From Malonomonas rubra DSM 5091 (lineage in GTDB: Bacteria > Desulfobacterota > Desulfuromonadia > Desulfuromonadales > Geopsychrobacteraceae), in NCBI RefSeq assembly GCF_900142125.1, contig NZ_FQZT01000003.1, positions 1 through 64,000 of the forward strand: a stretch of 64,000 bases of DNA, read 5' to 3'. Positions 1-64,000 of the stretch are shown piece by piece (the first letter of the stretch is position 1; each line of letters begins with the position of its first letter). Below the pieces are notes generated by a model. It searched no databases. It was not told the origin of the DNA and saw nothing but the letters and a program-made list of their open reading frames with translations. The position numbers and the translations under genes are program-made.

Positions 1-332
1 CCTGAAAGTGCGCAAGCGAGTCGAGGAGATCTTCGGCTGGATCAAGACGGCAGGCTTGCTCCGTAAAACCCGCCACCGGGGCCTTGATCGCGTTGAGTCT
101 ACCTTTACCCTGGCAGCGGCAGCCTACAATCTGGTCAGGATGCGCACCCTGATTTGGGGATTGTGACGAAAAGGGAGTCGATCACGCCGATTGCATCGCG
201 ATAAATCGCGAAAACGGTTCCAATGGCGCTTGAAAATGGTCAGAACTAACGAAACATAGATTGTCAAAGAGCAAAAAATTCTTCTCGGGAGGATAGAGGC
301 CAACTCCCGGCTAGTTTTTCAACGGCCTGTTA
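1..332 (+). mobile_element. Right end of an IS5-type insertion sequence, cut by the window edge
   Basis: Seen: the 3' end of a transposase frame is followed by about 145 noncoding bases and then AGTTTTTCAACGGCCTGTTA at 313-332. That sequence resembles the terminal inverted repeat of many IS5-group elements. The left part of the element lies outside the window, so completeness and target duplication cannot be judged. The end lies about 16 bp from the stop of cheW. Confidence 0.75.
2..166 (+). CDS. IS5-family transposase, C-terminal fragment (partial at window edge)
   Basis: This is an open frame of 54 residues ending in TGA at 164-166 and entering from outside the window. It carries the motif R-V-E-E-I-F-G-W-I-K followed by a T-L-A-A-A-A-Y-N-L-V-R-M segment, which is typical of the C-terminal end of IS5-type DDE transposases and includes the catalytic Glu region. 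The encoded role is cut-and-paste transposition of the element. Whether the full gene is intact cannot be seen here. Confidence 0.85.
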   Translation: MKVRKRVEEIFGWIKTAGLLRKTRHRGLDRVESTFTLAAAAYNLVRMRTLIWGL

Positions 333-347
333 GACTTTTGTGATAAT

Positions 348-860
348 CTATGCGCCAACCGCCATTTGCTGCGGACTGTCTGCAGGGCCGCCCGTCAGCG
401 AAAGGTCATCGGCTGAGAAAACTCGGTCGATATCGAGAATGATGATGAACTGATCATCCTGCTTGCCCATGCCCTTGATAAAATCGGTGTTCAATCCCGT
501 GCCCATTTTCGGTGCCGGCTCAATCTGTTTCGCTCCCAGGTCAAGCACTGCCTGCACTGAATCTGCCAGCGCACCGATCACCGCCACGTCCTCACCCAGG
601 GTCACTTCGGTGATAATGATGCAGGTGTTCACGGTCTGTTCGGTTCTATCCATGCCGAACTTCAGGCGCATATCGACCACCGGCACAACACTGCCACGCA
701 GGTTGATCACTCCACACATGAAATCAGGCATCTGCGGCACCTTGGTGATGCAGGTAAAATCGAGCACCTCACGCACTTTGGCGATGTCCAGGGCGAAAAC
801 TTCATCCGCCAGTTTGTAGGTCAGATATTGACCTGTTTCGAGACTCATACTTCCACTCAT
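348..860 (-). CDS. cheW: CheW-type chemotaxis coupling protein
   Basis: The 170-residue protein has the whole CheW fold: an N-terminal YLTYKLADEVFALDI strand, the VREVL segment, the conserved GVINLRGSVVPVVDMR core at about 50-65, and a C-terminal IIILDIDRVFS strand. CheW couples methyl-accepting receptors to the kinase CheA in the cytoplasm. No cheA, cheR, cheB or receptor lies nearby. It sits 44 bp downstream of the degenerate receiver gene and is probably co-transcribed with it from the sigma-54 promoter at 1296-1314. The IS end lies directly beyond its stop. Identity is secure; which chemosensory array it serves is not known. Confidence 0.93.
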   Translation of the reverse strand: MSGSMSLETGQYLTYKLADEVFALDIAKVREVLDFTCITKVPQMPDFMCGVINLRGSVVPVVDMRLKFGMDRTEQTVNTCIIITEVTLGEDVAVIGALADSVQAVLDLGAKQIEPAPKMGTGLNTDFIKGMGKQDDQFIIILDIDRVFSADDLSLTGGPADSPQQMAVGA

Positions 861-904
861 CTGTCACTCCTTCGGGTAAAATCGGATGCCTGTTGTTTTC
901 ACAT

Positions 905-1258
905 CTATGTGGTCAATGCGCGAACCTGCCCCAGTAGATTCTCCGGTCGGCACAGGACAAATTCCGCGTCTTCGCCTGAAAAGCGAATTTCATCGCGCAA
1001 CACCGACAACATTGGGACTGCAACCCCCTGCTGCTTCAATTGTGGCAACAGGTCAAGCAGCGACAAGCTCTGGCTGTGATCGTTAATTACCAGAAGGCTC
1101 GCCTGCGACGATGAGTTGGCCCGGCTGACCAGCCAGTTGAAAGCTTCCTCGCCACTTCGCACAACAGCGACACGATAATTGGCCAATTGCAGAAGAAACC
1201 GGGTTGAACTGACCTTTTCCAGCGATGAATCAAACAACAGAATCGACTGTTCACTCAT
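905..1258 (-). CDS. Degenerate response-regulator receiver-like protein
   Basis: The 117-residue protein has the length and strand pattern of a stand-alone receiver domain. Visible are an N-terminal hydrophobic strand with an acidic end (ILLFDSS), a central LLVIND strand whose Asp could be the phospho-acceptor, and a C-terminal FVLCRPE segment where an Arg stands in place of the conserved Lys. The acidic pair after strand 1 is reduced to one Asp. This argues against ordinary phosphorylation switching and for a partner-binding role. It is the first gene after a sigma-54 promoter and precedes cheW, so a role in chemosensory output is inferred. Confidence 0.6.
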   Translation of the reverse strand: MSEQSILLFDSSLEKVSSTRFLLQLANYRVAVVRSGEEAFNWLVSRANSSSQASLLVINDHSQSLSLLDLLPQLKQQGVAVPMLSVLRDEIRFSGEDAEFVLCRPENLLGQVRALTT

Positions 1259-1295
1259 AGAAAACTCACTTTCCCAGTGTTAGCTCATGCTAATT

Positions 1296-1314
1296 CAGCA
1301 AGGTCGATGCCAAA
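1296..1314 (-). promoter_or_regulatory. Sigma-54 (-24/-12) promoter for the receiver/cheW pair
   Basis: On the minus strand the sequence reads TTTGGCATCGACCTTGCTG. The GG (1310-1311) and GC (1298-1299) dinucleotides are separated by exactly 10 bases and sit in near-consensus TGGCAT and TTGCT contexts. The predicted start lies about 30 bp before the ATG at 1258. The neighbouring gene encodes an NtrC-type activator, the protein class needed to fire such a promoter. Confidence 0.75.
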
Positions 1315-1419
1315 CCCCAGAAAAACTATAAACAACCTGTTTTCACATGATTTTTGCCGACAGAGGGGACATTCAGGAGAGTCGTGGAAGGGTGTAAAAA
1401 AAGTTACGGCAGGAACATA

Positions 1420-1454
1420 AAAAGAGGCTAACCTCAGCAAAAGATTAGCCTTCT
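1420..1454 (-). terminator. Rho-independent terminator after the NtrC-type regulator
   Basis: Read on the minus strand, GAAGGCTAA and TTAGCCTC form a stem with a loop of about 13 bases, followed by TTTTTAT. It lies about 35 bp after the stop of the response regulator at 1489 and separates it from the sigma-54 promoter of the next unit. Confidence 0.7.
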
Positions 1455-1488
1455 CAAATTTTAAATTTTTTTCACACTGTGCAAAAAG

Positions 1489-2931
1489 TTACTGGGTTCT
1501 GGAATCCTCTTCCCGCAATTTTTTCAATCGTTTGCTCAGTGCCGGTCGGCTGATACCGAGTAGCTGGGCAGCGATAGTCTGGTTGTTCTGCGCTCGTTTC
1601 ATCGCTTCTTCGACCAACAGGTTGGCGGCTTCAGCCAACGTCGGCAATTCTTGATGAAAACTGAGCAGGGACTCGCCTGTACTTGTTCTGTCTTCTGCTT
1701 TTATCCCCTTCAGCGGATGACTGCCGATCGCTTGTTTGAATGAACTTTGCGACAACTTTCCAGTTTGATGACGGCTGACCGCATCGTACACCATCCCTGC
1801 CAGTTCACGCACATTGCCAGGAAAATGATACGTACTCAGCAGCACTTCCAGCTCCGGTGGTGGCGTCGGCACCTTTTTCCCCAGTTCGGCAGCGCTTAGC
1901 CGGAGAAAATGATCAAGCAGCAGCGGGATATCATCACGTCGGTTACGCAATGGTGGAAGCTCGATCTGGTGGGTCTTCAGCCGATAATAAAGATCTTTGC
2001 GAAATTCACCGGCATGCTGCATCTGCTCCAGATTGCGGTTGGTAGCAACCACAATCCGTGCCTGGGAACGTTTCGGCCGATCACTGCCAAGAGGGAAATA
2101 CTCCCCTTCCTGCAACAATCGTAGCAGCTTGACTTGCGAACTCGGCGTCATGTCGCCAATTTCATCGAGGAACAACACTCCTGCGCCTGCCTGCTCGATC
2201 ATCCCCGGCCGATCCTTATCCGCCCCGGTAAAGGCTCCTTTGCAGTGACCGAACAGGGTGTCAGAAAACATATTGTCGTCCAGCCCGGCGACATTCACCG
2301 CAACGTAAGGTGCATCCGGGTTATACAATCGAGCAATGGCCCGGGCGATCAGTTCTTTGCCGACACCACTTTCGCCGCTGATCAGGATCGGCTGTTTACT
2401 GCCTGACACCGCCTCGACATATTTCAGCAGGGTGGACATCTGCTTATTCTGGGTGATGATTTCAGAAAAAGCACCCGGGTGCTCCAGTTCATCATGAATC
2501 AAGCTTGTTTTGATGCGCTGGTTTTCACGCAAAGCTTCCTGCATACGCAGGGCTCGGCGGATACCGAGAGTCAGACGCTCCGCCTCGACACTTTTGACGA
2601 AGAAATCAAAAGCCCCCAGCCGCATGCATTCGACGGCAATCTCCAGCTGATTCAGGCCGGTCAGCACAATCACCGGGATTTCCGGGTACTCGGCCGAGAT
2701 CAGTGGCAACAGTTCATCCCCGGTCAGGTAGGGCATGGTCAGATCGAGCAGAATCAGGTCGATCTTCTGCCGCTGCAGGATGCCCATCACTTCGCGGCTG
2801 TCGAGACACTGCTCCACACGAGTCAAGCCGATCCGTGCTAATGTCAGGCGCATCCCGTGCAGCCAAGCAGCCTCATCGTCGACCAGCAACAGCGTCGGGG
2901 TGTTATCCTGCGAATCGGTCATCGGTTTCAT
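1489..2931 (-). CDS. NtrC-family sigma-54-dependent response regulator
   Basis: The 480-residue protein has three parts. The receiver (about 14-130) has the acidic pair at 18-19, phospho-acceptor Asp63 and Lys113. The AAA+ activation domain has Walker A GESGVGKE at 186-193 and the sigma-54 contact loop GAFTGA at 231-236. The C-terminal Fis-type helix-turn-helix ends in LLGISRPALSKRLKKL. It activates sigma-54 RNA polymerase after phosphorylation. Its start overlaps the 3' end of the histidine kinase gene by 29 bp, so the two are cotranslated and form a cognate pair. The likely target is the sigma-54 promoter at 1296-1314 just downstream; that link is inferred. Confidence 0.95.
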   Translation of the reverse strand: MKPMTDSQDNTPTLLLVDDEAAWLHGMRLTLARIGLTRVEQCLDSREVMGILQRQKIDLILLDLTMPYLTGDELLPLISAEYPEIPVIVLTGLNQLEIAVECMRLGAFDFFVKSVEAERLTLGIRRALRMQEALRENQRIKTSLIHDELEHPGAFSEIITQNKQMSTLLKYVEAVSGSKQPILISGESGVGKELIARAIARLYNPDAPYVAVNVAGLDDNMFSDTLFGHCKGAFTGADKDRPGMIEQAGAGVLFLDEIGDMTPSSQVKLLRLLQEGEYFPLGSDRPKRSQARIVVATNRNLEQMQHAGEFRKDLYYRLKTHQIELPPLRNRRDDIPLLLDHFLRLSAAELGKKVPTPPPELEVLLSTYHFPGNVRELAGMVYDAVSRHQTGKLSQSSFKQAIGSHPLKGIKAEDRTSTGESLLSFHQELPTLAEAANLLVEEAMKRAQNNQTIAAQLLGISRPALSKRLKKLREEDSRTQ

Positions 2932-4813
2932 CCTTTTGCGTCGGCAGTTCTAGGGCAACAGTCGTTCCCTGCCCCGGCTCGGAAGCAAAGTGCAAACGCC
3001 CGCCATGTTCTCTGACAATGCGCGCGGCGATCGACAGTCCGAGCCCGGTGCCGCCCAGTTCCCTTCGGGTTGTAAAGAACGGATCTGTCACGTGTGGCAG
3101 GTCTGCTTCGCTGATGCCACACCCTTGGTCGGCCACTTCGATCAACATGCTCTCCCGCCCCTGGGCCATCTGCACCCGTAATTCAATCGCGCACTGGCGA
3201 TCCGGCAGAGAATTACAGGCATTGAGCAACAGGTTGAGCAGAACCTGTTCAATCTGTGCCGCGTTCCCTTTCAGCAAAGACAAATCATCTGCCAGCTCGT
3301 AGTGGAAATTATCTGTCGATTTTTTCAATGTGTTGCCAGCCAATCGCAGGACCTTCTCAATCGATGGGCCGATAGCAAAAGGCCCTTCCAATTCACCGGG
3401 ATCGCTGCGGACAAAGTTTTTCAGGTCATCGACGATCTGACGAATTCGCGTCGCCCCTTCCCGCAGCTCGCTCAATAATCGTGGCAGGTCCTCCCGCAGC
3501 ATTGAGAATGGCAACCCGGCCAGGGTGTATTCGCCTTCGCGATCGAAACGCTCCTGCAGAATCGGCAGGGCATCGTTAAAGACATCCTCCAGCAACGGCA
3601 GGTTGAGCAGCAGCAGACCGTTCGGGTTATTGATCTCATGAGCAACACCGGCGGAGAGCTCGCCAAGGGCCGCAAGCCGTCCAGCCCGGTCCGCCTCGTC
3701 GCGCAGCTTTTTCTTCTCGGTAATATCGCTAGCCAGGTGAACAACATTGACCACTTTTCCGCTGGCATCCTTGATCGGACAGACTTTTATTCCCCAGATC
3801 CGACCATCTGCGTGCTTGCGAATGGCATCGACCGTTTTCCCGCTGGCAAAACTCTGTCTGGCAACGCAATCGTCACAGGGATCATCTGAATGCTCCCAAA
3901 GCTGATGACAAAAACGGCCGGGTATGTCGTCAAAATCATCGCCGAGTAACGCCGATGTATTACTGTTGGCCCAGACAATTTTCAGATCGCGATCAAGCAG
4001 CATCAGGGAATCGGGAATACCATCGAGCACAGTCTGAAATTCCTGCGACAGGGCTTTGTAGCGGCCCTCACTCTTTTCCAGAGTCATTTCGGCCAGCCGC
4101 CTGGCGGTGATATCGGTGTAGATGCCAAGCACGCCGGAAACTTTGCCGTCAGGGCCTTTCAGCGGCACCCGGCTGGTCAGCAGGGTCGCCAGGCTGCCAT
4201 CCTCCCGCTGGTGCTGTTCCTCAAAATCGAGCAGGGGAAAATCCTTTATCATGACCTCTTGGTCACACTGTTGAAACAGCAAGGAATCCTCGCTGCCTCG
4301 TGGCAGCTCTTCTGCAGTTGTGCCGACCAGCTGCTGCGGAGAATCGAGCCCGACATCAGCAGCAAAGTTAAAGTTACCGCCGGCATAAACCAGGTCACGG
4401 TCTTTCCAGTAAATTGAATGGGGAATGTTGTTGATGATATTGCTGAACAGGTTGTTCTGCTCCAGCAGGCGGCCTGCCTCACTGCTACGCTCCGAGATGT
4501 TGCGGGCCACTAAAAGCAGACAATCCGGCTCTCCAGTCCGCTCAATCCGGCTGACCCGCACTTCAACGGGAAGGTTCAGCTCATCACCGCAGAGCAGGTT
4601 AAGTGCGTAAAGCCCAGGGACCAGCAGACGAGAGGGGCTCGCGCCTCCGACCTCCAGCTGCTGCAATGTCAACTGCTGCAAGCGTTCGCCAGACATCCTC
4701 AACAGTTTGCATGCGGCAGGATTCGCAGCCAGCAGCTGCCCCTGCAGGTCGCAAAGCAGTAGCGCATCACCTGCCTGGAGAAAAATTTCCGAGGTTAAAA
4801 AGTCTTGAGTCAT
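2903..4813 (-). CDS. PAS-domain sensor histidine kinase
   Basis: The 636-residue kinase shows no transmembrane segment. Three PAS domains occupy roughly 8-120, 125-250 and 265-375; the third carries a DDPCDDC cysteine motif that could bind a metal or respond to redox. The H-box is GVAHEINNP with His392. The N-box (LLNACNS), the VADQGCGIS G1 box and the GTGLGLSIA G2 box follow. It phosphorylates its cognate NtrC-type regulator, whose gene overlaps its 3' end. A candidate sigma-54 promoter lies just upstream. The signal is unknown; the cytoplasmic PAS array and cysteines suggest an internal redox or metabolite cue (inference). Confidence 0.95.
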   Translation of the reverse strand: MTQDFLTSEIFLQAGDALLLCDLQGQLLAANPAACKLLRMSGERLQQLTLQQLEVGGASPSRLLVPGLYALNLLCGDELNLPVEVRVSRIERTGEPDCLLLVARNISERSSEAGRLLEQNNLFSNIINNIPHSIYWKDRDLVYAGGNFNFAADVGLDSPQQLVGTTAEELPRGSEDSLLFQQCDQEVMIKDFPLLDFEEQHQREDGSLATLLTSRVPLKGPDGKVSGVLGIYTDITARRLAEMTLEKSEGRYKALSQEFQTVLDGIPDSLMLLDRDLKIVWANSNTSALLGDDFDDIPGRFCHQLWEHSDDPCDDCVARQSFASGKTVDAIRKHADGRIWGIKVCPIKDASGKVVNVVHLASDITEKKKLRDEADRAGRLAALGELSAGVAHEINNPNGLLLLNLPLLEDVFNDALPILQERFDREGEYTLAGLPFSMLREDLPRLLSELREGATRIRQIVDDLKNFVRSDPGELEGPFAIGPSIEKVLRLAGNTLKKSTDNFHYELADDLSLLKGNAAQIEQVLLNLLLNACNSLPDRQCAIELRVQMAQGRESMLIEVADQGCGISEADLPHVTDPFFTTRRELGGTGLGLSIAARIVREHGGRLHFASEPGQGTTVALELPTQKDETDDRFAG

Positions 4814-4836
4814 GCATAAAGCAAAGCAAAAAAATC

Positions 4837-4853
4837 AGCAATTGTATAGCCAC
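4837..4853 (-). promoter_or_regulatory. Candidate sigma-54 promoter upstream of the histidine kinase
   Basis: The minus strand reads CGTGGCTATACAATTGCTG around this site. GG (4850-4851) and GC (4838-4839) are 10 bases apart, with a good ATTGCT -12 box and a weaker -24 box. The predicted leader before the kinase ATG at 4813 is only about 14 bases, which lowers confidence. If real, the kinase-regulator pair could be autoactivated. Confidence 0.45.
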
Positions 4854-4937
4854 GGCGATCTTTTTTTCTTTGCAATCAAACGGAAAAAAGCACTACCTTG
4901 TCGCCGGGATAGATTCATATGTACAAGAGGTGGCAGC

Positions 4938-5417
4938 ATGCAGTTGGTCTTTTTACACGGGCTCGAATCCGGCCCACATGGGGCGAAATTCCAAGCTCTG
5001 AAGAAACATTTCGGCGCAGTTATCTCGCCTGACTGCAGCGGCATTTCCGACCCGTGGCAACGACTGCAGATCATTCGGGAAACCCTGGCGGAGCAACCCG
5101 GCCCCTTTCTGCTGATCGGCTCGAGCATGGGCGGTTTGATGGCACTGTTGCTGCAGCGGGAAATCCCGCGACAAGTTGCCGGCATGCTGCTCTGCGCCCC
5201 GGCCCTGCATCGCCCGGCGGGTGAAGGTTTGACTTCGGCAGGACTGCCGCCGAGCCTCATCATCCACGGCCGACAGGACGATGTGGTGCCGATCGAAGCA
5301 AGCCGTAATTTTGGCCTGCCGCTACTGGAAGTGGATGACGATCACAGCCTGCGGGATAGCCTGCCACTGATCATTGCAGAAACGGAAAAATTGAAACAAA
5401 TATTGGAACAGGAATGA
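4938..5417 (+). CDS. YqiA/UPF0227-like alpha/beta hydrolase
   Basis: This is a 159-residue small esterase-like protein. The start is ATG 4938, preceded by AGAGGTGG; a longer frame upstream has no comparable ribosome site. The N-terminus is QLVFLHGLESGPHGAK. The nucleophile elbow is GSSMGG at about 55-60, an acidic residue is in HGRQDDVVP, and His is in DDDHSL, giving a Ser-Asp-His triad. The short length and lack of a large cap fit the YqiA-like group. The substrate is unknown; ester hydrolysis in the cytoplasm is expected. Its stop overlaps the next start by 4 bp, so it is cotranslated with the DMT transporter. Confidence 0.85.
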   Translation: MQLVFLHGLESGPHGAKFQALKKHFGAVISPDCSGISDPWQRLQIIRETLAEQPGPFLLIGSSMGGLMALLLQREIPRQVAGMLLCAPALHRPAGEGLTSAGLPPSLIIHGRQDDVVPIEASRNFGLPLLEVDDDHSLRDSLPLIIAETEKLKQILEQE

Positions 5418-6310
5418 AACAGGGAACACTCAAGGCCGATATTTTACTGGTGCTGACCGCCTCGATCTGGGGATTTGCTTTCGTCGCCCAGCGGGTGGGG
5501 ATGGATTACGTCGGCCCCTTTACGTTCAATGCTATCCGTTTTGCTTTGGGCAGCCTGTCACTGATTCCGCTGATCCTGCTGCTGCAGAAAAACAAGCCGA
5601 CGGCAGAGCTGACAGAAAAGAAATCCTTCTGGATCGGCGGGCTGCTGGCCGGGGGCGCGCTCTTCGCCGGCGCATCGCTGCAACAGGCCGGGCTGGTCTA
5701 CACCACCGCGGGCAAGGCCGGCTTCATCACCGGCCTTTATGTCGTCATGGTGCCGCTGCTCGGACTGTTCTGGCGTCAGCGCCCCCACGCCGCCACCTGG
5801 ATCGGTGCCCTGCTGGCGGCAATCGGCCTTTATTTTCTGAGTGTCACCGAAGAGTTCACCATCGCCTTCGGCGACCTGCTGGTTCTCTGCAGTGCTTTCT
5901 TCTGGGCAGGGCATGTGCTGCTGATCGGCTGGCTGGCGCCGCGCACCGACTCACTCAAACTGGCATCAGCCCAGTTTGCCATCTGCTCGCTGCTCAGTTT
6001 CGCCACCGCGTTCGCCATCGAAACCGTGGCGTTTGAAACCATCATGCAGGCGGCAATCCCGATCCTTTATGGCGGCCTCGGTTCGGTCGGCATCGCCTAC
6101 ACCCTGCAGGTCATCGCCCAGCGCGAAGCGCACCCGGCGCATTCGGCCATCATTCTCAGTATGGAAGGGGTTTTTGCAGCCATCGGCGGCTGGCTGATGC
6201 TGGGCGAGCTGCTGTCGCTGCGCAGCCTGCTCGGTTGTGCCTTGATGCTCGGGGGGATGTTGCTGTCAGAGCTGTCAAACTTTTTCGGCAGAAAAGCTGA
6301 GTCCTCTTAA
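5414..6310 (+). CDS. EamA/DMT-superfamily transporter
   Basis: The 298-residue inner-membrane protein has ten predicted hydrophobic helices arranged as two EamA repeats. Visible are the first-repeat TASIWGFAFVAQRVGMDY signature and, in the second repeat, SMEGVFAAIGGWLMLGE. DMT proteins of this type export or import small metabolites; the substrate cannot be read from sequence. The start overlaps the stop of the hydrolase gene by 4 bp (ATGA), which indicates translational coupling. Confidence 0.92.
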   Translation: MKQGTLKADILLVLTASIWGFAFVAQRVGMDYVGPFTFNAIRFALGSLSLIPLILLLQKNKPTAELTEKKSFWIGGLLAGGALFAGASLQQAGLVYTTAGKAGFITGLYVVMVPLLGLFWRQRPHAATWIGALLAAIGLYFLSVTEEFTIAFGDLLVLCSAFFWAGHVLLIGWLAPRTDSLKLASAQFAICSLLSFATAFAIETVAFETIMQAAIPILYGGLGSVGIAYTLQVIAQREAHPAHSAIILSMEGVFAAIGGWLMLGELLSLRSLLGCALMLGGMLLSELSNFFGRKAESS

Positions 6311-6322
6311 ACCCGCTTTACT

Positions 6323-7063
6323 TCAAGCAAAGATTTCTGCCGCACGGCAGGCAGACCCGACAATTCCAGCCTGGTTACGAAGTTCGGCCGGGAGTAGTTC
6401 GGCGTGCAGGTCGAGATAGGGAAAAAACTTGTCGTGCTTGCGGCTTACCCCACCACCAATAATGATCAATTCCGGCGAGAGAAGGGTTTCGACCTGGATA
6501 AAAAAGGTGTTAAGCCGCTTTGCCCAGGCTTTCCAGCCGAGATCTTCCTTTTTACGCACAGCAGCTGATGCGTACTTTTCGGCAACCCCGGTTTTCAGCC
6601 ACAGGTGGCCCAGCTCACTGTTGGGATAAAGAGAACCGTTGTAAAAAAGAGCAGAGCCGATCCCGGTCCCGAGAGTCAACACCAGCACAGTCCCCTTGCG
6701 CTCGCGACCTGCACCAAAGCGCATTTCGGCCAGCCCGGCGGCGTCGGCATCGTTGATTACGCTGCAGTCGCACCCCGTGGCTGTTCGGATCAATTGTTCA
6801 ACATCGATATCGATCCAGCTTTTATCGATGTTGGCCGCGCTTTTTGCCACACCATTGCTGATCACGGCCGGAAAGCCACAACCGATCGGCCCCTGCCAGT
6901 CAAACTGTGTCACCAACTCGGCGACAGTTTCCGAAACGGCCTGTGGTGTTGCCGGCTGCGGCGTCTCCAGCCGCAAACGTTCACCGACCAGACATCCTTT
7001 GTCGACATCGACCAAGGCTCCCTTGATGCCGCTACCACCGATATCGATCCCCAGAAATGTCAT
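6323..7063 (-). CDS. ppgK: Polyphosphate glucokinase (ROK family)
   Basis: The 246-residue protein starts at ATG 7063 behind a perfect AGGAGG; an upstream in-frame extension lacks a ribosome site. It has the ASKHA phosphate-1 loop [11 protein letters not shown] at the N-terminus, the CGFPAVI segment, VINDADAA with the catalytic Asp, the [12 protein letters not shown] phosphate-2 loop and PNSELGHLW. The last two are characteristic of strictly or mainly polyphosphate-dependent glucokinases. It phosphorylates glucose to glucose 6-phosphate in the cytoplasm. It converges with the DMT gene, 12 bp apart. Confidence 0.88.
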
Positions 7064-7170
7064 CAATCCTCCTGCGCGCTCGAAAAAACTTAGTATAGCC
7101 GTTTTTTTGCCCGGCGCAGTGCGCAATCGTACCGAAATGCTGCCCAGGAGTCATGTTTCCCGAGGCGGTT

Positions 7171-7584
7171 TCAACCTGTCTGCTTTAACCCGCAACGGCC
7201 ACTGTCACAATCGTTTTTGCGTTTCGGCAGCAGATGGCGGTAACGGGCGAAAAGCTTGTAACCTCCCCGGCTGAGCAGGTCGATTCCGGGCAAACCAACC
7301 AAGGCACTGAACAGGCGATAAACTGAACCACTGGGGTACGCTTGCCAGATTGTGGTGAAGGCGTCGATACCGGTGGTGAAGTTTCCTTCACCGTCACGGA
7401 CATGCAACTGGGCCATGAACTCGGCTTTGCTTTTTCCGTATTCTTCCGGCTGAAAATCTTCACGGCTGATATCGATAAACTGCAAATGCCCGTGCACATT
7501 GCGCTTGCGGTAATGATCCATCTCTTTGCTGCAAACGAGGCAGGCACCATCGTAAAATATCTGTAACGGAAATGCGGTCGCCAT
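7171..7584 (-). CDS. DUF393 (DCC-family) thiol-disulfide oxidoreductase-like protein
   Basis: The 137-residue protein opens with FYDGACLVCSKEM, the D-G-x-C-x-x-C signature of the DUF393/DCC family. These proteins are thioredoxin-like in their motif, but their substrate is largely unknown. ATG 7584 is chosen because AGGAGAGG lies at good spacing; a GTG six bases upstream is the alternative. The C-terminus is basic and includes LLPKRKNDCDSGRCG with further cysteines. It is monocistronic by spacing. Function beyond thiol redox is not assigned. Confidence 0.85.
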   Translation of the reverse strand: MATAFPLQIFYDGACLVCSKEMDHYRKRNVHGHLQFIDISREDFQPEEYGKSKAEFMAQLHVRDGEGNFTTGIDAFTTIWQAYPSGSVYRLFSALVGLPGIDLLSRGGYKLFARYRHLLPKRKNDCDSGRCGLKQTG

Positions 7585-7789
7585 CGGCACCTCTCCTTTC
7601 CAGAACCTATTGGACTCATTCTACCAGCAGAACAGTCAACAACGGAAGTGCAAGCCGGCGAAATGTATACCGATACATGGGAGCAACAGGTCCTCAGCGG
7701 TTTTCTTTGTATCCAGAGGCCAGTTTGTGGTAATTTGCACAGCGTTTTCGTCGACACAAACAACCCGAAAAATAGAAAATATTCATAAA

Positions 7790-8278
7790 ATGGCAAAAGG
7801 GGACACTAAAGGAATGTTCAGCGGCATGTTCGTGGCTTATGCCGTGCTGCTGCTGCACCTGCTGCTGATCGTCGGACTCGGTGCCGGAGTTGTTCTGATC
7901 AAAGGGATTTTCGACTTCCGCTGGTACATTCTCGGTGGGGGCACCCTGCTCCTTTGCATCTCTGCGATCCTCTTCTTCCGCTACCTGAAAGCCAGTAACA
8001 AGAGCCTGAAAGAGGCGATGAACGATCCAGCGCTGCGTGACAAAACGCTGGAAATCAGCTTTCTCGGTGGAATGGCCTCGGTCCGCGTCGGCCACAACCC
8101 GCAGATGCAAAACCAGCCACAGTTGATTGATGTGCATGAGGTTCAGGAGATCAAACAGCTGGCTGCGCCGCGCACCCAGGTCGAAGAGTTAAGCGATCTG
8201 GCAAAGATGCTGGAAAACGATCTGATTACCCGTGAAGAATTCGAGCGGATGAAAAAAGACATCGTCAACGGTCGGTGA
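7790..8278 (+). CDS. Two-TM membrane protein with C-terminal SHOCT domain
   Basis: The protein has about 162 residues from ATG 7790; ATG 7814 or 7826 are possible alternatives because the ribosome site is not decisive. Two hydrophobic helices (about 13-40 and 44-66) are followed by a cytoplasmic segment. The C-terminal helical hairpin LAKMLENDLITREEFERMKKDIV matches the SHOCT oligomerisation domain, which is usually found at the end of membrane or secreted proteins of unknown role. No enzyme motif is seen. The gene lies directly upstream of the tRNA cluster but is separate from it. Confidence 0.75.
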   Translation: MAKGDTKGMFSGMFVAYAVLLLHLLLIVGLGAGVVLIKGIFDFRWYILGGGTLLLCISAILFFRYLKASNKSLKEAMNDPALRDKTLEISFLGGMASVRVGHNPQMQNQPQLIDVHEVQEIKQLAAPRTQVEELSDLAKMLENDLITREEFERMKKDIVNGR

Positions 8279-8339
8279 GTGAAAAAAAGCTTGCAGATTT
8301 CGTTATGATGGTATAGATTCCTCTCCGCTTCAACGCAAT

Positions 8340-8416
8340 GGGGCTGTAGTAGAGTTGGTTACAACGCCGGCCTGTCACGCCGGAGGTCGCGGGTTCGAGT
8401 CCCGTCAGCCCCGCCA
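8340..8416 (+). tRNA. tRNA-Asp (anticodon GTC), copy 1
   Basis: A 77-nt cloverleaf with acceptor GGGGCTG/CAGCCCC, anticodon loop CTGTCAC giving GTC, T-arm CGGGTTCGAGTCCCG and an encoded CCA end. It is the first of three clustered tRNAs. A TATAGA -10-like box at 8312-8317 precedes it. Confidence 0.97.
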
Positions 8417-8438
8417 TCGCGTTGCAAACAAGTTTCAA

Positions 8439-8514
8439 GGGCGAATAGCTCAGCTGGGAGAGCGCCTGCCTTACAAGCAGGATGTCGGGGGTTCGAGCCC
8501 CTCTTCGCCCACCA
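8439..8514 (+). tRNA. tRNA-Val (anticodon TAC)
   Basis: A 76-nt cloverleaf with acceptor GGGCGAA/TTCGCCC, D-arm AGCTCAGCTGGGAGAGC, anticodon loop CTTACAA giving TAC, and encoded ACCA. It lies between two identical tRNA-Asp genes, 22 bp after the first. Confidence 0.97.
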
Positions 8515-8518
8515 ATTT

Positions 8519-8595
8519 GGGGCTGTAGTAGAGTTGGTTACAACGCCGGCCTGTCACGCCGGAGGTCGCGGGTTCGAGTCCCGTCAGCCCCGCCA
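8519..8595 (+). tRNA. tRNA-Asp (anticodon GTC), copy 2
   Basis: This is a 77-nt sequence identical to the tRNA-Asp at 8340-8416. It is only 4 bp after tRNA-Val, so the three are one transcript. The perfect duplication suggests recent tandem copying or gene conversion. Confidence 0.97.
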
Positions 8596-8604
8596 TCTAA
8601 CAAT

Positions 8605-8642
8605 AAAAAGGCGATCCCGTTTCGGTGATCGCCTTTTTCTTT
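8605..8642 (+). terminator. Rho-independent terminator of the tRNA cluster
   Basis: AAAAAGGCGATC and GATCGCCTTTTT form a 12-bp stem around a loop of about 9 bases, with a T-rich tail. It starts 10 bp after the last tRNA. Confidence 0.9.
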
Positions 8643-8667
8643 TCTCGGTGCATAGCGGGGTGATTCG

Positions 8668-9093
8668 ATGGACGGAGCAAAAATCGACAGTCAACTCTGC
8701 AGCCAGTGTGGCGGTCGCTGCTGTCAGGGACATCCAGGGGTCTGGAGCGACCCGCAACGCTTCTTTGCCATTTTCTTTTCTGGGCAAACGCCAACTGCCG
8801 ACCAACTGCGCCAACTGCTTGCCGAGCGGGATATCGAACTGCGTGATCTGGGGGGGATACTGATTCCAGCCCCGAAGAACACTGCCACCGGCTGTATAGC
8901 CCAAGGGAGCAATGGCTGCAGTTATCCGGTCGAGACCCGCCCCTGCCAATGTCTCGCCCTTATTCCGGACCTGGAAACACTCCTCGACGACACCATCCAT
9001 TGCTCCCTGCCACCGGAATTCGGCTCCGGAACAGCTCGCAACAACTGGCGCCCTTTTCAGCCGCTACTACAAACAGTTGCCTCACCTGATTAA
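8668..9093 (+). CDS. YkgJ-type zinc/iron-chelating domain protein
   Basis: The 141-residue protein has the N-terminal cysteine cluster LCSQCGGRCCQG (C-x2-C-x3-CC) and later GCSYPVETRPCQC, the pattern of the YkgJ/CxxCxxCC family. These are predicted metal- or Fe-S-binding cytoplasmic proteins with no settled biochemical role. The start at ATG 8668 has a GGGGTGA stretch upstream. It lies alone between the tRNA terminator and the next unit. Confidence 0.82.
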   Translation: MDGAKIDSQLCSQCGGRCCQGHPGVWSDPQRFFAIFFSGQTPTADQLRQLLAERDIELRDLGGILIPAPKNTATGCIAQGSNGCSYPVETRPCQCLALIPDLETLLDDTIHCSLPPEFGSGTARNNWRPFQPLLQTVASPD

Positions 9094-9162
9094 TCATGTC
9101 AAAATTCCTTACATCTCCCCCGTTCTTTTGATTTATTCCTTAAAGTTCAACAACTTAAAAAC

Positions 9163-9179
9163 TGGCTATTTTTTTGCAT
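9163..9179 (+). promoter_or_regulatory. Sigma-54 promoter upstream of a small conserved protein
   Basis: TGGCTATTTTTTTGCAT has GG at 9164-9165 and GC at 9176-9177 separated by exactly 10 bases. TGGC and TTGCAT contexts match the -24/-12 consensus. The predicted leader to the ATG at 9237 is about 48 bases. Confidence 0.7.
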
Positions 9180-9236
9180 AACGAATATAAGTCCCTTTAA
9201 TTTAAATTATGATTCCTTCCAGGAGGCTCATTCAAA

Positions 9237-9482
9237 ATGCTGATACCGGTCATTTACCCGAACGGCAGCCATGATCAGGTCAAAGATTTCTATCTTGATT
9301 TCCTGATCAGGGAGGAAAAAATAGATCAATTCAAACGCAGCAGTGGCTGGGTGAGCATTTTTGATCACAACATTCGTGGAAAAAAAACAAGCAGTGCCTA
9401 CAACGGCCCAGAACGTCGTCAGAGTTTGCTGGACAAAGAAGAGACACCATCGAACGAGATTGAGTTTTATCCACCTGCCTGA
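9237..9482 (+). CDS. Small conserved protein, GSU3473-like family
   Basis: The 81-residue soluble protein has ATG 9237 placed 12 bases after AGGAGG. The N-terminal half follows the pattern [VI]-I-Y-x-[ND]-G-x-x-D-x-V-x-x-x-[FY]-L-D-x-L-I, with FKRSSGWVSI in the middle and a Y-N-G-P-E-R-R motif near residue 55. A second protein with the same N-terminal pattern is encoded at 34992-35213. I recall this as a family seen mainly in Geobacter-type genomes; the function is unknown. The upstream sigma-54 promoter implies regulated expression. Confidence 0.75.
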   Translation: MLIPVIYPNGSHDQVKDFYLDFLIREEKIDQFKRSSGWVSIFDHNIRGKKTSSAYNGPERRQSLLDKEETPSNEIEFYPPA

Positions 9483-9588
9483 AATATCTGTTAACTCTCG
9501 ACCGAATCATTCCTGCACCTTGCCAAACAACACCCGTTTCGCTAAAGTTACAAGCTATTGAACTTTTGTATCTTGATCGGGTTTTCTC

Positions 9589-10836
9589 ATGCTGCTTCGC
9601 CACGTGCCTGCCAGAGCCTCCAAATATCTCTTCCCACTACTCCTCGCCGTAGTGCTCCTGCTTTGCCCCGGCAACAGTCAGGCAACAAATGGCTACTTAC
9701 AACAGGGGATTGGAGCCAAGGAAGAAAGTCTGGCTGGAGCTGTTCTCGCCTTGCCTCAAAGCAGCATGTCTGCAGCGAGCAACCCGGCGACACTGTCTGC
9801 GACTGGCAATCGGCTCGATATTGGGCTCGACTGGTTCCGCCCCAGTCGCCATGCTGACAATAGTGACGGCAGCGGCTGGCACGAAAGCGATGGCAAAGAT
9901 TACCTGATCCCGCAACTCGGCATCAGCTACCGCTGTAGCGACAGTCTTTCCTTCGGCCTGATCGGTTATGCCAACGGCGGCATGCAGACCGATTGGCGGA
10001 AAAACTTTTTTGGCACGACTCCGACCTACAGCAATTTAAGCCAACTGATTCTCGCACCTACGTTTGCTTACCGATTCAAGGAAAACCATTCTGTCGGAGC
10101 CTCCATCAACTATATCCGCCAAAGCTTTGAAGCCAGGGGTCTGCAGAACTTTGCGGCCTTCACGCCGAGCGGCAGCACTGCTTTCCTGACCAACCGGGGA
10201 GAAGATGATTCAGAGGGCTGGGGGGTTCGCTTCGGTTATTTCGGGCAGCTGACCGATCGAGTCAATATCGGCGCTTTCTGGCAACCGAAAACCAGTATGA
10301 GCAAATTTTCCCGCTACCGCGAATTACTGCCGGAACAAGGCGGGATGGATGTCCCGGAAAGCTACGGAATCGGCGTCGCGATAAAGCTGCACCCGGCTGT
10401 TTTTGTTGCTGCAGATTGGACCCACATCCGCTTTGCCGACGTCGCCACTCTCGGCAACCACAATACGATTGGAGCTACCCTGCTCGGCAGCGACAATGGG
10501 CCTGGCTTCGGTTGGCGCAATATTGATGTGATCAAGCTAGGCATAAGTTATCGGCCGACAGAAAACTGGACTTTGCGGGTCGGCTGGAACCATGGAAACA
10601 ACCCGGTCCCCAGCAGCCAGACGGCAATAAACGTGTTGAGCCCGGCCACCATTACCGACCATTTTGCATGCGGACTCAGCTGGCAGCCGAACCAGAGTAA
10701 TGAGATATCCCTGACTTACTGGAAAGGTTTCGGGAAGAAAGTGATCGGTGATTTTGCCGCACTCAACGGAGCCGATGCGGCAAACCTGAAAATGCGACAG
10801 GAGAATTTCGGCGTCGCTTACAGTTGGCTGTTCTGA
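9589..10836 (+). CDS. FadL/OmpP1-family outer-membrane transporter
   Basis: The 415-residue precursor has a signal peptide with cleavage probably after SQA. The mature N-terminus ATNGYLQQGIGAKEESLAGA followed by SAASNPA matches the hatch region of FadL-type channels. The rest shows alternating beta-strand patterns and a terminal aromatic residue (AYSWLF), as expected for a 14-strand barrel. FadL proteins import hydrophobic compounds such as long-chain fatty acids or aromatics across the outer membrane. The ligand here is unknown. It is monocistronic, ending at a strong hairpin. Confidence 0.92.
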   Translation: MLLRHVPARASKYLFPLLLAVVLLLCPGNSQATNGYLQQGIGAKEESLAGAVLALPQSSMSAASNPATLSATGNRLDIGLDWFRPSRHADNSDGSGWHESDGKDYLIPQLGISYRCSDSLSFGLIGYANGGMQTDWRKNFFGTTPTYSNLSQLILAPTFAYRFKENHSVGASINYIRQSFEARGLQNFAAFTPSGSTAFLTNRGEDDSEGWGVRFGYFGQLTDRVNIGAFWQPKTSMSKFSRYRELLPEQGGMDVPESYGIGVAIKLHPAVFVAADWTHIRFADVATLGNHNTIGATLLGSDNGPGFGWRNIDVIKLGISYRPTENWTLRVGWNHGNNPVPSSQTAINVLSPATITDHFACGLSWQPNQSNEISLTYWKGFGKKVIGDFAALNGADAANLKMRQENFGVAYSWLF

Positions 10837-10846
10837 CAGATAAGAA

Positions 10847-10883
10847 AACGGCCACCGGACTTTCGTCGGGTGGCCGCTTTTTA
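10847..10883. terminator. Hairpin terminator shared by the convergent fadL-like and ferritin genes
   Basis: CGGCCACCGGA and TCGGGTGGCCG pair around CTTTCG, with an A-run before and a T-run after, so it can work in both directions between the convergent genes. Confidence 0.85.
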
Positions 10884-10892
10884 TTTGCTCAG

Positions 10893-11390
10893 TTATTCCC
10901 CGGGAGCTCCCATAGCGCGATTTCTGCCTCGCTCGATCGATTGCAACGCAAGGTATTCCTTGCCGAAACGATCCATGTTTTCAAGCTCACTGTCGTACTG
11001 ATCGTAGTGAAGTTCTTCGTCCACGACCAGCTCTTCGAACAGCTTCTTCGAGACGGAATCGGCGTTGGTGCCGCACTCATTGGCCCACAGGTTGTAATCA
11101 CGTGCGCTGTCGATTTCCATCTGTCGTGCCATCTTCAACATCTCGGTTACATCCTGAACTTTCTTCACATCTGCTGAAGCTTTCAGCTCAACATCTCCGC
11201 CGAGAAAAAGAATGCGCTCAGCCAGTTTTTCGGCATGCATCATCTCTTCGATGGCAGTCTTCTTGAACAGGCCTGCGAGCAGATCGTAGCCCTGGTCATC
11301 GCAGTGAAAATGAAAGTACATGTACTGCTGCAAAGCTGCGACTTCTTCTCCCACCGCTTTGTTTAACAGTTCGATACTCTTTTCGTGCAT
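10893..11390 (-). CDS. Bacterioferritin/ferritin-like diiron protein
   Basis: The 165-residue four-helix protein has E-x6-Y...E-x2-H motifs: GEEVAALQQYMYFHFHC in helix 1, EEMMHAEKL in helix 2 and DEELHYDQYDSELE in helix 4, giving the diiron ligands of the bacterioferritin family. It would oxidise and store Fe(II) in the cytoplasm. The gene starts 24 bp after the stop of rubrerythrin and is probably the second gene of that operon, which fits a role in iron and oxidative-stress control. Whether it forms a 24-mer and binds haem is not visible. Confidence 0.88.
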   Translation of the reverse strand: MHEKSIELLNKAVGEEVAALQQYMYFHFHCDDQGYDLLAGLFKKTAIEEMMHAEKLAERILFLGGDVELKASADVKKVQDVTEMLKMARQMEIDSARDYNLWANECGTNADSVSKKLFEELVVDEELHYDQYDSELENMDRFGKEYLALQSIERGRNRAMGAPGE

Positions 11391-11414
11391 TTGCTCCTCC
11401 TGATGTAAAAGTTA

Positions 11415-11990
11415 TTACCAGTTCTCTCCGAGCAGCTCAAAGTGAGCCTGCGGGTGAACACAAGCCGGGCACAGGCCCAGGGCTTCTTTACCAGTGTGCA
11501 GATAACCGCAATTGCGGCAACGCCAGGTTACCGTCTCTTCACGCTTGAAAACGCGATCGTTTTCAATATTGGCAAGAAAATCGTTGTAGCGTTTTTCATG
11601 CTGTTTTTCTGCAATAGAGATAGCACGCCAAGCGGCAGCAATCTCCGGGAAGCCTTCCTGATCAGCAGTATCTGCAAACGCCGGGTAGCACTCGGACCAC
11701 TCTTCGTTTTCACCCATTGCCGCAGCCTTGAGGTTTTCGGCAGTTGTACCGATGACACCCGCCGGAAAGGTCGCGGTGATCTCCAGGTCACCTCCCTCGA
11801 GGAATTTGAAAAAACGCTTCGCGTGCTGACGTTCCTGCGCTGCTGTCTCCTCGAAGACATCCGCAATCTGAACGTAACCTTCCTTCTTGGCGACACCGGC
11901 AAAATAGAGGTAGCGACTGCTCGCCTGGCTTTCCCCGGCGAAAGAGGCGAGCAGGTTCTTTTCTGTTTCGGTTCCTTTAATACTAGCCAT
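11415..11990 (-). CDS. Rubrerythrin
   Basis: The 191-residue protein starts at ATG 11990 after AAGGAG; an in-frame ATG upstream overlaps that site. The N-terminal diiron four-helix domain has ESQASSRY, EETAAQERQHAKRF and EKQHEKRY. The C-terminal rubredoxin domain has CRNCG...CPAC for one mononuclear iron. Rubrerythrin reduces hydrogen peroxide to water in anaerobes, with electrons passing from the rubredoxin iron to the diiron site. It precedes the ferritin gene and follows the PerR/Fur regulator on the same strand, a common peroxide-response arrangement. Confidence 0.95.
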   Translation of the reverse strand: MASIKGTETEKNLLASFAGESQASSRYLYFAGVAKKEGYVQIADVFEETAAQERQHAKRFFKFLEGGDLEITATFPAGVIGTTAENLKAAAMGENEEWSECYPAFADTADQEGFPEIAAAWRAISIAEKQHEKRYNDFLANIENDRVFKREETVTWRCRNCGYLHTGKEALGLCPACVHPQAHFELLGENW

Positions 11991-12123
11991 TTTCCACTCC
12001 TTGTTCTTCATGGTGTTGTATAAAATGCCGGCCTAGCCGGCTGCATGGTTGCATTAAATCAATTGTTCAGTTTAACGTGCATTTTTCAGAATTTGTGTAA
12101 AAAGTTTGCTGCAAATATAGTTT

Positions 12124-12140
12124 TTACTCCTACATAGTAA
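12124..12140. promoter_or_regulatory. Possible PerR/Fur-type operator upstream of rubrerythrin
   Basis: TTACTCCTACATAGTAA is an interrupted palindrome (TTACT, 7 bases, AGTAA) about 130 bp upstream of the rubrerythrin start, downstream of the PerR-like gene. A GCCGGC-CTA-GCCGGC mini-hairpin at 12027-12041 lies in the same leader. Assignment to the regulator is a guess from position. Confidence 0.3.
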
Positions 12141-12160
12141 CTGTTCTTACATATGGGGCA

Positions 12161-12204
12161 AAAAAAATGCTTGCCTAAACTAACCTTTCAGCAAGCATTT
12201 TTTA
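12161..12204 (-). terminator. Terminator overlapping the end of the PerR/Fur-like gene
   Basis: On the minus strand AAATGCTTGC pairs with GCAAGCATTT around a 16-base loop, followed by eight T residues. The stem starts inside the last codons of the regulator, whose stop is at 12180-12182. Confidence 0.75.
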
Positions 12205-12620
12205 CATGTGCCATATGCGATGACGCTTTTGCGGTTGACCTGCCCCCACCCACTGACTGTTTCAGGCAAGGACGCCTCATCGACATATTGCCACTGAAAA
12301 TCCATGATCTGCTTGCAACTTTCACAGACCAGATGGTGGTGCGTTACATGCGCTGCTTCAAAGCGGGCCTGGCTTTCCACCGTCTCTACCTTATTCACCA
12401 GCCCATGACCGGCAAACGTACCGAGAGTGCGATAGACAGTGTCCAGAGAGAGGGTCGGCATTTTATCACTCAGGCGAAGGTGCAATGTTTCCGCCGATGG
12501 GTGATCGGTCGCCTTCGCCAGTTCACGAAAGATTTCGATCCGTTGCGGAGTCAAGCGTAAGCCTGCCTTGCGGCATGCATTTTCAAAGGCACTCAACTTA
12601 TGTTTCAGCATTTCACTCAT
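12180..12620 (-). CDS. Fur-superfamily regulator, PerR-like
   Basis: The protein has 146 residues from ATG 12620, preceded by GAGTGG; a GTG nine bases upstream is the alternative. The winged-helix half contains GLRLTPQRIEIFREL and TLSLDTVYRTLGTF. The metal half has HVTHHHLVCESC and a terminal CKKC, giving the two CxxC pairs that hold structural zinc. This arrangement and the rubrerythrin/ferritin neighbours favour peroxide sensing over iron or zinc sensing (inference). It likely represses the downstream operon. The short C-terminal tail after CKKC is usual for PerR. Confidence 0.9.
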   Translation of the reverse strand: MSEMLKHKLSAFENACRKAGLRLTPQRIEIFRELAKATDHPSAETLHLRLSDKMPTLSLDTVYRTLGTFAGHGLVNKVETVESQARFEAAHVTHHHLVCESCKQIMDFQWQYVDEASLPETVSGWGQVNRKSVIAYGTCKKCLLKG

Positions 12621-12703
12621 TGTCGCCACTCGAGCTAAGAAGATTTCCTACTTAAGAAACTAATCCAGTCATCATTCATTGTCAACTGATGAAGAAAAAA
12701 AGT

Positions 12704-12741
12704 TTGACAGCCAGAAACTATTTGGCTAAATTGCCAAATAG
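12704..12741 (+). promoter_or_regulatory. arsR promoter with overlapping ArsR-type operator
   Basis: TTGACA (12704-12709) is followed 17 bases later by TAAATT (12727-12732). The -10 is exactly the spacer of a perfect 9-bp inverted repeat: CTATTTGGC at 12718-12726 and GCCAAATAG at 12733-12741. Binding there would occlude RNA polymerase, so the regulator downstream is predicted to autorepress. Confidence 0.85.
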
Positions 12742-12755
12742 CCAAGGAGAGAGCC

Positions 12756-13079
12756 ATGTATCAACAACGCAAAAACCATTTTGAAGCCCGCGCAAAAGTG
12801 CTAAAAGCTCTGGCCCATCCGAGCCGCCTCTACATTGTTGAGGAACTGGAAAAAGGAGAGCGCTGCGTCTGCGATTTTGCCGACGAGATCGGCGCAGACA
12901 TTTCAACCATATCCAAGCATCTGTCGGTTCTCAAACAGGCCGGTCTGGTCATTGATGACAAGCGGGGCAACCAGGTTTTCTACCAGCTGCGCGTGCCTTG
13001 CATTCTCAACTTCTTCGGCTGCGTCGAATCGGTGCTGGAAGAACAGGCCAAAGAGCATAACGCCCTGCTCGGTCGCTGA
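12756..13079 (+). CDS. arsR: ArsR/SmtB-family metalloid-responsive repressor
   Basis: The 107-residue winged-helix protein has the AHPSRLYIVEEL helix, the metalloid-binding box ERCVCDF with Cys37 and Cys39, and the recognition helix STISKHLSVLKQAGLV. Trivalent arsenic or antimony binding to such cysteines releases the repressor from DNA. Its own operator covers the -10 box, and a second copy of the palindrome precedes the permease, so it should control the whole island. The start ATG 12756 follows AAGGAGAG. Confidence 0.93.
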   Translation: MYQQRKNHFEARAKVLKALAHPSRLYIVEELEKGERCVCDFADEIGADISTISKHLSVLKQAGLVIDDKRGNQVFYQLRVPCILNFFGCVESVLEEQAKEHNALLGR

Positions 13080-13095
13080 TATTTTTTTGCCCAAA

Positions 13096-13118
13096 CGCTT
13101 GGCTATTTTGCCAAATAG
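13096..13118 (+). promoter_or_regulatory. Second ArsR-type operator, upstream of the permease
   Basis: TTGGC-TATTTT-GCCAAATAG repeats the arsR operator almost exactly. The right arm GCCAAATAG is identical, the left arm keeps TTGGC, and the spacer is again 6 bases. TATTTT could serve as a -10, but no good -35 is visible 17 bases upstream. Confidence 0.75.
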
Positions 13119-13130
13119 GAACTACTTGCC

Positions 13131-14438
13131 ATGGATATCAAAACCGAATGGAAACCGCTTTTCTGGATCATCGCCATTTTCTCGATCTGCTTCTTCCTGC
13201 CGATCGAGTTGCCACGTGTACAGGGAGCAGTGCTTGAATCCCTTTACCTGGTCAAATGGTACGCCCGCGAACACGTGCTGCTCTGCCTGGTGCCAGCCTT
13301 CTTCATCGCAGGGGCGGTCGCAGTTTTCGTCAGCCAGGCAGCGGTGATGAAATATCTCGGCCCGAACGCGAAAAAGTTGCTCGCCTACGGTGTCGCTTCG
13401 GTCTCCGGAACCATTCTCGCCGTCTGTTCCTGTACCATCCTGCCGCTGTTCGCCGGCATCTACCGCATGGGTGCCGGGCTCGGTCCGGCTTGTGCTTTTC
13501 TCTACTCCGGCCCGGCCATCAACATCCTGGCGATGGTGCTCACGGCAAGAATCCTCGGCCCGGAAATGGGCATCGCCCGTGCTGTCGGTGCCGTCGTTTT
13601 CGCCCTTATTATCGGCCTGCTGATGCATTTCTTCTTCCGCCGTGAAGAAGCGGAAAAAGCTGCCGCGGCACCGGTGATGATGGAGGAGGAAGCAGGTCGC
13701 CCGCTCTGGCAAACCGCACTTTACTTTGCCGCCATGGTCGGCATCCTGGTGTTCGCCAACTGGGGCAAAACCGATCAACCAACCGGGCTCTGGCATCTTA
13801 TTTACACCTCGAAATGGTACATTGCCGCAGGCTTCTCCGTCGCCCTGGCATTGATGCTGGCAACCTGGTTCAAGCTCGGCTTCGGTCGGATTCTGCTCGC
13901 CTCACTGCCTGCCGTGCTGATGGCTTTTCTGCAACCGCAGCACCCGGAGCTGGCCTTTACCTTCGGCGTGGTCGGACTATCGGTGCTGAGCAATCTGAAA
14001 TCGACCCGCGACGGGGAAATGGGTCAGTGGTTCGATGAAAGCTGGGATTTCGCTAAAAAGATTCTGCCGCTGCTACTGATCGGCGTACTGATCGCCGGCG
14101 TGCTGCTCGGCCGACCCGGTAACGAAGGACTGATTCCATCCGCCTGGGTCGCTTCGCTGGTCGGCGGCAACTCTTTCGGCGCCAACCTGTTTGCCTCGGT
14201 GTTCGGTGCCTTCATGTACTTCGCCACTCTGACTGAAGTGCCGATCCTGCAAGGGCTGCTCGGTGCTGGCATGGGCAAAGGCCCAGCCCTGGCCCTGCTG
14301 CTGGCGGGCCCGGCCCTGTCGCTGCCGAACATGCTGGTCATCCGTAGCGTCATGGGAACGAAAAAAACTGCCGTTTTTGTCCTGCTGGTGGTTATTATGG
14401 CGACCATCAGCGGACTTATTTACGGCGCTATTTATTAG
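13131..14438 (+). CDS. ArsP-like (DUF318) permease
   Basis: The 435-residue membrane protein has about ten hydrophobic helices. The signature AVCSCTILPLFAGIYRMGAG, with a Cys99-x-Cys101 pair inside a helix, and FLYSGPAINI are typical of the ArsP/DUF318 permeases. Family members export trivalent organoarsenicals or are implicated in metal efflux. Here the ArsR operator upstream and the ArsJ system downstream favour arsenic. The loop at about 165-190 is charged and glutamate-rich. It heads an operon whose next gene starts 19 bp later. It is not related to ArsB or Acr3. Confidence 0.88.
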   Translation: MDIKTEWKPLFWIIAIFSICFFLPIELPRVQGAVLESLYLVKWYAREHVLLCLVPAFFIAGAVAVFVSQAAVMKYLGPNAKKLLAYGVASVSGTILAVCSCTILPLFAGIYRMGAGLGPACAFLYSGPAINILAMVLTARILGPEMGIARAVGAVVFALIIGLLMHFFFRREEAEKAAAAPVMMEEEAGRPLWQTALYFAAMVGILVFANWGKTDQPTGLWHLIYTSKWYIAAGFSVALALMLATWFKLGFGRILLASLPAVLMAFLQPQHPELAFTFGVVGLSVLSNLKSTRDGEMGQWFDESWDFAKKILPLLLIGVLIAGVLLGRPGNEGLIPSAWVASLVGGNSFGANLFASVFGAFMYFATLTEVPILQGLLGAGMGKGPALALLLAGPALSLPNMLVIRSVMGTKKTAVFVLLVVIMATISGLIYGAIY

Positions 14439-14457
14439 CTAACAAAGGAGCCTTAAG

Positions 14458-14691
14458 ATGAAAAAGATTCAGATTCTCGGAACCGGCTGTGCCAAATGCG
14501 AAAAACTCGCTGCCAACGCAAAACAAGCCGCTGAAAAACTCGGCCTCGACTACGAGCTGGTAAAAATCAAAGATCTGAATGAGATCATGGCCTTCGGTGT
14601 GATGACCACGCCAGGCCTGGCCGTCGACGGCAAAGTTCTGACCACCGGCAAACTGCCAAGCCCGGCTGAAATCGAGAAAATGATCGGATAA
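14458..14691 (+). CDS. Small redox-active disulfide (thioredoxin-fold) protein
   Basis: The 77-residue cytoplasmic protein opens with KKIQILGTGCAKCEKL, giving a Cys11-x2-Cys14 redox centre, and has the cis-Pro loop VMTTPGLAVDG. It belongs to the mini-thioredoxin 'redox-active disulfide protein 2' type often found next to DUF318 permeases. It may deliver electrons to the permease cysteines or bind the metalloid (inference). It lies 19 bp after the permease and 4 bp before the next gene. Confidence 0.9.
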   Translation: MKKIQILGTGCAKCEKLAANAKQAAEKLGLDYELVKIKDLNEIMAFGVMTTPGLAVDGKVLTTGKLPSPAEIEKMIG

Positions 14692-14695
14692 ACAG

Positions 14696-15049
14696 ATGAA
14701 GCTTTTTCTCAGCATCACCTTTTTTCTTTTGCTCTCGACCAGTGCTTGCGCAGAAGCCTTACCGAAGCTGGTCGACGTCGGTGCCGACAAGTGCATTCCC
14801 TGCATCAAGATGGCACCGATTCTTGATCAACTGAAAGAGGAGTTTGCCGGCCGGATGGACGTAAAGTTTGTCGATGCCTGGAAAAACCGATCAGAAGCAG
14901 CAAAGTACGGTGTGCGGATGATCCCGACACAGATTTTCTACGCCCCGGACGGCAGCGAACTGTACCGGCACACCGGCTTCTTCGGGCGTGAAGATATCCT
15001 CCGCACCTGGGACCGGTTCGGTTACGATTTCGGGGCGGAAACCAACTGA
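14696..15049 (+). CDS. Secreted thioredoxin-like protein
   Basis: The 117-residue precursor has a signal peptide (hydrophobic 3-15, cleavage near residue 19). The mature thioredoxin fold has active site DKCIPCIKM (Cys33, Cys36) and the cis-Pro segment RMIPTQIFYAPDG. It should act in the periplasm as a thiol reductant or oxidant. The stop overlaps the start of the CcdA-like gene by 1 bp, so the two are coupled; CcdA proteins pass electrons to just such partners. Confidence 0.9.
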   Translation: MKLFLSITFFLLLSTSACAEALPKLVDVGADKCIPCIKMAPILDQLKEEFAGRMDVKFVDAWKNRSEAAKYGVRMIPTQIFYAPDGSELYRHTGFFGREDILRTWDRFGYDFGAETN

Positions 15050-15750
15050 TGCTGGAACAGGTCCTGAGCAGCTTGAGCACGGCCGTTGGCGAAGCACCAC
15101 TGATCGCCTTGACGGCGGCCGTCGGCTGGGGAGTCCTGAGTATTCTGCTCTCCCCCTGCCACCTGGCCAGCATTCCGCTGATCGTCGGCTTCATCGACGG
15201 TCAGGGACGCATCAGTACTGGCCGGGCCTTCGCCATCTCCAACCTGTTTGCCGTCGGCATCCTGATCTCCATTGCCCTGATCGGTCTGCTGACAGCGCTG
15301 GCCGGGAGAATGCTCGGCGACCTCGGCCCCTGGGGTAACTGGCTGGTGGCGGGAATCTTCTTCCTTTTCGGCCTGCATCTGTTGGGATTGATCCCAATGC
15401 CCTGGTCGGGGCCGGCGCAGGTTGGCATGCAACGCAAAGGTTTGCTCGCCGCCCTGCTGCTTGGCCTGATCTTCGGTATCGCCCTCGGCCCCTGCACCTT
15501 CGCTTTCATGGGGCCGGTGCTCGGAGTCGCTTTTGCCGAAGCCGACAAAAGCACCTTTTATGCTGCGACCCTGCTGTTTGCTTACGGCCTGGGTCACTGC
15601 GCGGTTATCGTTTTCGCCGGCACCTTCACCGAAAAGGTACAAGGTTATCTCGACTGGAACGAACGCTCAAAAGGCAGTATCTGGCTGAAAAAAATCTGCG
15701 GACTATTGGTCATTACTGGCGGCATCTGGTTAATCTACTCCGCCCCCTGA
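15049..15750 (+). CDS. CcdA/DsbD-type transmembrane thiol electron carrier
   Basis: The 233-residue protein has six predicted transmembrane helices. The two redox cysteines are in LLSPCHLASIP (Cys37) and ALGPCTFAFMGP (Cys149), the classic CcdA pair that relays electrons from cytoplasmic thioredoxin to periplasmic thiol proteins. Translational overlap with the secreted thioredoxin gene marks that protein as its partner. It lies within the arsenic island rather than a cytochrome c maturation locus, so a dedicated role in periplasmic thiol chemistry during arsenic stress is inferred. Confidence 0.92.
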   Translation: MLEQVLSSLSTAVGEAPLIALTAAVGWGVLSILLSPCHLASIPLIVGFIDGQGRISTGRAFAISNLFAVGILISIALIGLLTALAGRMLGDLGPWGNWLVAGIFFLFGLHLLGLIPMPWSGPAQVGMQRKGLLAALLLGLIFGIALGPCTFAFMGPVLGVAFAEADKSTFYAATLLFAYGLGHCAVIVFAGTFTEKVQGYLDWNERSKGSIWLKKICGLLVITGGIWLIYSAP

Positions 15751-15770
15751 CATCAAAAGGAAGAACAAAA

Positions 15771-16226
15771 ATGAAACAATTCACCTTCGCCCTGCTGACC
15801 ATGCTGCTGCTCAGCAACCCGTCGGTCGCCAGCGATCAACTGCTGGAAGAATATGTCAAAAACTATGATTACGATGCCCGCCTGGAGATGAAAGCAAGCA
15901 GCAAAAAGCTGCTCGACCTGCTCGAAGACGGCAAGGCGGTGCTGGTCGATATCCGCTTCAAAGAAGAGCAGCAGGCCTGGGGACCAAGTTTCGCGCTGCA
16001 GATACCATTGAACGAATTACCGAGCAGGCTCAATGAGCTGCCGAAGGATAAAATCATCGTTACCGCCTGTCCGCACAAGGACCGGGCCATCATCGCCATG
16101 ACCTACCTGCGCTCTAAAGGCATCAAGGCGAAATACCTGACCGACGGCCTGATCGGCCTGGCGGAGAATCTGCGCGGTGACGATGCGCTCTACTTTTTAC
16201 AGCTGATGGAAGAGAATAAGCAATGA
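15771..16226 (+). CDS. Secreted rhodanese-domain protein
   Basis: The 151-residue precursor has an N-terminal signal peptide ending near SVASDQ. A single rhodanese fold follows, with LVDIRFKEE near the start and the catalytic loop ACPHKDRA, where Cys100 and Arg105 fit the CX4R pattern. Such enzymes carry sulfane sulfur as a persulfide. It should be periplasmic, like its upstream thioredoxin neighbour. Its stop overlaps the GAPDH start by 4 bp. A sulfur-transfer enzyme cotranslated with an arsenate-processing enzyme is unusual. Confidence 0.9.
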
Positions 16227-17230
16227 GCATCAAAGTCGGTATCAACGGATTCGGCCGCATGGGTCGGCTGGCAGTGCGGGCTGCCTGGGAGTGGCCGGAA
16301 TTCGAAATTGTTCATATCAACGAGATCAAAGGGGGCGCCGAATGCGCTGCCCACCTGCTCGAATTCGACTCGGTCCATGGCCACTGGGACAAACAGATCG
16401 GCTTTAGCAACGACGCACTAACCATCGACGGCAAGAACATTGGTTTCAGCGAGCACAGCGCTCCGGGTGATGTTCCCTGGGATGAGCTGGGCGTCGATAT
16501 CGTCATCGAAGCCTCCGGCAAGTTCCGCACCACCGAACTGCTGCAGCCCTACTATGATCGCGGGGTGAAAAAAGTGATTGTCGCCGCCCCGGTCAAGCAG
16601 GGGGCACTGAACATCGTCATGGGTGTCAACGACCACCTTTACGATCCGGCCGAACACCACCTGCTGACCGCCGCTAGCTGCACCACCAACTGCCTGGCCC
16701 CGGTGGTCAAGGTGCTGCATGAAAAGATCGGCATCGAGCACGGCGTCATCACCACCATCCACGACGCCACCAACACCCAGGTTGTCATCGATGCACCGCA
16801 CAAGGATCTGCGCCGAGCGCGGGCGGCGAGCATGTCGCTGATCCCGACCACCACCGGCAGCGCCACCGCCATCACCCTGATCTACCCGGAGCTGAAAGGC
16901 AAGCTGAACGGCCACGCCATCCGCGTCCCGCTGCTGACCGGGTCGATAACCGATGCGGTGTTCGAGATGAAGCGCGAAATAACTGCCGAAGAGGTCAACC
17001 AACTGTTCCACGAAGCAGCTCAAGGTGAGTTAAAAGGCATTCTCGGAATCGAGGACCGTCCGCTGGTTTCCATCGATTTCAAGAGCGACACCCGCTCCGG
17101 CATCGTCGATGGCCCCAGCACCATGGTGGTCGACGGCAACCAGCTGAAAGTTTTCATCTGGTATGACAACGAAATGGGCTATGCCCACCGCATGATGGAA
17201 CTGTGCCGGAAGGTTGCTGTAAGCCTTTAA
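16223..17230 (+). CDS. ArsJ-associated glyceraldehyde-3-phosphate dehydrogenase
   Basis: The 335-residue protein has the NAD-binding [11 protein letters not shown] motif at the N-terminus, catalytic Cys153 in [11 protein letters not shown] and the general-base His180 in TTIHDATN. Known for ars-operon GAPDHs: with arsenate in place of phosphate they form the unstable 1-arseno-3-phosphoglycerate, which ArsJ exports. The adjacent arsJ gene supports that role over glycolysis. The start overlaps the rhodanese stop by 4 bp. A palindromic repeat, not a terminator, separates it from arsJ. Confidence 0.93.
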
Positions 17231-17245
17231 CCCGCACCTACAATT

Positions 17246-17340
17246 ATCCCCTCTCCCCATGGGAGAGGGCTAAGGTGAGGGGCGCTCAAATGCCCCCTCA
17301 TCCGGCCTTCGGCCACCTTCTCCCTTGGGGAGAAGGGAAT
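17246..17340. repeat. REP-like palindromic repeat between GAPDH and arsJ
   Basis: Two short palindromes, CCCTCTCCCCATGGGAGAGGG (near 17249-17269) and CCTTCTCCCTTGGGGAGAAGG (near 17317-17337), bracket a TGAGGGG / CCCCTCA pair (17275-17281 and 17294-17300). The whole region can fold into one large structure. This pattern is common in dispersed intergenic repeats. Here it interrupts what is otherwise one operon and may modulate arsJ expression. Confidence 0.7.
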
Positions 17341-17357
17341 TTTTCAGCGACGGACCC

Positions 17358-18569
17358 ATGACCGACATCAAAAACTACAGCCTCGTCACCGCTGCCTACT
17401 GGGGCTTCACCCTCACCGACGGCGCTCTGCGCATGCTGGTGTTGTTGCACTTTCACGACCTCGGCTACAGCGCAGTGCAGATCGCTTTTCTGTTTCTGCT
17501 TTACGAGTTCTGCGGTGTGCTCACCAACCTGATCGGTGGTTGGATCGGTTCGCACATGGGACTGAAGGTGACCCTGTTCAGCGGGCTGGCGTTGCAAATC
17601 GTGGCGCTTTTTGCCCTCGGCCTGCTTGATCCAGAGTGGCCGGCGTTGCTGTCAGTCTGCTTTGTCATGGGCCTGCAGGCACTCTCCGGCATCGCCAAAG
17701 ACCTGACCAAGATGAGCAGCAAAAGTGCCATAAAGGTGCTGGTGCCGGAAGATGCCGACAGCGCCCTGTTCAAATGGGTGGCGGTGCTGACCGGCTCGAA
17801 GAACGCGCTCAAAGGTGCCGGTTTCTTCCTTGGTGGTCTGCTGCTGACGCTGTTCGGTTTCCGTGTTTCTCTTTGGCTAATGTCGGCGGGACTGCTGCTG
17901 GTGCTAGCGGGGACGATGGTTTCACTGCCGGGTGAAATCGGCATGGCGAAAAAGAAAACCAAGTTCTCAGTCATTTTATCAAAAAGCCGCGACATCAACC
18001 TGCTCTCGGCAGCGCGCCTGTTCCTGTTCGGCTCACGCGATATCTGGTTCGTGGTCGGCCTGCCAGTGTTTCTTTCTGCCAGTCTCGGCTGGAGCCACAC
18101 CCAGGTCGGCGGCTTCCTCGCCCTCTGGGTGATCGGCTACGGCGGCGTGCAGGCACTGGCTCCGAAGCTGCTGAAAACGGTGCTCGGCGACGGCACACCG
18201 CGCGGTGGCACCGCCACTAACGGCGCTTTTGCCCTGGCCGGCCTGACCGTGCTGATCGCCATTGGCGTGATGCTCGGACTCTCCCCTTGGCTGACCGTGG
18301 TTGCCGGACTGGCGTTGTTCGGACTGATCTTTGCCGTCAACTCCTCAGTTCATTCCTACCTGATCCTGGCTTACACCGAAGCCGATCAGGCGGCGCTGAA
18401 TGTTGGCTTCTACTACATGGCCAACGCCGCCGGGCGGCTTGTCGGCACCCTGCTGTCGGGGATTGTTTTTCAACTGGCGGGGCTGGTCGGCTGTCTCTGG
18501 GTTTCGGCGGGGTTCGTACTGATTGCCGGGGGAATTTCTCTTTTTCTGCCACAAGGCAAGCAAGCATAA
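17358..18569 (+). CDS. arsJ: Organoarsenical efflux MFS transporter ArsJ
   Basis: The 403-residue, roughly 12-helix major facilitator protein has the N-terminal segment VTAAYWGFTLTDGALRML and GYSAVQIAFLFLLYEF, both typical of ArsJ. ArsJ exports 1-arseno-3-phosphoglycerate, removing arsenate as it is incorporated by the partner GAPDH encoded upstream. The start ATG 17358 is chosen because the upstream in-frame extension runs into the palindromic repeat; the ribosome site is weak. No arsC or acr3/arsB gene occurs in the window, so arsenate export here does not rely on reduction. Confidence 0.93.
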   Translation: MTDIKNYSLVTAAYWGFTLTDGALRMLVLLHFHDLGYSAVQIAFLFLLYEFCGVLTNLIGGWIGSHMGLKVTLFSGLALQIVALFALGLLDPEWPALLSVCFVMGLQALSGIAKDLTKMSSKSAIKVLVPEDADSALFKWVAVLTGSKNALKGAGFFLGGLLLTLFGFRVSLWLMSAGLLLVLAGTMVSLPGEIGMAKKKTKFSVILSKSRDINLLSAARLFLFGSRDIWFVVGLPVFLSASLGWSHTQVGGFLALWVIGYGGVQALAPKLLKTVLGDGTPRGGTATNGAFALAGLTVLIAIGVMLGLSPWLTVVAGLALFGLIFAVNSSVHSYLILAYTEADQAALNVGFYYMANAAGRLVGTLLSGIVFQLAGLVGCLWVSAGFVLIAGGISLFLPQGKQA

Positions 18570-18611
18570 TTGCCGCTTGCCTTTTTCCGCTAACAGGCGC
18601 AGATTCCCCGG

Positions 18612-19520
18612 ATGCCAAACAGCAATCCCGACAATTCTCGGCAAGATGTCCTTTACGGCATCATTGCCTACACCATCTGGGGCTCTTTTCCGGTCTTCTT
18701 CAAAGCGCTGCACGGTGCGGCACCGCTGGAGATTGTCAGCCACCGGATTTTCTGGTCGGCGGTATTCCTCTGCGGCTTGCTGATTTTCAGGCACCAGTTC
18801 AGCAGTATCCTGACAACCATCAGGGATCGAGGGACACTACTGACTCTGTTCATATCAACCCTGCTGATCTCGGGAAACTGGCTGACCTTCCTGTTTGCCA
18901 TTGAACGCGGCGAAGTGCTGCAATCAAGTCTCGCCTACTTCATCACGCCGCTGATCAGCGTCCTGCTCGGTTTCATTTTCCTGCGGGAACGACTCAATCG
19001 ATGGCAAACCTTAAGTTTGCTGCTGGCAACCGCCGGTGTTTTCAACCTGACGTTCCAACACGGCCAGATTCCCTGGCTGGCGCTGATAATGGCATTCTCT
19101 TTCGGCTGCTACGGGCTACTGCGCAAACTGGCCCGAGTTGACGCGACCGTCGGTCTGACCGTCGAGACCAGTCTGCTGGCACCAATCGCCCTCTGCTACA
19201 TCATTTTCCTCGGCAACGGTCTACAGGGACACTTCCTTAGCGGAGAGATACGACTCGACATCCTGTTGCCGCTCTCCGGCGTCGTCACGGCCATCCCGCT
19301 ACTGCTGTTCGTCGCCGCCGCCCGGCGGCTGCAGCTGACCACCATCGGCTTTCTGCAATATATCACCCCCAGCCTGCACTTTCTGCTTGCCATCGGCGTC
19401 TACCGGGAACCCTTCTCCTCCAGTCAACTCACCAGTTTCCTGTTCATCTGGGCAGGGCTTGCGGTTTATTCAGCCAATGCGATTCTCAGCAGTCGAGCCA
19501 AAAGAGCGGCCGCTGTTTAA
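18612..19520 (+). CDS. rarD: RarD-type EamA transporter
   Basis: The 302-residue DMT protein has ten helices. GIIAYTIWGSFPVFFKAL near the start, EIVSHRIFWS and the FLQYITPSLHFLLAI segment near 250-265 are hallmarks of RarD. RarD proteins were first linked to chloramphenicol resistance; the physiological substrate is unknown. It lies 42 bp after arsJ on the same strand, so read-through from the arsenic operon is possible, but no ars role is known. It overlaps the convergent downstream gene by 4 bp. Confidence 0.92.
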   Translation: MPNSNPDNSRQDVLYGIIAYTIWGSFPVFFKALHGAAPLEIVSHRIFWSAVFLCGLLIFRHQFSSILTTIRDRGTLLTLFISTLLISGNWLTFLFAIERGEVLQSSLAYFITPLISVLLGFIFLRERLNRWQTLSLLLATAGVFNLTFQHGQIPWLALIMAFSFGCYGLLRKLARVDATVGLTVETSLLAPIALCYIIFLGNGLQGHFLSGEIRLDILLPLSGVVTAIPLLLFVAAARRLQLTTIGFLQYITPSLHFLLAIGVYREPFSSSQLTSFLFIWAGLAVYSANAILSSRAKRAAAV

Positions 19521-20716
19521 TCAGCAGGGGCGATATCCCCTTTCAATTTGAGATATTGCCGGTAGATCATCGAAAAAAGAATCACCACATCGAGCAGCAT
19601 AAACAGCAGAGCCACAGCCTGGGTCGCCGTGTAGGCAAGGGCATGCTTGTAGACAAAGGTGGTCAGCACCCCATAAGCGACCATCGGACAGATCAGGCCC
19701 CACTGCGATTCGTCGAAATACTGCATGCTGAACAGGTTGTTCTTGAAATAATCACGCAGCATGAAGAGGCCGAGCAAAAGGTACCAGGTCATCAGCGCGA
19801 TGCCGGTTGAGACGACCATTGCAAAAACGGCATCCGGCAGCTTGGTGTGAAATTTGTGCTGGAAGTAGTAGCCATAACGCAGCAGCGAAATCGTCAGCAG
19901 GGTAATAATCGGCATGACGATGAAAAACGCCGGCAGAAATTCAATCTTCTGCGGCAGGCCGCTGGCGTAGTGCGAGCGGAACAGGCTGAAAACTTTCACC
20001 AGTAAGAGGAAAAATGCCATCGTGAAAAGAACCAGCGACAGGATAAAAACAAAATCCGCCAACCCACCATGGGCCAGATAAGCGATACCGGTCCCCGTCA
20101 CTGCGGTCATCCCCATGGCGAAAGGCACCAGCAACCAGCCGAAGTGCATCTTGTCGACATCAAAGCCCTTCTGCAGCGCGATGGCCTGCAGGCGGATGGC
20201 GGTCAGCAAGGTCCAGAGCCAGAGGAGAAAATAGACGGCCGAAGCGATCGGCAGCAGCATCTCCATGTTCTCACGCATCCAGGGGACAAAGACATAGCCG
20301 AGAACCAGAGACACGTTAAACGCCATGCCGGAAGCGAGAACCGGCGAGATCAGCACCGAGTTACGTGACGTATCGTTGAGCAGCTCGCGGTACTTTTCCG
20401 GGTAAAGCTTACGCCAGCGATAATAGAGCCAGAAGCAGCCGATCAGGGCGACAATATGCAGGGCCCCGAAAAACAGCATGTGCCCCTTCATATAATTGGC
20501 CAGAAACGTCATCCCGCCCCCCACCTTTGCGGCGAAATCATTGATGACTTCGAGGTAAAGCATCCCCTTCATCGGCGGGTTTCGCTCCAAGGTGTTATTG
20601 AGAAAAGCGAAACCGGCGACAGATGTGCCACCGAAACCAAGGGCCATGATGAACCAGAGCATGTTGAAACGCTCAATCAGTGGGGAAACTTTCTGCGTTG
20701 TTGTTCTGTTTGTCAT
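19517..20716 (-). CDS. Ten-helix membrane protein, function not assigned
   Basis: The 399-residue protein is almost entirely membrane-embedded, with about ten hydrophobic helices. The first is LWFIMALGFGGTSVAGFAF near 18-38 and the last is AVALLFMLLDVVILFSMIY near 370-390. Helix number and the loop H-F-G-W-L-L-V-P-F-A-M-G recall the tellurite-resistance/dicarboxylate and SLAC1 anion-channel group, or a TsoY-type membrane protein, but I cannot confirm either. No catalytic motif or haem site is evident. ATG 20716 has GAGG upstream. It is monocistronic and overlaps the convergent rarD stop by 4 bp. Confidence 0.6.
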   Translation of the reverse strand: MTNRTTTQKVSPLIERFNMLWFIMALGFGGTSVAGFAFLNNTLERNPPMKGMLYLEVINDFAAKVGGGMTFLANYMKGHMLFFGALHIVALIGCFWLYYRWRKLYPEKYRELLNDTSRNSVLISPVLASGMAFNVSLVLGYVFVPWMRENMEMLLPIASAVYFLLWLWTLLTAIRLQAIALQKGFDVDKMHFGWLLVPFAMGMTAVTGTGIAYLAHGGLADFVFILSLVLFTMAFFLLLVKVFSLFRSHYASGLPQKIEFLPAFFIVMPIITLLTISLLRYGYYFQHKFHTKLPDAVFAMVVSTGIALMTWYLLLGLFMLRDYFKNNLFSMQYFDESQWGLICPMVAYGVLTTFVYKHALAYTATQAVALLFMLLDVVILFSMIYRQYLKLKGDIAPAD

Positions 20717-20887
20717 ATCGCCTCACATTTTTTTACATGGAATTTATTGCAAAATCATCGGAAGAACTTTGAGGGACAAAACTACAGCATATACATTCGA
20801 GAATCAATATATTTATATCAACCAAGTCCTCAGGTTCTGTCAAGATCGGCAAACTGAGGAAAACCGCTTATTTCAACCAGCTGGAAA

Positions 20888-20908
20888 TTCCCGGTACAAA
20901 ACCGGGAA
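20888..20908. other. Perfect 8-bp hairpin upstream of the DUF2845 gene
   Basis: TTCCCGGT, ACAAA and ACCGGGAA form a perfect stem-loop 45 bp upstream of ATG 20953. There is no T-tract. It may lie in the 5' leader or act as an operator. The rest of the 236-bp gap is AT-rich and shows nothing else clear. Confidence 0.4.
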
Positions 20909-20952
20909 ACTTAGCAGTATACTTTCCGTGACAAACCAACACGGAGCCCCGA

Positions 20953-21255
20953 ATGAAAACTGCTTTTTTCTACATCCTGACTGCTGTTGTCCTGAGTCTG
21001 CCGGCAACAGATTCCTTTGCCCTGCGCTGTGGCAGCAAACTTGTCGCTGAGGGCGATTACAAATACAAAGTCCTGCTTGCCTGCGGCCCACCGGTTTCGC
21101 GGGAAGTGATCGGCTACATCGACCGCGAGCAGCGTGACGAGCGGATTCGGGTGATGAAAATCGAGGAATGGATCATTAAATCGAATAATGTCTATTATCG
21201 CCTGGAATTTGAGGGCAATGTGCTGGTGAATGTGGACTGGGTCGATCGCCAGTAA
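20953..21255 (+). CDS. Secreted DUF2845 protein
   Basis: The 100-residue precursor has a signal peptide ending near SFA. The mature part begins LRCGSKLVAEGDYKYKVLLACGPP, the DUF2845 signature with two cysteines that could form a disulfide, and ends VLVNVDWVDRQ. The family is small periplasmic proteins of unknown function, common in proteobacteria. It is monocistronic, converging on the NifU-Mrp gene. Confidence 0.85.
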   Translation: MKTAFFYILTAVVLSLPATDSFALRCGSKLVAEGDYKYKVLLACGPPVSREVIGYIDREQRDERIRVMKIEEWIIKSNNVYYRLEFEGNVLVNVDWVDRQ

Positions 21256-21268
21256 ATTTGACAACACA

Positions 21269-21299
21269 GCCATCCAGGCCGGGCTTCAGCCCGGATGGC
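21269..21299. other. Imperfect hairpin between convergent genes
   Basis: GCCATCC-AGG-CCGGGC and GCCCGG-ATGGC pair around TTCA. The structure sits between two convergent stops and could end transcription both ways, but neither side has a T-tract, so a canonical terminator is not claimed. Confidence 0.4.
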
Positions 21300-21315
21300 C
21301 ATCCCCCTCCCAGGG

Positions 21316-22566
21316 TTATCCGTTTTCAGCTTTATCCAGATTATGCTTCTGGTTCAACCCGGCGATCGGCTGCATGATGTCGCGCATAATTTCCGCCGTT
21401 GCGGACTCCGCGTGATGACGAACAAATGGAGTTCCACTGTCGCCAGCAACAGCGACCCTAGGGTCGATTGGCAGGGAGCCGAGGAACGGAACTTTCATAT
21501 CGCTGGCAATTTTAGCCCCACCGCCGGAGGACAGAATATGCGTAATTTCACCACACTTGGGACAGACAAAACCGTTCATGTTCTCGACCACACCGAGAAC
21601 GGGCACATCCAATTGACGACAGAAAGTAATCGACTTACGCACATCAACCGCAGCCACTTTTTGCGGCGTTGTCACAATCACCGCCCCATCCAGTGAGCCG
21701 ATCAACTGACAGACCGACAGAGGCTCATCCCCGGTTCCCGGAGGCGAATCGATAATTAGGTAATCGAGATCGCCCCAAACGACATCTTTCAGAAACTGCT
21801 CAATCACTCCCATTTTCCGTGGCCCGCGCCAGATTACAGCATCATCTTGATTTGTCAGCAGAAAACCGACCGACATCACTTTCAGACCATCGCAATCGAT
21901 CGGCAATAAACCGTCGGCATTGCCATCAAGCAGTTTCCCTTCGACACCGAGCATGGTCGGAACACTCGGGCCATGGATATCAACATCGAGCAGACCGACT
22001 TTATTCCCGGCCTCACGCAGCGCCATTGCCAGGTTAACAGCGACTGTACTCTTGCCGACACCTCCCTTGCCGGACAGGACAGCGGTCTTGTGTTTGATGC
22101 GGCCGAGCCGGGCCTGCAGCCGATCCTGTGACTCCTGCATGTCATTCTGCTTCTGCGGGCTTTGATTTGAAGGACAAGCCGCTCCGCGCTGCTGCTGATA
22201 GTTTCGACAGGCTGCTGTTAAACTTTCTACTGCCAGCAAAGCACAATGTTCTGCGGCCTGCGGAACCTCCCCCAGAGCATCGAGAATATCCTCTGCCTGC
22301 AGTTCTTTCACTTTTTTCATCGGTTTGCCCTCGGCAAGAACCGTCAGCATGCCGCCACATGCGCGGGATGGTGCGCAGCCATCCGTCGCAAACGCTGCTT
22401 TCTTCAGCACACCCTCCTGCACGAAAAGCCAGAATTCCATTGTGTCGCCACAGTCGCCTTTGACTTTGGCATAAGCATTAAATACATTGAGAGGCCCCAC
22501 ATTGCGTGGGTTGTTCGCATATTCACAAGCGATGGGGGAATATCCCTCCAGTCCTTCTACAGCCAT
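21316..22566 (-). CDS. NifU-like scaffold fused to Mrp/NBP35-type ATPase
   Basis: The protein has 416 residues from ATG 22566, nine bases after AGGAGG; an ATG three codons upstream abuts that site. Residues about 10-125 form an IscU/NifU-like domain keeping the three cluster cysteines (Cys39 in DCGD, Cys64 in DGCAPS, Cys108 in EHCALL). A linker of about 30 residues leads to an Mrp ATPase with GKGGVGKS at 166-173, IIDSPPGTGDE near 271-281 and the Fe-S pair CPKC at 335-338. It should assemble and transfer Fe-S clusters using ATP. It is the last gene of the sigma-54 operon. Confidence 0.92.
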   Translation of the reverse strand: MAVEGLEGYSPIACEYANNPRNVGPLNVFNAYAKVKGDCGDTMEFWLFVQEGVLKKAAFATDGCAPSRACGGMLTVLAEGKPMKKVKELQAEDILDALGEVPQAAEHCALLAVESLTAACRNYQQQRGAACPSNQSPQKQNDMQESQDRLQARLGRIKHKTAVLSGKGGVGKSTVAVNLAMALREAGNKVGLLDVDIHGPSVPTMLGVEGKLLDGNADGLLPIDCDGLKVMSVGFLLTNQDDAVIWRGPRKMGVIEQFLKDVVWGDLDYLIIDSPPGTGDEPLSVCQLIGSLDGAVIVTTPQKVAAVDVRKSITFCRQLDVPVLGVVENMNGFVCPKCGEITHILSSGGGAKIASDMKVPFLGSLPIDPRVAVAGDSGTPFVRHHAESATAEIMRDIMQPIAGLNQKHNLDKAENG

Positions 22567-22594
22567 TTCTATCATCCTCCTGATTATTACGGCA

Positions 22595-23593
22595 TTACAC
22601 CCGGCAGGCCGATTGGCCAGACAAAACTTCGTACTGCTGTTCGTGTTCAACAGCGGAATAAAACAAATGGTCATCGCGCATGCTGGTTGTCAGCTTGCCC
22701 ACTTTGTACAGATCAGAAAGGAGCTTGAGCGCTTCCATATTGTGGATGCCCAAGCCCGCAGCGACATCCTGAGACGTGCAGGGGCGACGACTGAGCAGAG
22801 CCAGCACTTCTGCTTCGCGCACCGGAGACAGTCCAAGCGGCTGCACCACCTGCGGCAGGGGATCGCTGATAATTTCGCAGTTGCCGGGGAAAAGTTTGGC
22901 GAATTTTTCCAGCTGCGCCTTGGCAACCGGAAAAGCGAAGTTCTCCACCGGTGGCCGGTCAACGCTGTTCAGCTGCACCCTGGTTGCACCGATCCGGCCA
23001 CTGAGCTCTGCGATTTTCATGACTTCCGACTCAATTCCCGTCACCCCGGCAAGTAACAAGACTTCCAGATGAATTTCACCTTCGAATCGTTGAGCAAAAG
23101 TGACCAGTCCATCGACCATCTGCTCGAAAGACAGCTCTTTTTGGGGCCGGTTCACGTAACGGAACAACGCACTGCTGCCGGCATCGAGAGAGGGAACAAC
23201 CAGATCGGCCTGCATCAACTCATCCTGCACGTCAGGCATCCACAGCAGAGACCCGTTGGTCAGGACCGCGACCGGAATATCGGTCAGCTGCTTTATCTCT
23301 CTGATCAAAACACCCAGATCCGAATTCAACGTTGGCTCTCCGGAACCGGCCAGACTGATATAGTCGGGCCGAGCACCGGCTGCCAGTTTCCGCTTCAGTT
23401 CCTCGACAATTTTTTCAGCCGGGACGTAACGCCGTCGCCTGAGGGTCAAATCGGTAGTGCGCCCAAGCTGGCAGTAAATACAGTCGTACGAGCAGACTTT
23501 ATAAGGCACCATATCGATTCCGAGGGAACGCCCAAGCCGGCGAGACGGTACCGGCCCGTATAAATAGGTGTATCCATCTTCTTTTTTCGTCAT
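22595..23593 (-). CDS. Radical SAM protein with C-terminal winged-helix-like tail
   Basis: The 332-residue protein starts YLYGPVPSRRLGRSLGID and has the radical-SAM cluster motif CSYDCIYCQLG, followed by SLAGSGEPTLN for SAM binding. The last 80 residues (VREAEVLALLSRRP...) look like a small winged helix. It resembles the COG0731-type enzymes; the substrate is unknown. It lies 28 bp before the NifU-Mrp gene and 132 bp after the DUF5320 gene. Co-occurrence with NifX-like and Mrp proteins suggests metal-cofactor or Fe-S work (inference). Confidence 0.9.
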   Translation of the reverse strand: MTKKEDGYTYLYGPVPSRRLGRSLGIDMVPYKVCSYDCIYCQLGRTTDLTLRRRRYVPAEKIVEELKRKLAAGARPDYISLAGSGEPTLNSDLGVLIREIKQLTDIPVAVLTNGSLLWMPDVQDELMQADLVVPSLDAGSSALFRYVNRPQKELSFEQMVDGLVTFAQRFEGEIHLEVLLLAGVTGIESEVMKIAELSGRIGATRVQLNSVDRPPVENFAFPVAKAQLEKFAKLFPGNCEIISDPLPQVVQPLGLSPVREAEVLALLSRRPCTSQDVAAGLGIHNMEALKLLSDLYKVGKLTTSMRDDHLFYSAVEHEQQYEVLSGQSACRV

Positions 23594-23725
23594 ATCTGCA
23601 CTCCCTCACAATATCGCGCCTTCCGCTGCGTCTCTGGGTCTGCAACGAAAGGCACGTTTTTTTGACTGGCTAACATCCGGGACACTTCACCAGCATTTCA
23701 TTTCTGCCACGAATCGATCAGCCGG

Positions 23726-24064
23726 TTATGCTTCGGTATCTTTCTCGACATCAGCCAGTCTCTTTTTAACTATCGCTAACTCCTCTTCCAAGGCCGCAGC
23801 CTGATTTTCCAGTGCCTGCGCTTCCAATTCCGGGGAAGCGACAACGTCCCATCCACTGCTTCGCCAACCGGGCTGACCAGTGGCATAAAACATGTTGCGC
23901 CGGCCCCGACCGCCAAAAGCGTTGCGTCCACCTCGAACGCCGCCACACTGCCAACCACGGCCTGCGACAATTCCGCCAGCTGTTCGTTTACTTCCGCAGT
24001 ATCCTGCGCCCAACCCGGTCATTGCTCCCATTCCTTCTGGTCCTGTTCTGTCTCTTCCAGGCAT
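23726..24064 (-). CDS. DUF5320 small Gly/Arg-rich protein
   Basis: The 112-residue protein has the N-terminal PGRDRTGPEGMGAMTGLGAGYC motif of DUF5320, a Gly/Arg-rich middle and a C-terminal coiled coil (LENQAAALEEELAIVKKRLADVE). The family is found next to NifX-like and Mrp genes in anaerobes and has no known activity. AAAGGAG precedes ATG 24064. It starts 12 bp after the NifX-like gene. Confidence 0.88.
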   Translation of the reverse strand: MPGRDRTGPEGMGAMTGLGAGYCGSKRTAGGIVAGRGWQCGGVRGGRNAFGGRGRRNMFYATGQPGWRSSGWDVVASPELEAQALENQAAALEEELAIVKKRLADVEKDTEA

Positions 24065-24076
24065 AACGATCTCCTT

Positions 24077-24499
24077 TCATCTCCAAAATGTGTTTTCTCG
24101 GCCTCTTCTCATTCCGAGTCCCTTCGACTGGCGCATATTTCGCCCTTTTCCTGTTCCACCGGAGCAGCGGCAACCTGGCATCCTGAAATCTTCCGTTTCC
24201 AGCCGATTTTCCTGCCAACCTTGCAGCACCTGCTGCAACTCCCCTGCGACAAAAGGAATAACCTGAACACCGTAAGCGCTGATCATGTTTTGCAGCGGTT
24301 TTGAGATCGCCCCACAAACCAGCGCGTTAACTCCCAGTTCAACCAGCTGCATACAGCGCTGGGCAGGGGTTGCCGCAGCCAGGGTCAGTCTTTCCCGGGC
24401 GACAATGCGCCCCATCTCAGTCTCCACCAGCAATATTCGGCGGCTGTTATCAAAAACCGGTGAGATGCGCTGATCCCAGTATGAGAATGCGACTTTCAT
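24077..24499 (-). CDS. NifX/NifB-type dinitrogenase cofactor-binding domain protein
   Basis: The 140-residue protein begins MKVAFSYWDQRISPVFDNS, typical of the small NifX/NafY-like (Nitro_FeMo-Co) domain, and contains VNALVCGAISKP and GWQENRL. The C-terminal tail has a FRMPGCRC cysteine motif and basic residues. Such stand-alone proteins bind Fe-S or metal cofactors and also occur outside nitrogen fixation; no nif genes are nearby. It is the first gene of the operon, 41 bases after the predicted sigma-54 start site. Confidence 0.9.
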   Translation of the reverse strand: MKVAFSYWDQRISPVFDNSRRILLVETEMGRIVARERLTLAAATPAQRCMQLVELGVNALVCGAISKPLQNMISAYGVQVIPFVAGELQQVLQGWQENRLETEDFRMPGCRCSGGTGKGRNMRQSKGLGMRRGRENTFWR

Positions 24500-24549
24500 T
24501 CAGGTTGCTCCTTTTCCACCGCCCGATTTTCTGCTGCTACGGTTTTAAA

Positions 24550-24568
24550 GAGCAAAAGAAGAGCCAAC
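24550..24568 (-). promoter_or_regulatory. Sigma-54 promoter of the NifX-DUF5320-SAM-Mrp operon
   Basis: On the minus strand the site reads TTGGCTCTTCTTTTGCTC. GG at 24564-24565 and GC at 24552-24553 are 10 bases apart with TTGGC and TTTGCT contexts. The predicted transcript starts near 24541. The adjacent upstream gene encodes a sigma-54 activator. Confidence 0.75.
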
Positions 24569-24704
24569 TTGAAAAAAGCGCTCAACCAATCATAAACACT
24601 TGTAATAAAAGAGATATTCAGAGAAAGGCGAGAGAAGAATGAAAGCCACTTGACTGCATATTTGCAACCCTACTGGACAAACAGAGGTGCAAAAAAGCGA
24701 CCCT

Positions 24705-26084
24705 TCAAGAAGAATTGCGTGTGCGGCCGTCTCGTTCCGGCAGGGGAATGTCAAGCTTCTTCATGCGCCGGAACAGGGTGGTTTTATGGATACCGAGTTC
24801 ACGTGCCGCGGCCAGCCGGTTGAAACCGTTCCGTTCCAGGGCTGCGAGAATCGCCTGGGCGTCGAGAGCGGCACGAGCGCTGCGCAGATCAGCATCGGCT
24901 GCAGATTCTGCGCGCTGACCGGTTAACTCTGCCGGCAGGTGAGAAATATCGATCAGTCCATGGCTGCAGAGGATGAATGCCCGCTCGATGCTGTTTTCCA
25001 GCTCGCGGATGTTGCCGGGCCAATGATGTGCCATCAGTAGCGAAAGTGCCTCAGCGGCGATTCCTTGAACATTTTTCTGCTGTAGACGGTTAAAGTGAGA
25101 GATAAACTGCTCCACCAACAGAGGAACGTCTTCTTTGCGCCGCCGCAGCGGCGGCAATTCGAGCCGCACCACGTTGACCCGGTAGTAAAGATCTTCGCGG
25201 AAAAGGCCCTGTTTGACCAACTCGGCCAGATCCTTGTTGGTCGCGACAATCACCCGCACATCGGCGATCTCGGAACGGGTTGCACCGAGCGGCTCGAAGC
25301 TGCGCTCCTGCAGAACGCGCAGCAAACGCACCTGCAGAGCCGGGCTGATCTCACCGATCTCATCGAGGAAGATGGTTCCACCACGCGCCAAGGTAAAACG
25401 TCCCGGTTTGTCTTTCTGGGCACCAGTGAAAGCGCCCTTTTTGTACCCGAACAGCTCCGATTCAAGCAGTGTGTCGGGCAGCGCCCCACAGTTGACGGCA
25501 ACAAAAGGGCCTTCGCTGCGCGCGCTGAGCGCATGAATGGTGCGAGCCATCACCTCTTTACCGGTGCCAGTTTCACCCAGTACCAGCACCGTACTGGGGC
25601 TGGCAGCGATGGCAGGAAGAACTTCAAACAGGCGTTGCATCAAGGGGCTGCGACTGGTCAGTTCGCCGACCCGGTAATTACCTTCCAGCTCCTGCCGCAA
25701 CGCTTCCACCTCCGACAGGTCGCGAAAGGTTTCTGCCCCGCCGATCACCTTTCCGTCAGCATCGCGCAGCACCGCCGTGGAAATACTGGTCGGGATGCGG
25801 TTACCATCGGCGTCGATAATATAACCGGAGCTGCCGATGCTCGGTTTACCGGTCTGCAACGTCTTCTTCAAAGGGCAGCCCGGGCCACACATGCTGGAGC
25901 GGAAGACTTCGGAGCAGAGTTGGCCAACGGCATCATGGCGTGGCACGCCCGTGATCTCTTCTGCCGCACGGTTGAACGATGTAATACGCCATTGCAGATC
26001 GACAGTAAAGACACCATCGGAGATACTCTCCAAAATGGCTTCGGTCGGGGTCACATCTGCTGAATCCGATTTTTTCTTCTCCAT
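24705..26084 (-). CDS. PAS-containing sigma-54-dependent transcriptional activator
   Basis: The protein has 459 residues. The N-terminal PAS domain (about 13-125) carries SSMCGPGCPL with Cys66 and Cys70, which could hold a metal or react to redox. The AAA+ domain has Walker A GETGTGKE at 170-177 and the sigma-54 loop GAFTGA at 217-222. The Fis-type helix-turn-helix ends in GIHKTTLFRRMKKL. There is no receiver domain, so it senses its signal directly. The sigma-54 operon of Fe-S genes starts about 140 bp downstream of its stop and is its probable target (inference). Confidence 0.94.
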   Translation of the reverse strand: MEKKKSDSADVTPTEAILESISDGVFTVDLQWRITSFNRAAEEITGVPRHDAVGQLCSEVFRSSMCGPGCPLKKTLQTGKPSIGSSGYIIDADGNRIPTSISTAVLRDADGKVIGGAETFRDLSEVEALRQELEGNYRVGELTSRSPLMQRLFEVLPAIAASPSTVLVLGETGTGKEVMARTIHALSARSEGPFVAVNCGALPDTLLESELFGYKKGAFTGAQKDKPGRFTLARGGTIFLDEIGEISPALQVRLLRVLQERSFEPLGATRSEIADVRVIVATNKDLAELVKQGLFREDLYYRVNVVRLELPPLRRRKEDVPLLVEQFISHFNRLQQKNVQGIAAEALSLLMAHHWPGNIRELENSIERAFILCSHGLIDISHLPAELTGQRAESAADADLRSARAALDAQAILAALERNGFNRLAAARELGIHKTTLFRRMKKLDIPLPERDGRTRNSS

Positions 26085-26130
26085 CCCTGCGCTCCAAGAA
26101 AGGTTTGATCACCAGTCTACGCCTCAGAGT

Positions 26131-26147
26131 AGCACTTTTGCAACCAC
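26131..26147 (-). promoter_or_regulatory. Weak candidate sigma-54 promoter upstream of the PAS activator
   Basis: Minus-strand GTGGTTGCAAAAGTGCT has GG (26144-26145) and GC (26132-26133) at the right spacing, but both boxes depart from consensus (GTGGTT, GTGCT). It would give a 37-base leader to ATG 26084. It would imply autoactivation. Confidence 0.3.
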
Positions 26148-26231
26148 CTGTCTTTCCTGTTTCCTCGCAAAACATTCACCGATAAGAAATTGACTCCGAT
26201 ATCGAATTAAGGTAAATATTCAAACCTCTTT

Positions 26232-26254
26232 GCCACCCTAGCTCAGTTGGTAGA
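26232..26254 (+). pseudogene. 5' fragment of a tRNA gene
   Basis: GCCACCC, TA, GCTCAGTTGGTAGA reproduces positions 1 to about 22 of a tRNA (acceptor arm and D-arm), then the match stops. The acceptor strand GCCACCC is the exact complement of GGGTGGC at 27309-27315, the 3' acceptor strand of the damaged tRNA-Thr copy, so the two pieces look like halves of one former gene. Confidence 0.65.
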
Positions 26255-26391
26255 AATCTTGGGTCAGAGTGGCGAAGTGCTGAACTTTTAAGAGGTTAAG
26301 AGGTTATGCCACTAAATCAAGTCAGCACCACAGCTGATCGAGAGCGGCAGAACCAAATAAAACAAAAAAATAAATATTTACAAATACTTAG

Positions 26392-26467
26392 GCCGATGTA
26401 GCTCATTTGGTAGAGCAGTTCACTCGTAATGATCAGGTAGTCGGTTCAACTCCGATCATCGGCTCCA
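26392..26467 (+). tRNA. tRNA-Thr (anticodon CGT)
   Basis: A 76-nt cloverleaf with acceptor GCCGATG/CATCGGC, anticodon loop CTCGTAA giving CGT, T-loop TTCAACT and encoded TCCA end. The anticodon stem GTTCA/TGATC contains one T-T mismatch and the T-stem one G-T pair, so it is slightly degraded but foldable. A strong terminator follows. Confidence 0.85.
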
Positions 26468-26468
26468 T

Positions 26469-26510
26469 AAAAGCAAAGGGGGTTAGCGAAAATGCTAACC
26501 CCCTTTGCTT
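26469..26510 (+). terminator. Terminator after tRNA-Thr
   Basis: AAGCAAAGGGGGTTAGC and GCTAACCCCCTTTGCTT form a perfect 17-bp stem around GAAAAT. A related hairpin follows the second tRNA-Thr copy at 27325. Confidence 0.9.
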
Positions 26511-26550
26511 ATTCTGAATGTCCCGAAACAAGCCCGATCGAACCACTGTG

Positions 26551-26859
26551 TCAATGTGTATGAATCGGCTCTGCCACCAGCTTTACCCCCAAGGCCGTAC
26601 AGACTCGGCTGATGGTATCGAAGCGCGGTTTTGCCGTCGGCTTGAGTGCCCTGTACAGCGCCTCACGGGACAGACCGGTCGCCCTGGCGATGTCCGTCAT
26701 CCCCTTGGCCTTGGCAATATCTCCCAAGGCGGCTGCCAGTAAGGCTGGATCATTTTCTTCCAGCACCACCGTCAGGTAAGCGGCGATATCCTCGTCATCC
26801 TTCAGAAGTTTTGCCGGGTCAAAATCTGACAGATCGTCAATGTGTAGTTTTTTAGCCAT
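26551..26859 (-). CDS. HigA-like antitoxin (addiction module antidote)
   Basis: The 102-residue protein has a D-D-E-D-I-A-A-Y-L N-terminal segment and the helix-turn-helix IARATGLSREALYRALKP, as in the short addiction-module antidote family paired with Gp49-type toxins. It should neutralise the toxin and repress the pair. It follows the toxin by 3 bp, the toxin-first order of HigBA modules. AGGAG lies upstream of ATG 26859. Confidence 0.9.
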   Translation of the reverse strand: MAKKLHIDDLSDFDPAKLLKDDEDIAAYLTVVLEENDPALLAAALGDIAKAKGMTDIARATGLSREALYRALKPTAKPRFDTISRVCTALGVKLVAEPIHTH

Positions 26860-26862
26860 ACC

Positions 26863-27159
26863 TTAATCCTCCAGCATACGTGCACGCTGTTTTGCGACGG
26901 CAATATCATTGCTTTGAGAACTTTTGTCTCCGCCACCAAGCATCACGATCAAAACATCTCCACGCTTCAGGTAATACATGCGCCAGCCCGGACCAAAATG
27001 CTCCCGCATTTCAAACAGACCACCTCCTACCGGCTTCACATCACCAAGGTTCCCGAGCATGGCCTTGCGCAGGCGAACGCTCAAGCGCTGCTTGGTCATT
27101 CGATCTTTCAACCCTCCAAGCCAGGCGTCAAATTCGGGAAGTGTTTTCACCGTGTACAT
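26863..27159 (-). CDS. HigB/RelE-type toxin (phage Gp49-like)
   Basis: The 98-residue basic protein has the RelE-fold pattern F-D-A-W-L-x-G-L-K-D at the N-terminus, G-D-V-K-P-V-G-G-G-L-F-E-M-R in the centre and YYLKRGDVLIVMLGGGDKSSQ near the C-terminus, as in the Gp49-like killer proteins. Such toxins cut mRNA on the ribosome. It precedes the antitoxin gene and is flanked by two copies of tRNA-Thr sequence, so the pair sits inside a duplicated or inserted segment. No clear ribosome site is seen. Confidence 0.9.
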   Translation of the reverse strand: MYTVKTLPEFDAWLGGLKDRMTKQRLSVRLRKAMLGNLGDVKPVGGGLFEMREHFGPGWRMYYLKRGDVLIVMLGGGDKSSQSNDIAVAKQRARMLED

Positions 27160-27252
27160 ATAAAAAGTGTAACCAAACGATCACACAAAGTCAATGCCCT
27201 GCAACTGAGCCCGCTAGCCCAAATTACGCACCAGCAATTCGTTATCGGTTGT

Positions 27253-27319
27253 GCTCATCTGCTAGAGCAGTTCACTCGTAATGATCAGGTCGTCGGTTCA
27301 AATCCGATGGGTGGCTCCA
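27253..27319 (+). pseudogene. tRNA-Thr (CGT) copy lacking a matching 5' acceptor strand
   Basis: From the D-arm onward the sequence nearly repeats the tRNA-Thr at 26392-26467 (the stretch 27269-27308 differs at two positions), but it ends in GGGTGGC-TCCA. The seven bases before position 8 (ATCGGTT) cannot pair with GGGTGGC, so the gene cannot make a normal acceptor stem. The missing 5' partner exists 1 kb upstream at 26232. Confidence 0.7.
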
Positions 27320-27324
27320 GGATG

Positions 27325-27360
27325 AAAGGGGTTAGCGATTTTCGCTAGCCCCTTGTTCTT
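27325..27360 (+). terminator. Terminator after the damaged tRNA-Thr copy
   Basis: AAGGGGTTAGCGA and TCGCTAGCCCCTT pair around TTT, followed by GTTCTTTT. It shares the AGGGGGTTAGCGA core with the terminator at 26469, showing that tRNA and terminator were duplicated together. Confidence 0.8.
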
Positions 27361-27385
27361 TTCCTGAATATATTCTCGCAACCGT

Positions 27386-28273
27386 CTATTTCCTCCTCAG
27401 CAGAAACACACCGACAAAGATCAAAACTGTCGCCAGATAGTCGGTCCAACCAATCGGTTCGCCGACCAGCAATGTCCCGATGACCAAAGCGACTACGGGC
27501 GGGATGTAAGTCACAGAAGAGGCTGCAACGGCACCGAGGTTTTCGACAATATAGTAGTAGATGATATAAGCCAGCCCGGTTCCGAGCAGGCCGAGACCGA
27601 CGATTAATCCCAGTGTAGCATGAGGATTTGTAAAGATCTGTGAGATTCCCTGGTAGTCGGTCACCAATGTCAGTGCCAGCAATCCGAGACCTAATTGGTA
27701 GGTTGTCAGTGCTGCCGCAGGGATTTTCAATGGAATGATAAACTTCTTTGCGTAAACAAAGGCCGCACCAAGGCAGAGTGAGCCGGCGACAATATACAAA
27801 ACCCCTTCCAGGTTAGTGGTCGCAACGTCGATCTCCCATGGGCGACAGATGATCACGACACCGATAAAACCAACCAGTATGCCAGCAATTTTTATTATGC
27901 TCGCTCTTTCTTCAGCGAGAAACAAAACTGCCAGCAGAAAGGAAAAAAGCGGGATGGCGCCACTGACCGCACCTGCCACTCCGGATAAAAGCAAGGATGT
28001 CCCTTTGGCAAAACCGTAGTAATAAACCGCCGTCGCCAACATGGCCATGATGAAAAAATGACCGATGTACTTACTGTGTTGCCAACTCAGTACACCTCGC
28101 CACCGCGCATAGATAAGCACGGGAACAAAACCAAACAGCACGCGGAAAAACACAATCTGCATGGGAGATATCAGGTTGGCTGCCAGCTTCATGTAAATGA
28201 AATTACTCCCCCAGATGACACCAAGCGCACAAAAGGCAATGACCGGAAGGGATAAAAATCTGTTTGTTGTCAT
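27386..28273 (-). CDS. EamA/DMT-superfamily transporter
   Basis: The 295-residue inner-membrane protein has ten helices and two EamA repeats, beginning with FCALGVIWGSNFIYMKLAA and including SVTYIPPVVALVIGTLLVGEP in the second repeat. ATG 28273 is chosen; an in-frame extension of 39 codons overlaps the divergent regulator gene and is unlikely. The substrate is unknown. It is divergent from the XRE-cupin regulator with a 104-bp shared intergenic region, which suggests control by that regulator. Confidence 0.9.
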   Translation of the reverse strand: MTTNRFLSLPVIAFCALGVIWGSNFIYMKLAANLISPMQIVFFRVLFGFVPVLIYARWRGVLSWQHSKYIGHFFIMAMLATAVYYYGFAKGTSLLLSGVAGAVSGAIPLFSFLLAVLFLAEERASIIKIAGILVGFIGVVIICRPWEIDVATTNLEGVLYIVAGSLCLGAAFVYAKKFIIPLKIPAAALTTYQLGLGLLALTLVTDYQGISQIFTNPHATLGLIVGLGLLGTGLAYIIYYYIVENLGAVAASSVTYIPPVVALVIGTLLVGEPIGWTDYLATVLIFVGVFLLRRK

Positions 28274-28377
28274 ATTGAGATCGGTCCTTGAATTATGAGA
28301 AACCTGCCTGTATGCTTTGAAGATCATTTGTACGCAAAATAAATCAAAGGACAACATATTGTCAAGGTGTGTGCTAT

Positions 28378-28932
28378 ATGGAACATTCAAGCGAAGCGAT
28401 TGCCGATAACCTGCGTTGCCAGCGAGAGCGCCGTGGGCTTAGCCTCGACCAGCTCGCTGAGCTGACAGGTGTGAGCAAAAGTATGCTTCGGCAGATCGAA
28501 ACGGGCAAATCTAGTCCGACCATTGCAACTTTATGGAAAATCGCCAACGGGCTCCGACTGTCCTTTTCTGCCCTGCTCTGCAAAGAAGCCGTTGAGGCGG
28601 AGGTCAAGTCGTTTTGCGCTGAGCCGCCTCTGTCAGCGGAAGAGGGACACTATCGATTGTTTCCGCTAATCCCCTTCTCACCGCATCAGCCTTTCGAGAG
28701 CTACTATTTCGAGATCGATCCGGGTACGGAATTTCACGGCGAGCCTCACGAGGGAAACGTGCACGAGTATCTGTTTGTGACCAAGGGAGCAATAAGGCTG
28801 CGCCTGGAGGGGAAGGATTATCAGATAAATGCGGGGGAATTTCTGCAATTTCAGGCAGACAGACCCCACGAATACAAATGTGTCAGCGACAAGATGGCAA
28901 CAGCAATCATGCAGGTCAGCTATCAAGCCTAA
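28378..28932 (+). CDS. XRE-family regulator with C-terminal cupin domain
   Basis: The 184-residue protein has an N-terminal helix-turn-helix (LSLDQLAELTGVSKSMLRQIETGKSSPTI pattern) and a C-terminal cupin beta-barrel with GTEFHGEPHEGNVHEYLFV and AGEFLQFQADRPHEY, including metal-ligand-like His and Glu residues. XRE-cupin proteins respond to small ligands, often amino acids or polyamines. It is divergent from a DMT transporter and 15 bp upstream of the LUD gene. A GTG/ATG start three codons earlier is possible. Confidence 0.92.
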   Translation: MEHSSEAIADNLRCQRERRGLSLDQLAELTGVSKSMLRQIETGKSSPTIATLWKIANGLRLSFSALLCKEAVEAEVKSFCAEPPLSAEEGHYRLFPLIPFSPHQPFESYYFEIDPGTEFHGEPHEGNVHEYLFVTKGAIRLRLEGKDYQINAGEFLQFQADRPHEYKCVSDKMATAIMQVSYQA

Positions 28933-28947
28933 GAACAGGAGTGTGCT

Positions 28948-29604
28948 ATGGAAGACTGTGTTGAAGTCTATTGGCAAAAACACCTGGGAAAATGTCGAGC
29001 CGCGCTGGAGGCAAACAACTTCGATGTGTATTTCGCCACAGACACTTCGGACGCCGGGAGAATTATCTACGAAGAGATTGTGCCGATGCTCTCTCCAAAG
29101 ACGGCATCCTGGGGAGATTCCATGACCCTTCAGGCCACCGGAGCCATTGAACAACTGAGGAATGATCCGGAAATCGAATTTATCGAGACCTTTGAAGCAG
29201 GCGTCCCGCGACCAGAGATCATCGAACGTCGTCGGCAGGCTTTACTGGTCGACCTGTTTCTGACCGGCACTAACGCGCTCACCGAACGCGGTCAGCTGGT
29301 CAATCTGGACATGATCGGCAACCGGGTTGGCGGGATTCTTTTCGGCCCGAAACATACCGTTGTCACCATCGGCAGAAACAAGATCGTTCCTGATCTGGAA
29401 GCAGCCATGCAGCGGGTCAGAAATGTTGCCGCACCTATGAACGGTATCAAACACCCCCGCTTTAAGACTCCTTGCCAGAAGACAGGGTACTGTCACGATT
29501 GCAAAAGCCCGGACCGAATCTGCAACGCATGGACGATTATGGAAAAATGCTTTCCGCCCAAGCGTATCAAAGTAGTGCTGATCAATCAGGATTTTGGTCT
29601 CTAA
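28948..29604 (+). CDS. LUD-domain (DUF162) protein
   Basis: The 218-residue protein has the LUD fold: WGDSMTLQATGAIEQL, DLFLTGTNALTERGQLVNLD, and GPKHTVVTIGRNKIV. The C-terminal cysteine group KTPCQKTGYCHDCKSPDRICNAW could bind an Fe-S cluster. LUD proteins include LutC/LutB of lactate oxidation; stand-alone copies with this cysteine tail are common in anaerobes and have no fixed role. ATG 28948 follows AGGAG and the gene is probably cotranscribed with the XRE-cupin regulator. Confidence 0.9.
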   Translation: MEDCVEVYWQKHLGKCRAALEANNFDVYFATDTSDAGRIIYEEIVPMLSPKTASWGDSMTLQATGAIEQLRNDPEIEFIETFEAGVPRPEIIERRRQALLVDLFLTGTNALTERGQLVNLDMIGNRVGGILFGPKHTVVTIGRNKIVPDLEAAMQRVRNVAAPMNGIKHPRFKTPCQKTGYCHDCKSPDRICNAWTIMEKCFPPKRIKVVLINQDFGL

Positions 29605-29853
29605 AAGCACGACAGCAACTGTTCACATCTGGCGTTTGAAGGTTGGAGCCATGACTAGTCAAGCCCCTTCGGGGGCATGATAACTTATTTTCATACCCCC
29701 GAAGAAATCAGTTCCAGAGTTCAATCTAAACGTGCAGCCAGAACGTAATGCCTCAGCCGCAACTATCGAGGTAAAAATTACCACACCCGCGACAAAAGCA
29801 GATCCCCATCGGAGATACCAATAGCACTCATCGGTTTGATAAATTTTATCTAT

Positions 29854-29882
29854 TTGACTGATTCGACTCCCACCTTTATAGC
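29854..29882 (+). promoter_or_regulatory. Putative sigma-70 promoter of the double-cubane reductase operon
   Basis: TTGACT (29854-29859), a 17-base spacer and TATAGC (29877-29882) lie 45 bp upstream of ATG 29927. The preceding part of the 322-bp gap from 29605 holds a small GCCCCTTCGGGGGC hairpin at 29663-29676 and nothing else I can interpret. Confidence 0.5.
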
Positions 29883-29926
29883 TATGTGCAAATCATTGTT
29901 CCATTGCCCGCCACGGAGGAAACACT

Positions 29927-31219
29927 ATGAGTGAACAGTTTCAAGTCAAAGCCGATCCGGAACTCTGGGCCAAGCTCGATATGGATGTTGAGCGTTTTTC
30001 CAACATCCCGCCGATGCTGACCGGAGTCTTTAACGATGTCTTTTTGAGCCAGGAGAATCGCCCCCAGGGAATGGGATATTTCGACAATATGGTGAGCAAC
30101 ATTTTCACCGGCCGCATCCAGGAAATGTACGATGCCAGGGAAGAAGGCCGTCCGGTCGTCGGCACCTTCTGCGTATATGTCCCGGAAGAGATCATCCACG
30201 CCGCCGGCGGTGTTTGTGTCGGCCTCTGTGGCGGTTCACAGGGATCGATCGGTGATGCCGAAAAGATTTTGCCCCGCAATATCTGCCCAATGGTCAAGTC
30301 GGCCTTCGGCTTCAAGGTCGGCCGCATCTGCCCCTTCTTCCAGGTCGTCGATTTCGTCTACGGCGAAACCACCTGTGATGCCAAGAAAAAGACCTGGGAA
30401 CTGCTCGACGAATATGTTCCGACCCATGTCATGGAAATCCCGCAGATGAAACGGGAACGGGACAAAAAACTCTGGGTGGAAGAGGTCAAAGATTTCAAAA
30501 CGGCGATTGAGCAGCAAACTGGTAAAGACGTCACGGAAACAGAGCTGAAGCAGGCGATCGAAACGATGAATGCCAAGCGTAAAGCGATGCAACGCCTGAA
30601 CGATCTACGTCACCATGACCCCTCGCCGATCAGCGGCCGCGACATGTTGCTGATCCAGCAGATTGCTTTCTACGATATCCCGGAGCGCTTCACCGAAAAG
30701 GTGAATGAACTGTGCGACGAACTCGAAGCGCGTATCAAAACGGAAAACTATGTCGCGCCGAAAGGCACGACCCGGTTGATGGTCTCCGGCACCCCGATGG
30801 CGCTGCCAAACTGGAAACTGCACAACATCATCGAAAAATCCGGCGCGGTCATCGTCAATGAAGAGAGCTGCATCGGCACGCGCTACTACAAAGATACCAT
30901 CTCCACCGACGGCACCAACATGGAGCAGATGCTGGAGAAACTGACCGAGCGCTACATGCAGATCGACTGCTCTTGCTTCACCCCGAACGATGATCGCATT
31001 GACCAGGTCATCAAGGAATACCGCGAATCAGGTGCCCAGGGGATTATCGATTATTGCCTGCAGTTCTGTCACACCTACAACATCGAAGCGGTCAAGTTGC
31101 GTCAGGCCTGCGAAAAAGAAGGCATCCCCTTCCTGGCGATCGAATCGGACTACTCGCCCGAAGATGTCGGTCAGCTGCAGACCAGGATCGAAGCTTTCAT
31201 CGAGCAGATTCAGGATTGA
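29927..31219 (+). CDS. Double-cubane-cluster anaerobic reductase (2-hydroxyacyl-CoA dehydratase family)
   Basis: The 430-residue protein has GRPVVGTFCVYVPEEIIHAAGG, VGLCGGSQ, ILPRNICPMVKSAFGF, GRICPFFQ and GETTCDAKKK, with cysteines 82, 97, 101, 120, 135 and 150. This matches the HgdB/BcrB-like fold of the stand-alone double-cubane proteins, which carry an [8Fe-9S] cluster and, with their ATP-driven activator, perform very low-potential reductions of small molecules. The activator gene follows 5 bp later. The physiological substrate is unknown. A GGAGG sequence precedes the start. Confidence 0.93.
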   Translation: MSEQFQVKADPELWAKLDMDVERFSNIPPMLTGVFNDVFLSQENRPQGMGYFDNMVSNIFTGRIQEMYDAREEGRPVVGTFCVYVPEEIIHAAGGVCVGLCGGSQGSIGDAEKILPRNICPMVKSAFGFKVGRICPFFQVVDFVYGETTCDAKKKTWELLDEYVPTHVMEIPQMKRERDKKLWVEEVKDFKTAIEQQTGKDVTETELKQAIETMNAKRKAMQRLNDLRHHDPSPISGRDMLLIQQIAFYDIPERFTEKVNELCDELEARIKTENYVAPKGTTRLMVSGTPMALPNWKLHNIIEKSGAVIVNEESCIGTRYYKDTISTDGTNMEQMLEKLTERYMQIDCSCFTPNDDRIDQVIKEYRESGAQGIIDYCLQFCHTYNIEAVKLRQACEKEGIPFLAIESDYSPEDVGQLQTRIEAFIEQIQD

Positions 31220-31224
31220 AAATA

Positions 31225-31962
31225 ATGACCATAGGAATCGACCTTGGTTCAAGAACCATCAAGCTGGCTGTCCTCAAGGATGGCCAGCTTGATTCGTGGC
31301 AGGTGGTAGAGAGTAGCTTCAAGCCACACCTGCAGTCGCAGGAACTGCTCAAAGCCTATCCGGCAAAAAACATCATCGCCACAGGATATGGCCGGCATCT
31401 GGCCAAAAAGCATTTCGCCCAAGGTGTAATCACCGAAATCAAGGCACATGCCCTGGGTGCGCGTCACCTCTTTCCCGGCTGTCGCACTATCCTTGATGTC
31501 GGTGGTCAAGATTCGAAAGTGATCAGTCTCGACGCCAACGGCAAAGTCAGTAATTTCCAGATGAATGATAAATGCGCAGCTGGGACCGGAAAATTTCTTG
31601 AAATGATGTCCACCTCTCTCGGCTACGAGTTGAGTCAATTCGGCGAAGCTGCAGCGAAATCATCCGGAAACCTGGGCATCGGTAACATGTGCGCAGTTTT
31701 TGCTGAATCGGAAGTGGTTTCACTGCGCAACGATGGGCATTCCCCCGAAGACATTGCCCGGGCGGTGCATATGTCCGTCGTCGACAGGGTGGCTGCAATG
31801 CTTGAACGGATCGGCATTGCAGGGGAGCTGGTCTTCTCTGGCGGGGTCGCCAACAACCGCTGTATTGCCGAGTTACTTGAGAAAAAACTGGGCCGGACGG
31901 TTTTTGTGCCAAAAGTTCCTGATATTGTCGGCGCCCTGGGCGCGGCACTGCATCAAACCTGA
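31225..31962 (+). CDS. ASKHA-type activase of the double-cubane reductase
   Basis: The 245-residue protein has the ATP-binding GIDLGSRTIKLAVL, LDVGGQDSKVI and FSGGVANNR elements of the acetate/sugar kinase-Hsc70-actin fold. It also has two cysteines, NDKCAAGTG (Cys117) and IGNMCAVFAESEVV (Cys156), which in HgdC-like activators bridge a [4Fe-4S] cluster at the dimer interface. It drives single electrons into the partner reductase using ATP hydrolysis. ATG 31225 is used. A terminator lies 64 bp after the stop. Confidence 0.94.
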   Translation: MTIGIDLGSRTIKLAVLKDGQLDSWQVVESSFKPHLQSQELLKAYPAKNIIATGYGRHLAKKHFAQGVITEIKAHALGARHLFPGCRTILDVGGQDSKVISLDANGKVSNFQMNDKCAAGTGKFLEMMSTSLGYELSQFGEAAAKSSGNLGIGNMCAVFAESEVVSLRNDGHSPEDIARAVHMSVVDRVAAMLERIGIAGELVFSGGVANNRCIAELLEKKLGRTVFVPKVPDIVGALGAALHQT

Positions 31963-32025
31963 CATCCTGCTGCTACAAGCAGAGAACCATCCCTGCAACC
32001 TTCTCTCGTTGTCTAAAATCAAAAA

Positions 32026-32062
32026 GAAAACAGGCACTTCGGTAACGCTGCTGCCTGTTTTC
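32026..32062 (+). terminator. Terminator after the reductase-activase operon
   Basis: GAAAACAGGCA and TGCCTGTTTTC form a perfect 11-bp stem with a 15-base loop; the T residues lie in the 3' arm. Confidence 0.7.
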
Positions 32063-32215
32063 ATTCACAAGCCGCCACCCTCTTAACAATTCTTAAATCT
32101 TTTATTTAAGGCAATCGGTTACATTACTATCTCAGTAATGGTCTTGATTATTTTGCTCAAGATAGCGCAAAATTCAAAAACCGATGCTGCTATGGGGGAT
32201 TTACGAGGGGGGATT

Positions 32216-32674
32216 ATGCGAAAGGCTTTTCGTGCCATCGTTATCGACGACATGGATTTCTGCCGGGAACTGTTGACTGATTTTCTGCAGGATCGTGGCT
32301 ACCAGGTCGTCAGTTATACGGATGTCACAACCTGCCCCCTTTTTCCTGCGCGCGACGCTCTGTGTCCAAAAACTGGGAAGTGTGCGGATTTTCTGCTCAC
32401 CGACAACCGCATGCCACATATGCAGGGACTTGATTTCATCGAACTGCTACAACAGGGAGACTGTAAAATTTCCCCCTTCGGCAGGGCAATCTTTTCAGCT
32501 CATTGGTCCCAGGACGAGCGGACAAAAGCTGAGCAACTCGGCTGCAGAACGTTTGATAAACCTTACGACCTGGAACGGCTGGCCCACTGGTTGGACGAGC
32601 AGGAAAGAAAAATCCCCTGCGATCGTTCCTTGCTCGACATTGCTGATATTATGTCAGGTCGGCCTGGGAAATAA
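32216..32674 (+). CDS. Stand-alone response-regulator receiver with a Cys-rich insertion
   Basis: The 152-residue protein starts at ATG 32216 after GAGGGGGG. Receiver residues are present: acidic pair 11-12, phospho-acceptor Asp63 in LLTDNRMP, and Lys115 in TFDKPYD. Between strands 2 and 3 there is an extra loop with C40-P, C50-P and C56, placed directly before the Asp63 strand. This is not usual in CheY-like proteins and could bind metal or form a disulfide. No output domain or kinase is adjacent. A CheY-like signalling role is likely; the cysteine loop's role is unknown. Confidence 0.75.
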   Translation: MRKAFRAIVIDDMDFCRELLTDFLQDRGYQVVSYTDVTTCPLFPARDALCPKTGKCADFLLTDNRMPHMQGLDFIELLQQGDCKISPFGRAIFSAHWSQDERTKAEQLGCRTFDKPYDLERLAHWLDEQERKIPCDRSLLDIADIMSGRPGK

Positions 32675-32742
32675 AAATAACGGCATTGACCTGCAATTCG
32701 ATTAATTGAGAAGTAGATCTGGATTTGAACACACAAGAAAAA

Positions 32743-33462
32743 ATGCATATTTTAGTCATCGACGATGGCCCTGAGATCCGCCAGCTCCTGACAGACTACC
32801 TGACACCGGAAGGTTTTACCGTTGAGACTGTTGCTGACGGGGTCGCCGGGCTCGAACGCAGCCTGTCAGGAGAGCATGCATTCGTCATTCTTGATGTCCA
32901 GCTACCGAGAATGGACGGTTTTGAGATCCTGCGCAAAATCAGGGAAAAATCAGACATTCCGATTCTCATGCTGACCATCTGCAGCGAACATGAAGACCGC
33001 GTTCGCGGTCTGAAAATGGGAGCGGATGACTACCTGAACAAACCATTCAACCTGCAGGAGTTGCTGGCTCGCATCAACACCATCATGCGTCGATGCGCCA
33101 ATAATGAAATCAGGCCGAACGGCAAACCAGGCAGTTTGCGTGTCGGCGACCTGCTGCTCAACCCTGGTTCACGCCGGGTGTACCGTGATGACGAAGAAAT
33201 TTGCCTGACGGCAGCTGAGTTTACCCTGCTGGAGGTGCTGCTTACCAACGCCGGGGAAGTCATCCCGCGGGAAGAACTTGTGCGCCGGGTGCAGGGACGT
33301 AGTCACAACCCATACGACCGCAGCCTGGATGTCCACATCAGCCACTTGCGCAAAAAACTGTCGCCCCACAGAGATGGTTCCGACCGCATTAAAGCAGTTC
33401 GCGGTGTCGGCCATTTCTACACCCTGCCGACAGCTGTTTCCAGCGAACCAGAGAAGGTTTAA
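32743..33462 (+). CDS. OmpR/PhoB-family response regulator (orphan)
   Basis: The protein has 239 residues from ATG 32743; a TTG six codons upstream is an alternative and neither has a strong ribosome site. The receiver has the acidic pair at 7-8, Asp51 and Lys100. The winged-helix output contains LTAAEFTLLEVLLTNAGEVIPREELVR and a YDRSLDVHISHLRKKL recognition helix, close to CpxR-type regulators. It would bind DNA after phosphorylation. No histidine kinase gene is adjacent, so its kinase is elsewhere. It overlaps the convergent LysR gene by 4 bp. Confidence 0.92.
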   Translation: MHILVIDDGPEIRQLLTDYLTPEGFTVETVADGVAGLERSLSGEHAFVILDVQLPRMDGFEILRKIREKSDIPILMLTICSEHEDRVRGLKMGADDYLNKPFNLQELLARINTIMRRCANNEIRPNGKPGSLRVGDLLLNPGSRRVYRDDEEICLTAAEFTLLEVLLTNAGEVIPREELVRRVQGRSHNPYDRSLDVHISHLRKKLSPHRDGSDRIKAVRGVGHFYTLPTAVSSEPEKV

Positions 33463-34379
33463 TAGTTAAACCCATCCCCTTCACGGTCGGGATTCCTGGC
33501 ACTCTGCCACAGATAGCCGATGACCTCCCTGGCACTACGGACCTGAAACTTATCTTCCGCTCGCGTCGCCCAGGCAAGACTGAGCGGTAATGTCAACCAG
33601 CCTTTCTGCCATATCTGCACCTGACCGGCGTCGACCATCGGTCGCGCTTCGTCCTCACGCATAATTGCCACCCCCTGCCCGTCCAACACCAGCTCCTTAA
33701 CGATATATTCATCAACCGTTTTCACCATCTGTTGTGGAGCCAGTTGAAGACGGGAGAACTCCTGCTGCAAGGTATCGTAAGGCAAAGACCCCTGCTCGAC
33801 CCAGATCCAGGGCAACGCAGCGATATCTGACCAATCGAGAGTTTGTCGCTGCGGGTTCAATCCGGTCGGTATGACCACGCAAAAACGGATATCGTCCAAC
33901 AGGATGCTGCTGACATCGGCCTCAGCAGGAACACCATAAACAAAAGCCAGATCAAGCTGCCCCTGCCGCAGAAGCTGCGCCGCCCGGCTACTGGGGCTGG
34001 TCAGATAAACAATGTTCATTTCGCTGTAAAGCTGTAACATCCGCCGGTTAATCAACCCGGCGCGTAAAAAACCGGGGTCGGCATTCAGGCCGATATGCAG
34101 CGTCTCACCTTCACCATGCGAAAGAGCATGGGCCTTCTGCAGCAGATGCTTCTCTGCCTCGAGGACAGCATCAATATATGGCAGCAGCTCCCGTCCTGGG
34201 GCAGATAAATGCATACCACGTGCAGACCTTTCGAACAGTGACAGCTCGAGTTCTTCTTCCAACTGTTTCAACTGGCTTGAAAGCGCAGATTGGCTGATGT
34301 GCTGCTGCTCGGCAGCTCGCGTCAGATTCTTTGCCTTGGCGATTGCGAGAAAACTTTTTAAACGATAGAGTTCCATCAC
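33459..34379 (-). CDS. LysR-family transcriptional regulator
   Basis: The 306-residue protein has the N-terminal winged helix (LKSFLAIAKAKNLTRAAEQQHISQSALSSQLKQLEEEL pattern) and the periplasmic-binding-like effector domain from about residue 90, with LHIGLNADPGFLRAG and DQGVAIM-type elements. It should bind a small effector and control a nearby promoter. A perfect CGTTCG-N7-CGAACG palindrome lies just upstream of its start, suggesting autoregulation. No divergent target gene is found in the next 600 bp. Confidence 0.92.
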   Translation of the reverse strand: MMELYRLKSFLAIAKAKNLTRAAEQQHISQSALSSQLKQLEEELELSLFERSARGMHLSAPGRELLPYIDAVLEAEKHLLQKAHALSHGEGETLHIGLNADPGFLRAGLINRRMLQLYSEMNIVYLTSPSSRAAQLLRQGQLDLAFVYGVPAEADVSSILLDDIRFCVVIPTGLNPQRQTLDWSDIAALPWIWVEQGSLPYDTLQQEFSRLQLAPQQMVKTVDEYIVKELVLDGQGVAIMREDEARPMVDAGQVQIWQKGWLTLPLSLAWATRAEDKFQVRSAREVIGYLWQSARNPDREGDGFNY

Positions 34380-34382
34380 ATT

Positions 34383-34401
34383 CGTTCGATATTTCCGAAC
34401 G
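34383..34401. promoter_or_regulatory. Palindromic operator upstream of the LysR gene
   Basis: CGTTCG, 7 bases, CGAACG is a perfect inverted repeat starting 4 bp before the LysR start codon. The spacing resembles LysR-type boxes (T-N11-A-like). Binding by the adjacent regulator is inferred. Confidence 0.5.
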
Positions 34402-34991
34402 CTCCATGTCGAAAGTGAAATTAGGATTTTCTCTACAAATACAATAAAAATAGCAATGAAAAAAGACTTATCGCATCCTCAGAACAAAAAATACTGTTCG
34501 ATTTTACCAATTGAATTTGCACTTCCAGAAGAAACTGGTACTGAAAAAATCTACTGACAATACTAACTCTTCGAACTCTTTGTTGTGGTCAGCTTTCACA
34601 ATTAAATCGAAACCGATCGCAAGCAAATGGTCGCCATGGCCGAGCCGGACTATCAACTTTAAGACACGGGTGCTAGCTGGACTGAGAGCTCAATACCCTG
34701 AGACAATAAACACGAATCAGCTTCTGCCAAAAGCAAACAGCTCGCCACCTCTATGAGCCGTCTTTGGTCAGACCATTTCTACGTTTGCTGCGATTCCAGT
34801 GATAGAAAAGGCGCCTTTTACCTGAAATCTCATATTAATTAACAAACAATCCAAAACCCACATGCCGCACTGTGCTTTTTTCTTTTCTTTGCTATTTTTT
34901 TTCTGTTATGATTCCCCCGCTTGCAATCAGCGAGGAGTGTGCTTTTCTTTACTATTCAAACCTTCAGAATTGACAAAGGAGGATGGGCGAC
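34402..34991. other. Intergenic stretch of about 590 bp without a supported gene
   Basis: The region is AT-richer than its surroundings. One open frame (34511-34756, 81 codons) has Ser/Asn-rich composition, no ribosome site and no recognisable motif, and is not called. No tRNA, repeat or terminator was found. It may hold the remnant of a lost LysR target gene. Confidence 0.5.
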
Positions 34992-35213
34992 ATGATTCGG
35001 GTGATTTACAGGGACGGCAAAGAGGATCTGGTGACACAAAAGTTCCTAGACATTTTGCTGTTCATGGGAGAGGTTCAGATGTTCCAACGTGACGAAGACT
35101 GGGCGGTCGTCGGTGTTGACCCGCTTCGGGCAGAAAGCCGTCAGTTGTTTGATGGCCAGGATCGGCGTTTGCATCAACAAGTCGATCTCGCTCCGTTGCA
35201 GATGTGTTGCTGA
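34992..35213 (+). CDS. Small conserved protein, GSU3473-like family (second copy)
   Basis: The protein has 73 residues from ATG 34992, nine bases after AAAGGAGG. The N-terminus MIRVIYRDGKEDLVTQKFLD aligns with MLIPVIYPNGSHDQVKDFYLD of the protein encoded at 9237. Next come M-F-Q-R-D-E-D-W-A-V-V and F-K-R-S-S-G-W-V-S-I, then R-A-E-S-R where the first has the G-P-E-R-R part. The C-terminal ends differ; this one ends MCC. Function unknown. Unlike the first copy it has no sigma-54 promoter that I can see. A terminator follows. Confidence 0.72.
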   Translation: MIRVIYRDGKEDLVTQKFLDILLFMGEVQMFQRDEDWAVVGVDPLRAESRQLFDGQDRRLHQQVDLAPLQMCC

Positions 35214-35235
35214 TTGCAATTTCAGTTTAAAAACC

Positions 35236-35273
35236 AAGGCCGGGAGATTCGTTGAATCTTCCGGCCTTTTTTA
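35236..35273 (+). terminator. Terminator after the second GSU3473-like gene
   Basis: AAGGCCGGGAGATTC and GAATCTTCCGGCCTT pair around GTT, followed by six T residues. Confidence 0.9.
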
Positions 35274-35287
35274 GTGCGCAGAGTAGA

Positions 35288-35974
35288 CTAGTTGCTGCCA
35301 CCTGGCAGTTCCGGGAATCGATCCGGCATCTTTATTTCCGGCGGTTCGGTCGGGTCTTTCGGGCCCTTTTTGAAAAAACTGATCAACGCCGTAAACACCA
35401 GCTTGACGCCACGCCACAATTTCGGCAGCAGCCAGACCATCACCAGCACAAAAACAACCAGTAACACAATGAACAGTGATGGATAATTCAGGGCCGCCCA
35501 AAGGCCGGCAAACACAGTCAGATCCTCGGCCAGAGAAACAATCCAGTTGGAAAACGGCTCCGGTGAAGTATTAATCAGAACCCGCGAGCCGGCCTTTGTC
35601 GCATGCGTTCCGGCGGCAAGACCACCACCGACAATCGCCGCGGCCAGAGATACGGCTGGATCCATTTCCCCGACCGCCCCAGCCGCCAGCATCGCCCCGG
35701 CGGGAATACGGATGAATGTGTGCAGGGTATCCCAGGAGTTATCCACCCCCGGCACTTTATCTGCGGTAAATTCGACCAGGTACATCGCACCTGCCGCGAA
35801 GATAACCAGCGGGTTGGTAAGTATCTGCAGATCGGGTGGCAGCACCAGGTTCCCACTGGAGCCAAGCAGACCGAGCATGAGGATGGCGGCATAAAGATTG
35901 ATGCCACTGGCCCATGCGGCTCCCATGCTGAGTGCTATTATCGCTGCAATCTGATCAAACTGTTCCATATCCAT
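35288..35974 (-). CDS. DUF4126 membrane protein
   Basis: The 228-residue protein has five or so hydrophobic helices. The pattern ALSMGAAWASGINLYAAILMLGLLG near the start, VEFTADKVPGVDNSWDTLHTFIR in the middle and GGGLAAGTHATKAGSR is diagnostic for DUF4126. No biochemical role is established. The C-terminal 35 residues are charged and proline-rich (KKGPKDPTEPPEIK). It is monocistronic between the small protein's terminator and the diguanylate cyclase. Confidence 0.88.
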   Translation of the reverse strand: MDMEQFDQIAAIIALSMGAAWASGINLYAAILMLGLLGSSGNLVLPPDLQILTNPLVIFAAGAMYLVEFTADKVPGVDNSWDTLHTFIRIPAGAMLAAGAVGEMDPAVSLAAAIVGGGLAAGTHATKAGSRVLINTSPEPFSNWIVSLAEDLTVFAGLWAALNYPSLFIVLLVVFVLVMVWLLPKLWRGVKLVFTALISFFKKGPKDPTEPPEIKMPDRFPELPGGSN

Positions 35975-36089
35975 CCTTTCGAAAAGATAATTTCTTCTTA
36001 TATCATAGCCGGAAACAGAACAAAATCGATAGACATCTACCGATATTCCCCCTGATACGGGTGTTTAGCAGCAGCGGGTAAAGGGATGA

Positions 36090-37775
36090 TCAGACCAGAA
36101 CGACCTGATCACGGCCGTTGTTTTTAGCGCGATAGAGCGCATTGTCGGCCCGCTTGAGGACAGAGTCAATCGACAGGTCATCCGCAGTCAGCATGGTCAG
36201 GCCGATACTGGCGGTTACACTCAACTCCCCCTGACGGGTGCGTATTGTCATTTCCGCAATCGCTTCCCGAATTCGTTCACAAACCAGCATCGCACCGTCC
36301 TGGTCGGTCTGCACAAGCGCAGCAGCAAACTCTTCGCCACCGAAACGGCAAAACAGATCGGTCTCGCGCAACATGCCGAGGCAGCAATCGACCAGCTTGA
36401 TCAGAACCTCGTCGCCGATGTCGTGGCCGTAGCTGTCGTTGACCGACTTGAAATGATCGACATCCAGCTGCAGAATTGCCAGCGGCATCCCGTGACGCCG
36501 GCAACGTTTGACCTCGGTGTTGACATGATCAATAAAGTAGCGCCGGTTGTTCGCACCGGTCAATGGATCGGTGGTCGCCAGATGACGCAACTCCTCTTCC
36601 ATCTGCTTGCTTGTGCTGATATCCCGGATAACGGAAAAGACCAGTTTGCGCTCCATATCAGGGTAAGCGCTCCAGGACAACCACTTGAACGAGCCATCCT
36701 TGCAGCGACAGCGATTTTCAAAGCCGACCAGCGTATCCCCCTGGTTAAGACGCAAGGAAGCATCACGAGTGACGTCACGGTCCTCTTCGAGAACCAGATC
36801 GAGCCAGGGCTTCTGTTTCAATTCATCGGCACTCCAGCCGAGAATACGGCTCCAGGCCCGGTTCAGTTCTTTGAAATGGCCGGAAAAGTCAGTAACGCAG
36901 AGCATGTCGAGGGAGACATCAAAAACCCGCTGTCGATCATCTTCTGCCTGCTTTTCAGCAGTAATGTCGCGGTAATTGATAACGACCGACTCTGACGTCA
37001 GGTCCTGCCCACGCAGCGGCTGAAAGGTCACCGACATCAGGCGCCGTCCCAGCTCAGGCAGATCGAGCCAGAATTCGCTCAGTACGGTCTCGCCACTAAA
37101 TGCGATTTCCAGGTGTAGTTCAACATCGGTATGGAACGTTTCCCGGCCGATCAAGTCTCTAAAATCAAGCTTGAGCACCTCGTCACGGGTTTTATTGAAG
37201 GCACCGATGTAAGAATCATTGACCACCAGATGCCGGTACTCGCGATCGATCAGGGCGATAAGGTCGGGCGTAGAGGAGATCAGCAGCTCAAAACGGCGCA
37301 GATGTTCTTCCAAGCGGTGAACTTCGGTAATATCATGCCCAAGCACAGAGACACCGAGAGCCTCGCCCTCCAACTGGATCGGCTGCAGCACCATGGCGTA
37401 GACACGACCGTTGGTTCCGGTGTGATTGAACCTCATCGTCGTGCCGGAAAGAACGCGTCGATAAAGCTGATCGAAATATTCGGCCGCATTCGGCGAAAGC
37501 AGATCAGAACTTAGCAACCCCGGCCGCGGATCGCCATCAAGCAATTCGAAAAAGCTGTCGCGACTCTTGCCATTGGCCAGCAACAACTGCATCTGCCGAT
37601 TGACAAACCAGATCAGGTCATCACACTGATCGATCAAATCAGTCAGCTGTTCAAAAGCCTGTTTCAGTTCCGCCTGGCCAACCGTTGCATCCGCCTGTCT
37701 CAACTGGCTCAGCAGGCCAACAACATGTTTGCAAGCCCGTTGGAAACAAGGATCGTTTTTCAGTTCAGTTGTCAT
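36090..37775 (-). CDS. PAS-GGDEF diguanylate cyclase (cytoplasmic)
   Basis: The 561-residue protein has no transmembrane segment. Three PAS-type domains (about 50-155, 160-275 and 280-395; the third ends DISTSKQMEEEL) precede a GGDEF domain with CRFGGEEFAAAL near 485 and QLDVDHFKSVNDSYGHDIGD before it. It should make cyclic di-GMP from two GTP. A possible RxxD inhibitory site precedes GGEEF by the usual spacing (READ-type order not clear). The gene stands alone. The signal is unknown. Confidence 0.94.
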   Translation of the reverse strand: MTTELKNDPCFQRACKHVVGLLSQLRQADATVGQAELKQAFEQLTDLIDQCDDLIWFVNRQMQLLLANGKSRDSFFELLDGDPRPGLLSSDLLSPNAAEYFDQLYRRVLSGTTMRFNHTGTNGRVYAMVLQPIQLEGEALGVSVLGHDITEVHRLEEHLRRFELLISSTPDLIALIDREYRHLVVNDSYIGAFNKTRDEVLKLDFRDLIGRETFHTDVELHLEIAFSGETVLSEFWLDLPELGRRLMSVTFQPLRGQDLTSESVVINYRDITAEKQAEDDRQRVFDVSLDMLCVTDFSGHFKELNRAWSRILGWSADELKQKPWLDLVLEEDRDVTRDASLRLNQGDTLVGFENRCRCKDGSFKWLSWSAYPDMERKLVFSVIRDISTSKQMEEELRHLATTDPLTGANNRRYFIDHVNTEVKRCRRHGMPLAILQLDVDHFKSVNDSYGHDIGDEVLIKLVDCCLGMLRETDLFCRFGGEEFAAALVQTDQDGAMLVCERIREAIAEMTIRTRQGELSVTASIGLTMLTADDLSIDSVLKRADNALYRAKNNGRDQVVLV

Positions 37776-37984
37776 TCCTGCCCGCGCGTGAAATCAAACA
37801 AAACAAAAGCACAAAGTTATCGACTTATCTGCTCGTACAAAGGAGCAAAAACATTAAACCACTCTTATTCAAATAACTCAACCTCTCTTCGTGCAAATAA
37901 TCCACTTCAACTAAAGAAAAAAGTGCTGCTACACTACAATCTGTACCAGTTCTATCGATGGGTGGAGCAAACGGAGGAAAACAA

Positions 37985-39502
37985 ATGGAAGAACAGGGCA
38001 AAAGGATTTTTGTTGCTGGAGCGAGCGGATACATCGGTGGTCGGCTGGTGCCCCGTCTCCTCGATGCCGGGTACAAAGTCAGGGCGCTGGCGCGCAGCCC
38101 ACAAAAGCTGGCGGCCAGATCCTGGGGCAGGCATCCGAACCTGGAGATCGCCCGCGGGGACGTCCTCGATGGCGAAGAGTTGACGCGTGCACTTCATGGC
38201 TGCCACGCGGCCTATTACCTGGTGCACTCGATGAACCCGCAGACAAGTGATTTCGCCGTCAGTGATCGACAGGCAGCACTCAACATGGTCCAGGCCGCTG
38301 CCGAAGCAAAGCTCAGCCAGATCATCTACCTCAGTGGCCTGGGTGAAGAAGAGGGCGAGCTCAGCCATCACCTGCAGTCCCGCAGTGAAGTTGCCGGACT
38401 GTTACAACAGGGTGAAGTTCCCGTCACCGTGCTGCGCGCTGCCATGATCATCGGTTCCGGCAGCGCCTCGTTCGAAATCCTCCGCTACCTGGTTGAGCGG
38501 CTGCCGATCATGATCACACCGCGCTGGATCGACACTCCCTGCCAGCCGATCGGTGTGCGCAATGTCCTGCACTACCTGATCGGCTGTCTTGACCACCCTG
38601 CGACAATCGGTCAAACTTTCGATATCGGCCAACCTGAGGTCACCAATTACCGCCGCCTGATGGAAATTTTTGCCGAAGAGGCCGACCTGCCGAAACGCTT
38701 GATCCTGCCGGTTCCGGTATTGACCCCGCGCCTCAGTTCCTATTGGATTCACCTGGTCACTCCGGTTCCCGCAGCGCTGGCACGTCCGCTGGCCGAAGGC
38801 TTGAGCAACCCGGTTGTCTGCCGTGACGACCGCATCACCGAGATCCTGCCACAAGATCTTTTCGACTGCCGTGAAGCGATCCGCCGTGCTCTCGATCGGG
38901 TGCGTCAGCAGCGGATTGAAACATCCTGGAGTGATTCCGGCCTGATCCCCCCGGCCGAGTGGAGTCAGGCGGACGACCCGACCTGGGCGGGCGGCAGCGT
39001 TTTCGACGATTCACGCAAAGTAATCATTCAAGGGCAGGCTGATGAAATCTGGCCTGCACTGGCCTCAATCGGTGGCAAATCCGGTTGGTATTACGCCAAT
39101 GGCTTATGGCGGTTGCGTGGAATCATCGATCGCCTGATTGGCGGTGTCGGTCTCAGCCGGGGTCGACGTGATGCGGAAGAGATATTCCCCGGCGACTCTC
39201 TCGATTTCTGGCGGGTGGTAGAAGCGGACCGCCCCAAGCGGCTGCTGCTGGCTGCTGAAATGAAATTGCCGGGCAAAGCAATCCTCAGCCTATCCCTTGA
39301 ACAACTGGATGATGAAACAACCGAGCTGCGTCAAATCGCGCGTTTTCTGCCCCTCGGCCTCTCAGGCCTGCTCTACTGGTACGCGGTGACGCCTTTCCAC
39401 AACCTGGTCTTCAACGGCATGTTACGCGGCATCGCGCAAAAGAGCGGAAAAGTCATTTTACGCGGACCGGAGCCGATCGGCTCAAAGCAGGAGACAGCTT
39501 AA
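37985..39502 (+). CDS. NAD(P)-binding epimerase-like protein fused to DUF2867
   Basis: The protein has 505 residues from ATG 37985, behind GGAGG. The N-terminal Rossmann domain (about 6-300) has FVAGASGYIGGRLVPRLLDAG and YLSGLGEEE, as in atypical SDR/NmrA-type proteins. The C-terminal DUF2867 domain (about 330-500) begins after SQADDPTWAGGSVFDDSRKV and contains WYYANGLWRLRGIID. Both parts occur fused in many bacteria; the substrate is unknown. It converges on the receiver-phosphatase gene, 8 bp apart. Confidence 0.9.
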   Translation: MEEQGKRIFVAGASGYIGGRLVPRLLDAGYKVRALARSPQKLAARSWGRHPNLEIARGDVLDGEELTRALHGCHAAYYLVHSMNPQTSDFAVSDRQAALNMVQAAAEAKLSQIIYLSGLGEEEGELSHHLQSRSEVAGLLQQGEVPVTVLRAAMIIGSGSASFEILRYLVERLPIMITPRWIDTPCQPIGVRNVLHYLIGCLDHPATIGQTFDIGQPEVTNYRRLMEIFAEEADLPKRLILPVPVLTPRLSSYWIHLVTPVPAALARPLAEGLSNPVVCRDDRITEILPQDLFDCREAIRRALDRVRQQRIETSWSDSGLIPPAEWSQADDPTWAGGSVFDDSRKVIIQGQADEIWPALASIGGKSGWYYANGLWRLRGIIDRLIGGVGLSRGRRDAEEIFPGDSLDFWRVVEADRPKRLLLAAEMKLPGKAILSLSLEQLDDETTELRQIARFLPLGLSGLLYWYAVTPFHNLVFNGMLRGIAQKSGKVILRGPEPIGSKQETA

Positions 39503-39510
39503 GGCAAGAA

Positions 39511-40665
39511 TCAGTCGACAACGACCAGCAGCAGGGTCTGGTCGTCATCCGCCGGGCGACCGGCGACAAAGTCTGCGACATCGGCATAAATCTGCTGCAG
39601 CTTTTCTTGAGGAGAGGCAGAAACCGCCTTACCCAGTTGCTCGCTCAGGCGCTCGACCCCGTACATCAGGCCATCACAATCGAAACGCTCGATCAGGCCA
39701 TCGGTATAAAACAGCATCTGGTCACCCGACTGCAGTTTGACCTCCTCAACCGGGACATGCTCGCCGTCGTAGGACTTCAGCCCCATCGGGTAAATCCCCT
39801 CGCAGAAAATCTCGCGGACACCGATCGAAGGGCGGTAGAGCAGCGGCTGCAAGTGCCCGGCACGAGCGATGCGCAGGTCCTTGCGATTGGCGTCGTAAAC
39901 CGCGTAAAGCGCTGTCACCATGCGCGAATCGGAAACCTTGCAGAGTTGCGTATTCAGGTAATCGAGCACGGCAACCGGGTCGCGGCCGTCACCGGGAAAA
40001 GATCGCAGCAAGGCGCAGCTCATCGCCATCAGCACCGCCGCCTGGGTACTGTGCCCTTCGACATCGGCCACCAGCAGCCCCCAGCAATTATCCGCCAGCG
40101 GCAGAACATCGTACAGGTCGCCTCCTGCGTAGCGACTGGTTTCGTAGCTGATGGCCAAACTTAAACCATCAATCTGTGGCAACTGTTTCGGCAACAGTGA
40201 ACGCTGAGCATCAGCCACTTGCTGCAATTCGTGCTCGAGCTCATCACGTTGTTTCTGCAGTTTTTTTTGCAGGTCGTTAATGGTCAAATGGGTGTTAACC
40301 CGAGCCACCACCTCCTCCAACCGGAACGGCTTTGAGATGTAATCGACAGCACCCTCTTCCAGGCCGCGCACCCGATCTTTCAGTTCATCGAGAGCGGAGA
40401 GAAAAATAATCGGGACATCTTCTGTGCGGGGATCCTCTCGCAGATGACGACAGACCTCAAAACCATCCATTCCCGGCATCATGATATCGAGCAGAATCAG
40501 GTCCGGCAGTTCATTGCGCACAACGTCGAGCGCAGTTTCGCCATTGATCGCATCAAGCAGACGATAGCCAAGGCCGCCCAGGGTTTCTTTCAGCAACTCC
40601 AGGTTGATCGGACTATCGTCGACCAGCAGGATGGTTTTATTGACAAGCTCTTGTGGCTGCAGCAT
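39511..40665 (-). CDS. Response regulator with PP2C/SpoIIE-type phosphatase output
   Basis: The protein has 384 residues from ATG 40665, behind GAGGAAGAGG; the longer frame lacks a ribosome site. The receiver has the acidic pair at 16-17, Asp60 in LILLDIMMPG and a Lys in ISKPFRLEE. A coiled-coil linker leads to the SpoIIE phosphatase with SYETSRYAGGDLYDVLPL, LLVADVEGHSTQAAVLM and FYTDGLIERFD, keeping the metal-binding Asp residues. It should dephosphorylate a Ser/Thr-phosphorylated anti-sigma antagonist or similar partner. No such partner gene is adjacent. Confidence 0.94.
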   Translation of the reverse strand: MLQPQELVNKTILLVDDSPINLELLKETLGGLGYRLLDAINGETALDVVRNELPDLILLDIMMPGMDGFEVCRHLREDPRTEDVPIIFLSALDELKDRVRGLEEGAVDYISKPFRLEEVVARVNTHLTINDLQKKLQKQRDELEHELQQVADAQRSLLPKQLPQIDGLSLAISYETSRYAGGDLYDVLPLADNCWGLLVADVEGHSTQAAVLMAMSCALLRSFPGDGRDPVAVLDYLNTQLCKVSDSRMVTALYAVYDANRKDLRIARAGHLQPLLYRPSIGVREIFCEGIYPMGLKSYDGEHVPVEEVKLQSGDQMLFYTDGLIERFDCDGLMYGVERLSEQLGKAVSASPQEKLQQIYADVADFVAGRPADDDQTLLLVVVD

Positions 40666-40878
40666 AAAGGCCTCTTCCTCATGAACATGGTCTATAATTT
40701 TTGCCCATGATACTGTCGCTGTCAAATGCCGAGGGGCAATAAATGATTGAAATGATAAAATTTGACGGCAGCAGAGCATCATGACATTTTCTTTACAAAT
40801 CTTTGACTGCATGCTGACCACTCTGTTCGCAGCGACTGCTCTAATGGGGGCAAATCCCAGCCCACAAAGGAGTGAACG

Positions 40879-42210
40879 ATGAAAAGGTATCTGACCAGAC
40901 TGTTAATCGCCCTGACAACCTTGCTGCTCTGCAGCGGATTTGTGACTGCGGCACCGCTGCTCAACCTCGACCTCAGCCTCGACCGCGATGTCCTGCCGGC
41001 CGGGCAGCGAGAAACCGCCGTCATCAAGGTGGCACTGAACGTACCGGAGATTCCGCGTGAGGTCGAGCGGCCACCGGTCAACCTGACGCTGGTCCTCGAC
41101 CGTTCAGGCTCGATGGCGGGCGACAAAATCACCAAGGCACGCGACGCCGCTATCACCGCGCTTCGCTTGCTCGGTCCACAGGACCTGTTCTCACTGGTTG
41201 TCTACGATCACAACGTTCAGACCCTGATCCCGCCTCAAAGTGCGGCCAACAGCGAATGGCTGGAGACCCGCATTCGCCAGATCGCCGTTGGCGGCAACAC
41301 CGCCCTGTTCGGCGCTGTCAGTCAGGGAGCCGCAGAAGTACGAAAAAACCTGGAGCGCAACTTCGTCCACCGTGTCGTGTTGCTCTCCGATGGACTGGCC
41401 AACGTCGGGCCCAGCTCGCCTGCCGACCTGGCTCGACTTGGCGCGGCACTGTTGAAAGAGGGAATTTCGGTGACCACCATCGGCATTGGCAACGGTTTCA
41501 ACGAAGACTTGATGAGTCAGCTCGCCGATCGCAGCGATGGTAATCATTATTTCGTCGAATCGAGCATCGACCTGCCACGTATCTTTGCCGCCGAACTGGG
41601 AGATGTGTTGAGCGTCGCTGCCCGCCGCATCAGCCTCGAACTGGAGACACCGCAGGGCGTGCAACCAGTGCGCATCATCGGTCGTGAAGGCCGCATCGTC
41701 GGTAACCGGGTGGAGCTGCACCTGAATCAGCTCTACGGCGGGCAGGAAAAATACGCCCTGATCGAAGTCCAGGTCGAACCGGGCAAGCCGGAACAACAGC
41801 TCGATATCGCCAACGCACGCTGCTATTACGAAAATGCCCTGACCAATCATCAGGAAAACACTATCGCGCTGGCACAGGTCCGGTTCTCACCGAATCAGCA
41901 AGATGTTCTGCGCTCGGCCAATAAGCCAGTTATCAAGGCAATTGTAGAAAATGAAATCGCCACCAGTCAGGAACGCGCACTTGACCTTTACAACGCCGGA
42001 CGTAAAGATGAAGCAGTCGCCGAAATTCGCGCCAAGAGTGCCCAACTGAGGAGCCAGAGTGACAGCCTCGGTTTCAGCGACCTGTCGCAGGAAGCACAGG
42101 TTTTCGAAGAAGCGGCCGAGACCTTTGCTGCCCCTGCATTGCCGAGTGCGGTCAAAAAAGAAATCCGCTCCGAAAGCTACAAAGTGCGCAAACAGCAGAA
42201 AGACTATTGA
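40879..42210 (+). CDS. Secreted VWA-domain protein
   Basis: The 443-residue precursor has a signal peptide cleaved near VTAA. The von Willebrand A domain (about 68-235) has an intact MIDAS: D74-x-S76-x-S78 in LDRSGSMAG, then GGNTALFG and LLSDGLANVG. A beta-rich C-terminal region with a helical end (NQQDVLRSAN, AVAEIRAKSAQLRSQ) follows, as in YfbK-like proteins. It likely binds a periplasmic partner through metal. It overlaps the upstream end of the sensor kinase gene region and starts a three-gene operon with the kinase and regulator. Confidence 0.92.
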   Translation: MKRYLTRLLIALTTLLLCSGFVTAAPLLNLDLSLDRDVLPAGQRETAVIKVALNVPEIPREVERPPVNLTLVLDRSGSMAGDKITKARDAAITALRLLGPQDLFSLVVYDHNVQTLIPPQSAANSEWLETRIRQIAVGGNTALFGAVSQGAAEVRKNLERNFVHRVVLLSDGLANVGPSSPADLARLGAALLKEGISVTTIGIGNGFNEDLMSQLADRSDGNHYFVESSIDLPRIFAAELGDVLSVAARRISLELETPQGVQPVRIIGREGRIVGNRVELHLNQLYGGQEKYALIEVQVEPGKPEQQLDIANARCYYENALTNHQENTIALAQVRFSPNQQDVLRSANKPVIKAIVENEIATSQERALDLYNAGRKDEAVAEIRAKSAQLRSQSDSLGFSDLSQEAQVFEEAAETFAAPALPSAVKKEIRSESYKVRKQQKDY

Positions 42211-42221
42211 TAAAGGGATTC

Positions 42222-43925
42222 ATGCGGAAATCGAAGCTGATCATACTCGCCTGGCTGCTGCTTCTGGTGCCGACCCTGCTGCTCGGGGTCGGTGCCCTGC
42301 GTCTGCTGCAAAGTGAAGAAGCTCGCTTGCAGAGCAGCCAGCAGGCAGCAGCAACAGATCGTGTCACGGCGATTGCAGGGAATATCGATCTGGCGATCGC
42401 CGAAGTGAAAGACGGCCTGCAGGCGACCCTGCAGCAGATGCCGCAGCAGCAACTGGCCAGTCAACTGCATCGTTGGAAGCGGGAAAACCCGCTGGTACGT
42501 AATGTCTTTATCTGGCAGCAGGGGCGCGGCCTGCTGCTGCCGGACCCGGAACGACCGGCCAGCGATGAGGAAGCAGCATTTATCCGGCGATTCCTGCCGC
42601 TGTTCGCTGACCAGTCGAGCTGGCAAGCCCCAGAGCCTGATCAGCAGAAACTGCCTGCGGAGAATAACGTTCTCGCCGAAAGACGCGAGCTGCGTTTGCT
42701 AGCCCAGAGGGCTCCTGCTCCGGCGAAAGTTGCCGAATCCTACAGCAGCGACATAGCCTCCTCGGCGCCAATGATGGCTGAAACTGAAATTGCTGAAGAG
42801 CCAGCTCAAAAGCAGGGTGAGACCCACTGGCGCAGCTGGTACGCAGATGATCAACTGCACCTGCTCGGCTGGTTCACACCAGTCAATGAACAGCAACGTT
42901 ACGGCGTTGAAGTGGAAATGATGGCACTTCTCAGTCGCCTGCTCGGGAATCTGCCAGCGCAAAGCAGCAGCGAAAGCTACGCCCTGCTCAACGGCAACGG
43001 CAAAATCTTCCATCAGGTTGGAAAAAGAGAAGTCAGCGCAAACGACAGGCCAATCGCAGCGGTCAGCATGCAGAACCTGCCACACTGGCAAGTAGCAGCC
43101 TACAGTGGAAAAGCCGCAGGCGGCACCGGTGCGAGCATCATGCTGATCGGCTCACTGCTGATCGGTACCTTCATTATCGCTATCCTGCTGGGTGGTTCAT
43201 TGCTGCTCTGGCAGGCCTGGCGCAACCAGCGGGACGCATCCCGCAAGACATCTTTCGTCTCCAACGTTTCACACGAACTGAAAACCCCGCTGACCACCAT
43301 CCGCATGTACGCCGAACTGCTCGGCGAAGGCAAAATTCACGAAGCGGAAAAACAGCGGCGCTACCTGCAAACAATCATCAAGGAGAGTCAACGGCTGACC
43401 CGGCTGGTCAACAACGTGCTCGATTTCAGTCGGCTGGAGCAGGGGCGCAGAAACTACCAGCAGGAGCCTCTCGAACTGAAGCAACTCCTGCAGGACCTAT
43501 TGGAGAGCCAGCAACCACGTTTGCGCGATGCAGACATACGACTCGATCTGCAACTGCCGGAAACGGCTTGCGCCGTGAAAAGTGATCGCGATGCGCTGGA
43601 GCAGATCATCCTCAACCTGCTTGACAACGCCGTCAAATACGCGGCTGTGGGGGAAAAAATTCAACTACAGCTCAGCTGCAGCGACCAGCAACTGACCCTG
43701 CGCCTGCGTGACTGGGGACCGGGCATCCCTTCTGCCCACAAGCAGCGCATCTTCGATAAATTTCACCGCGTTGACAATTCTCTCACCACGCGTCAGCAGG
43801 GCTCTGGGTTAGGTCTCAGCATCGCCCGGCAACTGGCACAGGGGCTGGGGGGGGAATTGAATTACCTGCCGATGCAAGACGGCAGCTGCTTCGAACTGCT
43901 GCTGCCCCGTGAGGGAGCCAAATAA
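42222..43925 (+). CDS. Membrane sensor histidine kinase
   Basis: The protein has 567 residues from ATG 42222, after AAAGGG; a TTG at 42207 inside the VWA gene is the alternative. TM1 is at about 5-25, a large periplasmic region of about 270 residues of no known domain follows, and TM2 is ASIMLIGSLLIGTFIIAILLG near 305-325. The cytoplasmic part has SHELKTPLTTIRMYAEL with His351, an N-box LNLLDNAVKYA, and RDWGPGIP and GSGLGLSIARQLA. It should sense a periplasmic signal, possibly via the VWA protein (inference), and phosphorylate the regulator encoded next. Confidence 0.94.
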   Translation: MRKSKLIILAWLLLLVPTLLLGVGALRLLQSEEARLQSSQQAAATDRVTAIAGNIDLAIAEVKDGLQATLQQMPQQQLASQLHRWKRENPLVRNVFIWQQGRGLLLPDPERPASDEEAAFIRRFLPLFADQSSWQAPEPDQQKLPAENNVLAERRELRLLAQRAPAPAKVAESYSSDIASSAPMMAETEIAEEPAQKQGETHWRSWYADDQLHLLGWFTPVNEQQRYGVEVEMMALLSRLLGNLPAQSSSESYALLNGNGKIFHQVGKREVSANDRPIAAVSMQNLPHWQVAAYSGKAAGGTGASIMLIGSLLIGTFIIAILLGGSLLLWQAWRNQRDASRKTSFVSNVSHELKTPLTTIRMYAELLGEGKIHEAEKQRRYLQTIIKESQRLTRLVNNVLDFSRLEQGRRNYQQEPLELKQLLQDLLESQQPRLRDADIRLDLQLPETACAVKSDRDALEQIILNLLDNAVKYAAVGEKIQLQLSCSDQQLTLRLRDWGPGIPSAHKQRIFDKFHRVDNSLTTRQQGSGLGLSIARQLAQGLGGELNYLPMQDGSCFELLLPREGAK

Positions 43926-44638
43926 TGGCTGAAATCAGCATTCTGCTGGCTGAAGATGACACCGACCTGCGTTTGGGCCTGATCGACTTGCTCGAACTGG
44001 AAGGCTACCGCGTGCTGCCCTGCGTCGATGGTACTGAGGCTCTCGCCTGCTACCAACGGGAGAAGCCAACTTTGCTTTTGCTCGACGTGATGATGCCGGG
44101 GAAAAGCGGCTACGATCTTTGCCGCGAAATCCGTAAAAGGGACAGCCAGACGCCCATCATCCTGATTACCGCCAAAGGGGAAGAGATCGATAAAGTCGTC
44201 GGCCTGGAGCTGGGCGCTGACGATTACATCACCAAGCCTTTCGGCTTGCATGAACTGCGCGCCCGGATTGCCGCCATGTTACGCCGTGTCAGGCCAGCAC
44301 AAAGAGAAGAATCGGCTGAGCTGTCGGACGAAATTGAACTGGCAGGCATTCGGATCGATCGAAAAAACTATTGCCTGCACAAAGGACGTGGGACGGTCGC
44401 ACTGACCCCGCGCGAGATGAACCTGCTCGATGCCTTTCTGCAACACCCCAACCAGGTACTCAGCCGCAACGACCTGCTCAACGCCGCCTGGGGCGTTGAC
44501 TACTTCGGCACCACCCGCACCCTCGATCAACATATCGCGCAGCTACGCAAAAAGATCGAAAGCGATCCGGCCTGTCCGAAAATCATCCAGACGGTACATG
44601 GGGTAGGCTATCGGTTGGGGAAAATCGAAACGGAATAA
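43925..44638 (+). CDS. OmpR/PhoB-family response regulator
   Basis: The 237-residue protein has a receiver with the acidic residues at 10-12, Asp54 in LLLLDVMMPGK and Lys in YITKPFGLHE. The winged-helix output has ALTPREMNLLDAFLQHPNQVLSRNDLLNAAWG and TRTLDQHIAQLRKKIE. Its ATG overlaps the kinase stop by one base, so the two are translationally coupled and form a cognate pair. It probably controls its own operon or cell-envelope genes (inference). Confidence 0.95.
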   Translation: MAEISILLAEDDTDLRLGLIDLLELEGYRVLPCVDGTEALACYQREKPTLLLLDVMMPGKSGYDLCREIRKRDSQTPIILITAKGEEIDKVVGLELGADDYITKPFGLHELRARIAAMLRRVRPAQREESAELSDEIELAGIRIDRKNYCLHKGRGTVALTPREMNLLDAFLQHPNQVLSRNDLLNAAWGVDYFGTTRTLDQHIAQLRKKIESDPACPKIIQTVHGVGYRLGKIETE

Positions 44639-44643
44639 AGGGA

Positions 44644-45876
44644 TCATTCCCGGAAAAAAATCTGTACCACTTCCTTGAATTCGGCATCAACCTGACGAAT
44701 GGTCGGCGCGATCATGTCTTCTTTCAGCCCGGTCGCTTCCCAGGCTTCCATCTGCAACGGCGGGATCTCGTTGACCAGGTTGACCTCATGCCCACAGGAG
44801 TGAGCGAGGACATCGGCGACATGCATCAGAGACGCCTCAATGGCATAGTCATTGTTGCGCGGGGCGTGATGGCCACCGATCATCCGGGTCAACGGCAACG
44901 GCAAGCGCCAACGCATTGCCAGCAATTTGCCGACAGCGCCGTGATCGGTCTGCATCACTTCCAGTTCAGCGCGGTACATCGGCAGGTGCTCTTTGCGCGC
45001 CTTGGCGACGGCACGTTTATAGTGATGTGACGCCCGGCCGAGCAACGTCAGACGACCGATATCGTGCAGCAAGCCGCCGGTGAAAAAGGCTTCTTCCCCC
45101 TGCAGGCCGAGATGCTTCGCCAAAATCCGCGCAAACAGCCCGCAGCGGATCGAATGCCGCCAGAAGGCATCCATGTCGAGCATATCGCTCGGAATATCTT
45201 TGAACTTATTGACTACCGAAACCCCCAGTGCCAGCGAGGTCAGCTCGTTGGTTCCGAGCAGGGAAACAGCGCGGGTGACCGAGTCGATTTTGCCGGAGAA
45301 GCCGAAGACCGGGCTGTTAACCAGCGTCAGCAAACGCACAGACAGGCTGGCATCCTTGCTGATGACCTTCGCCAGCATGTGGGACGAGGAATCGGGATGG
45401 TTGAGCACTTCAACAATATGGTTATAGACACCGGGCAGAGAATTCAGCTCGACATCCCCGGCCAGCAGTTTTGGCACGCTGAGCGGCTGCAATTTCTCCT
45501 CGAAGTCGACATCGATCTCGCTGGTCACGCTGTCGGGTTCCCAGCCGTGAGCCAAACTCTGGGCAAACCGATGCGCGACATGGCGGTAGATGGTCGCCAC
45601 GGGTTCTTTTTCTACATCGTTGAGGATGAAACGGCGAAAGAGATAGGTTTCCGCCTGTTCCATGAACTGGGCGATCGCTTCCTGCTTGCGGCGATACTCT
45701 TCCCCCAGGCTGTCATCGTCGATTTCGACTTCGATCACACCCCAGGTTTTGAACATCCGCAGATGCTCATCTTGCAGAGCGACCCCTTCAGCCAGGACCA
45801 ATCGGTTTTTGGAGGTAAAAAGATCTTCGCCGAGGATCATTCCCGGTGTCAGATCGTCGATATAAACCAGCGCCAA
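44644..45876 (-). CDS. HDOD-domain signalling protein
   Basis: The 410-residue protein has an N-terminal segment found in HD-type signalling proteins (LVYIDDLTPGMILGEDLF, about 1-65), a linker and an HDOD domain from about 140, with KLLAGDVELNSLPGVYNHIVEVLNHP, TRAVSLLGTNELTSLALG, GGLLHDIGRLTLL and HHAPRNNDYAI. HDOD proteins lack proven phosphodiesterase activity and act in stress or motility control. The start is TTG 45876, preceded by AAGGG; no ATG or GTG fits better. It converges with the regulator operon. Confidence 0.88.
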   Translation of the reverse strand: MALVYIDDLTPGMILGEDLFTSKNRLVLAEGVALQDEHLRMFKTWGVIEVEIDDDSLGEEYRRKQEAIAQFMEQAETYLFRRFILNDVEKEPVATIYRHVAHRFAQSLAHGWEPDSVTSEIDVDFEEKLQPLSVPKLLAGDVELNSLPGVYNHIVEVLNHPDSSSHMLAKVISKDASLSVRLLTLVNSPVFGFSGKIDSVTRAVSLLGTNELTSLALGVSVVNKFKDIPSDMLDMDAFWRHSIRCGLFARILAKHLGLQGEEAFFTGGLLHDIGRLTLLGRASHHYKRAVAKARKEHLPMYRAELEVMQTDHGAVGKLLAMRWRLPLPLTRMIGGHHAPRNNDYAIEASLMHVADVLAHSCGHEVNLVNEIPPLQMEAWEATGLKEDMIAPTIRQVDAEFKEVVQIFFRE

Positions 45877-46048
45877 TGTCTTCTGCCCTTGTTACACGTC
45901 AGTAAATACTGTGAAAATTAACTGAGACGGCCATCGAAATCAACAGCTTATTAGAATAGCATAATTATACATAAAAGGAACTTTTATCTGCAACAATCGC
46001 AAACTCTTTGTATTTCTGACAAAAATCGAATTTCCATGCTAGGATCTG

Positions 46049-47815
46049 ATGGTATCAACAGCAGCCGGAGCCAGCGTGAAACTGAACTGGAAATTCAGCC
46101 AAAACCGGGAAAACCTGATCGCTCTGCTGGTGGTCGCCGTGCTGATCGGCATGACCACCGGTGCGCTGGCTGTCGCCTTCCGTTACCTGCTGCTCTACGC
46201 CACCGACCTGTTCTGGCCCGATCCACGCCACCTGCTCGACGTTGGACAAGCTTACCCCTGGTACCTGATTCTGCTGATTCCGGTCTGCGGCGGCCTTCTC
46301 GTCGGTCCGCTGATCAACCGGCTATCACCTGAAACCCGTGGCGCCGGCGTGCCGGAAGTGATCGAAGCTGTGGTTAACCGTGAAGGCACCATCCGTCACC
46401 GCACTGCCCTGTTCAAGACCCTGTTCACCACCCTCTCGATCAGCTGCGGTGCTTCGGTCGGGCGCGAAGGTCCGGTCGTTCATATCGGCTCTTCGGTCGG
46501 CTCTTCCATTGCTCAATTGATCAAATTGCCAGCCGAGTGGAAGCGGGTTTTTCTCGCTTGCGGTGCAGCTGCCGGCATCGCGGCCACCTTCAATGCACCG
46601 ATGGCAGGGATGCTGTTTGCCGCAGAAATCATCCTGGTCGATTTTCAGGTCAGCTACCTGAGCCATATCGCCATTTCGGCCGTCACGGCAACCGTAGTCT
46701 CGCACCATTTTCTCGGCAGTCTGCCAACATTTGAGGTCCCTGCTTACGAGCTGATCAGTTACGCCGAGCTGCCGCTTTACGGGCTTCTCGGCTTCCTTGC
46801 AGGGCTGCTGTCGATCCTCTTTGTCCGCTCGGTGTCAACGGTCGAAGACCTGTTCGGCAAAGCTAAGATTCCCTTTATCTGGCGGCCAGCCATCTCCGGC
46901 GTGCTGATTGGCGCCATGGCCATCGGTTGGCCCCACGTGCTCGGCGTCGGATACGAATCGATCAACCTTGCCCTCACAGCAAAAATGACAATCGGCCTGA
47001 TGGCGATTGTCCTGCTGCTGAAACTGGTTGCCACGGCCTGTTCGGTCGGAGCCGGTTTTTCCGGCGGCATCTTCGCCCCCTCGCTGGTGCTCGGTTCGCT
47101 ACTCGGTGGCCTGTTCGGCAGCATTCTGGAGATTATTTTTCCCGGCAGTGTCGCCACCAGCGCCGATTACAGTCTGATCGGCATGGGTGCAGTGGTCGCC
47201 GGAACAACGCTGGCACCGATCACGGCGATTTTTACCATCTTTGAACTGACCTACAATTTCGACATCATTCTGCCGCTGATGACCTGCTGCATCACCAGCC
47301 TGGTCACGGTGCAGAAATTTTATGGCTACTCGATCTACGAAACCAAGCTGCTGCGCAAGGGCATCCGCATGGTGCGCGGGCACGACGTCAACCTGCTGCG
47401 TTCGATGCAGGTCGGCGACTTCATGACCTGCGAGTTCGAAACCGTCCGCCAGGACATGCGCCTGGGCGCGGTACTGGAAATTGCTGAAAACAGTCCCTAC
47501 CCTCACTTCCCGGTGCTCGACAACAGGGAAAAACTCGTCGGTATGCTGTCGATGAGCGACCTGAAAAGTTTTCTCGGTGAGATCGGTGAATTGAGCGAAC
47601 TGGTGATCGCCTCGGAGATCATGACCAGCCGGGTCGTGATCGTCAGGCAGGAGGATAATTTCGAGACTGCTTTCGAAATCTTCGAGGGCAAACAGATATC
47701 GACCCTACCGGTGGTTGCCGATGATGGCAGCTTGCTCGGCATCCTGAAAAAAAACGACCTGCTGCTGGCCTATAACCAGAAAATTCTCAAGTTGAACGTG
47801 GTCCAGCGCAATTAA
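46049..47815 (+). CDS. ClC-type chloride channel/antiporter with CBS pair
   Basis: The 588-residue protein has about 18 membrane helix segments from 22 to 430 with TRGAGVPEVIEA in place of the usual GSGIP, GREGP with the gating Glu140, and GFSGGIFAPSLVLG. Two CBS domains occupy the C-terminal 150 residues (VGDFMTCEFETVRQD, and ASEIMTSRVVIVRQED with FEGKQISTLPVVADDG). ClC proteins move chloride, often exchanging it for protons. CBS domains suggest adenine nucleotide control. GTG 46076 is a possible alternative start. Ion selectivity cannot be read from this. Confidence 0.93.
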   Translation: MVSTAAGASVKLNWKFSQNRENLIALLVVAVLIGMTTGALAVAFRYLLLYATDLFWPDPRHLLDVGQAYPWYLILLIPVCGGLLVGPLINRLSPETRGAGVPEVIEAVVNREGTIRHRTALFKTLFTTLSISCGASVGREGPVVHIGSSVGSSIAQLIKLPAEWKRVFLACGAAAGIAATFNAPMAGMLFAAEIILVDFQVSYLSHIAISAVTATVVSHHFLGSLPTFEVPAYELISYAELPLYGLLGFLAGLLSILFVRSVSTVEDLFGKAKIPFIWRPAISGVLIGAMAIGWPHVLGVGYESINLALTAKMTIGLMAIVLLLKLVATACSVGAGFSGGIFAPSLVLGSLLGGLFGSILEIIFPGSVATSADYSLIGMGAVVAGTTLAPITAIFTIFELTYNFDIILPLMTCCITSLVTVQKFYGYSIYETKLLRKGIRMVRGHDVNLLRSMQVGDFMTCEFETVRQDMRLGAVLEIAENSPYPHFPVLDNREKLVGMLSMSDLKSFLGEIGELSELVIASEIMTSRVVIVRQEDNFETAFEIFEGKQISTLPVVADDGSLLGILKKNDLLLAYNQKILKLNVVQRN

Positions 47816-47852
47816 ACAGGTGGGAACAGGCAGGCGACGATATCACTTTCAC

Positions 47853-49847
47853 TCAGCATTCGGTACTGCGAGTCTGATTACGCCCCTTCTCTTTCGCCAA
47901 GTACAGACAGCGATCAGAACAGTCGACAATAATCTGCGGATCGTCAGTCAATTTCGGCTGCAGACTGCAGACACCGATACTCAGAGTCACCACCGACTCA
48001 ACGGCAGAGCCCTTGTGCTCAAGCTGCTGTTGCAGCAAATTGTTGCGAATCCGCTCGGCGATATGACTGGCATCGGCCTGGCCAGTGTCGGAGAGGAGAG
48101 CAACAAACTCTTCCCCACCGTAACGGGCGACAAAGTCCTCCGGCCGCATGCAGGAGTTCTGGATAACCTCCGCCACGGCACGCAAGCATTCGTCCCCCTT
48201 TTGGTGTCCATAAGTATCGTTATAGGCCTTGAAGTGATCGATATCCATCAGCAACAGCGATAAAGGTTTCTGGTGGCGGCAGGCCGATTTCCAGTAGTTC
48301 TGCAACACCTGGTCAAACAGCCGCCGATTGGCAATCTGCGTCAGACCATCGATGTGAGCGATGCGGGCAAGATGGCGGTTCGCTTTTTTCAGCCGCTTCT
48401 GCGTTTCCGCCAGTTCTCGCTCCTGCTGCTGGCGCGCGCTGATATCCTGGAACAGGGTAATGGTGCCGGCAATCTTCCCCTGCTTTTCGATCGGCGTAGA
48501 GGTCAATTCGACTGGCAACCTGACGCCATCACTGCGGCGGAAAAAATTCTCCTGCTGCTCGTAGGCCCTATTGTTGAGAATCGCCTCGAGAACGGGGCAA
48601 ACGTCTTCCTCGTGGGTATCGTTCGGAACATGGAAGAGTGCGTGTGCGTCCCGGCCGAGGCATTCTTTTTCTTTCAGGCCAAGCAGCTTTTCCGCCTCGT
48701 GATTGAGGAAGGTAATCTTGCCGGTCAGATCAGTCGCATAAAGCCCCTGCCCCATATGATCGGTCAAGGTCTGCAAAAACTTCTGCGTACTTAACTGGGC
48801 GGCCCGTGACATGCTCAAGCGAAATTGCAAAAAAGTGAGCAATGCTGCAAAAACAACAGCGATGATCAACTGCATCCGAACATTACCCTGCAGAGCAACC
48901 AAATAGTCTTCCGGATGCATATTGATAATGTAGGCCGCGTGCTTGTCGTCTACATTTTTGACCGAATGGAACAGTACGGAATACGTTTTCCCCTTGAAAC
49001 AGCTGGCAACAATAAAATCCTGCTCTGCCCTGAGCCCTTCAGCAACGGCCGGATCTGCCCGTAAATGGTCCAGCAGTTCGCGCATCTCGGTTGTCATCAT
49101 CACCGAGCCGCCAAGCATATCGTATACCTTTGCCAGGCTGTTTTCGCACAGGTAGGCGTCACTTAACTGCGAGGGGTGATAATTTTCCCGCTGGCCGCTC
49201 GACAACTTATACCAGAGGTCATCTTTGAGCAAAATAAAGTGATACTGGTTGTTGCCACCATCGACATGCTTGATCAGCTCTGTATAAATTTCCTGAAACG
49301 AGTTACTGATCTCCACCGACCCGATCACCTCACCCCGATACTGAAGCGGATAGACATGGCGGAAGCCATGCACAATTCGGCCACTTTCATAACCGTGCAC
49401 TTCCCGTCGTTCAGTATTGGCGATCCGCACCGAGGGGCGAAAAGGAGTCAGGTCATCATCCGCCTTGTGTGGTGCGTGAAACCTGAGCATGGAACGACCA
49501 TCCGGAAAATGGAAGTGCAACTGCCGAACCGAGTACTGGCGGATGCGATTGTACATGGGGGATAGTTTGCGAAAGAGCAGCCCACGGTAATGATTTCTCT
49601 CATCTCCCTCGTGGGTGACGATGGCATGCACCAGCTCGATCACATCTTCCTGCAGCAATAACTCTTCGGCAATCGTCTGAGAAACCAGTTGATAGGTGCT
49701 GACAATACTTTCACATGTGCTTTTGAATCTCGCCAGACGCAGGTCAAGGTGCTTGCTGTGCAGGTTCTGGAAACGCAGCCAGACCAAACCGCTGAGCAGG
49801 AGGAGAATCAAGAGAAACAGAAAGATTGCCCGCAGGTAAAGCTTCAT
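47853..49847 (-). CDS. Membrane diguanylate cyclase with double-Cache-like sensor and PAS
   Basis: The 664-residue protein has TM1 at about 6-26, a periplasmic region (to about 320) with HFPDGRSMLRFHAPHKADDDLTPFRPSV and HGFRHVYPLQYRGEVIGS that looks like a Cache sensor, TM2 near 327-345, a PAS domain (about 365-485) with DVCPVL, a short coil and a GGDEF domain with DIDHFKAYNDTYGHQKGD and ARYGGEEFVAL. It should make c-di-GMP in response to a periplasmic ligand. Its start overlaps the stop of the PhnD-like binding protein by 4 bp, so the two are coupled. Confidence 0.94.
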   Translation of the reverse strand: MKLYLRAIFLFLLILLLLSGLVWLRFQNLHSKHLDLRLARFKSTCESIVSTYQLVSQTIAEELLLQEDVIELVHAIVTHEGDERNHYRGLLFRKLSPMYNRIRQYSVRQLHFHFPDGRSMLRFHAPHKADDDLTPFRPSVRIANTERREVHGYESGRIVHGFRHVYPLQYRGEVIGSVEISNSFQEIYTELIKHVDGGNNQYHFILLKDDLWYKLSSGQRENYHPSQLSDAYLCENSLAKVYDMLGGSVMMTTEMRELLDHLRADPAVAEGLRAEQDFIVASCFKGKTYSVLFHSVKNVDDKHAAYIINMHPEDYLVALQGNVRMQLIIAVVFAALLTFLQFRLSMSRAAQLSTQKFLQTLTDHMGQGLYATDLTGKITFLNHEAEKLLGLKEKECLGRDAHALFHVPNDTHEEDVCPVLEAILNNRAYEQQENFFRRSDGVRLPVELTSTPIEKQGKIAGTITLFQDISARQQQERELAETQKRLKKANRHLARIAHIDGLTQIANRRLFDQVLQNYWKSACRHQKPLSLLLMDIDHFKAYNDTYGHQKGDECLRAVAEVIQNSCMRPEDFVARYGGEEFVALLSDTGQADASHIAERIRNNLLQQQLEHKGSAVESVVTLSIGVCSLQPKLTDDPQIIVDCSDRCLYLAKEKGRNQTRSTEC

Positions 49848-50722
49848 TCGTTCACTCCGGGAACCTTGATCTGCAACAGCAGCTTGTTGATCTCAGCGTA
49901 ATCATCCGGGTGGACCGGGATGGCACCGTAGCGAAACTCGACACCCCACTCGGCCGTCAGCTCGCGGTCTTTCAGATCGGTTCTTGGCCTGAGAGCCAAC
50001 AAGGCTGTGCGCAAAACCTTTATTTGCTCTGCAGACAAAGTCCTCTTATTGGCAACCAGAAGATGCCCCGGTAGCAGAATCGAATCTTCACGGAAATGAA
50101 GCCCCAGATGCCTGTACTGTTTTGCCACCGGCGTCTTGACTCCGGCAAGCGATGCCTTGCCACGGATCACATCGAGTGCAGCTTCGGAGTGATTACCCGC
50201 GTAATAATAAGGTAACTCCTCCAGGTTTTTCCCGAACGACCTTAACTGATGAGCGGTTAACAGATAACCACAGGTAGAATAAGGCTGTGTCAAAACAATC
50301 GGCGTCTCAGAGCTGATTTGCGTCACATCGAGTTTGGGTCCAAAACTTGCCAATGCACAGGTATAGGTCGAATCCCCCTCGGCATTGACAAAGCGGGCAA
50401 GCGGAACGATATCGGGATCTTGCTGTTGCGCCAGGACATATGGCAGAGGGCCCAGATAAGCTAGGTCGACACTGTCATTCCACAGTCCTTCGATTAACGT
50501 TCGATAGTTGCGGTGGTGGAGTAACTTAACCTCGGTCCTGAGGTTAGCAGCCAGAAAGCGAGAGAAAGGTTGAAACTGCTGCCGGATGGCGTCTTTCGAT
50601 TCCATCGGCTGGGGCGCAAAGCGCACTGCTCCCGCAGCAAACAGAGAACTGGCGCAGAGTAGCACCAACAATTGCAATGCGACAAACAGAGAAATTTGCC
50701 AAATTCTTTTTCCGCCCAACAA
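49844..50722 (-). CDS. PhnD-like periplasmic substrate-binding protein
   Basis: The protein has 292 residues from TTG 50722, placed 6 bases after GGAGGG; no ATG fits, and the longer frame also opens with TTG. The signal peptide is at about 5-30 (cleavage near LFAAGA). The mature protein begins VRFAPQPMESKDAIRQQFQPFSRFLAA and has VDLAYLGPLPYVLA and GKASLAGVKT, typical of phosphate/phosphonate-type (PhnD/SsuA/transferrin) binding proteins. No ABC permease or ATPase is adjacent. The overlap with the diguanylate cyclase suggests it presents a ligand to that sensor (inference). Confidence 0.85.
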   Translation of the reverse strand: MLGGKRIWQISLFVALQLLVLLCASSLFAAGAVRFAPQPMESKDAIRQQFQPFSRFLAANLRTEVKLLHHRNYRTLIEGLWNDSVDLAYLGPLPYVLAQQQDPDIVPLARFVNAEGDSTYTCALASFGPKLDVTQISSETPIVLTQPYSTCGYLLTAHQLRSFGKNLEELPYYYAGNHSEAALDVIRGKASLAGVKTPVAKQYRHLGLHFREDSILLPGHLLVANKRTLSAEQIKVLRTALLALRPRTDLKDRELTAEWGVEFRYGAIPVHPDDYAEINKLLLQIKVPGVNE

Positions 50723-50867
50723 ATCTAGACCCTCCGGAAAAGGCCAAACAAAGATTAACAAAAGATAATCTTATTTTTTAAATGTAACAGCTTTTCCCAG
50801 AAATGCCAAAACTTTATCCACAATTGGCAAATGTCGGCCGAAGAATTCGGCTGAAATCTCAACACAA

Positions 50868-50906
50868 CAAAAAAGCTGCCCCCAAAAATGCAGGACAGCT
50901 TTTTTA
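50868..50906 (-). terminator. Terminator after glycogen phosphorylase
   Basis: AAAAAAGCTGCCC and GGACAGCTTTTTT form a stem around a loop of about 11 bases, giving an A/T-flanked hairpin 18 bp after the glgP stop and just upstream of the PhnD-like unit. Confidence 0.8.
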
Positions 50907-50923
50907 CCTGGTGAATAACAGGA

Positions 50924-53482
50924 TTATTCGTGATCTCTGGTGCCGTTTAACGCGCGGGCAGGATCGGTTTTTGCCTCGCCAACCGGATGGGCGGGAACTT
51001 TCTGCAGACCCCAGATATCCCGATTGTACTCGAGCATCGTGCGATCAGTGGAAAATTTGCCGCTGCCGGCGGTGTTGAGAATACTCATCCGCGTCCAATT
51101 CTTTTTGTCGCGGTAAGCAACAGCTGCGATTTCATGCATTTTCACATAATCGGCAAAATCGGCTGCCACCAGCCATGGATCGAAGGGGTTCTGGATGGCG
51201 CCGATTATGGGATCGAAAATCCCGGCTTCGAACTGGCAGAAGTGACCGCTCTGCAGCAGATGCATAACCCGCGACAGGTTTTCGTCCGCCTCAATTATTG
51301 CATGCGGATCGTAATGACGGCGAGTTTCTGCAACCTCCGCTGCGGTCAATCCAAAGAGGAAGAAGTTTTCCTCGCCCACCTCTTCGCGAATTTCGATGTT
51401 CGCACCGTCGAGGGTGCCGATGGTCAGGGCGCCGTTCATCATAAACTTCATGTTGCCGGTGCCGGACGCTTCTTTGCCAGCAGTGGAAATCTGTTCTGAC
51501 AGATCAGTGCCGGGGGCGATCACCTCCATCGCTGACACCCGGTAGTTCGGCAGGAATGCGACCTTGAGTTTATCACCGACTTCCGGGTCGTTGTTGACCA
51601 CCCGGGCGACGTTGTTGATCAACTTGACGATCAGCTTGGCCATGGCATAGCCGGGCGCAGCCTTACCGCCGATCAAAACACAGCGCGCTGTCCAGTTTTC
51701 AGCCTCTCCTCGCTTGATGCGATCGTAGAGGTGAATCACATGCAGGATATTGAGCAACTGACGCTTATACTCATGAATCCGTTTGACCTGCACATCGAAC
51801 ATGGCGTCCGGGTTAAAAAGCACGCCGCACTCAGCTTCGACCAAGGTCGCCAGCCGCTGCTTGTTGTCGAATTTCACCTCCTGCCAACGCTTCTGGAAGG
51901 CTTGGTCATCGACCAGATTTTTCAGCTGTCTGAGCTGACCCAGATCGGTCACCCACTCTTCGCCGATGCTGTCGCTGATCAAGCTTCCCAGCCCCTTGTT
52001 GCACCAGGACAACCAGCGTCTCTGGGTGACACCGTTGGTCTTGTTATTGAATTTTTCCGGCCACATCTCGTAAAAGTCGCGGAACAGGCCCTCCTGCAGC
52101 AGTTTCGAGTGCAACTCGGCAACACCGTTCACCGAGAAACTCCCGACGATCGCCAGGTAGGCCATGCGCACCATCGGCTCGGGACCTTCTTCGATAATCG
52201 ACATTCGCCGCTGCCGCTCCATATCCCCTGGCCAGCGCGCTGCGACCTCTTTCAGGAAGCGGGCGTTGATCTCGTAGATGATATCAAGCAGGCGCGGCAA
52301 CAGCTGTTCGAACAACCGAACAGGCCACTTTTCCAATGCCTCCGGCAACAGGGTGTGATTGGTGTAAGCCATGGTATTGCTGACCACCTGCCAGGCTTCG
52401 TCCCAGCCAAACTTGTGTTCATCCAGCAGGAGTCGCATCAGTTCGGCGACAGCACAGCTTGGGTGGGTATCGTTGAGCTGAAAACAGTTCTTTTCGGCAA
52501 AATCGCTCAAATCACCTTCGTTGATCGTCTGCCAGCGCTCAAGGATATCCTGCAAACTGGCCGAAGCGAGGAAATACTGCTGTCGTAAACGCAGATCTTT
52601 GCCGTTTTCGCTGGCATCGTTCGGGTAGAGCACCATGGTGATCTTTTCCGCTTCGTTCTTTGCCGCAACCGAACCTGGGTAGTCACCGGCATTGAATTCA
52701 CCAAGATCGAAATCGGCTGTTGCGCGCGCTTTCCACAATCGCAGCGTATTCACCGTACCGTTCCGGTAGCCGGGGATCGGTACGTCATAGGGGAAAGCCA
52801 GCACATCACGACTATCAACCCAGCGACAGCGCATGGTGCCATCGTGATCAGCGTAGAATTCGCTGCGCCCACCAAACTTTATCCGCTGGGTATACTCGGG
52901 TCTTTCGATCTCCCAGCGATTCTCGGCGCCGAGCCAGTGATCCGGCTCTTCAATCTGGAACCCATCCTGAATCCGCTGGCGGAACATGCCGTACTCGTAA
53001 CGGATCCCGTAACCCATAACCGGCAGCTGCAAGGTCGCGCAACTATCCAGAAAGCATGCCGCCAGGCGGCCGAGGCCACCGTTACCGAGGCCGGCATCCT
53101 GTTCGGTATCTGCCAGTTCTTCATAATCCAGACAGATGCGGTTCATCGCCTCAGCAACCTCATCATCCAGCCCGAGGTTAAGAATCGAATTACCGAGGGA
53201 GCGTCCCATCAGGAACTCGAGAGACAGGTAATAGGCCCGCTTACAATCACTGTCATCATAAGCGTAGCGGGTTTTCTTCCAGCGTTCCATCAAGCGGTCA
53301 CGCACCACCAGCGCCAGGGCTTCATAGGCGTAGTGCAGCAGGTTGCAGCTTTTATCTCGACCGAGATGGTTGGTGTAGTAATGACGAAAGGCGCGCGCCA
53401 ATGTCGTGCTATCGAGACCCAGGGGAGGGATATCGGTCAACTCGGGGCAAAGATTACTTTTCACAAAACGTTTTCTATTCAT
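50924..53482 (-). CDS. glgP: Glycogen/alpha-glucan phosphorylase
   Basis: The protein has 852 residues from ATG 53482, after AGAGAG; GTG 53515 is the longer alternative. The fold runs from YYLSLEFLMGRSL, through LGNGGLGRLAACFLDS and GYGIRYEYGMF, to the pyridoxal-phosphate site EASGTGNMKFMMNGALTIGTLDGANIEI near 660-690. It cleaves alpha-1,4-glucans with phosphate to give glucose 1-phosphate in the cytoplasm. It is monocistronic and no other glycogen gene is nearby. The length is normal for the family. Confidence 0.96.
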   Translation of the reverse strand: MNRKRFVKSNLCPELTDIPPLGLDSTTLARAFRHYYTNHLGRDKSCNLLHYAYEALALVVRDRLMERWKKTRYAYDDSDCKRAYYLSLEFLMGRSLGNSILNLGLDDEVAEAMNRICLDYEELADTEQDAGLGNGGLGRLAACFLDSCATLQLPVMGYGIRYEYGMFRQRIQDGFQIEEPDHWLGAENRWEIERPEYTQRIKFGGRSEFYADHDGTMRCRWVDSRDVLAFPYDVPIPGYRNGTVNTLRLWKARATADFDLGEFNAGDYPGSVAAKNEAEKITMVLYPNDASENGKDLRLRQQYFLASASLQDILERWQTINEGDLSDFAEKNCFQLNDTHPSCAVAELMRLLLDEHKFGWDEAWQVVSNTMAYTNHTLLPEALEKWPVRLFEQLLPRLLDIIYEINARFLKEVAARWPGDMERQRRMSIIEEGPEPMVRMAYLAIVGSFSVNGVAELHSKLLQEGLFRDFYEMWPEKFNNKTNGVTQRRWLSWCNKGLGSLISDSIGEEWVTDLGQLRQLKNLVDDQAFQKRWQEVKFDNKQRLATLVEAECGVLFNPDAMFDVQVKRIHEYKRQLLNILHVIHLYDRIKRGEAENWTARCVLIGGKAAPGYAMAKLIVKLINNVARVVNNDPEVGDKLKVAFLPNYRVSAMEVIAPGTDLSEQISTAGKEASGTGNMKFMMNGALTIGTLDGANIEIREEVGEENFFLFGLTAAEVAETRRHYDPHAIIEADENLSRVMHLLQSGHFCQFEAGIFDPIIGAIQNPFDPWLVAADFADYVKMHEIAAVAYRDKKNWTRMSILNTAGSGKFSTDRTMLEYNRDIWGLQKVPAHPVGEAKTDPARALNGTRDHE

Positions 53483-53596
53483 AAAGGCTCTCTTGCTATT
53501 CGGATTGTTTTTCACCTAATAGGCGACAAAATTTTGTACGCTTAGTTTACTCTTCCAGCCCGGAAGTTAAAGCAGGTATACGGAAAAAAGAAATTT

Positions 53597-54607
53597 TCAG
53601 CAGCTCACCCCTGAAAATACTGCTCCACAGGAACAGCGGCCATCCTTCAGCCTGTTCTCCTGGATGCTGAAGCCGTAACGTTCAATCAGCAATTCACCAC
53701 AGGCGTGGCAATAGCTGTTCTCTCCGCCTTCACCAGGGATATTGCCTTGATAAACATAGCGCAGCCCGGCGTCAAAACCGATCTGTCGTGCTCGTTGCAG
53801 GGTTTTCGCTGGAGTTCGTGGGGCATCAAGCAGCTTGTGGGTCGGATAAAACGCAGAGACATGCCAGGGGATATCTTCACCAACACTGCAGATAAACTCA
53901 GCGATCTGCCGCAACTCTTCATCACCATCGTTATAGCCGGGGATAATCAGGGTGGTCACCTCGATCCAGATGCCGAGTTGACGATAAAGTCTGATCGTAT
54001 CGAGCACTGGCTGCAGCCTCGCACCGCAGACTTTTCGATAGAAATCATCGCTGAACGATTTTAGGTCGATATTAGCGGCATCCAGGAAAGGAGCTATCGT
54101 CCGCAAAGCTTCGCCACTGGTATAGCCGTTACTGACAAAAATATTTTTAATTCCGGCAGTGTTGGCCAATTTTGCCGTGTCAAATGCGTACTCGTAAAAG
54201 ATGGTCGGTTCGGTGTAGGTATAAGCAATAGAAGCGCAACCAGCAGCCATTGCCTGGTCGACGATAGTCTTCGGGCTGAGCGCCTGCCCTGGAATCTCAC
54301 CCGGTTGCAGCTGTGGGTACTGGGCGATTTGCCAGTTTTGGCAATGACGACAACGGAAATTGCAACCGACCGTTGCCAGAGAAAAAGACTTGCTCCCCGG
54401 CTGCAGGTGAAACAACGGCTTTTTTTCAATCGGATCGACATTCGTCGCCACCGAGCGTCCGTAAACCAGCGAATACAAGCGCCCGTCCCGATTTTCCCGG
54501 ACACCGCAAACTCCCAACTGCCCATCTGTTAAAGTGCAATGGTGCGAGCAAAGTCGACAGCGCACCCGGTCGGCATCAAGTTGCGAGTAGAGCATCGCTT
54601 CCTGCAT
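53597..54607 (-). CDS. amrS: AmmeMemoRadiSam-system radical SAM enzyme AmrS
   Basis: The 336-residue protein has a cysteine-rich N-terminus CRLCSHHCTLTDGQLGVCGVRENRDG, then the radical SAM motif GCNFRCRHCQNWQIAQ, followed by AYTYTEPTIFYEYAFDTA. This order is diagnostic for AmrS, the radical SAM member of the AmmeMemoRadiSam set. Its reaction is unknown. The other members (AMMECR1 and MEMO) are not in the window. It is upstream of glgP on the same strand but separated by 114 bp. Confidence 0.92.
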   Translation of the reverse strand: MQEAMLYSQLDADRVRCRLCSHHCTLTDGQLGVCGVRENRDGRLYSLVYGRSVATNVDPIEKKPLFHLQPGSKSFSLATVGCNFRCRHCQNWQIAQYPQLQPGEIPGQALSPKTIVDQAMAAGCASIAYTYTEPTIFYEYAFDTAKLANTAGIKNIFVSNGYTSGEALRTIAPFLDAANIDLKSFSDDFYRKVCGARLQPVLDTIRLYRQLGIWIEVTTLIIPGYNDGDEELRQIAEFICSVGEDIPWHVSAFYPTHKLLDAPRTPAKTLQRARQIGFDAGLRYVYQGNIPGEGGENSYCHACGELLIERYGFSIQENRLKDGRCSCGAVFSGVSC

Positions 54608-54828
54608 AAAATCGTCTCCGTAAAGTTAGTGACGGATCAAATTATAGCGCTCCCTCCCTGGCAGGCAACTCTTGGGGCCGAACAAAACCCTGCAACAATT
54701 TTCAGTCGAATCCAATATTTTTTCAACCTACTTCATGAAATAAATCCTATATCGGTTAAAATATATCGCAACCTCTCCCAAGGCATAAGCCACAAGACTC
54801 TTTATCTTTGCTAAAGGAGGCAGACCCT

Positions 54829-55515
54829 ATGGCGAACATGGACTATTGGACTCCCCAGCTTGAGTCGAAGCTGCACTGCTGGCATCGGGCACAAACGATG
54901 AGCTCAACACAAAAAAACGCCCCTTGCCTGACCATTGCCCGGGAGTTCGGTTGCCAGGCCTACCCGTTGGCTGAAGCTTTGGCCGCAAAACTGAACGCCG
55001 AAAACCACAACCTGCCCTGGATTATCGTTGGCAAAAAACTGCTGAAAGAAGTCTCCAAGCTCTCCGGATACAGCGTGGAACAGATCGAAAAAGCGCAGGA
55101 CGTACACCCGACCGTCAAAGCTGTCTTCTCCATGTTTCTCGATAAGCACCTGGCCGAAGAAACCGAAATTTTCCAGCATATGAAGCCGGTTATCCGTTCC
55201 TTCGCCAAACGCGGACACTGTATTTTCGTTGGCCATGGCGCCGTCATGGCGACCCAGGACATGCCGAACTGCACCCATGTTCGACTGGTTGCCTCTCACG
55301 AGTTCCGGGTGAAAAAAATCATGGAAAGCTACGATCTGACCCAGAAAGAAGCCACCGAGCACATTGAGCAATATCAACAGCAGAGAAAAGAGTTTCTCTA
55401 CCGCTTTACCGAAAGTGACATCAGCGATCCGAAGCTGTACCACCTGGTTCTGAACAACGGCCGATTGCCTGTCGAGGCGATGGCCGACATGACCCTGCAG
55501 CATCTCCCCAGATAA
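54829..55515 (+). CDS. Cytidylate-kinase-like protein
   Basis: The protein has 228 residues from ATG 54829, placed 8 bases after AAAGGAGG. It contains PCLTIAREFGCQAYPLAEAL as a variant of the P-loop opening, a basic and helical middle, GHCIFVGHGAVMATQDMPNCTHVRLVAS, and YQQQRKEFLYRFTESDISDPKLYHLVLNNGRL near the end. It is the cytidylate-kinase-like (PF13189) family, which lacks a standard Walker A, so real kinase activity is uncertain. It stands alone, ending at a strong terminator. Confidence 0.85.
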   Translation: MANMDYWTPQLESKLHCWHRAQTMSSTQKNAPCLTIAREFGCQAYPLAEALAAKLNAENHNLPWIIVGKKLLKEVSKLSGYSVEQIEKAQDVHPTVKAVFSMFLDKHLAEETEIFQHMKPVIRSFAKRGHCIFVGHGAVMATQDMPNCTHVRLVASHEFRVKKIMESYDLTQKEATEHIEQYQQQRKEFLYRFTESDISDPKLYHLVLNNGRLPVEAMADMTLQHLPR

Positions 55516-55536
55516 CGCTTGCCAGAACCCGGACAA

Positions 55537-55571
55537 AAAGCCCCGCACTCCAACTGGAATGCGGGGCTTTC
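55537..55571. terminator. Terminator between the kinase-like and hemerythrin genes
   Basis: AAAGCCCCGCA and TGCGGGGCTTT form an 11-bp stem with a 13-base loop. It lies between convergent genes and can serve both. Confidence 0.85.
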
Positions 55572-55597
55572 GACTTTAAAATCGGCTATTGAAAGTA

Positions 55598-55945
55598 TCA
55601 ATCAGGGGCTTTGTTGATGTAGCGATCAAAGTCCGAAATATGGCTGATCAGCATCTGCTTGAAAAACTCCAGGTGTTCCTTTGGATTCTTTTCATCATAA
55701 GGCAGCAGCTTCAGAAGATGCGCCAAGCGCTGGTGTTCGGCTCGATGTTCATCGGTGAAATTAAGTTTCAGATCGCGGCAAAGACTTTCTTCGTGCTCGA
55801 AGTGCAGGGTCAAAGCTCTTATCAGGTTATTAAAGACCGTTTCGTCCATGCCGCTCTTACGAGCAAGTTCTAGATAGGTGTCGATATTGGCGTGTTCCAG
55901 ATCGATGTCCGGAATACCGGTTTTGTGAATTCCGTACCAGACCAT
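55598..55945 (-). CDS. Bacteriohemerythrin
   Basis: The protein has 115 residues from ATG 55945, after GGGGGGG. The diiron ligands of the four-helix fold are all present: His18 (DLEH), His48 and Glu52 (HFEHEE), His67 and His71 (HRAEH), His102 and Asp105 (HISDFD). Such proteins bind oxygen reversibly and may sense or buffer it in anaerobes. The length is normal. It is close to a small cytochrome c gene on the same strand but not overlapping. It is the only hemerythrin in the window. Confidence 0.93.
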   Translation of the reverse strand: MVWYGIHKTGIPDIDLEHANIDTYLELARKSGMDETVFNNLIRALTLHFEHEESLCRDLKLNFTDEHRAEHQRLAHLLKLLPYDEKNPKEHLEFFKQMLISHISDFDRYINKAPD

Positions 55946-56024
55946 AGCGCCCCCCCACATGGCTGAGAACTCAAAATAAGTTTTTTCAAACTAACAAAAG
56001 AAGAAAACTTTTCCCAGAAAAAAC

Positions 56025-56060
56025 AAAACAGGCTTCGCCGAGAACGACGAAGCCTGTTTT
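56025..56060 (-). terminator. Terminator after the small cytochrome c gene
   Basis: AAAACAGGCTTCG and CGAAGCCTGTTTT form a perfect 13-bp stem with a loop of about 10 bases, 22 bp after the cytochrome stop. Confidence 0.9.
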
Positions 56061-56081
56061 ACAACCTATTGAAAATTGTGA

Positions 56082-56393
56082 TTAACCACAAGTCTCCGGC
56101 TGATCCGAGTCAACGGCATGGTCAAACAGGAACTGGTTGATATCGAGCAGATCCTGCTCACCAAAGTTACTCCAAGCATCGCCCGGATGCTTGTTGTCTT
56201 CAAAAAACTTGTCCCACTGAGCCATGGTCTTCGACAGCGGAGTGACAGCACCGCCCTCGGCACCTTCAGTGTGGCAGGACTTGCAGTTTTTCTTGAACAG
56301 GTACTTGCCTTTGCGTGGGTTGCCTCCGTCTACTGCCAAGGCAGAAGTCACGGTAAAAGCAACAAGCAGCATAATCAGCATAATCTTTTTCAT
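56082..56393 (-). CDS. Small c-type cytochrome
   Basis: The 103-residue precursor has a signal peptide (MKKIMLIMLLVAFTVTSALA). The mature protein has one haem-binding site CKSCH near residue 37, a Lys-rich start (NPRKGKYLFKKNC), and a likely Met ligand near TMAQW. It is a periplasmic monohaem electron carrier. Three consecutive ATG codons occur; 56393 is chosen as it leaves AAAGGGA at normal spacing. No partner reductase is adjacent. Confidence 0.9.
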   Translation of the reverse strand: MKKIMLIMLLVAFTVTSALAVDGGNPRKGKYLFKKNCKSCHTEGAEGGAVTPLSKTMAQWDKFFEDNKHPGDAWSNFGEQDLLDINQFLFDHAVDSDQPETCG

Positions 56394-56627
56394 CATCATT
56401 CCCTTTCCGCGCTGTGCGCTTCGTTGTTTTGAGTCGAACCTACTCGTAAAATTTGTAAAATCCAATAGACATCACCCGACATTTCTGTCGATATCGGATT
56501 TTTCAAGCTGTAATTTCAGCAAGTTGAGAACGAAATCGATTCTCCCCCAATTCACCGAAAAAAGCACTTCAAATCACAAAAACGGAGATTAGCACAGCTC
56601 AATGAGGTTTAAAAGTCTTAAATTGTT

Positions 56628-59312
56628 TCAATGTGCTTCTGCCCAGTTTTTCCCCGTCCCAATATCCACCTTCAGCGGCAGGTCGAGCGGCACGGCACTT
56701 TCCATTTCACTGCGCACCAGTTCGGTCATCTGCTCAAGTTCCTCTGGCGGGACTTCGAAAACCAATTCGTCATGCACCTGCAGCAGCATACGGGTTTGCA
56801 GATTTTCTTCGCGCAACCGCTTGTCGATATTCACCATCGCCACCTTGATGATATCAGCGGCGCTGCCTTGAATCGGGTAGTTGATGGCGTTACGTTCGGC
56901 GTAGCTGCGCACCGCACCATTCTTGCTGTTGATTTCCGGGATGGCACAGCGCCGTCCGAGGATCGTGGTAACGTACTGGTGTTCCTGGGCTTCGGCTTTT
57001 TTCGCCTGCAGGTAATCTTTAACCGCCGGGTAGCGTTCGAAATAATTATCGATAAACTGTTGCGCTTCATTGCGACCGATACCCAGATCTTTCCCAAGAC
57101 TGAAGGCCCCCATGCCGTAAAGCACACCAAAGTTGATCGTCTTTGCCTGGCGTCGCATTTCGGCGTCGACCATCTCCGGGAAGACATTGAAAATCTCGCT
57201 TGCGGTACGTTTGTGAATATCCTCGCCGGCAGCGAAGCTCTCTTTCAGCGCCGGCACATCGGCCATGTGCGCCATCACCCTCAGCTCGACCTGCGAGTAG
57301 TCAGCGGCCAGCAGGGCCCAGCCCTCTTCCGGGATGAAAGCCTCGCGGATGCGTCGCCCTTCGGCAGTACGTATCGGGATATTCTGCAGGTTTGGATCGC
57401 TCGACGAGAGCCGCCCGGTAGCGGTGACCGCCTGGTTGAAACTGGTGTGAATCCTTCCGCTTTTCGGGTTGATCAACTTTGGCAGAGCGTCAGTGTAGGT
57501 TCCCTTCAACTTACTCAGGGAGCGATATTCGAGAATCTTCGCCGCAATCTCGTGATCTTCGGCCAGATTGGTCAGCACCTCGACGTTGGTCGACCAGCCG
57601 GTCTTGGTCTTTTTCCCTTTCGGTAATCCGAGCTTCTCGAACAGCACTTCACCGAGCTGTTTCGGCGAATTGATATTAAACGGGCCTTCCGCCAGGGCGT
57701 AGATTTCATCTTCCAGCGCTTTCATCTTCTCCGCCATTTCGGTCGAGAGTTGGCCAAGAAAGTCAGCGTCGATACGGATGCCGCGCCACTCCATCCGGGT
57801 CAACACATCGACCAGCGGCATCTCAACCTCGCGCAGCAGCTTTTCCGGTTCGCCCTGCGGCAGCTCCGGCAGGAGTTTCTCCGCCAGCCGCCAGGTGATA
57901 TCGGCATCCTCGGCAGCATAGACAGCCGCCTTTTCTACTTCGACTTCGCTGAAGCAGATCTGCTTTTTCCCCGTACCACAGATCTCTGAGTAGGGGATCA
58001 TTCGATGGTTCAGATGCTCGGCGGCAAGCGCGTCGAGCCCGTGAGACTTGGCTTCCGGGTGAACAACGTACGAGAGCAGCATGGTATCGAGGGCGCATCC
58101 CTGCAGTTCGACCCCGGCGTTACGCAGCACCAGCGCATCGTACTTGATATTCTGACCGATTTTTTCGATCTGTGGGTCTTCCAGCAACGACCGCAGTTTT
58201 TCCAGCACCAAATCTTTCGGCAACTGCTCCGGTACCCCCAAATACATATGCCCAACCGGAACATACCAGCCGTGCCCCGCTTCGACCGCAAATGACAGGC
58301 CGACCAGTTCCGCCTGCACCGCGACCAGGCTCGTCGTCTCTGTGTCGAAAGCAAACCGACCCGCCTCGCGCAGCTTAGCGATCATTTCGTCCAGCTCCGC
58401 TTCGGTCAAAACGGTCTGGTAGTTGTCGCCGCTCGCTTCCTCCTGTTGCTCCATGGCGGAGAATTCCTGCAGCAGCTTGTGGAATTCCAGCGTTTTGAAC
58501 AATTCGGTCAAAGCTTCACGGTTCGGTTCTTCCAATTCCAGATCGTCGAGACTGACATCCAGCTCGACATCGTAGAGGAGATCGGCCAGTTTACGAGACA
58601 GCAACGCCTGCTCACCAAACTCGCGCAGATTCTCCTGCCGCTTTTTGCCTTTGACCTGGTCGATATTCTGCAGCAGGTTGTCGATGCTGCCGAACTCCTG
58701 AATCAGGGTGGCCGCAGTCTTCTCACCAATCCCCGGCACCCCCGGAATATTATCTGAGGTATCGCCGGCCAGCCCCAGGACTTCAAGCACCTGCTCCGGC
58801 GGCACACCGAAACGCTCGATCACTTCATCACGACGAGAGATTTTATTTTTCATCGTATCGAGCAGGCAGACGCGCTCACTGACAATCTGCATCAAATCCT
58901 TGTCACCGGTGACGACAACCACGTCAAGCCCCTGATCGGCGTACTGTTTTGCCAAAGTCGCAATGATATCGTCCGCCTCAACTCCGGCCTGCTCCAGCGC
59001 CGGCATATTAAAGGCACGCACAACCTCTTTGATGATCGGTACCTGCGGCACCAAGTCTTCCGGCATGGCGCTTCTATTCGCTTTGTATTCAGGGTACAGC
59101 TCTTTGCGAAAGGTCGGCCCCTTGGCGTCAAACACCACCGCCAGCTTGTCCGGTTTCTCGTCCCGCACCAGATTCAACAGCATGTTGGTAAAACCATAGA
59201 CTGCGTTGGTAGCCTCGCCTTTCGAATTGGAGAGGTGGCGGATAGCGTAGTAGGCGCGGTAAATATAAGAAGAGCCGTCAACCAAGTAGACGCGCTGATT
59301 CTGTTCGGACAT
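56628..59312 (-). CDS. polA: DNA polymerase I
   Basis: The protein has 894 residues from ATG 59312, after AAAGG. The N-terminal 5'-3' exonuclease (DGSSYIYRAYYAI, VTGDKDLMQ, GDTSDNIPGVPGIGEKTA) is followed by a 3'-5' exonuclease with FDTETTSL and by the polymerase domain. Motif A is DYSQVELRVMAH, motif B is RRQAKTINFGVLYG and motif C is LQVHDELVFEV. It fills gaps and removes RNA primers in replication and repair. It is monocistronic. No truncation or loss of active-site residues is seen. Confidence 0.97.
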   Translation of the reverse strand: MSEQNQRVYLVDGSSYIYRAYYAIRHLSNSKGEATNAVYGFTNMLLNLVRDEKPDKLAVVFDAKGPTFRKELYPEYKANRSAMPEDLVPQVPIIKEVVRAFNMPALEQAGVEADDIIATLAKQYADQGLDVVVVTGDKDLMQIVSERVCLLDTMKNKISRRDEVIERFGVPPEQVLEVLGLAGDTSDNIPGVPGIGEKTAATLIQEFGSIDNLLQNIDQVKGKKRQENLREFGEQALLSRKLADLLYDVELDVSLDDLELEEPNREALTELFKTLEFHKLLQEFSAMEQQEEASGDNYQTVLTEAELDEMIAKLREAGRFAFDTETTSLVAVQAELVGLSFAVEAGHGWYVPVGHMYLGVPEQLPKDLVLEKLRSLLEDPQIEKIGQNIKYDALVLRNAGVELQGCALDTMLLSYVVHPEAKSHGLDALAAEHLNHRMIPYSEICGTGKKQICFSEVEVEKAAVYAAEDADITWRLAEKLLPELPQGEPEKLLREVEMPLVDVLTRMEWRGIRIDADFLGQLSTEMAEKMKALEDEIYALAEGPFNINSPKQLGEVLFEKLGLPKGKKTKTGWSTNVEVLTNLAEDHEIAAKILEYRSLSKLKGTYTDALPKLINPKSGRIHTSFNQAVTATGRLSSSDPNLQNIPIRTAEGRRIREAFIPEEGWALLAADYSQVELRVMAHMADVPALKESFAAGEDIHKRTASEIFNVFPEMVDAEMRRQAKTINFGVLYGMGAFSLGKDLGIGRNEAQQFIDNYFERYPAVKDYLQAKKAEAQEHQYVTTILGRRCAIPEINSKNGAVRSYAERNAINYPIQGSAADIIKVAMVNIDKRLREENLQTRMLLQVHDELVFEVPPEELEQMTELVRSEMESAVPLDLPLKVDIGTGKNWAEAH

Positions 59313-59452
59313 GTCGGAACCTTTCGTCATAAAAAATATCGCCGGATTATTCCATACCGACGGAGAAAAAGAAACGCGGAATCAGGCCTTGCAGTTAGAG
59401 GCAAAACGACTACCCTTCTTTTGTAAGGTGCTTTAACCCTGAAAACATATTA

Positions 59453-59557
59453 GCCACCAAGGCACCAAGTTCACCAAGAGATTCCAGTTATTTTTAGGCT
59501 TTAAAAACCAGAACCAGGGTCTTCTTGGTGTCCTTGGTGCATTGGTGCCTTGGTGGC
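59453..59557. repeat. Inverted repeat of CCAAGGCACCAAG units
   Basis: The left arm GCCACCAAGGCACCAAG (59453-59469) and the right arm TTGGTGCCTTGGTGGC (59542-59557) are complementary. Both contain further CACCAAG units inward. The arms enclose about 70 bp of AT-rich sequence. It lies between divergent polA and the hexosaminidase gene. Such repeats occur dispersed in many bacterial genomes. Confidence 0.8.
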
Positions 59558-59594
59558 AACATGCCTTTGATTTTTCTTTTTGGAGATTCAGCTG

Positions 59595-60707
59595 ATGCCA
59601 ATTCTGCTCAGATTTATCATCCTGCTATTGTTCGTTTTGCCGTTAAGCGCTGTAGCAGACACGCAGCCTGAAGATGTGCCCCTGCAAACAAAAATCAGCC
59701 AGATGCTGATGGTCGGTTTCCGCGGTCTGAGTCTGAACGAAAACCCGCAATTTGCTGCTGATCTACGGGATGGCAAAATCGGTGGAGTGATCCTGTTCGA
59801 CTACGATGTCGCCCGGCAGAGCCAGCGCCGCAATATTGAATCGAAGTCTCAGCTGAAAGCGCTGATCGCCGAACTGCAACAGGCATCGCCGAGACCACTG
59901 CTGATCGCCATCGACCAGGAAGGGGGCCAGATCGCTCGCCTGAAAGAGCGCCACGGCTTTCCGCCGACCCGTTCAGCGAAGGCGTTAGGCAAAAAAGACG
60001 ACCCAGATTTTACCCGGCGGGAGACGGAAAAACTGGCGGCGACGCTGGCTGAGGTCGGCATCAATCTGAACCTGGCTCCAGTGGTTGATCTCTGCAGCAA
60101 CCCGGACAACCCGGTGATTTCAGGCTACCAACGCTGCTTTTCCACCGATCCGCAAAGGGTCGCCAAGCAGGCTGCGGCCTATATTGATGCCCACCATCAA
60201 AAGGGGATCCTCACCAGCCTGAAGCATTTTCCCGGCCACGGCAGTTCGCACCAGGACAGCCATAACGGCTTCACCGACATCAGTGCCCTCTGGAACGAAA
60301 GCGAACTGATCCCCTACCGCCGTCTGATTGAAAGTGGCCACGCAGACAGCATCATGACGGCTCACGTATTCAACCGGTATCTCGACAAAGAGTATCCAGC
60401 GACGCTTTCACCTGTGGTCATCAAGCGCCTGTTGCGGCAGAAACTCGGCTTCGAGGGCGTCATCATCTCTGATGATCTACAGATGCGAGCCCTCGCGGAT
60501 CATTACAGTTTCGAAGACCGCATCCGCCTGGCGTTGCAGGCGGACATCGATATCCTCCTGTTCGGCAATAACCTCGACTACGACCCAAAACTTGTCCAGC
60601 GCGCACAAACAACCATAAATCGGCTGGTTGCAGAAGGAATCATCTCGGAAGATAAAATCGAACGCTCCTTCCAGCGGGTCACGCGCTTAAAAAACAAATT
60701 GAATTGA
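59595..60707 (+). CDS. Secreted GH3-family beta-N-acetylhexosaminidase-like enzyme
   Basis: The protein has 370 residues from ATG 59595 (a TTG at 59580 is possible). A signal peptide ends near AVA. The TIM barrel has AIDQEGGQIARL, NLNLAPVVDLCSNP, the KHFPGHGSSHQDSH loop carrying the catalytic His-Asp pair of NagZ-type enzymes, and the nucleophile Asp in ISDDLQM. Known NagZ enzymes release N-acetylglucosamine in peptidoglycan recycling; the secretion signal places this copy in the periplasm. It lies upstream of lon but is not clearly cotranscribed. Confidence 0.9.
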   Translation: MPILLRFIILLLFVLPLSAVADTQPEDVPLQTKISQMLMVGFRGLSLNENPQFAADLRDGKIGGVILFDYDVARQSQRRNIESKSQLKALIAELQQASPRPLLIAIDQEGGQIARLKERHGFPPTRSAKALGKKDDPDFTRRETEKLAATLAEVGINLNLAPVVDLCSNPDNPVISGYQRCFSTDPQRVAKQAAAYIDAHHQKGILTSLKHFPGHGSSHQDSHNGFTDISALWNESELIPYRRLIESGHADSIMTAHVFNRYLDKEYPATLSPVVIKRLLRQKLGFEGVIISDDLQMRALADHYSFEDRIRLALQADIDILLFGNNLDYDPKLVQRAQTTINRLVAEGIISEDKIERSFQRVTRLKNKLN

Positions 60708-60762
60708 TCAGCAACAAATTTGCAATTTGATTGGAAAAGCCCTATGTATCAGCTAGTCTTTG

Positions 60763-60792
60763 TTGACACTTACGCATGTAATTTTTTATGTT
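60763..60792 (+). promoter_or_regulatory. Putative sigma-70 promoter of lon
   Basis: TTGACA at 60763-60768, an 18-base spacer and TATGTT at 60787-60792 precede the lon ATG at 60853 by about 60 bp. The -35 is perfect and the -10 matches 4 of 6. No CIRCE-type heat-shock element is seen. Confidence 0.5.
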
Positions 60793-60852
60793 CTCCTCGA
60801 TTGCCAGGTGCAGAGCTCAATGCACTGCCGACCCCTGCAAGGAGTAATTGAA

Positions 60853-63279
60853 ATGCACGACAATTTCGAAGACCACGACGAATCCATCGAATACGAAATC
60901 GAAGTCGAAACCGACGCCGATGTTCACGCCATACCGGACGAAGGGCTGGTCTTGGCGCGCGACATGCTGCCACCAAAACTGCCGATCATCCCGCTGCGCC
61001 CGCGCCCGGCGTTTCCCGGCGTCATCATTCCGCTGACCGTCAATGGTAAATCGCGCGTCCACACCATCAAGCAGGCGATGGAAACCCCGTCGCAGGCGGT
61101 CGGATTGGTGATGGCGAAAGAGTTGGAAGATGACGACTCACCAGAGAACCTGCAGCCCGTCGGAGTCGCGGCGAAGATCCTCAAGTTGATCCACACCGAA
61201 GAGGACAGTGCCCACGTACTGGTCAACAGTCTGGAGCGTTTCACCCTCGACAATGTCTATGAAGCTGACGATATCATCTACTCTGACGCCAGCTACTACC
61301 ATGGCCCTGAACTTGGAGAAGATGCCGAGCTGAAAGCCTACTCGATGGCGATCATCTCGACCCTGAAAGAGCTGGTGCAGATAAACCCGCTTTACTCGGA
61401 AGAGATTAAACTGTTCCTCGGCCGCTCCAGCATGGACGACCCGGCACGCCTAACCGACTTTGCCGCCAACCTGACCAACGCCGACGGTTATGAACTACAG
61501 GATGTTCTGGAAACCTTCGAGATCAACCACCGCATCGACAAGGTGCTCGTGCTACTGAAAAAAGAACTTGAAGTTTCCCGCCTGCAGACCAAGATTTCGC
61601 AGAGTATCGAAGAGAAGATTTCCGCCCAGCAGCGTGAATTCTTCCTGCGCGAACAGTTCAAAGCGATCAAAAAAGAGCTGGGTTTGGAGAAAGAAGGCAA
61701 AGTTTCCGAGATCGAAAAATTTCAGGAACGGCTAAAAAAGCTGACCCTGAATGAAGAAGCACAGAAAGCGGTCGACGAGGAGATCGAAAAACTCTCACTG
61801 ATCGAACCCTCCTCCCCGGAGTACAACGTCAGCCGCAACTATCTTGACTGGCTGACCATTCTGCCCTGGGGCAAGTTCAGTAAAGATACCTACGATCTAA
61901 AACGTGCCCGCCGTGTTCTCAACCGCGATCATTACGGGCTGGACGACGTCAAGGAACGGATTCTGGAATTTATTGCCGTCGGCAAAATGAAAGGCGACAT
62001 CTCTGGTTCGATCCTTTGCCTGGTCGGCCCTCCCGGCGTCGGCAAAACCTCCATCGGCAAGTCGATCGCCGACACCTTGAAACGTAAGTTCTACCGCTTC
62101 TCCGTCGGCGGCATGCGCGACGAGGCAGAGATCAAAGGCCACCGCCGGACCTACATCGGCGCTATGCCGGGTAAGGCGATTCAGGCGATGAAGAGTGCCG
62201 GCACCGCCAACCCGGTGCTGATGCTCGACGAGATCGACAAGATCGGCGCCTCCTTCCAGGGCGACCCGGCCTCGGCGCTGTTGGAAGTGCTCGACCCGGA
62301 GCAGAACGGCAGCTTCCGCGACCACTACCTGGATGTGCCTTTCGACCTGTCGAACGTGCTGTTTATTGCGACCGCCAACCAGCTCGACACCATTCCAGCT
62401 CCCCTGCTCGACCGGATGGAGATCATCCGCCTGTCCGGCTACATTCTCGAAGAGAAGCTGGAAATCGCCAAACGTTACCTCATTCCGAAAGCGCTGGACG
62501 CGCATGGCCTCGACAAGTCGCAGGTGGGCATCAACAAGGCGGCGCTGGCCGACATCATTGACCGTTATGCCCGTGAAGCGGGCGTACGTGGCCTGGAAAA
62601 CCGGATCAAGAAGATCATGCGTAAAGCAGCGATGGAATTTGCTGAAGGCCGCGAAGATAAAGTCAACGTCACCAAGAAAGATATTGAAAAGTATCTCGGC
62701 AAACCGATTTTCAACGAAGAAGAATTGATCAAAGACTGTCCCGGCGTGGTTACCGGACTGGCTTGGACCAGCATGGGTGGTGCCACATTGCAGATCGAAG
62801 CGACGGCGATGAAGAGCAAGGGGAAAGGCTTCAAACAGACTGGCCAGCTCGGCAAAGTCATGGTCGAAAGCTCGGAGATTGCCTACTCGTACGTGATGGG
62901 GCACCTCGACAACTACAAGATCCCGGAAGATTACTTCGACAGCCACTTCATCCACCTGCACGTTCCCGCCGGAGCAACACCGAAGGACGGCCCTTCTGCC
63001 GGCATCACCATGACCACTGCGCTGTTGTCGATGATCATGAACAAACCGGTGCGTAAAAAGCTTGGGATGACTGGAGAACTTTCACTGACCGGTACCGTGC
63101 TGCCGATCGGTGGTGTCAAGGAAAAGACGATAGCCGCCCGCCGTGCCGGACTCGATGCCCTGATCTTCCCGCACGAAAACAAAAAAGACTACGATGATCT
63201 GCCCGACTACCTGAGAGAAGGAATCGAAGTTCATTTCGTCAAGGAATACAAAGAAGTTTTTAAAATCGCATTCGGTTAA
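60853..63279 (+). CDS. lon: ATP-dependent protease Lon
   Basis: The protein has 808 residues from ATG 60853, 10 bases after AAGGAG. An acidic N-terminal extension of about 35 residues is followed by the substrate-binding LON domain, the AAA+ domain with GPPGVGKTSIGKS (near 393-405), and the protease domain with KDGPSAG (Ser715) and VKEK (Lys758), the Ser-Lys dyad. It degrades misfolded and regulatory proteins. A small gene follows 28 bp later and may be cotranscribed. Confidence 0.97.
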   Translation: MHDNFEDHDESIEYEIEVETDADVHAIPDEGLVLARDMLPPKLPIIPLRPRPAFPGVIIPLTVNGKSRVHTIKQAMETPSQAVGLVMAKELEDDDSPENLQPVGVAAKILKLIHTEEDSAHVLVNSLERFTLDNVYEADDIIYSDASYYHGPELGEDAELKAYSMAIISTLKELVQINPLYSEEIKLFLGRSSMDDPARLTDFAANLTNADGYELQDVLETFEINHRIDKVLVLLKKELEVSRLQTKISQSIEEKISAQQREFFLREQFKAIKKELGLEKEGKVSEIEKFQERLKKLTLNEEAQKAVDEEIEKLSLIEPSSPEYNVSRNYLDWLTILPWGKFSKDTYDLKRARRVLNRDHYGLDDVKERILEFIAVGKMKGDISGSILCLVGPPGVGKTSIGKSIADTLKRKFYRFSVGGMRDEAEIKGHRRTYIGAMPGKAIQAMKSAGTANPVLMLDEIDKIGASFQGDPASALLEVLDPEQNGSFRDHYLDVPFDLSNVLFIATANQLDTIPAPLLDRMEIIRLSGYILEEKLEIAKRYLIPKALDAHGLDKSQVGINKAALADIIDRYAREAGVRGLENRIKKIMRKAAMEFAEGREDKVNVTKKDIEKYLGKPIFNEEELIKDCPGVVTGLAWTSMGGATLQIEATAMKSKGKGFKQTGQLGKVMVESSEIAYSYVMGHLDNYKIPEDYFDSHFIHLHVPAGATPKDGPSAGITMTTALLSMIMNKPVRKKLGMTGELSLTGTVLPIGGVKEKTIAARRAGLDALIFPHENKKDYDDLPDYLREGIEVHFVKEYKEVFKIAFG

Positions 63280-63307
63280 CCGCCACAGAATAAATAGAGG
63301 AGTCAAG

Positions 63308-63535
63308 ATGTCCCCCGAAGAAATCAAGGAAGCCCTGCTGGGTTTGAGTAAAGAAGAGAAACAGGCATTCATTCTGGACACCCTGCCCGATCTGGCAAAA
63401 GAAGTCGTTAAGGAACCAGGCTTTATGATGCAGCTTTTCCCCGTGTTGCTTGGTATTCTGAAAGAAAGCGGCATGGATCTGCAACAATTGCTGCAGATGG
63501 CAACAATGATGAGTGGGCAGCAGCAAAACCAGTAA
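63308..63535 (+). CDS. Small protein of unknown function downstream of lon
   Basis: The 75-residue protein has AGAGGAG before ATG 63308. It is helical, with KEALLGLSKEEKQAFI, the sequence VKEPGFMMQLFPVLLGIL, a Met/Gln-rich end (QQLLQMATMMSGQQQ) and no cysteines or signal peptide. I do not recognise a family. The position after lon, and the shared terminator, suggest cotranscription with the protease. It could be a Lon regulator or substrate, but nothing in the sequence shows that. Confidence 0.7.
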   Translation: MSPEEIKEALLGLSKEEKQAFILDTLPDLAKEVVKEPGFMMQLFPVLLGILKESGMDLQQLLQMATMMSGQQQNQ

Positions 63536-63565
63536 ACCCCCAACAGCGCAGCTATTTAACCAAAC

Positions 63566-63596
63566 AAGCCCCGCGAATTCGCGGGGCTTTTTTTTC
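63566..63596 (+). terminator. Terminator after the lon unit
   Basis: AAGCCCCGCGAATTCGCGGGGCTT is a perfect palindrome followed by eight T residues in total. Confidence 0.93.
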
Positions 63597-63764
63597 CATA
63601 AAAAACCCACCCTAATGAGTTCAGGATATCCCTCCAATTTCAGATAGATAGAACCACCCATATAAACACTTATGTCTATATTAAAATAATTATCGCTCAA
63701 GTCCCTTGTTTTGCCGGTGTTTCGCCTGTACCCTCCGCACGGTTATAGATGTAACAGCTTTCTA

Positions 63765-63810
63765 CTAATGTAGTCGTCAGTCGAAAAAACGCCATCGACT
63801 GACTCATTAG
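63765..63810 (+). promoter_or_regulatory. Long leader hairpin upstream of the multihaem cytochrome gene
   Basis: CTAATG-T-AGTC-GT-CAGTCGA and TCGACTGACTCATTAG pair almost fully around AAAAACGCCA. The hairpin ends about 34 bp before ATG 63845 and has no T-tract. It could be a control element in the leader or a protein-binding site. Confidence 0.45.
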
Positions 63811-63844
63811 TTATTATCAACACCACAAAACGGAGGTAAAGAGA

Positions 63845-64000
63845 ATGAGAAAGCAGCTCTATGTTCTGCTGGTCAGCCTGATGCTGATCGCTTCCCCGGC
63901 GGTCGCCGCCGATCACAGCGACTATTTCGATGGCCCCCTCAACAGTGGCCAGGAAGTCACCAGCAAATGCCTTGAGTGCCACGAAGATGCCGCTGACCAC
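63845..64000 (+). CDS. Multihaem c-type cytochrome, N-terminus only (cut by window edge)
   Basis: The frame is open to the right edge. A signal peptide (MRKQLYVLLVSLMLIASPAVA) is followed by the segment DHSDYFDGPLNSGQEVTSKCLECHED, with haem motif CLECH. This resembles the start of octahaem tetrathionate-reductase-type cytochromes, which begin with a similar D-H-x-x-F/Y-x-x-G-P-x-x-x-G-x-E-V-T block. The number of haems cannot be seen. GGAGG precedes the start. A long hairpin lies in the leader. Confidence 0.8.
   Translation, partial: MRKQLYVLLVSLMLIASPAVAADHSDYFDGPLNSGQEVTSKCLECHEDAADH

Follow-up and report, generated by a model that had tools for sequence, protein, structure and literature searches.

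A candidate sigma-54 two-component circuit for a degenerate-receiver/cheW operon, split by an insertion sequence, in Malonomonas rubra

CheV is a fusion of CheW with a receiver, and in control of the DctB/DctD type a kinase and a sigma-54 activator lie beside the transporter operon that they control. Sigma-54 control of che genes is already known, and in Geobacter predicted -24/-12 elements precede major che operons (Tran et al. 2008, PMC2577667). In the sigma-54 regulome of Desulfovibrio vulgaris, activator genes adjoin the promoters they control and palindromic sites have been rebuilt by comparison; motif similarity does not always track similarity of the DNA-binding domain there, and the consulted portions of these studies give no residue-to-base rule (PMC4641369, PMC3333781). 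Bacterial pseudo-receivers are receivers without the conserved active-site residues, those in which the Asp is missing being termed Asp-less (PMC12632262).

We analyzed a window of 64,000 nucleotides (positions 1-64,000 of contig NZ_FQZT01000003.1, assembly GCF_900142125.1) from Malonomonas rubra DSM 5091. The reading that we prefer, with a probability of about 75%, is that a self-contained sigma-54 two-component circuit switches an operon of a receiver gene and cheW, which an insertion sequence has cut from an MCP gene and cheD (Table 1). As the initial annotation had stated, the kinase and activator genes overlap (by 29 bp) and adjoin the receiver/cheW pair.

Table 1. Features of the receiver/cheW locus (positions in the window)
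Feature	Position	Strand	Basis or remark
Insertion sequence, right part (transposase C-terminus)	1-329	+	one of three copies in genome
TTAG, right copy of 4-bp target-site duplication	330-333	.	left copy: contig C35, L377:339-342
CheW, 170 aa	348-860	-	Pfam CheW, 126.7 bits
Degenerate receiver (Asp-less pseudo-receiver), 117 aa	905-1258	-	sequence, profile, model
Sigma-54 promoter TGGCATCGACCTTGCT, start expected at ~1287	1297-1312	-	position conserved behind this activator family
Predicted activator site GCCGTAACTTTTTTTACACC	1391-1410	-	score, 11.9; centre 88 bp upstream of -24
Stem-loop resembling a terminator, separating activator gene from receiver operon	1425-1451	-	11 pairs, then Ts
NtrC-type sigma-54 activator, 480 aa	1489-2931	-	Pfam Response_reg, Sigma54_activat, HTH_8; helix pair R-P
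PAS-domain sensor histidine kinase, 636 aa	2903-4813	-	Pfam PAS_4, HisKA, HATPase_c
Weaker -24/-12-like element before kinase, TGGCTATACAATTGCT, not conserved	4837-4852	-	sequence scan

As in CheV, a CheW protein is paired with a receiver, but at this locus the genes are separate, the receiver comes first, and it is not phosphorylatable by sequence; a CheV-like fusion was rejected, CheW and the receiver being two genes. The locus resembles DctB/DctD systems in that a kinase and a sigma-54 activator adjoin the controlled operon, and a TAXI/TRAP transporter is the cargo in 28 of the 97 loci of the activator family; unlike those systems, the cargo here is a chemoreceptor accessory operon. With the Geobacter che clusters (PMC2577667) it shares, in related bacteria, a sigma-54 element ahead of che genes; whereas the consulted portion of that account names no activator, activator site, or degenerate receiver, the window has all of these beside the promoter. 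An activator next to its target promoter and a palindromic site found by comparison are features in common with the D. vulgaris regulome, although the window's activator and motif differ from those in the consulted portions of that work (PMC4641369, PMC3333781). The receiver is Asp-less and without the conserved active-site residues, like the pseudo-receivers of PMC12632262; unlike those in the part of that source consulted, its family occupies a constant position within chemoreceptor operons driven by sigma-54, with an Asn41 of its own and a frequent Cys.

In the active site of the receiver, Asn stands at the phospho-Asp position, Ser replaces the second acidic residue, Leu replaces Thr/Ser, and Lys is lost, the Lys column being poorly aligned and the nearby Cys counted by eye. 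These replacements bear out by sequence the earlier view that the receiver is phosphorylation impaired. As a single sequence it (P0002) had no Pfam match over the cut-off. A profile of 20 rows of its family, in all 20 of which Asn41 is invariant, found receivers in the PDB (best, 1mvo; E = 9.6e-7), and a structure model (pLDDT, 80.2), whose alignment included seven true receivers, also matched 1mvo best; profile and model place the family in the receiver fold. Receivers of this family lie at most 1.1 kb downstream in 24 of the 97 related activator loci, followed by an MCP gene in 19 of the 24. The arrangement, for which the initial annotation knew no precedent, is thus recurrent. No description of a pseudo-receiver module in sigma-54-driven chemoreceptor operons was found in the literature searched.

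The CheW domain, at residues 11 to 150 (cut-off, 23.5 bits), makes up the protein by itself; with 68% identity, the CheW encoded in the C17 che cluster is its nearest relative in the same genome. An insertion sequence lies 18 bp beyond cheW, and the contig terminates within it. Insertion-sequence flanks in the genome pair one to one by their target-site duplications, and for one other pair the two flanks carry complementary parts of a secretin domain, which confirms the pairing. Flank pairing places an MCP gene and cheD on the far side of the insertion sequence, on contig C35. The signaling domain of the C35 MCP is 89% identical to that of the C17-cluster MCP. Judging from the target-site duplications, the original unit is receiver-cheW-MCP-cheD, now split by the insertion sequence between cheW and mcp. 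The cheW gene had been taken to be isolated; we rejected this because the insertion sequence separates it from the MCP gene and cheD, which the flanks place beyond. With its kinase, activator, sigma-54 promoter, receiver-like gene, and MCP (the last by flank pairing), the locus has the composition of the REC-MCP(-CheW) module of the activator family.

The position of the insertion sequence between cheW and mcp would also suit a receiver/cheW pair that is a decayed, functionless remnant of a che cluster, as would the lost active site of the receiver and the canonical receiver that relatives with full che clusters carry where the window has a degenerate one. We consider this unlikely, given that the open reading frames, the promoter, and the predicted activator site are all intact, that similar degenerate receivers are kept in the 24 loci, with Asn41 invariant in the 20 profile rows, and that two relatives (L079 and L146) have the REC-CheW-MCP order with no insertion.

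The neighboring activator consists of a receiver, an AAA+ domain with GAFTGA, and a Fis-type helix-turn-helix, its three Pfam matches are over the cut-off, and its domains are those of an NtrC-type sigma-54 response regulator. A palindromic activator site, with preferred spacings, was derived de novo from the relatives. With the window excluded from motif training, the site at 1391-1410 exceeded the 99% level of the null (10.5 bits) and was the top match in positions 1-12000; the distance of its centre from the -24 is common to many relatives. One site is predicted between 1315 and 1488, where the initial annotation had proposed a search for palindromes, versus two or three in many relatives. 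A second site at -155 or -172 was rejected, the next-best score in the gap being -1.3 and a degenerate half site there having no backing from the score. Above-threshold sites occur in 63 of 74 relatives, the same sequences that trained the motif, and are absent from 11, including the nearest relative, L069 (4.2 bits).

Comparison of the relatives linked two residues of the recognition helix to two bases of the activator site, so that the former predict the latter. A first residue Q goes with A, R with G, and several others with T; a second residue P goes with T and Q with C. The R-P pair of the window predicts YGT, and both half-sites of 1391-1410 read YGT. The rule was fixed in writing before it was tested on new loci, where 27 of 28 testable loci and 99 of 114 half-sites agreed; for R-P helices its second part held less strictly, T occurring in 15 of 24 half-sites. 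On these sequence comparisons, two activator residues seem to keep sister circuits apart. No description of a two-residue code was found in the literature searched.

The agreement between helix and site might instead reflect the shared ancestry of neighboring genes and not direct reading, with a real promoter fired by a different activator. The genome holds 23 related activators at E 1e-60, the Q-P helices are essentially one large clade, and supported independent contrasts number only one or two; a phylogeny-corrected sign test was given up because such contrasts were too few. However, each position of the helix pair follows one particular base, with G common to R-P and R-Q and T common to Q-P and R-P; scattered rows obey the rule (L096, Q-P with AT; L140 and L093, R-P with GT; L155, P-P with TT), and no supported phylogenetic contrast runs against it. 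A different activator is, in our view, quite unlikely. We hold it an even question whether a two-residue code in one sigma-54 regulator family keeps at least four sister circuits in one cell free of cross-talk as they address their separate, adjacent operons (for chemoreceptor modules, TRAP transporters, and others), and whether one branch controls chemoreceptor units with a receiver at their head that has lost phosphorylation and turned into a structural or redox-type adaptor.

The promoter itself, at 1312-1297 of the minus strand and spaced GG-N10-GC, matches the sigma-54 consensus TGGCAY-N5-TTGCW exactly and lies 38 bp ahead of the receiver ATG (1258), on the same strand as the receiver and cheW. 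In 64 kb, the pattern TGGCAYNNNNNTTGCW occurs once (0.27 expected; at least once in 25 of 100 shuffles); 8 matches were found with one mismatch allowed (7.5 expected) and 7 at ≥13 bits (3.7 expected). Judging the element from the window alone was dropped, as its occurrence is near chance level. Among the relatives, a promoter of ≥13.5 bits lies behind 54 of 99 related activator genes versus 1.7% of control windows, and one of ≥10.5 bits behind 75 of the 99 versus 6.7%; 24 have none at the latter level. Every one of the 24 loci that carry a degenerate-receiver gene at most 1.1 kb away has such a promoter downstream. The exact-spacing element of the initial annotation, at chance level by itself, is thus upheld by its conservation. 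The genome has one rpoN gene, and a composite of site plus promoter, patterned on the window, does not occur a second time in the 3.96-Mb genome. A chance match, with the receiver and cheW transcribed by read-through from the kinase and activator genes or from another promoter, would fit the chance-level count in the window and a weak sigma-70-like match at 1485-1458 (2 found versus 2.5 expected, no more than chance), but it is very unlikely, since promoter and site positions are conserved across relatives and a terminator-like stem intervenes, though such stems are at their chance number in the region (6 found versus 5.8 expected). Firing of the receiver/cheW promoter by the neighboring activator, as first proposed, is well supported in silico because the promoter is conserved, the site lies at a conserved distance, and the recognition-helix residues match the site bases.

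The kinase gene is upstream of the activator gene in 92 of 97 related loci. The weaker -24/-12 element reported before it is present (4852-4837) but lacks comparative support as a promoter: an element of ≥13.5 bits precedes the kinase only in relatives L072, L073, L096, L166, and L167, with the kinase starts assigned by a mechanical rule. A second sigma-54 promoter was rejected, the element not being conserved in relatives; the eight best activator-site matches in positions 1-12000 include none near 4837-4852. Naming the two proteins by NCBIfam equivalog was also abandoned, as none reached its cut-off among the 25 matches listed for each (of 115 families matched by the activator and 87 by the kinase); the PAS model TIGR00229 reaches its NCBIfam cut-off.

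In the circuit that we propose from protein families and comparison, the kinase would sense a signal via its PAS domains and phosphorylate the activator, whose Fis-type helix would bind the palindrome at 1391-1410, the R-P pair selecting YGT-AAC half-sites. The activator would then contact sigma-54 polymerase at 1297-1312 and drive receiver-cheW transcription from about 1287. The operon formerly continued into the MCP gene and cheD, as the target-site duplications show, and most likely would add a signal-dependent receptor and coupler to the array of the C17 che cluster, because its CheW and MCP match the type found in that complete cluster. The receiver, without phosphorylation chemistry, would most likely be, we tentatively suggest, a protein-protein adaptor for the receptor/coupler complex. 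In the M. rubra genome, the insertion may leave the receiver and CheW alone under the switch.

A lone-looking sigma-54 element is thereby tied to a specific activator, a predicted binding site, and a cargo. The pseudo-receiver family, with its fixed place in chemoreceptor operons, offers a handle on the role of phosphorylation-dead receivers. The two-residue rule predicts which activator reads which site and could help to assign targets to many of the sigma-54 response regulators of these bacteria.

Judged on the window alone, the -24/-12 element ahead of the receiver and cheW genes is near chance. The exact pattern occurred once against 0.27 expected (at least once in 25 of 100 shuffles), the pattern with one mismatch allowed 8 times against 7.5 expected, and matrix matches of at least 13 bits 7 times against 3.7 expected. 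The promoter bit scores rest on an approximate sigma-54 weight matrix; the underlying consensus is quoted in PMC2725144. We sought the activator in 60 related genomes, including that of Malonomonas rubra itself, and obtained a match at an E-value threshold of 1e-60 in all 60; the receiver was matched at a threshold of 1e-5 in 18 of the same genomes. One hundred neighborhoods were fetched for comparison. Among 99 activator genes scoring >380 bits (drawn from the 100 neighborhoods, 80 named loci, and the window), a promoter of at least 10.5 bits lay behind 75, versus 6.7% of random windows from the same loci, and one of at least 13.5 bits behind 54, versus 1.7%. This conserved position behind related activators indicates that the element noted in the initial annotation is real. 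The weaker element placed before the kinase in that annotation was strong in five relatives only, which leaves a promoter there doubtful.

Features of the circuit and of its continuation on contig C35 (window positions unless a locus is named)
Feature	Position	Strand	Remarks
Kinase	4813-2903	minus	
Activator	2931-1489	minus	29 bp shared with kinase gene
Predicted activator site	1410-1391		GCCGTAACTTTTTTTACACC; center 88 bp upstream of -24; score 11.9 (null 99% level, 10.5)
-24/-12 element	1312-1297	minus	TGGCATCGACCTTGCT; 38 bp upstream of receiver ATG
Receiver	1258-905	minus	
cheW	860-348	minus	stop codon 348-350
MCP	L377:375-2054 (C35)		Pfam sCache_2, HAMP, MCPsignal
CheD	L377:2112-2594 (C35)		

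The genes downstream of the activator were surveyed in 97 loci (the 100 neighborhoods plus the window, minus four lacking an activator), many of them on stretches cut by contig ends, which limits the counts. A kinase was upstream in 92. The downstream cargo was a gene resembling the degenerate receiver (REC) within 1.1 kb in 24 loci, the window among them, a TAXI/TRAP transporter in 28, an MCP without REC in 3, and other or unseen in 42. All 24 REC loci had a promoter of at least 10.5 bits (23 of at least 13.5 bits), and MCP, CheW, and CheA genes followed the activator in 19, 8, and 4 of them, respectively. In the available part of PMC2577667, sigma-54 sites are reported to precede some Geobacter che clusters.

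A candidate palindromic activator site was found between the activator gene and the promoter. Word counts and EM on 74 loci with a promoter recovered a 20-bp palindrome, about gcYRYAACca-tgGTTRYRgc, which reached the null 95% level or more in 63 of the 74 loci with the window excluded from training, a count that is no independent test because the motif was derived from the remaining 73. Site centers were commonest at about 84 to 89, 154 to 157, and 172 to 176 bp upstream of -24. The window site was the top match in positions 1 to 12000 (runner-up, 9.2); that of the nearest relative, L069, scored only 4.2. A site-plus-promoter composite modeled on the window occurred once in the 3.96-Mb genome, and so this particular composite is not repeated elsewhere in it.

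In the activator helix GI[S/T]-X1-X2-AL, residues X1X2 tracked the bases preceding AAC: Q-P went with YAT, R-P with YGT, and R-Q with YGC. The discovery set (100 loci, reduced by helix, stop, and length filters to 88, by promoter to 67, and by core to 32) obeyed this rule in 76 of 86 half-sites and 26 of 27 loci. The rule was written down before new genomes were fetched. A search of 194 genomes gave matches in 162, and 95 loci, all from previously unseen genomes, were used; 65 yielded the helix, a stop, and no less than 150 bp. A promoter was present in 45 of the 65, and 31 of those 45 had an exact AACN4GTT core. Both predicted bases were present in 99 of 114 half-sites (permuted mean, 0.49; 0 of 2,000 permutations as high), and among the 28 loci whose helix pair could be tested (22 Q-P, 4 R-Q, and 2 R-P), the commonest two-base combination obeyed the rule in 27. 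These loci are not independent because many of the new genomes are close kin. Loci with A-P and P-P helices had TT. With R-P, the pair that the window activator carries, 23 of 24 half-sites across both sets had G as their first base, but only 15 had T as their second (C in 7, A in 2). On a tree of 90 rows from which the helix columns had been removed, 52 rows were usable once the core was relaxed; in these, Q went with A in 25 of 25 cases and R with G in 19 of 21 at the first base, and P with T in 33 of 38 and Q with C in 12 of 14 at the second. Supported branches gave 1 or 2 independent contrasts and the best tree gave between 2 and 6, with no supported contrast against the rule. The two-residue code is therefore a strong correlation, and its repeated evolution is modestly supported.

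Both window half-sites, CGT and TGT, are YGT, in line with the activator's R-P pair. The conserved promoter, the predicted site, and this agreement make it well founded in silico that the neighboring activator fires the receiver/cheW promoter, as initially proposed. The four close paralogues in the genome carry R-P (window), Q-P (L108), R-Q (L126), and H-Q (L143). In L126:1017-5212 (contig C26), the R-Q circuit is followed by three proteins (553, 223, and 480 aa), none of which matched a Pfam family at 1e-5. Activators before TAXI/TRAP operons (e.g., L107 and L108) mostly have Q-P and YATAAC sites, and 26 of these 28 operons have a promoter of at least 10.5 bits. The third PAS domain of the window kinase has four cysteines (RFC...PCDDC...VCPI), which might bind a cofactor.

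The window receiver alone matched no Pfam family over the cutoff (best, KaiA_N; E value, 0.0075). A 20-row REC profile, in which L079, L088, L096, L135, L140, and L143 are members by construction because they were picked by position, recovered receivers in the PDB (1mvo; E value, 9.6e-7). The structure model (pLDDT, 80.2), biased toward a receiver by an input alignment of this protein and seven true receivers, matched 1mvo first and the KaiA N-terminal domain second, and lacked a helix between strands 83-86 and 100-103. At the phospho-Asp position the 20 rows have N (11), D (4), S (2), A (1), F (1), and a gap (1); Asn41 is invariant, and a Cys lies near the lost Lys in 15 (counted by eye). Among named loci with a che cluster, a canonical receiver occupies the same place in L199 and L213 and, in a partial view, apparently in L269. 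In these three loci (Nitrospirae and Geobacter) the che cluster includes STAS and cheA genes. In L141 (by Pfam) and L146, another, canonical-looking receiver gene precedes the REC-like gene. Given the active-site losses and the canonical receivers in the same place elsewhere, the family looks like a once phosphorylatable receiver that has since lost its chemistry; pseudo-receivers are defined in the available part of PMC12632262. The family may serve as an adaptor; a redox role, suggested by the Cys and the likeness to KaiA, is speculation. In the literature searched, which included few subscription papers and comprised passages of PMC2577667, PMC2725144, PMC4641369, PMC11407668, PMC12316311, PMC12632262, and PMC3333781, we found no mention of this receiver family and no rule by which residues of sigma-54 activators specify bases.

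Contig C25, and with it the window, begins within an insertion sequence that extends to 329. The genome holds three right ends of this element (C25, C40, and C19) and three left ends (C35, C34, and C18), whose 4-bp flanks match one to one: TTAG for the window and C35, CAAG for C19 and C34, and CTAA for C40 and C18. The C19/C34 pairing was independently confirmed by a Secretin domain with positions 1 to 58 on C19 and 58 to 168 on C34. This pilQ-like gene (L380:343-2139 and L385:1188-1520) is broken by another copy of the element, and type IV pili may thus be affected. C35 starts with the front of the transposase, followed by MCP and CheD genes oriented so as to continue cheW. The TTAG flanks thus place both genes beyond the insertion sequence, and the description of cheW as isolated was wrong. 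L079 and L146 likewise have the order REC-CheW-MCP, and L075 and L135 have REC-MCP-CheW.

The signaling domain of the C35 MCP is 89% identical to that of the MCP in the complete che cluster on C17 (L143) and 88% identical to that of a second C17 MCP (L378); the next, among the subset of the genome's MCPs compared, reached 51%. The window CheW shares 68% identity with the CheW of C17, its sole other match in the genome at an E-value threshold of 1e-30. In the C17 cluster, a 718-aa protein without a Pfam match at 1e-5 (L143:7600-9756) lies between the REC-like gene and cheY, in the position of the MCP in relatives. Most likely, the receiver/cheW operon serves the C17 array as an accessory chemoreceptor unit that responds to a signal of its own and is now split by an insertion sequence.
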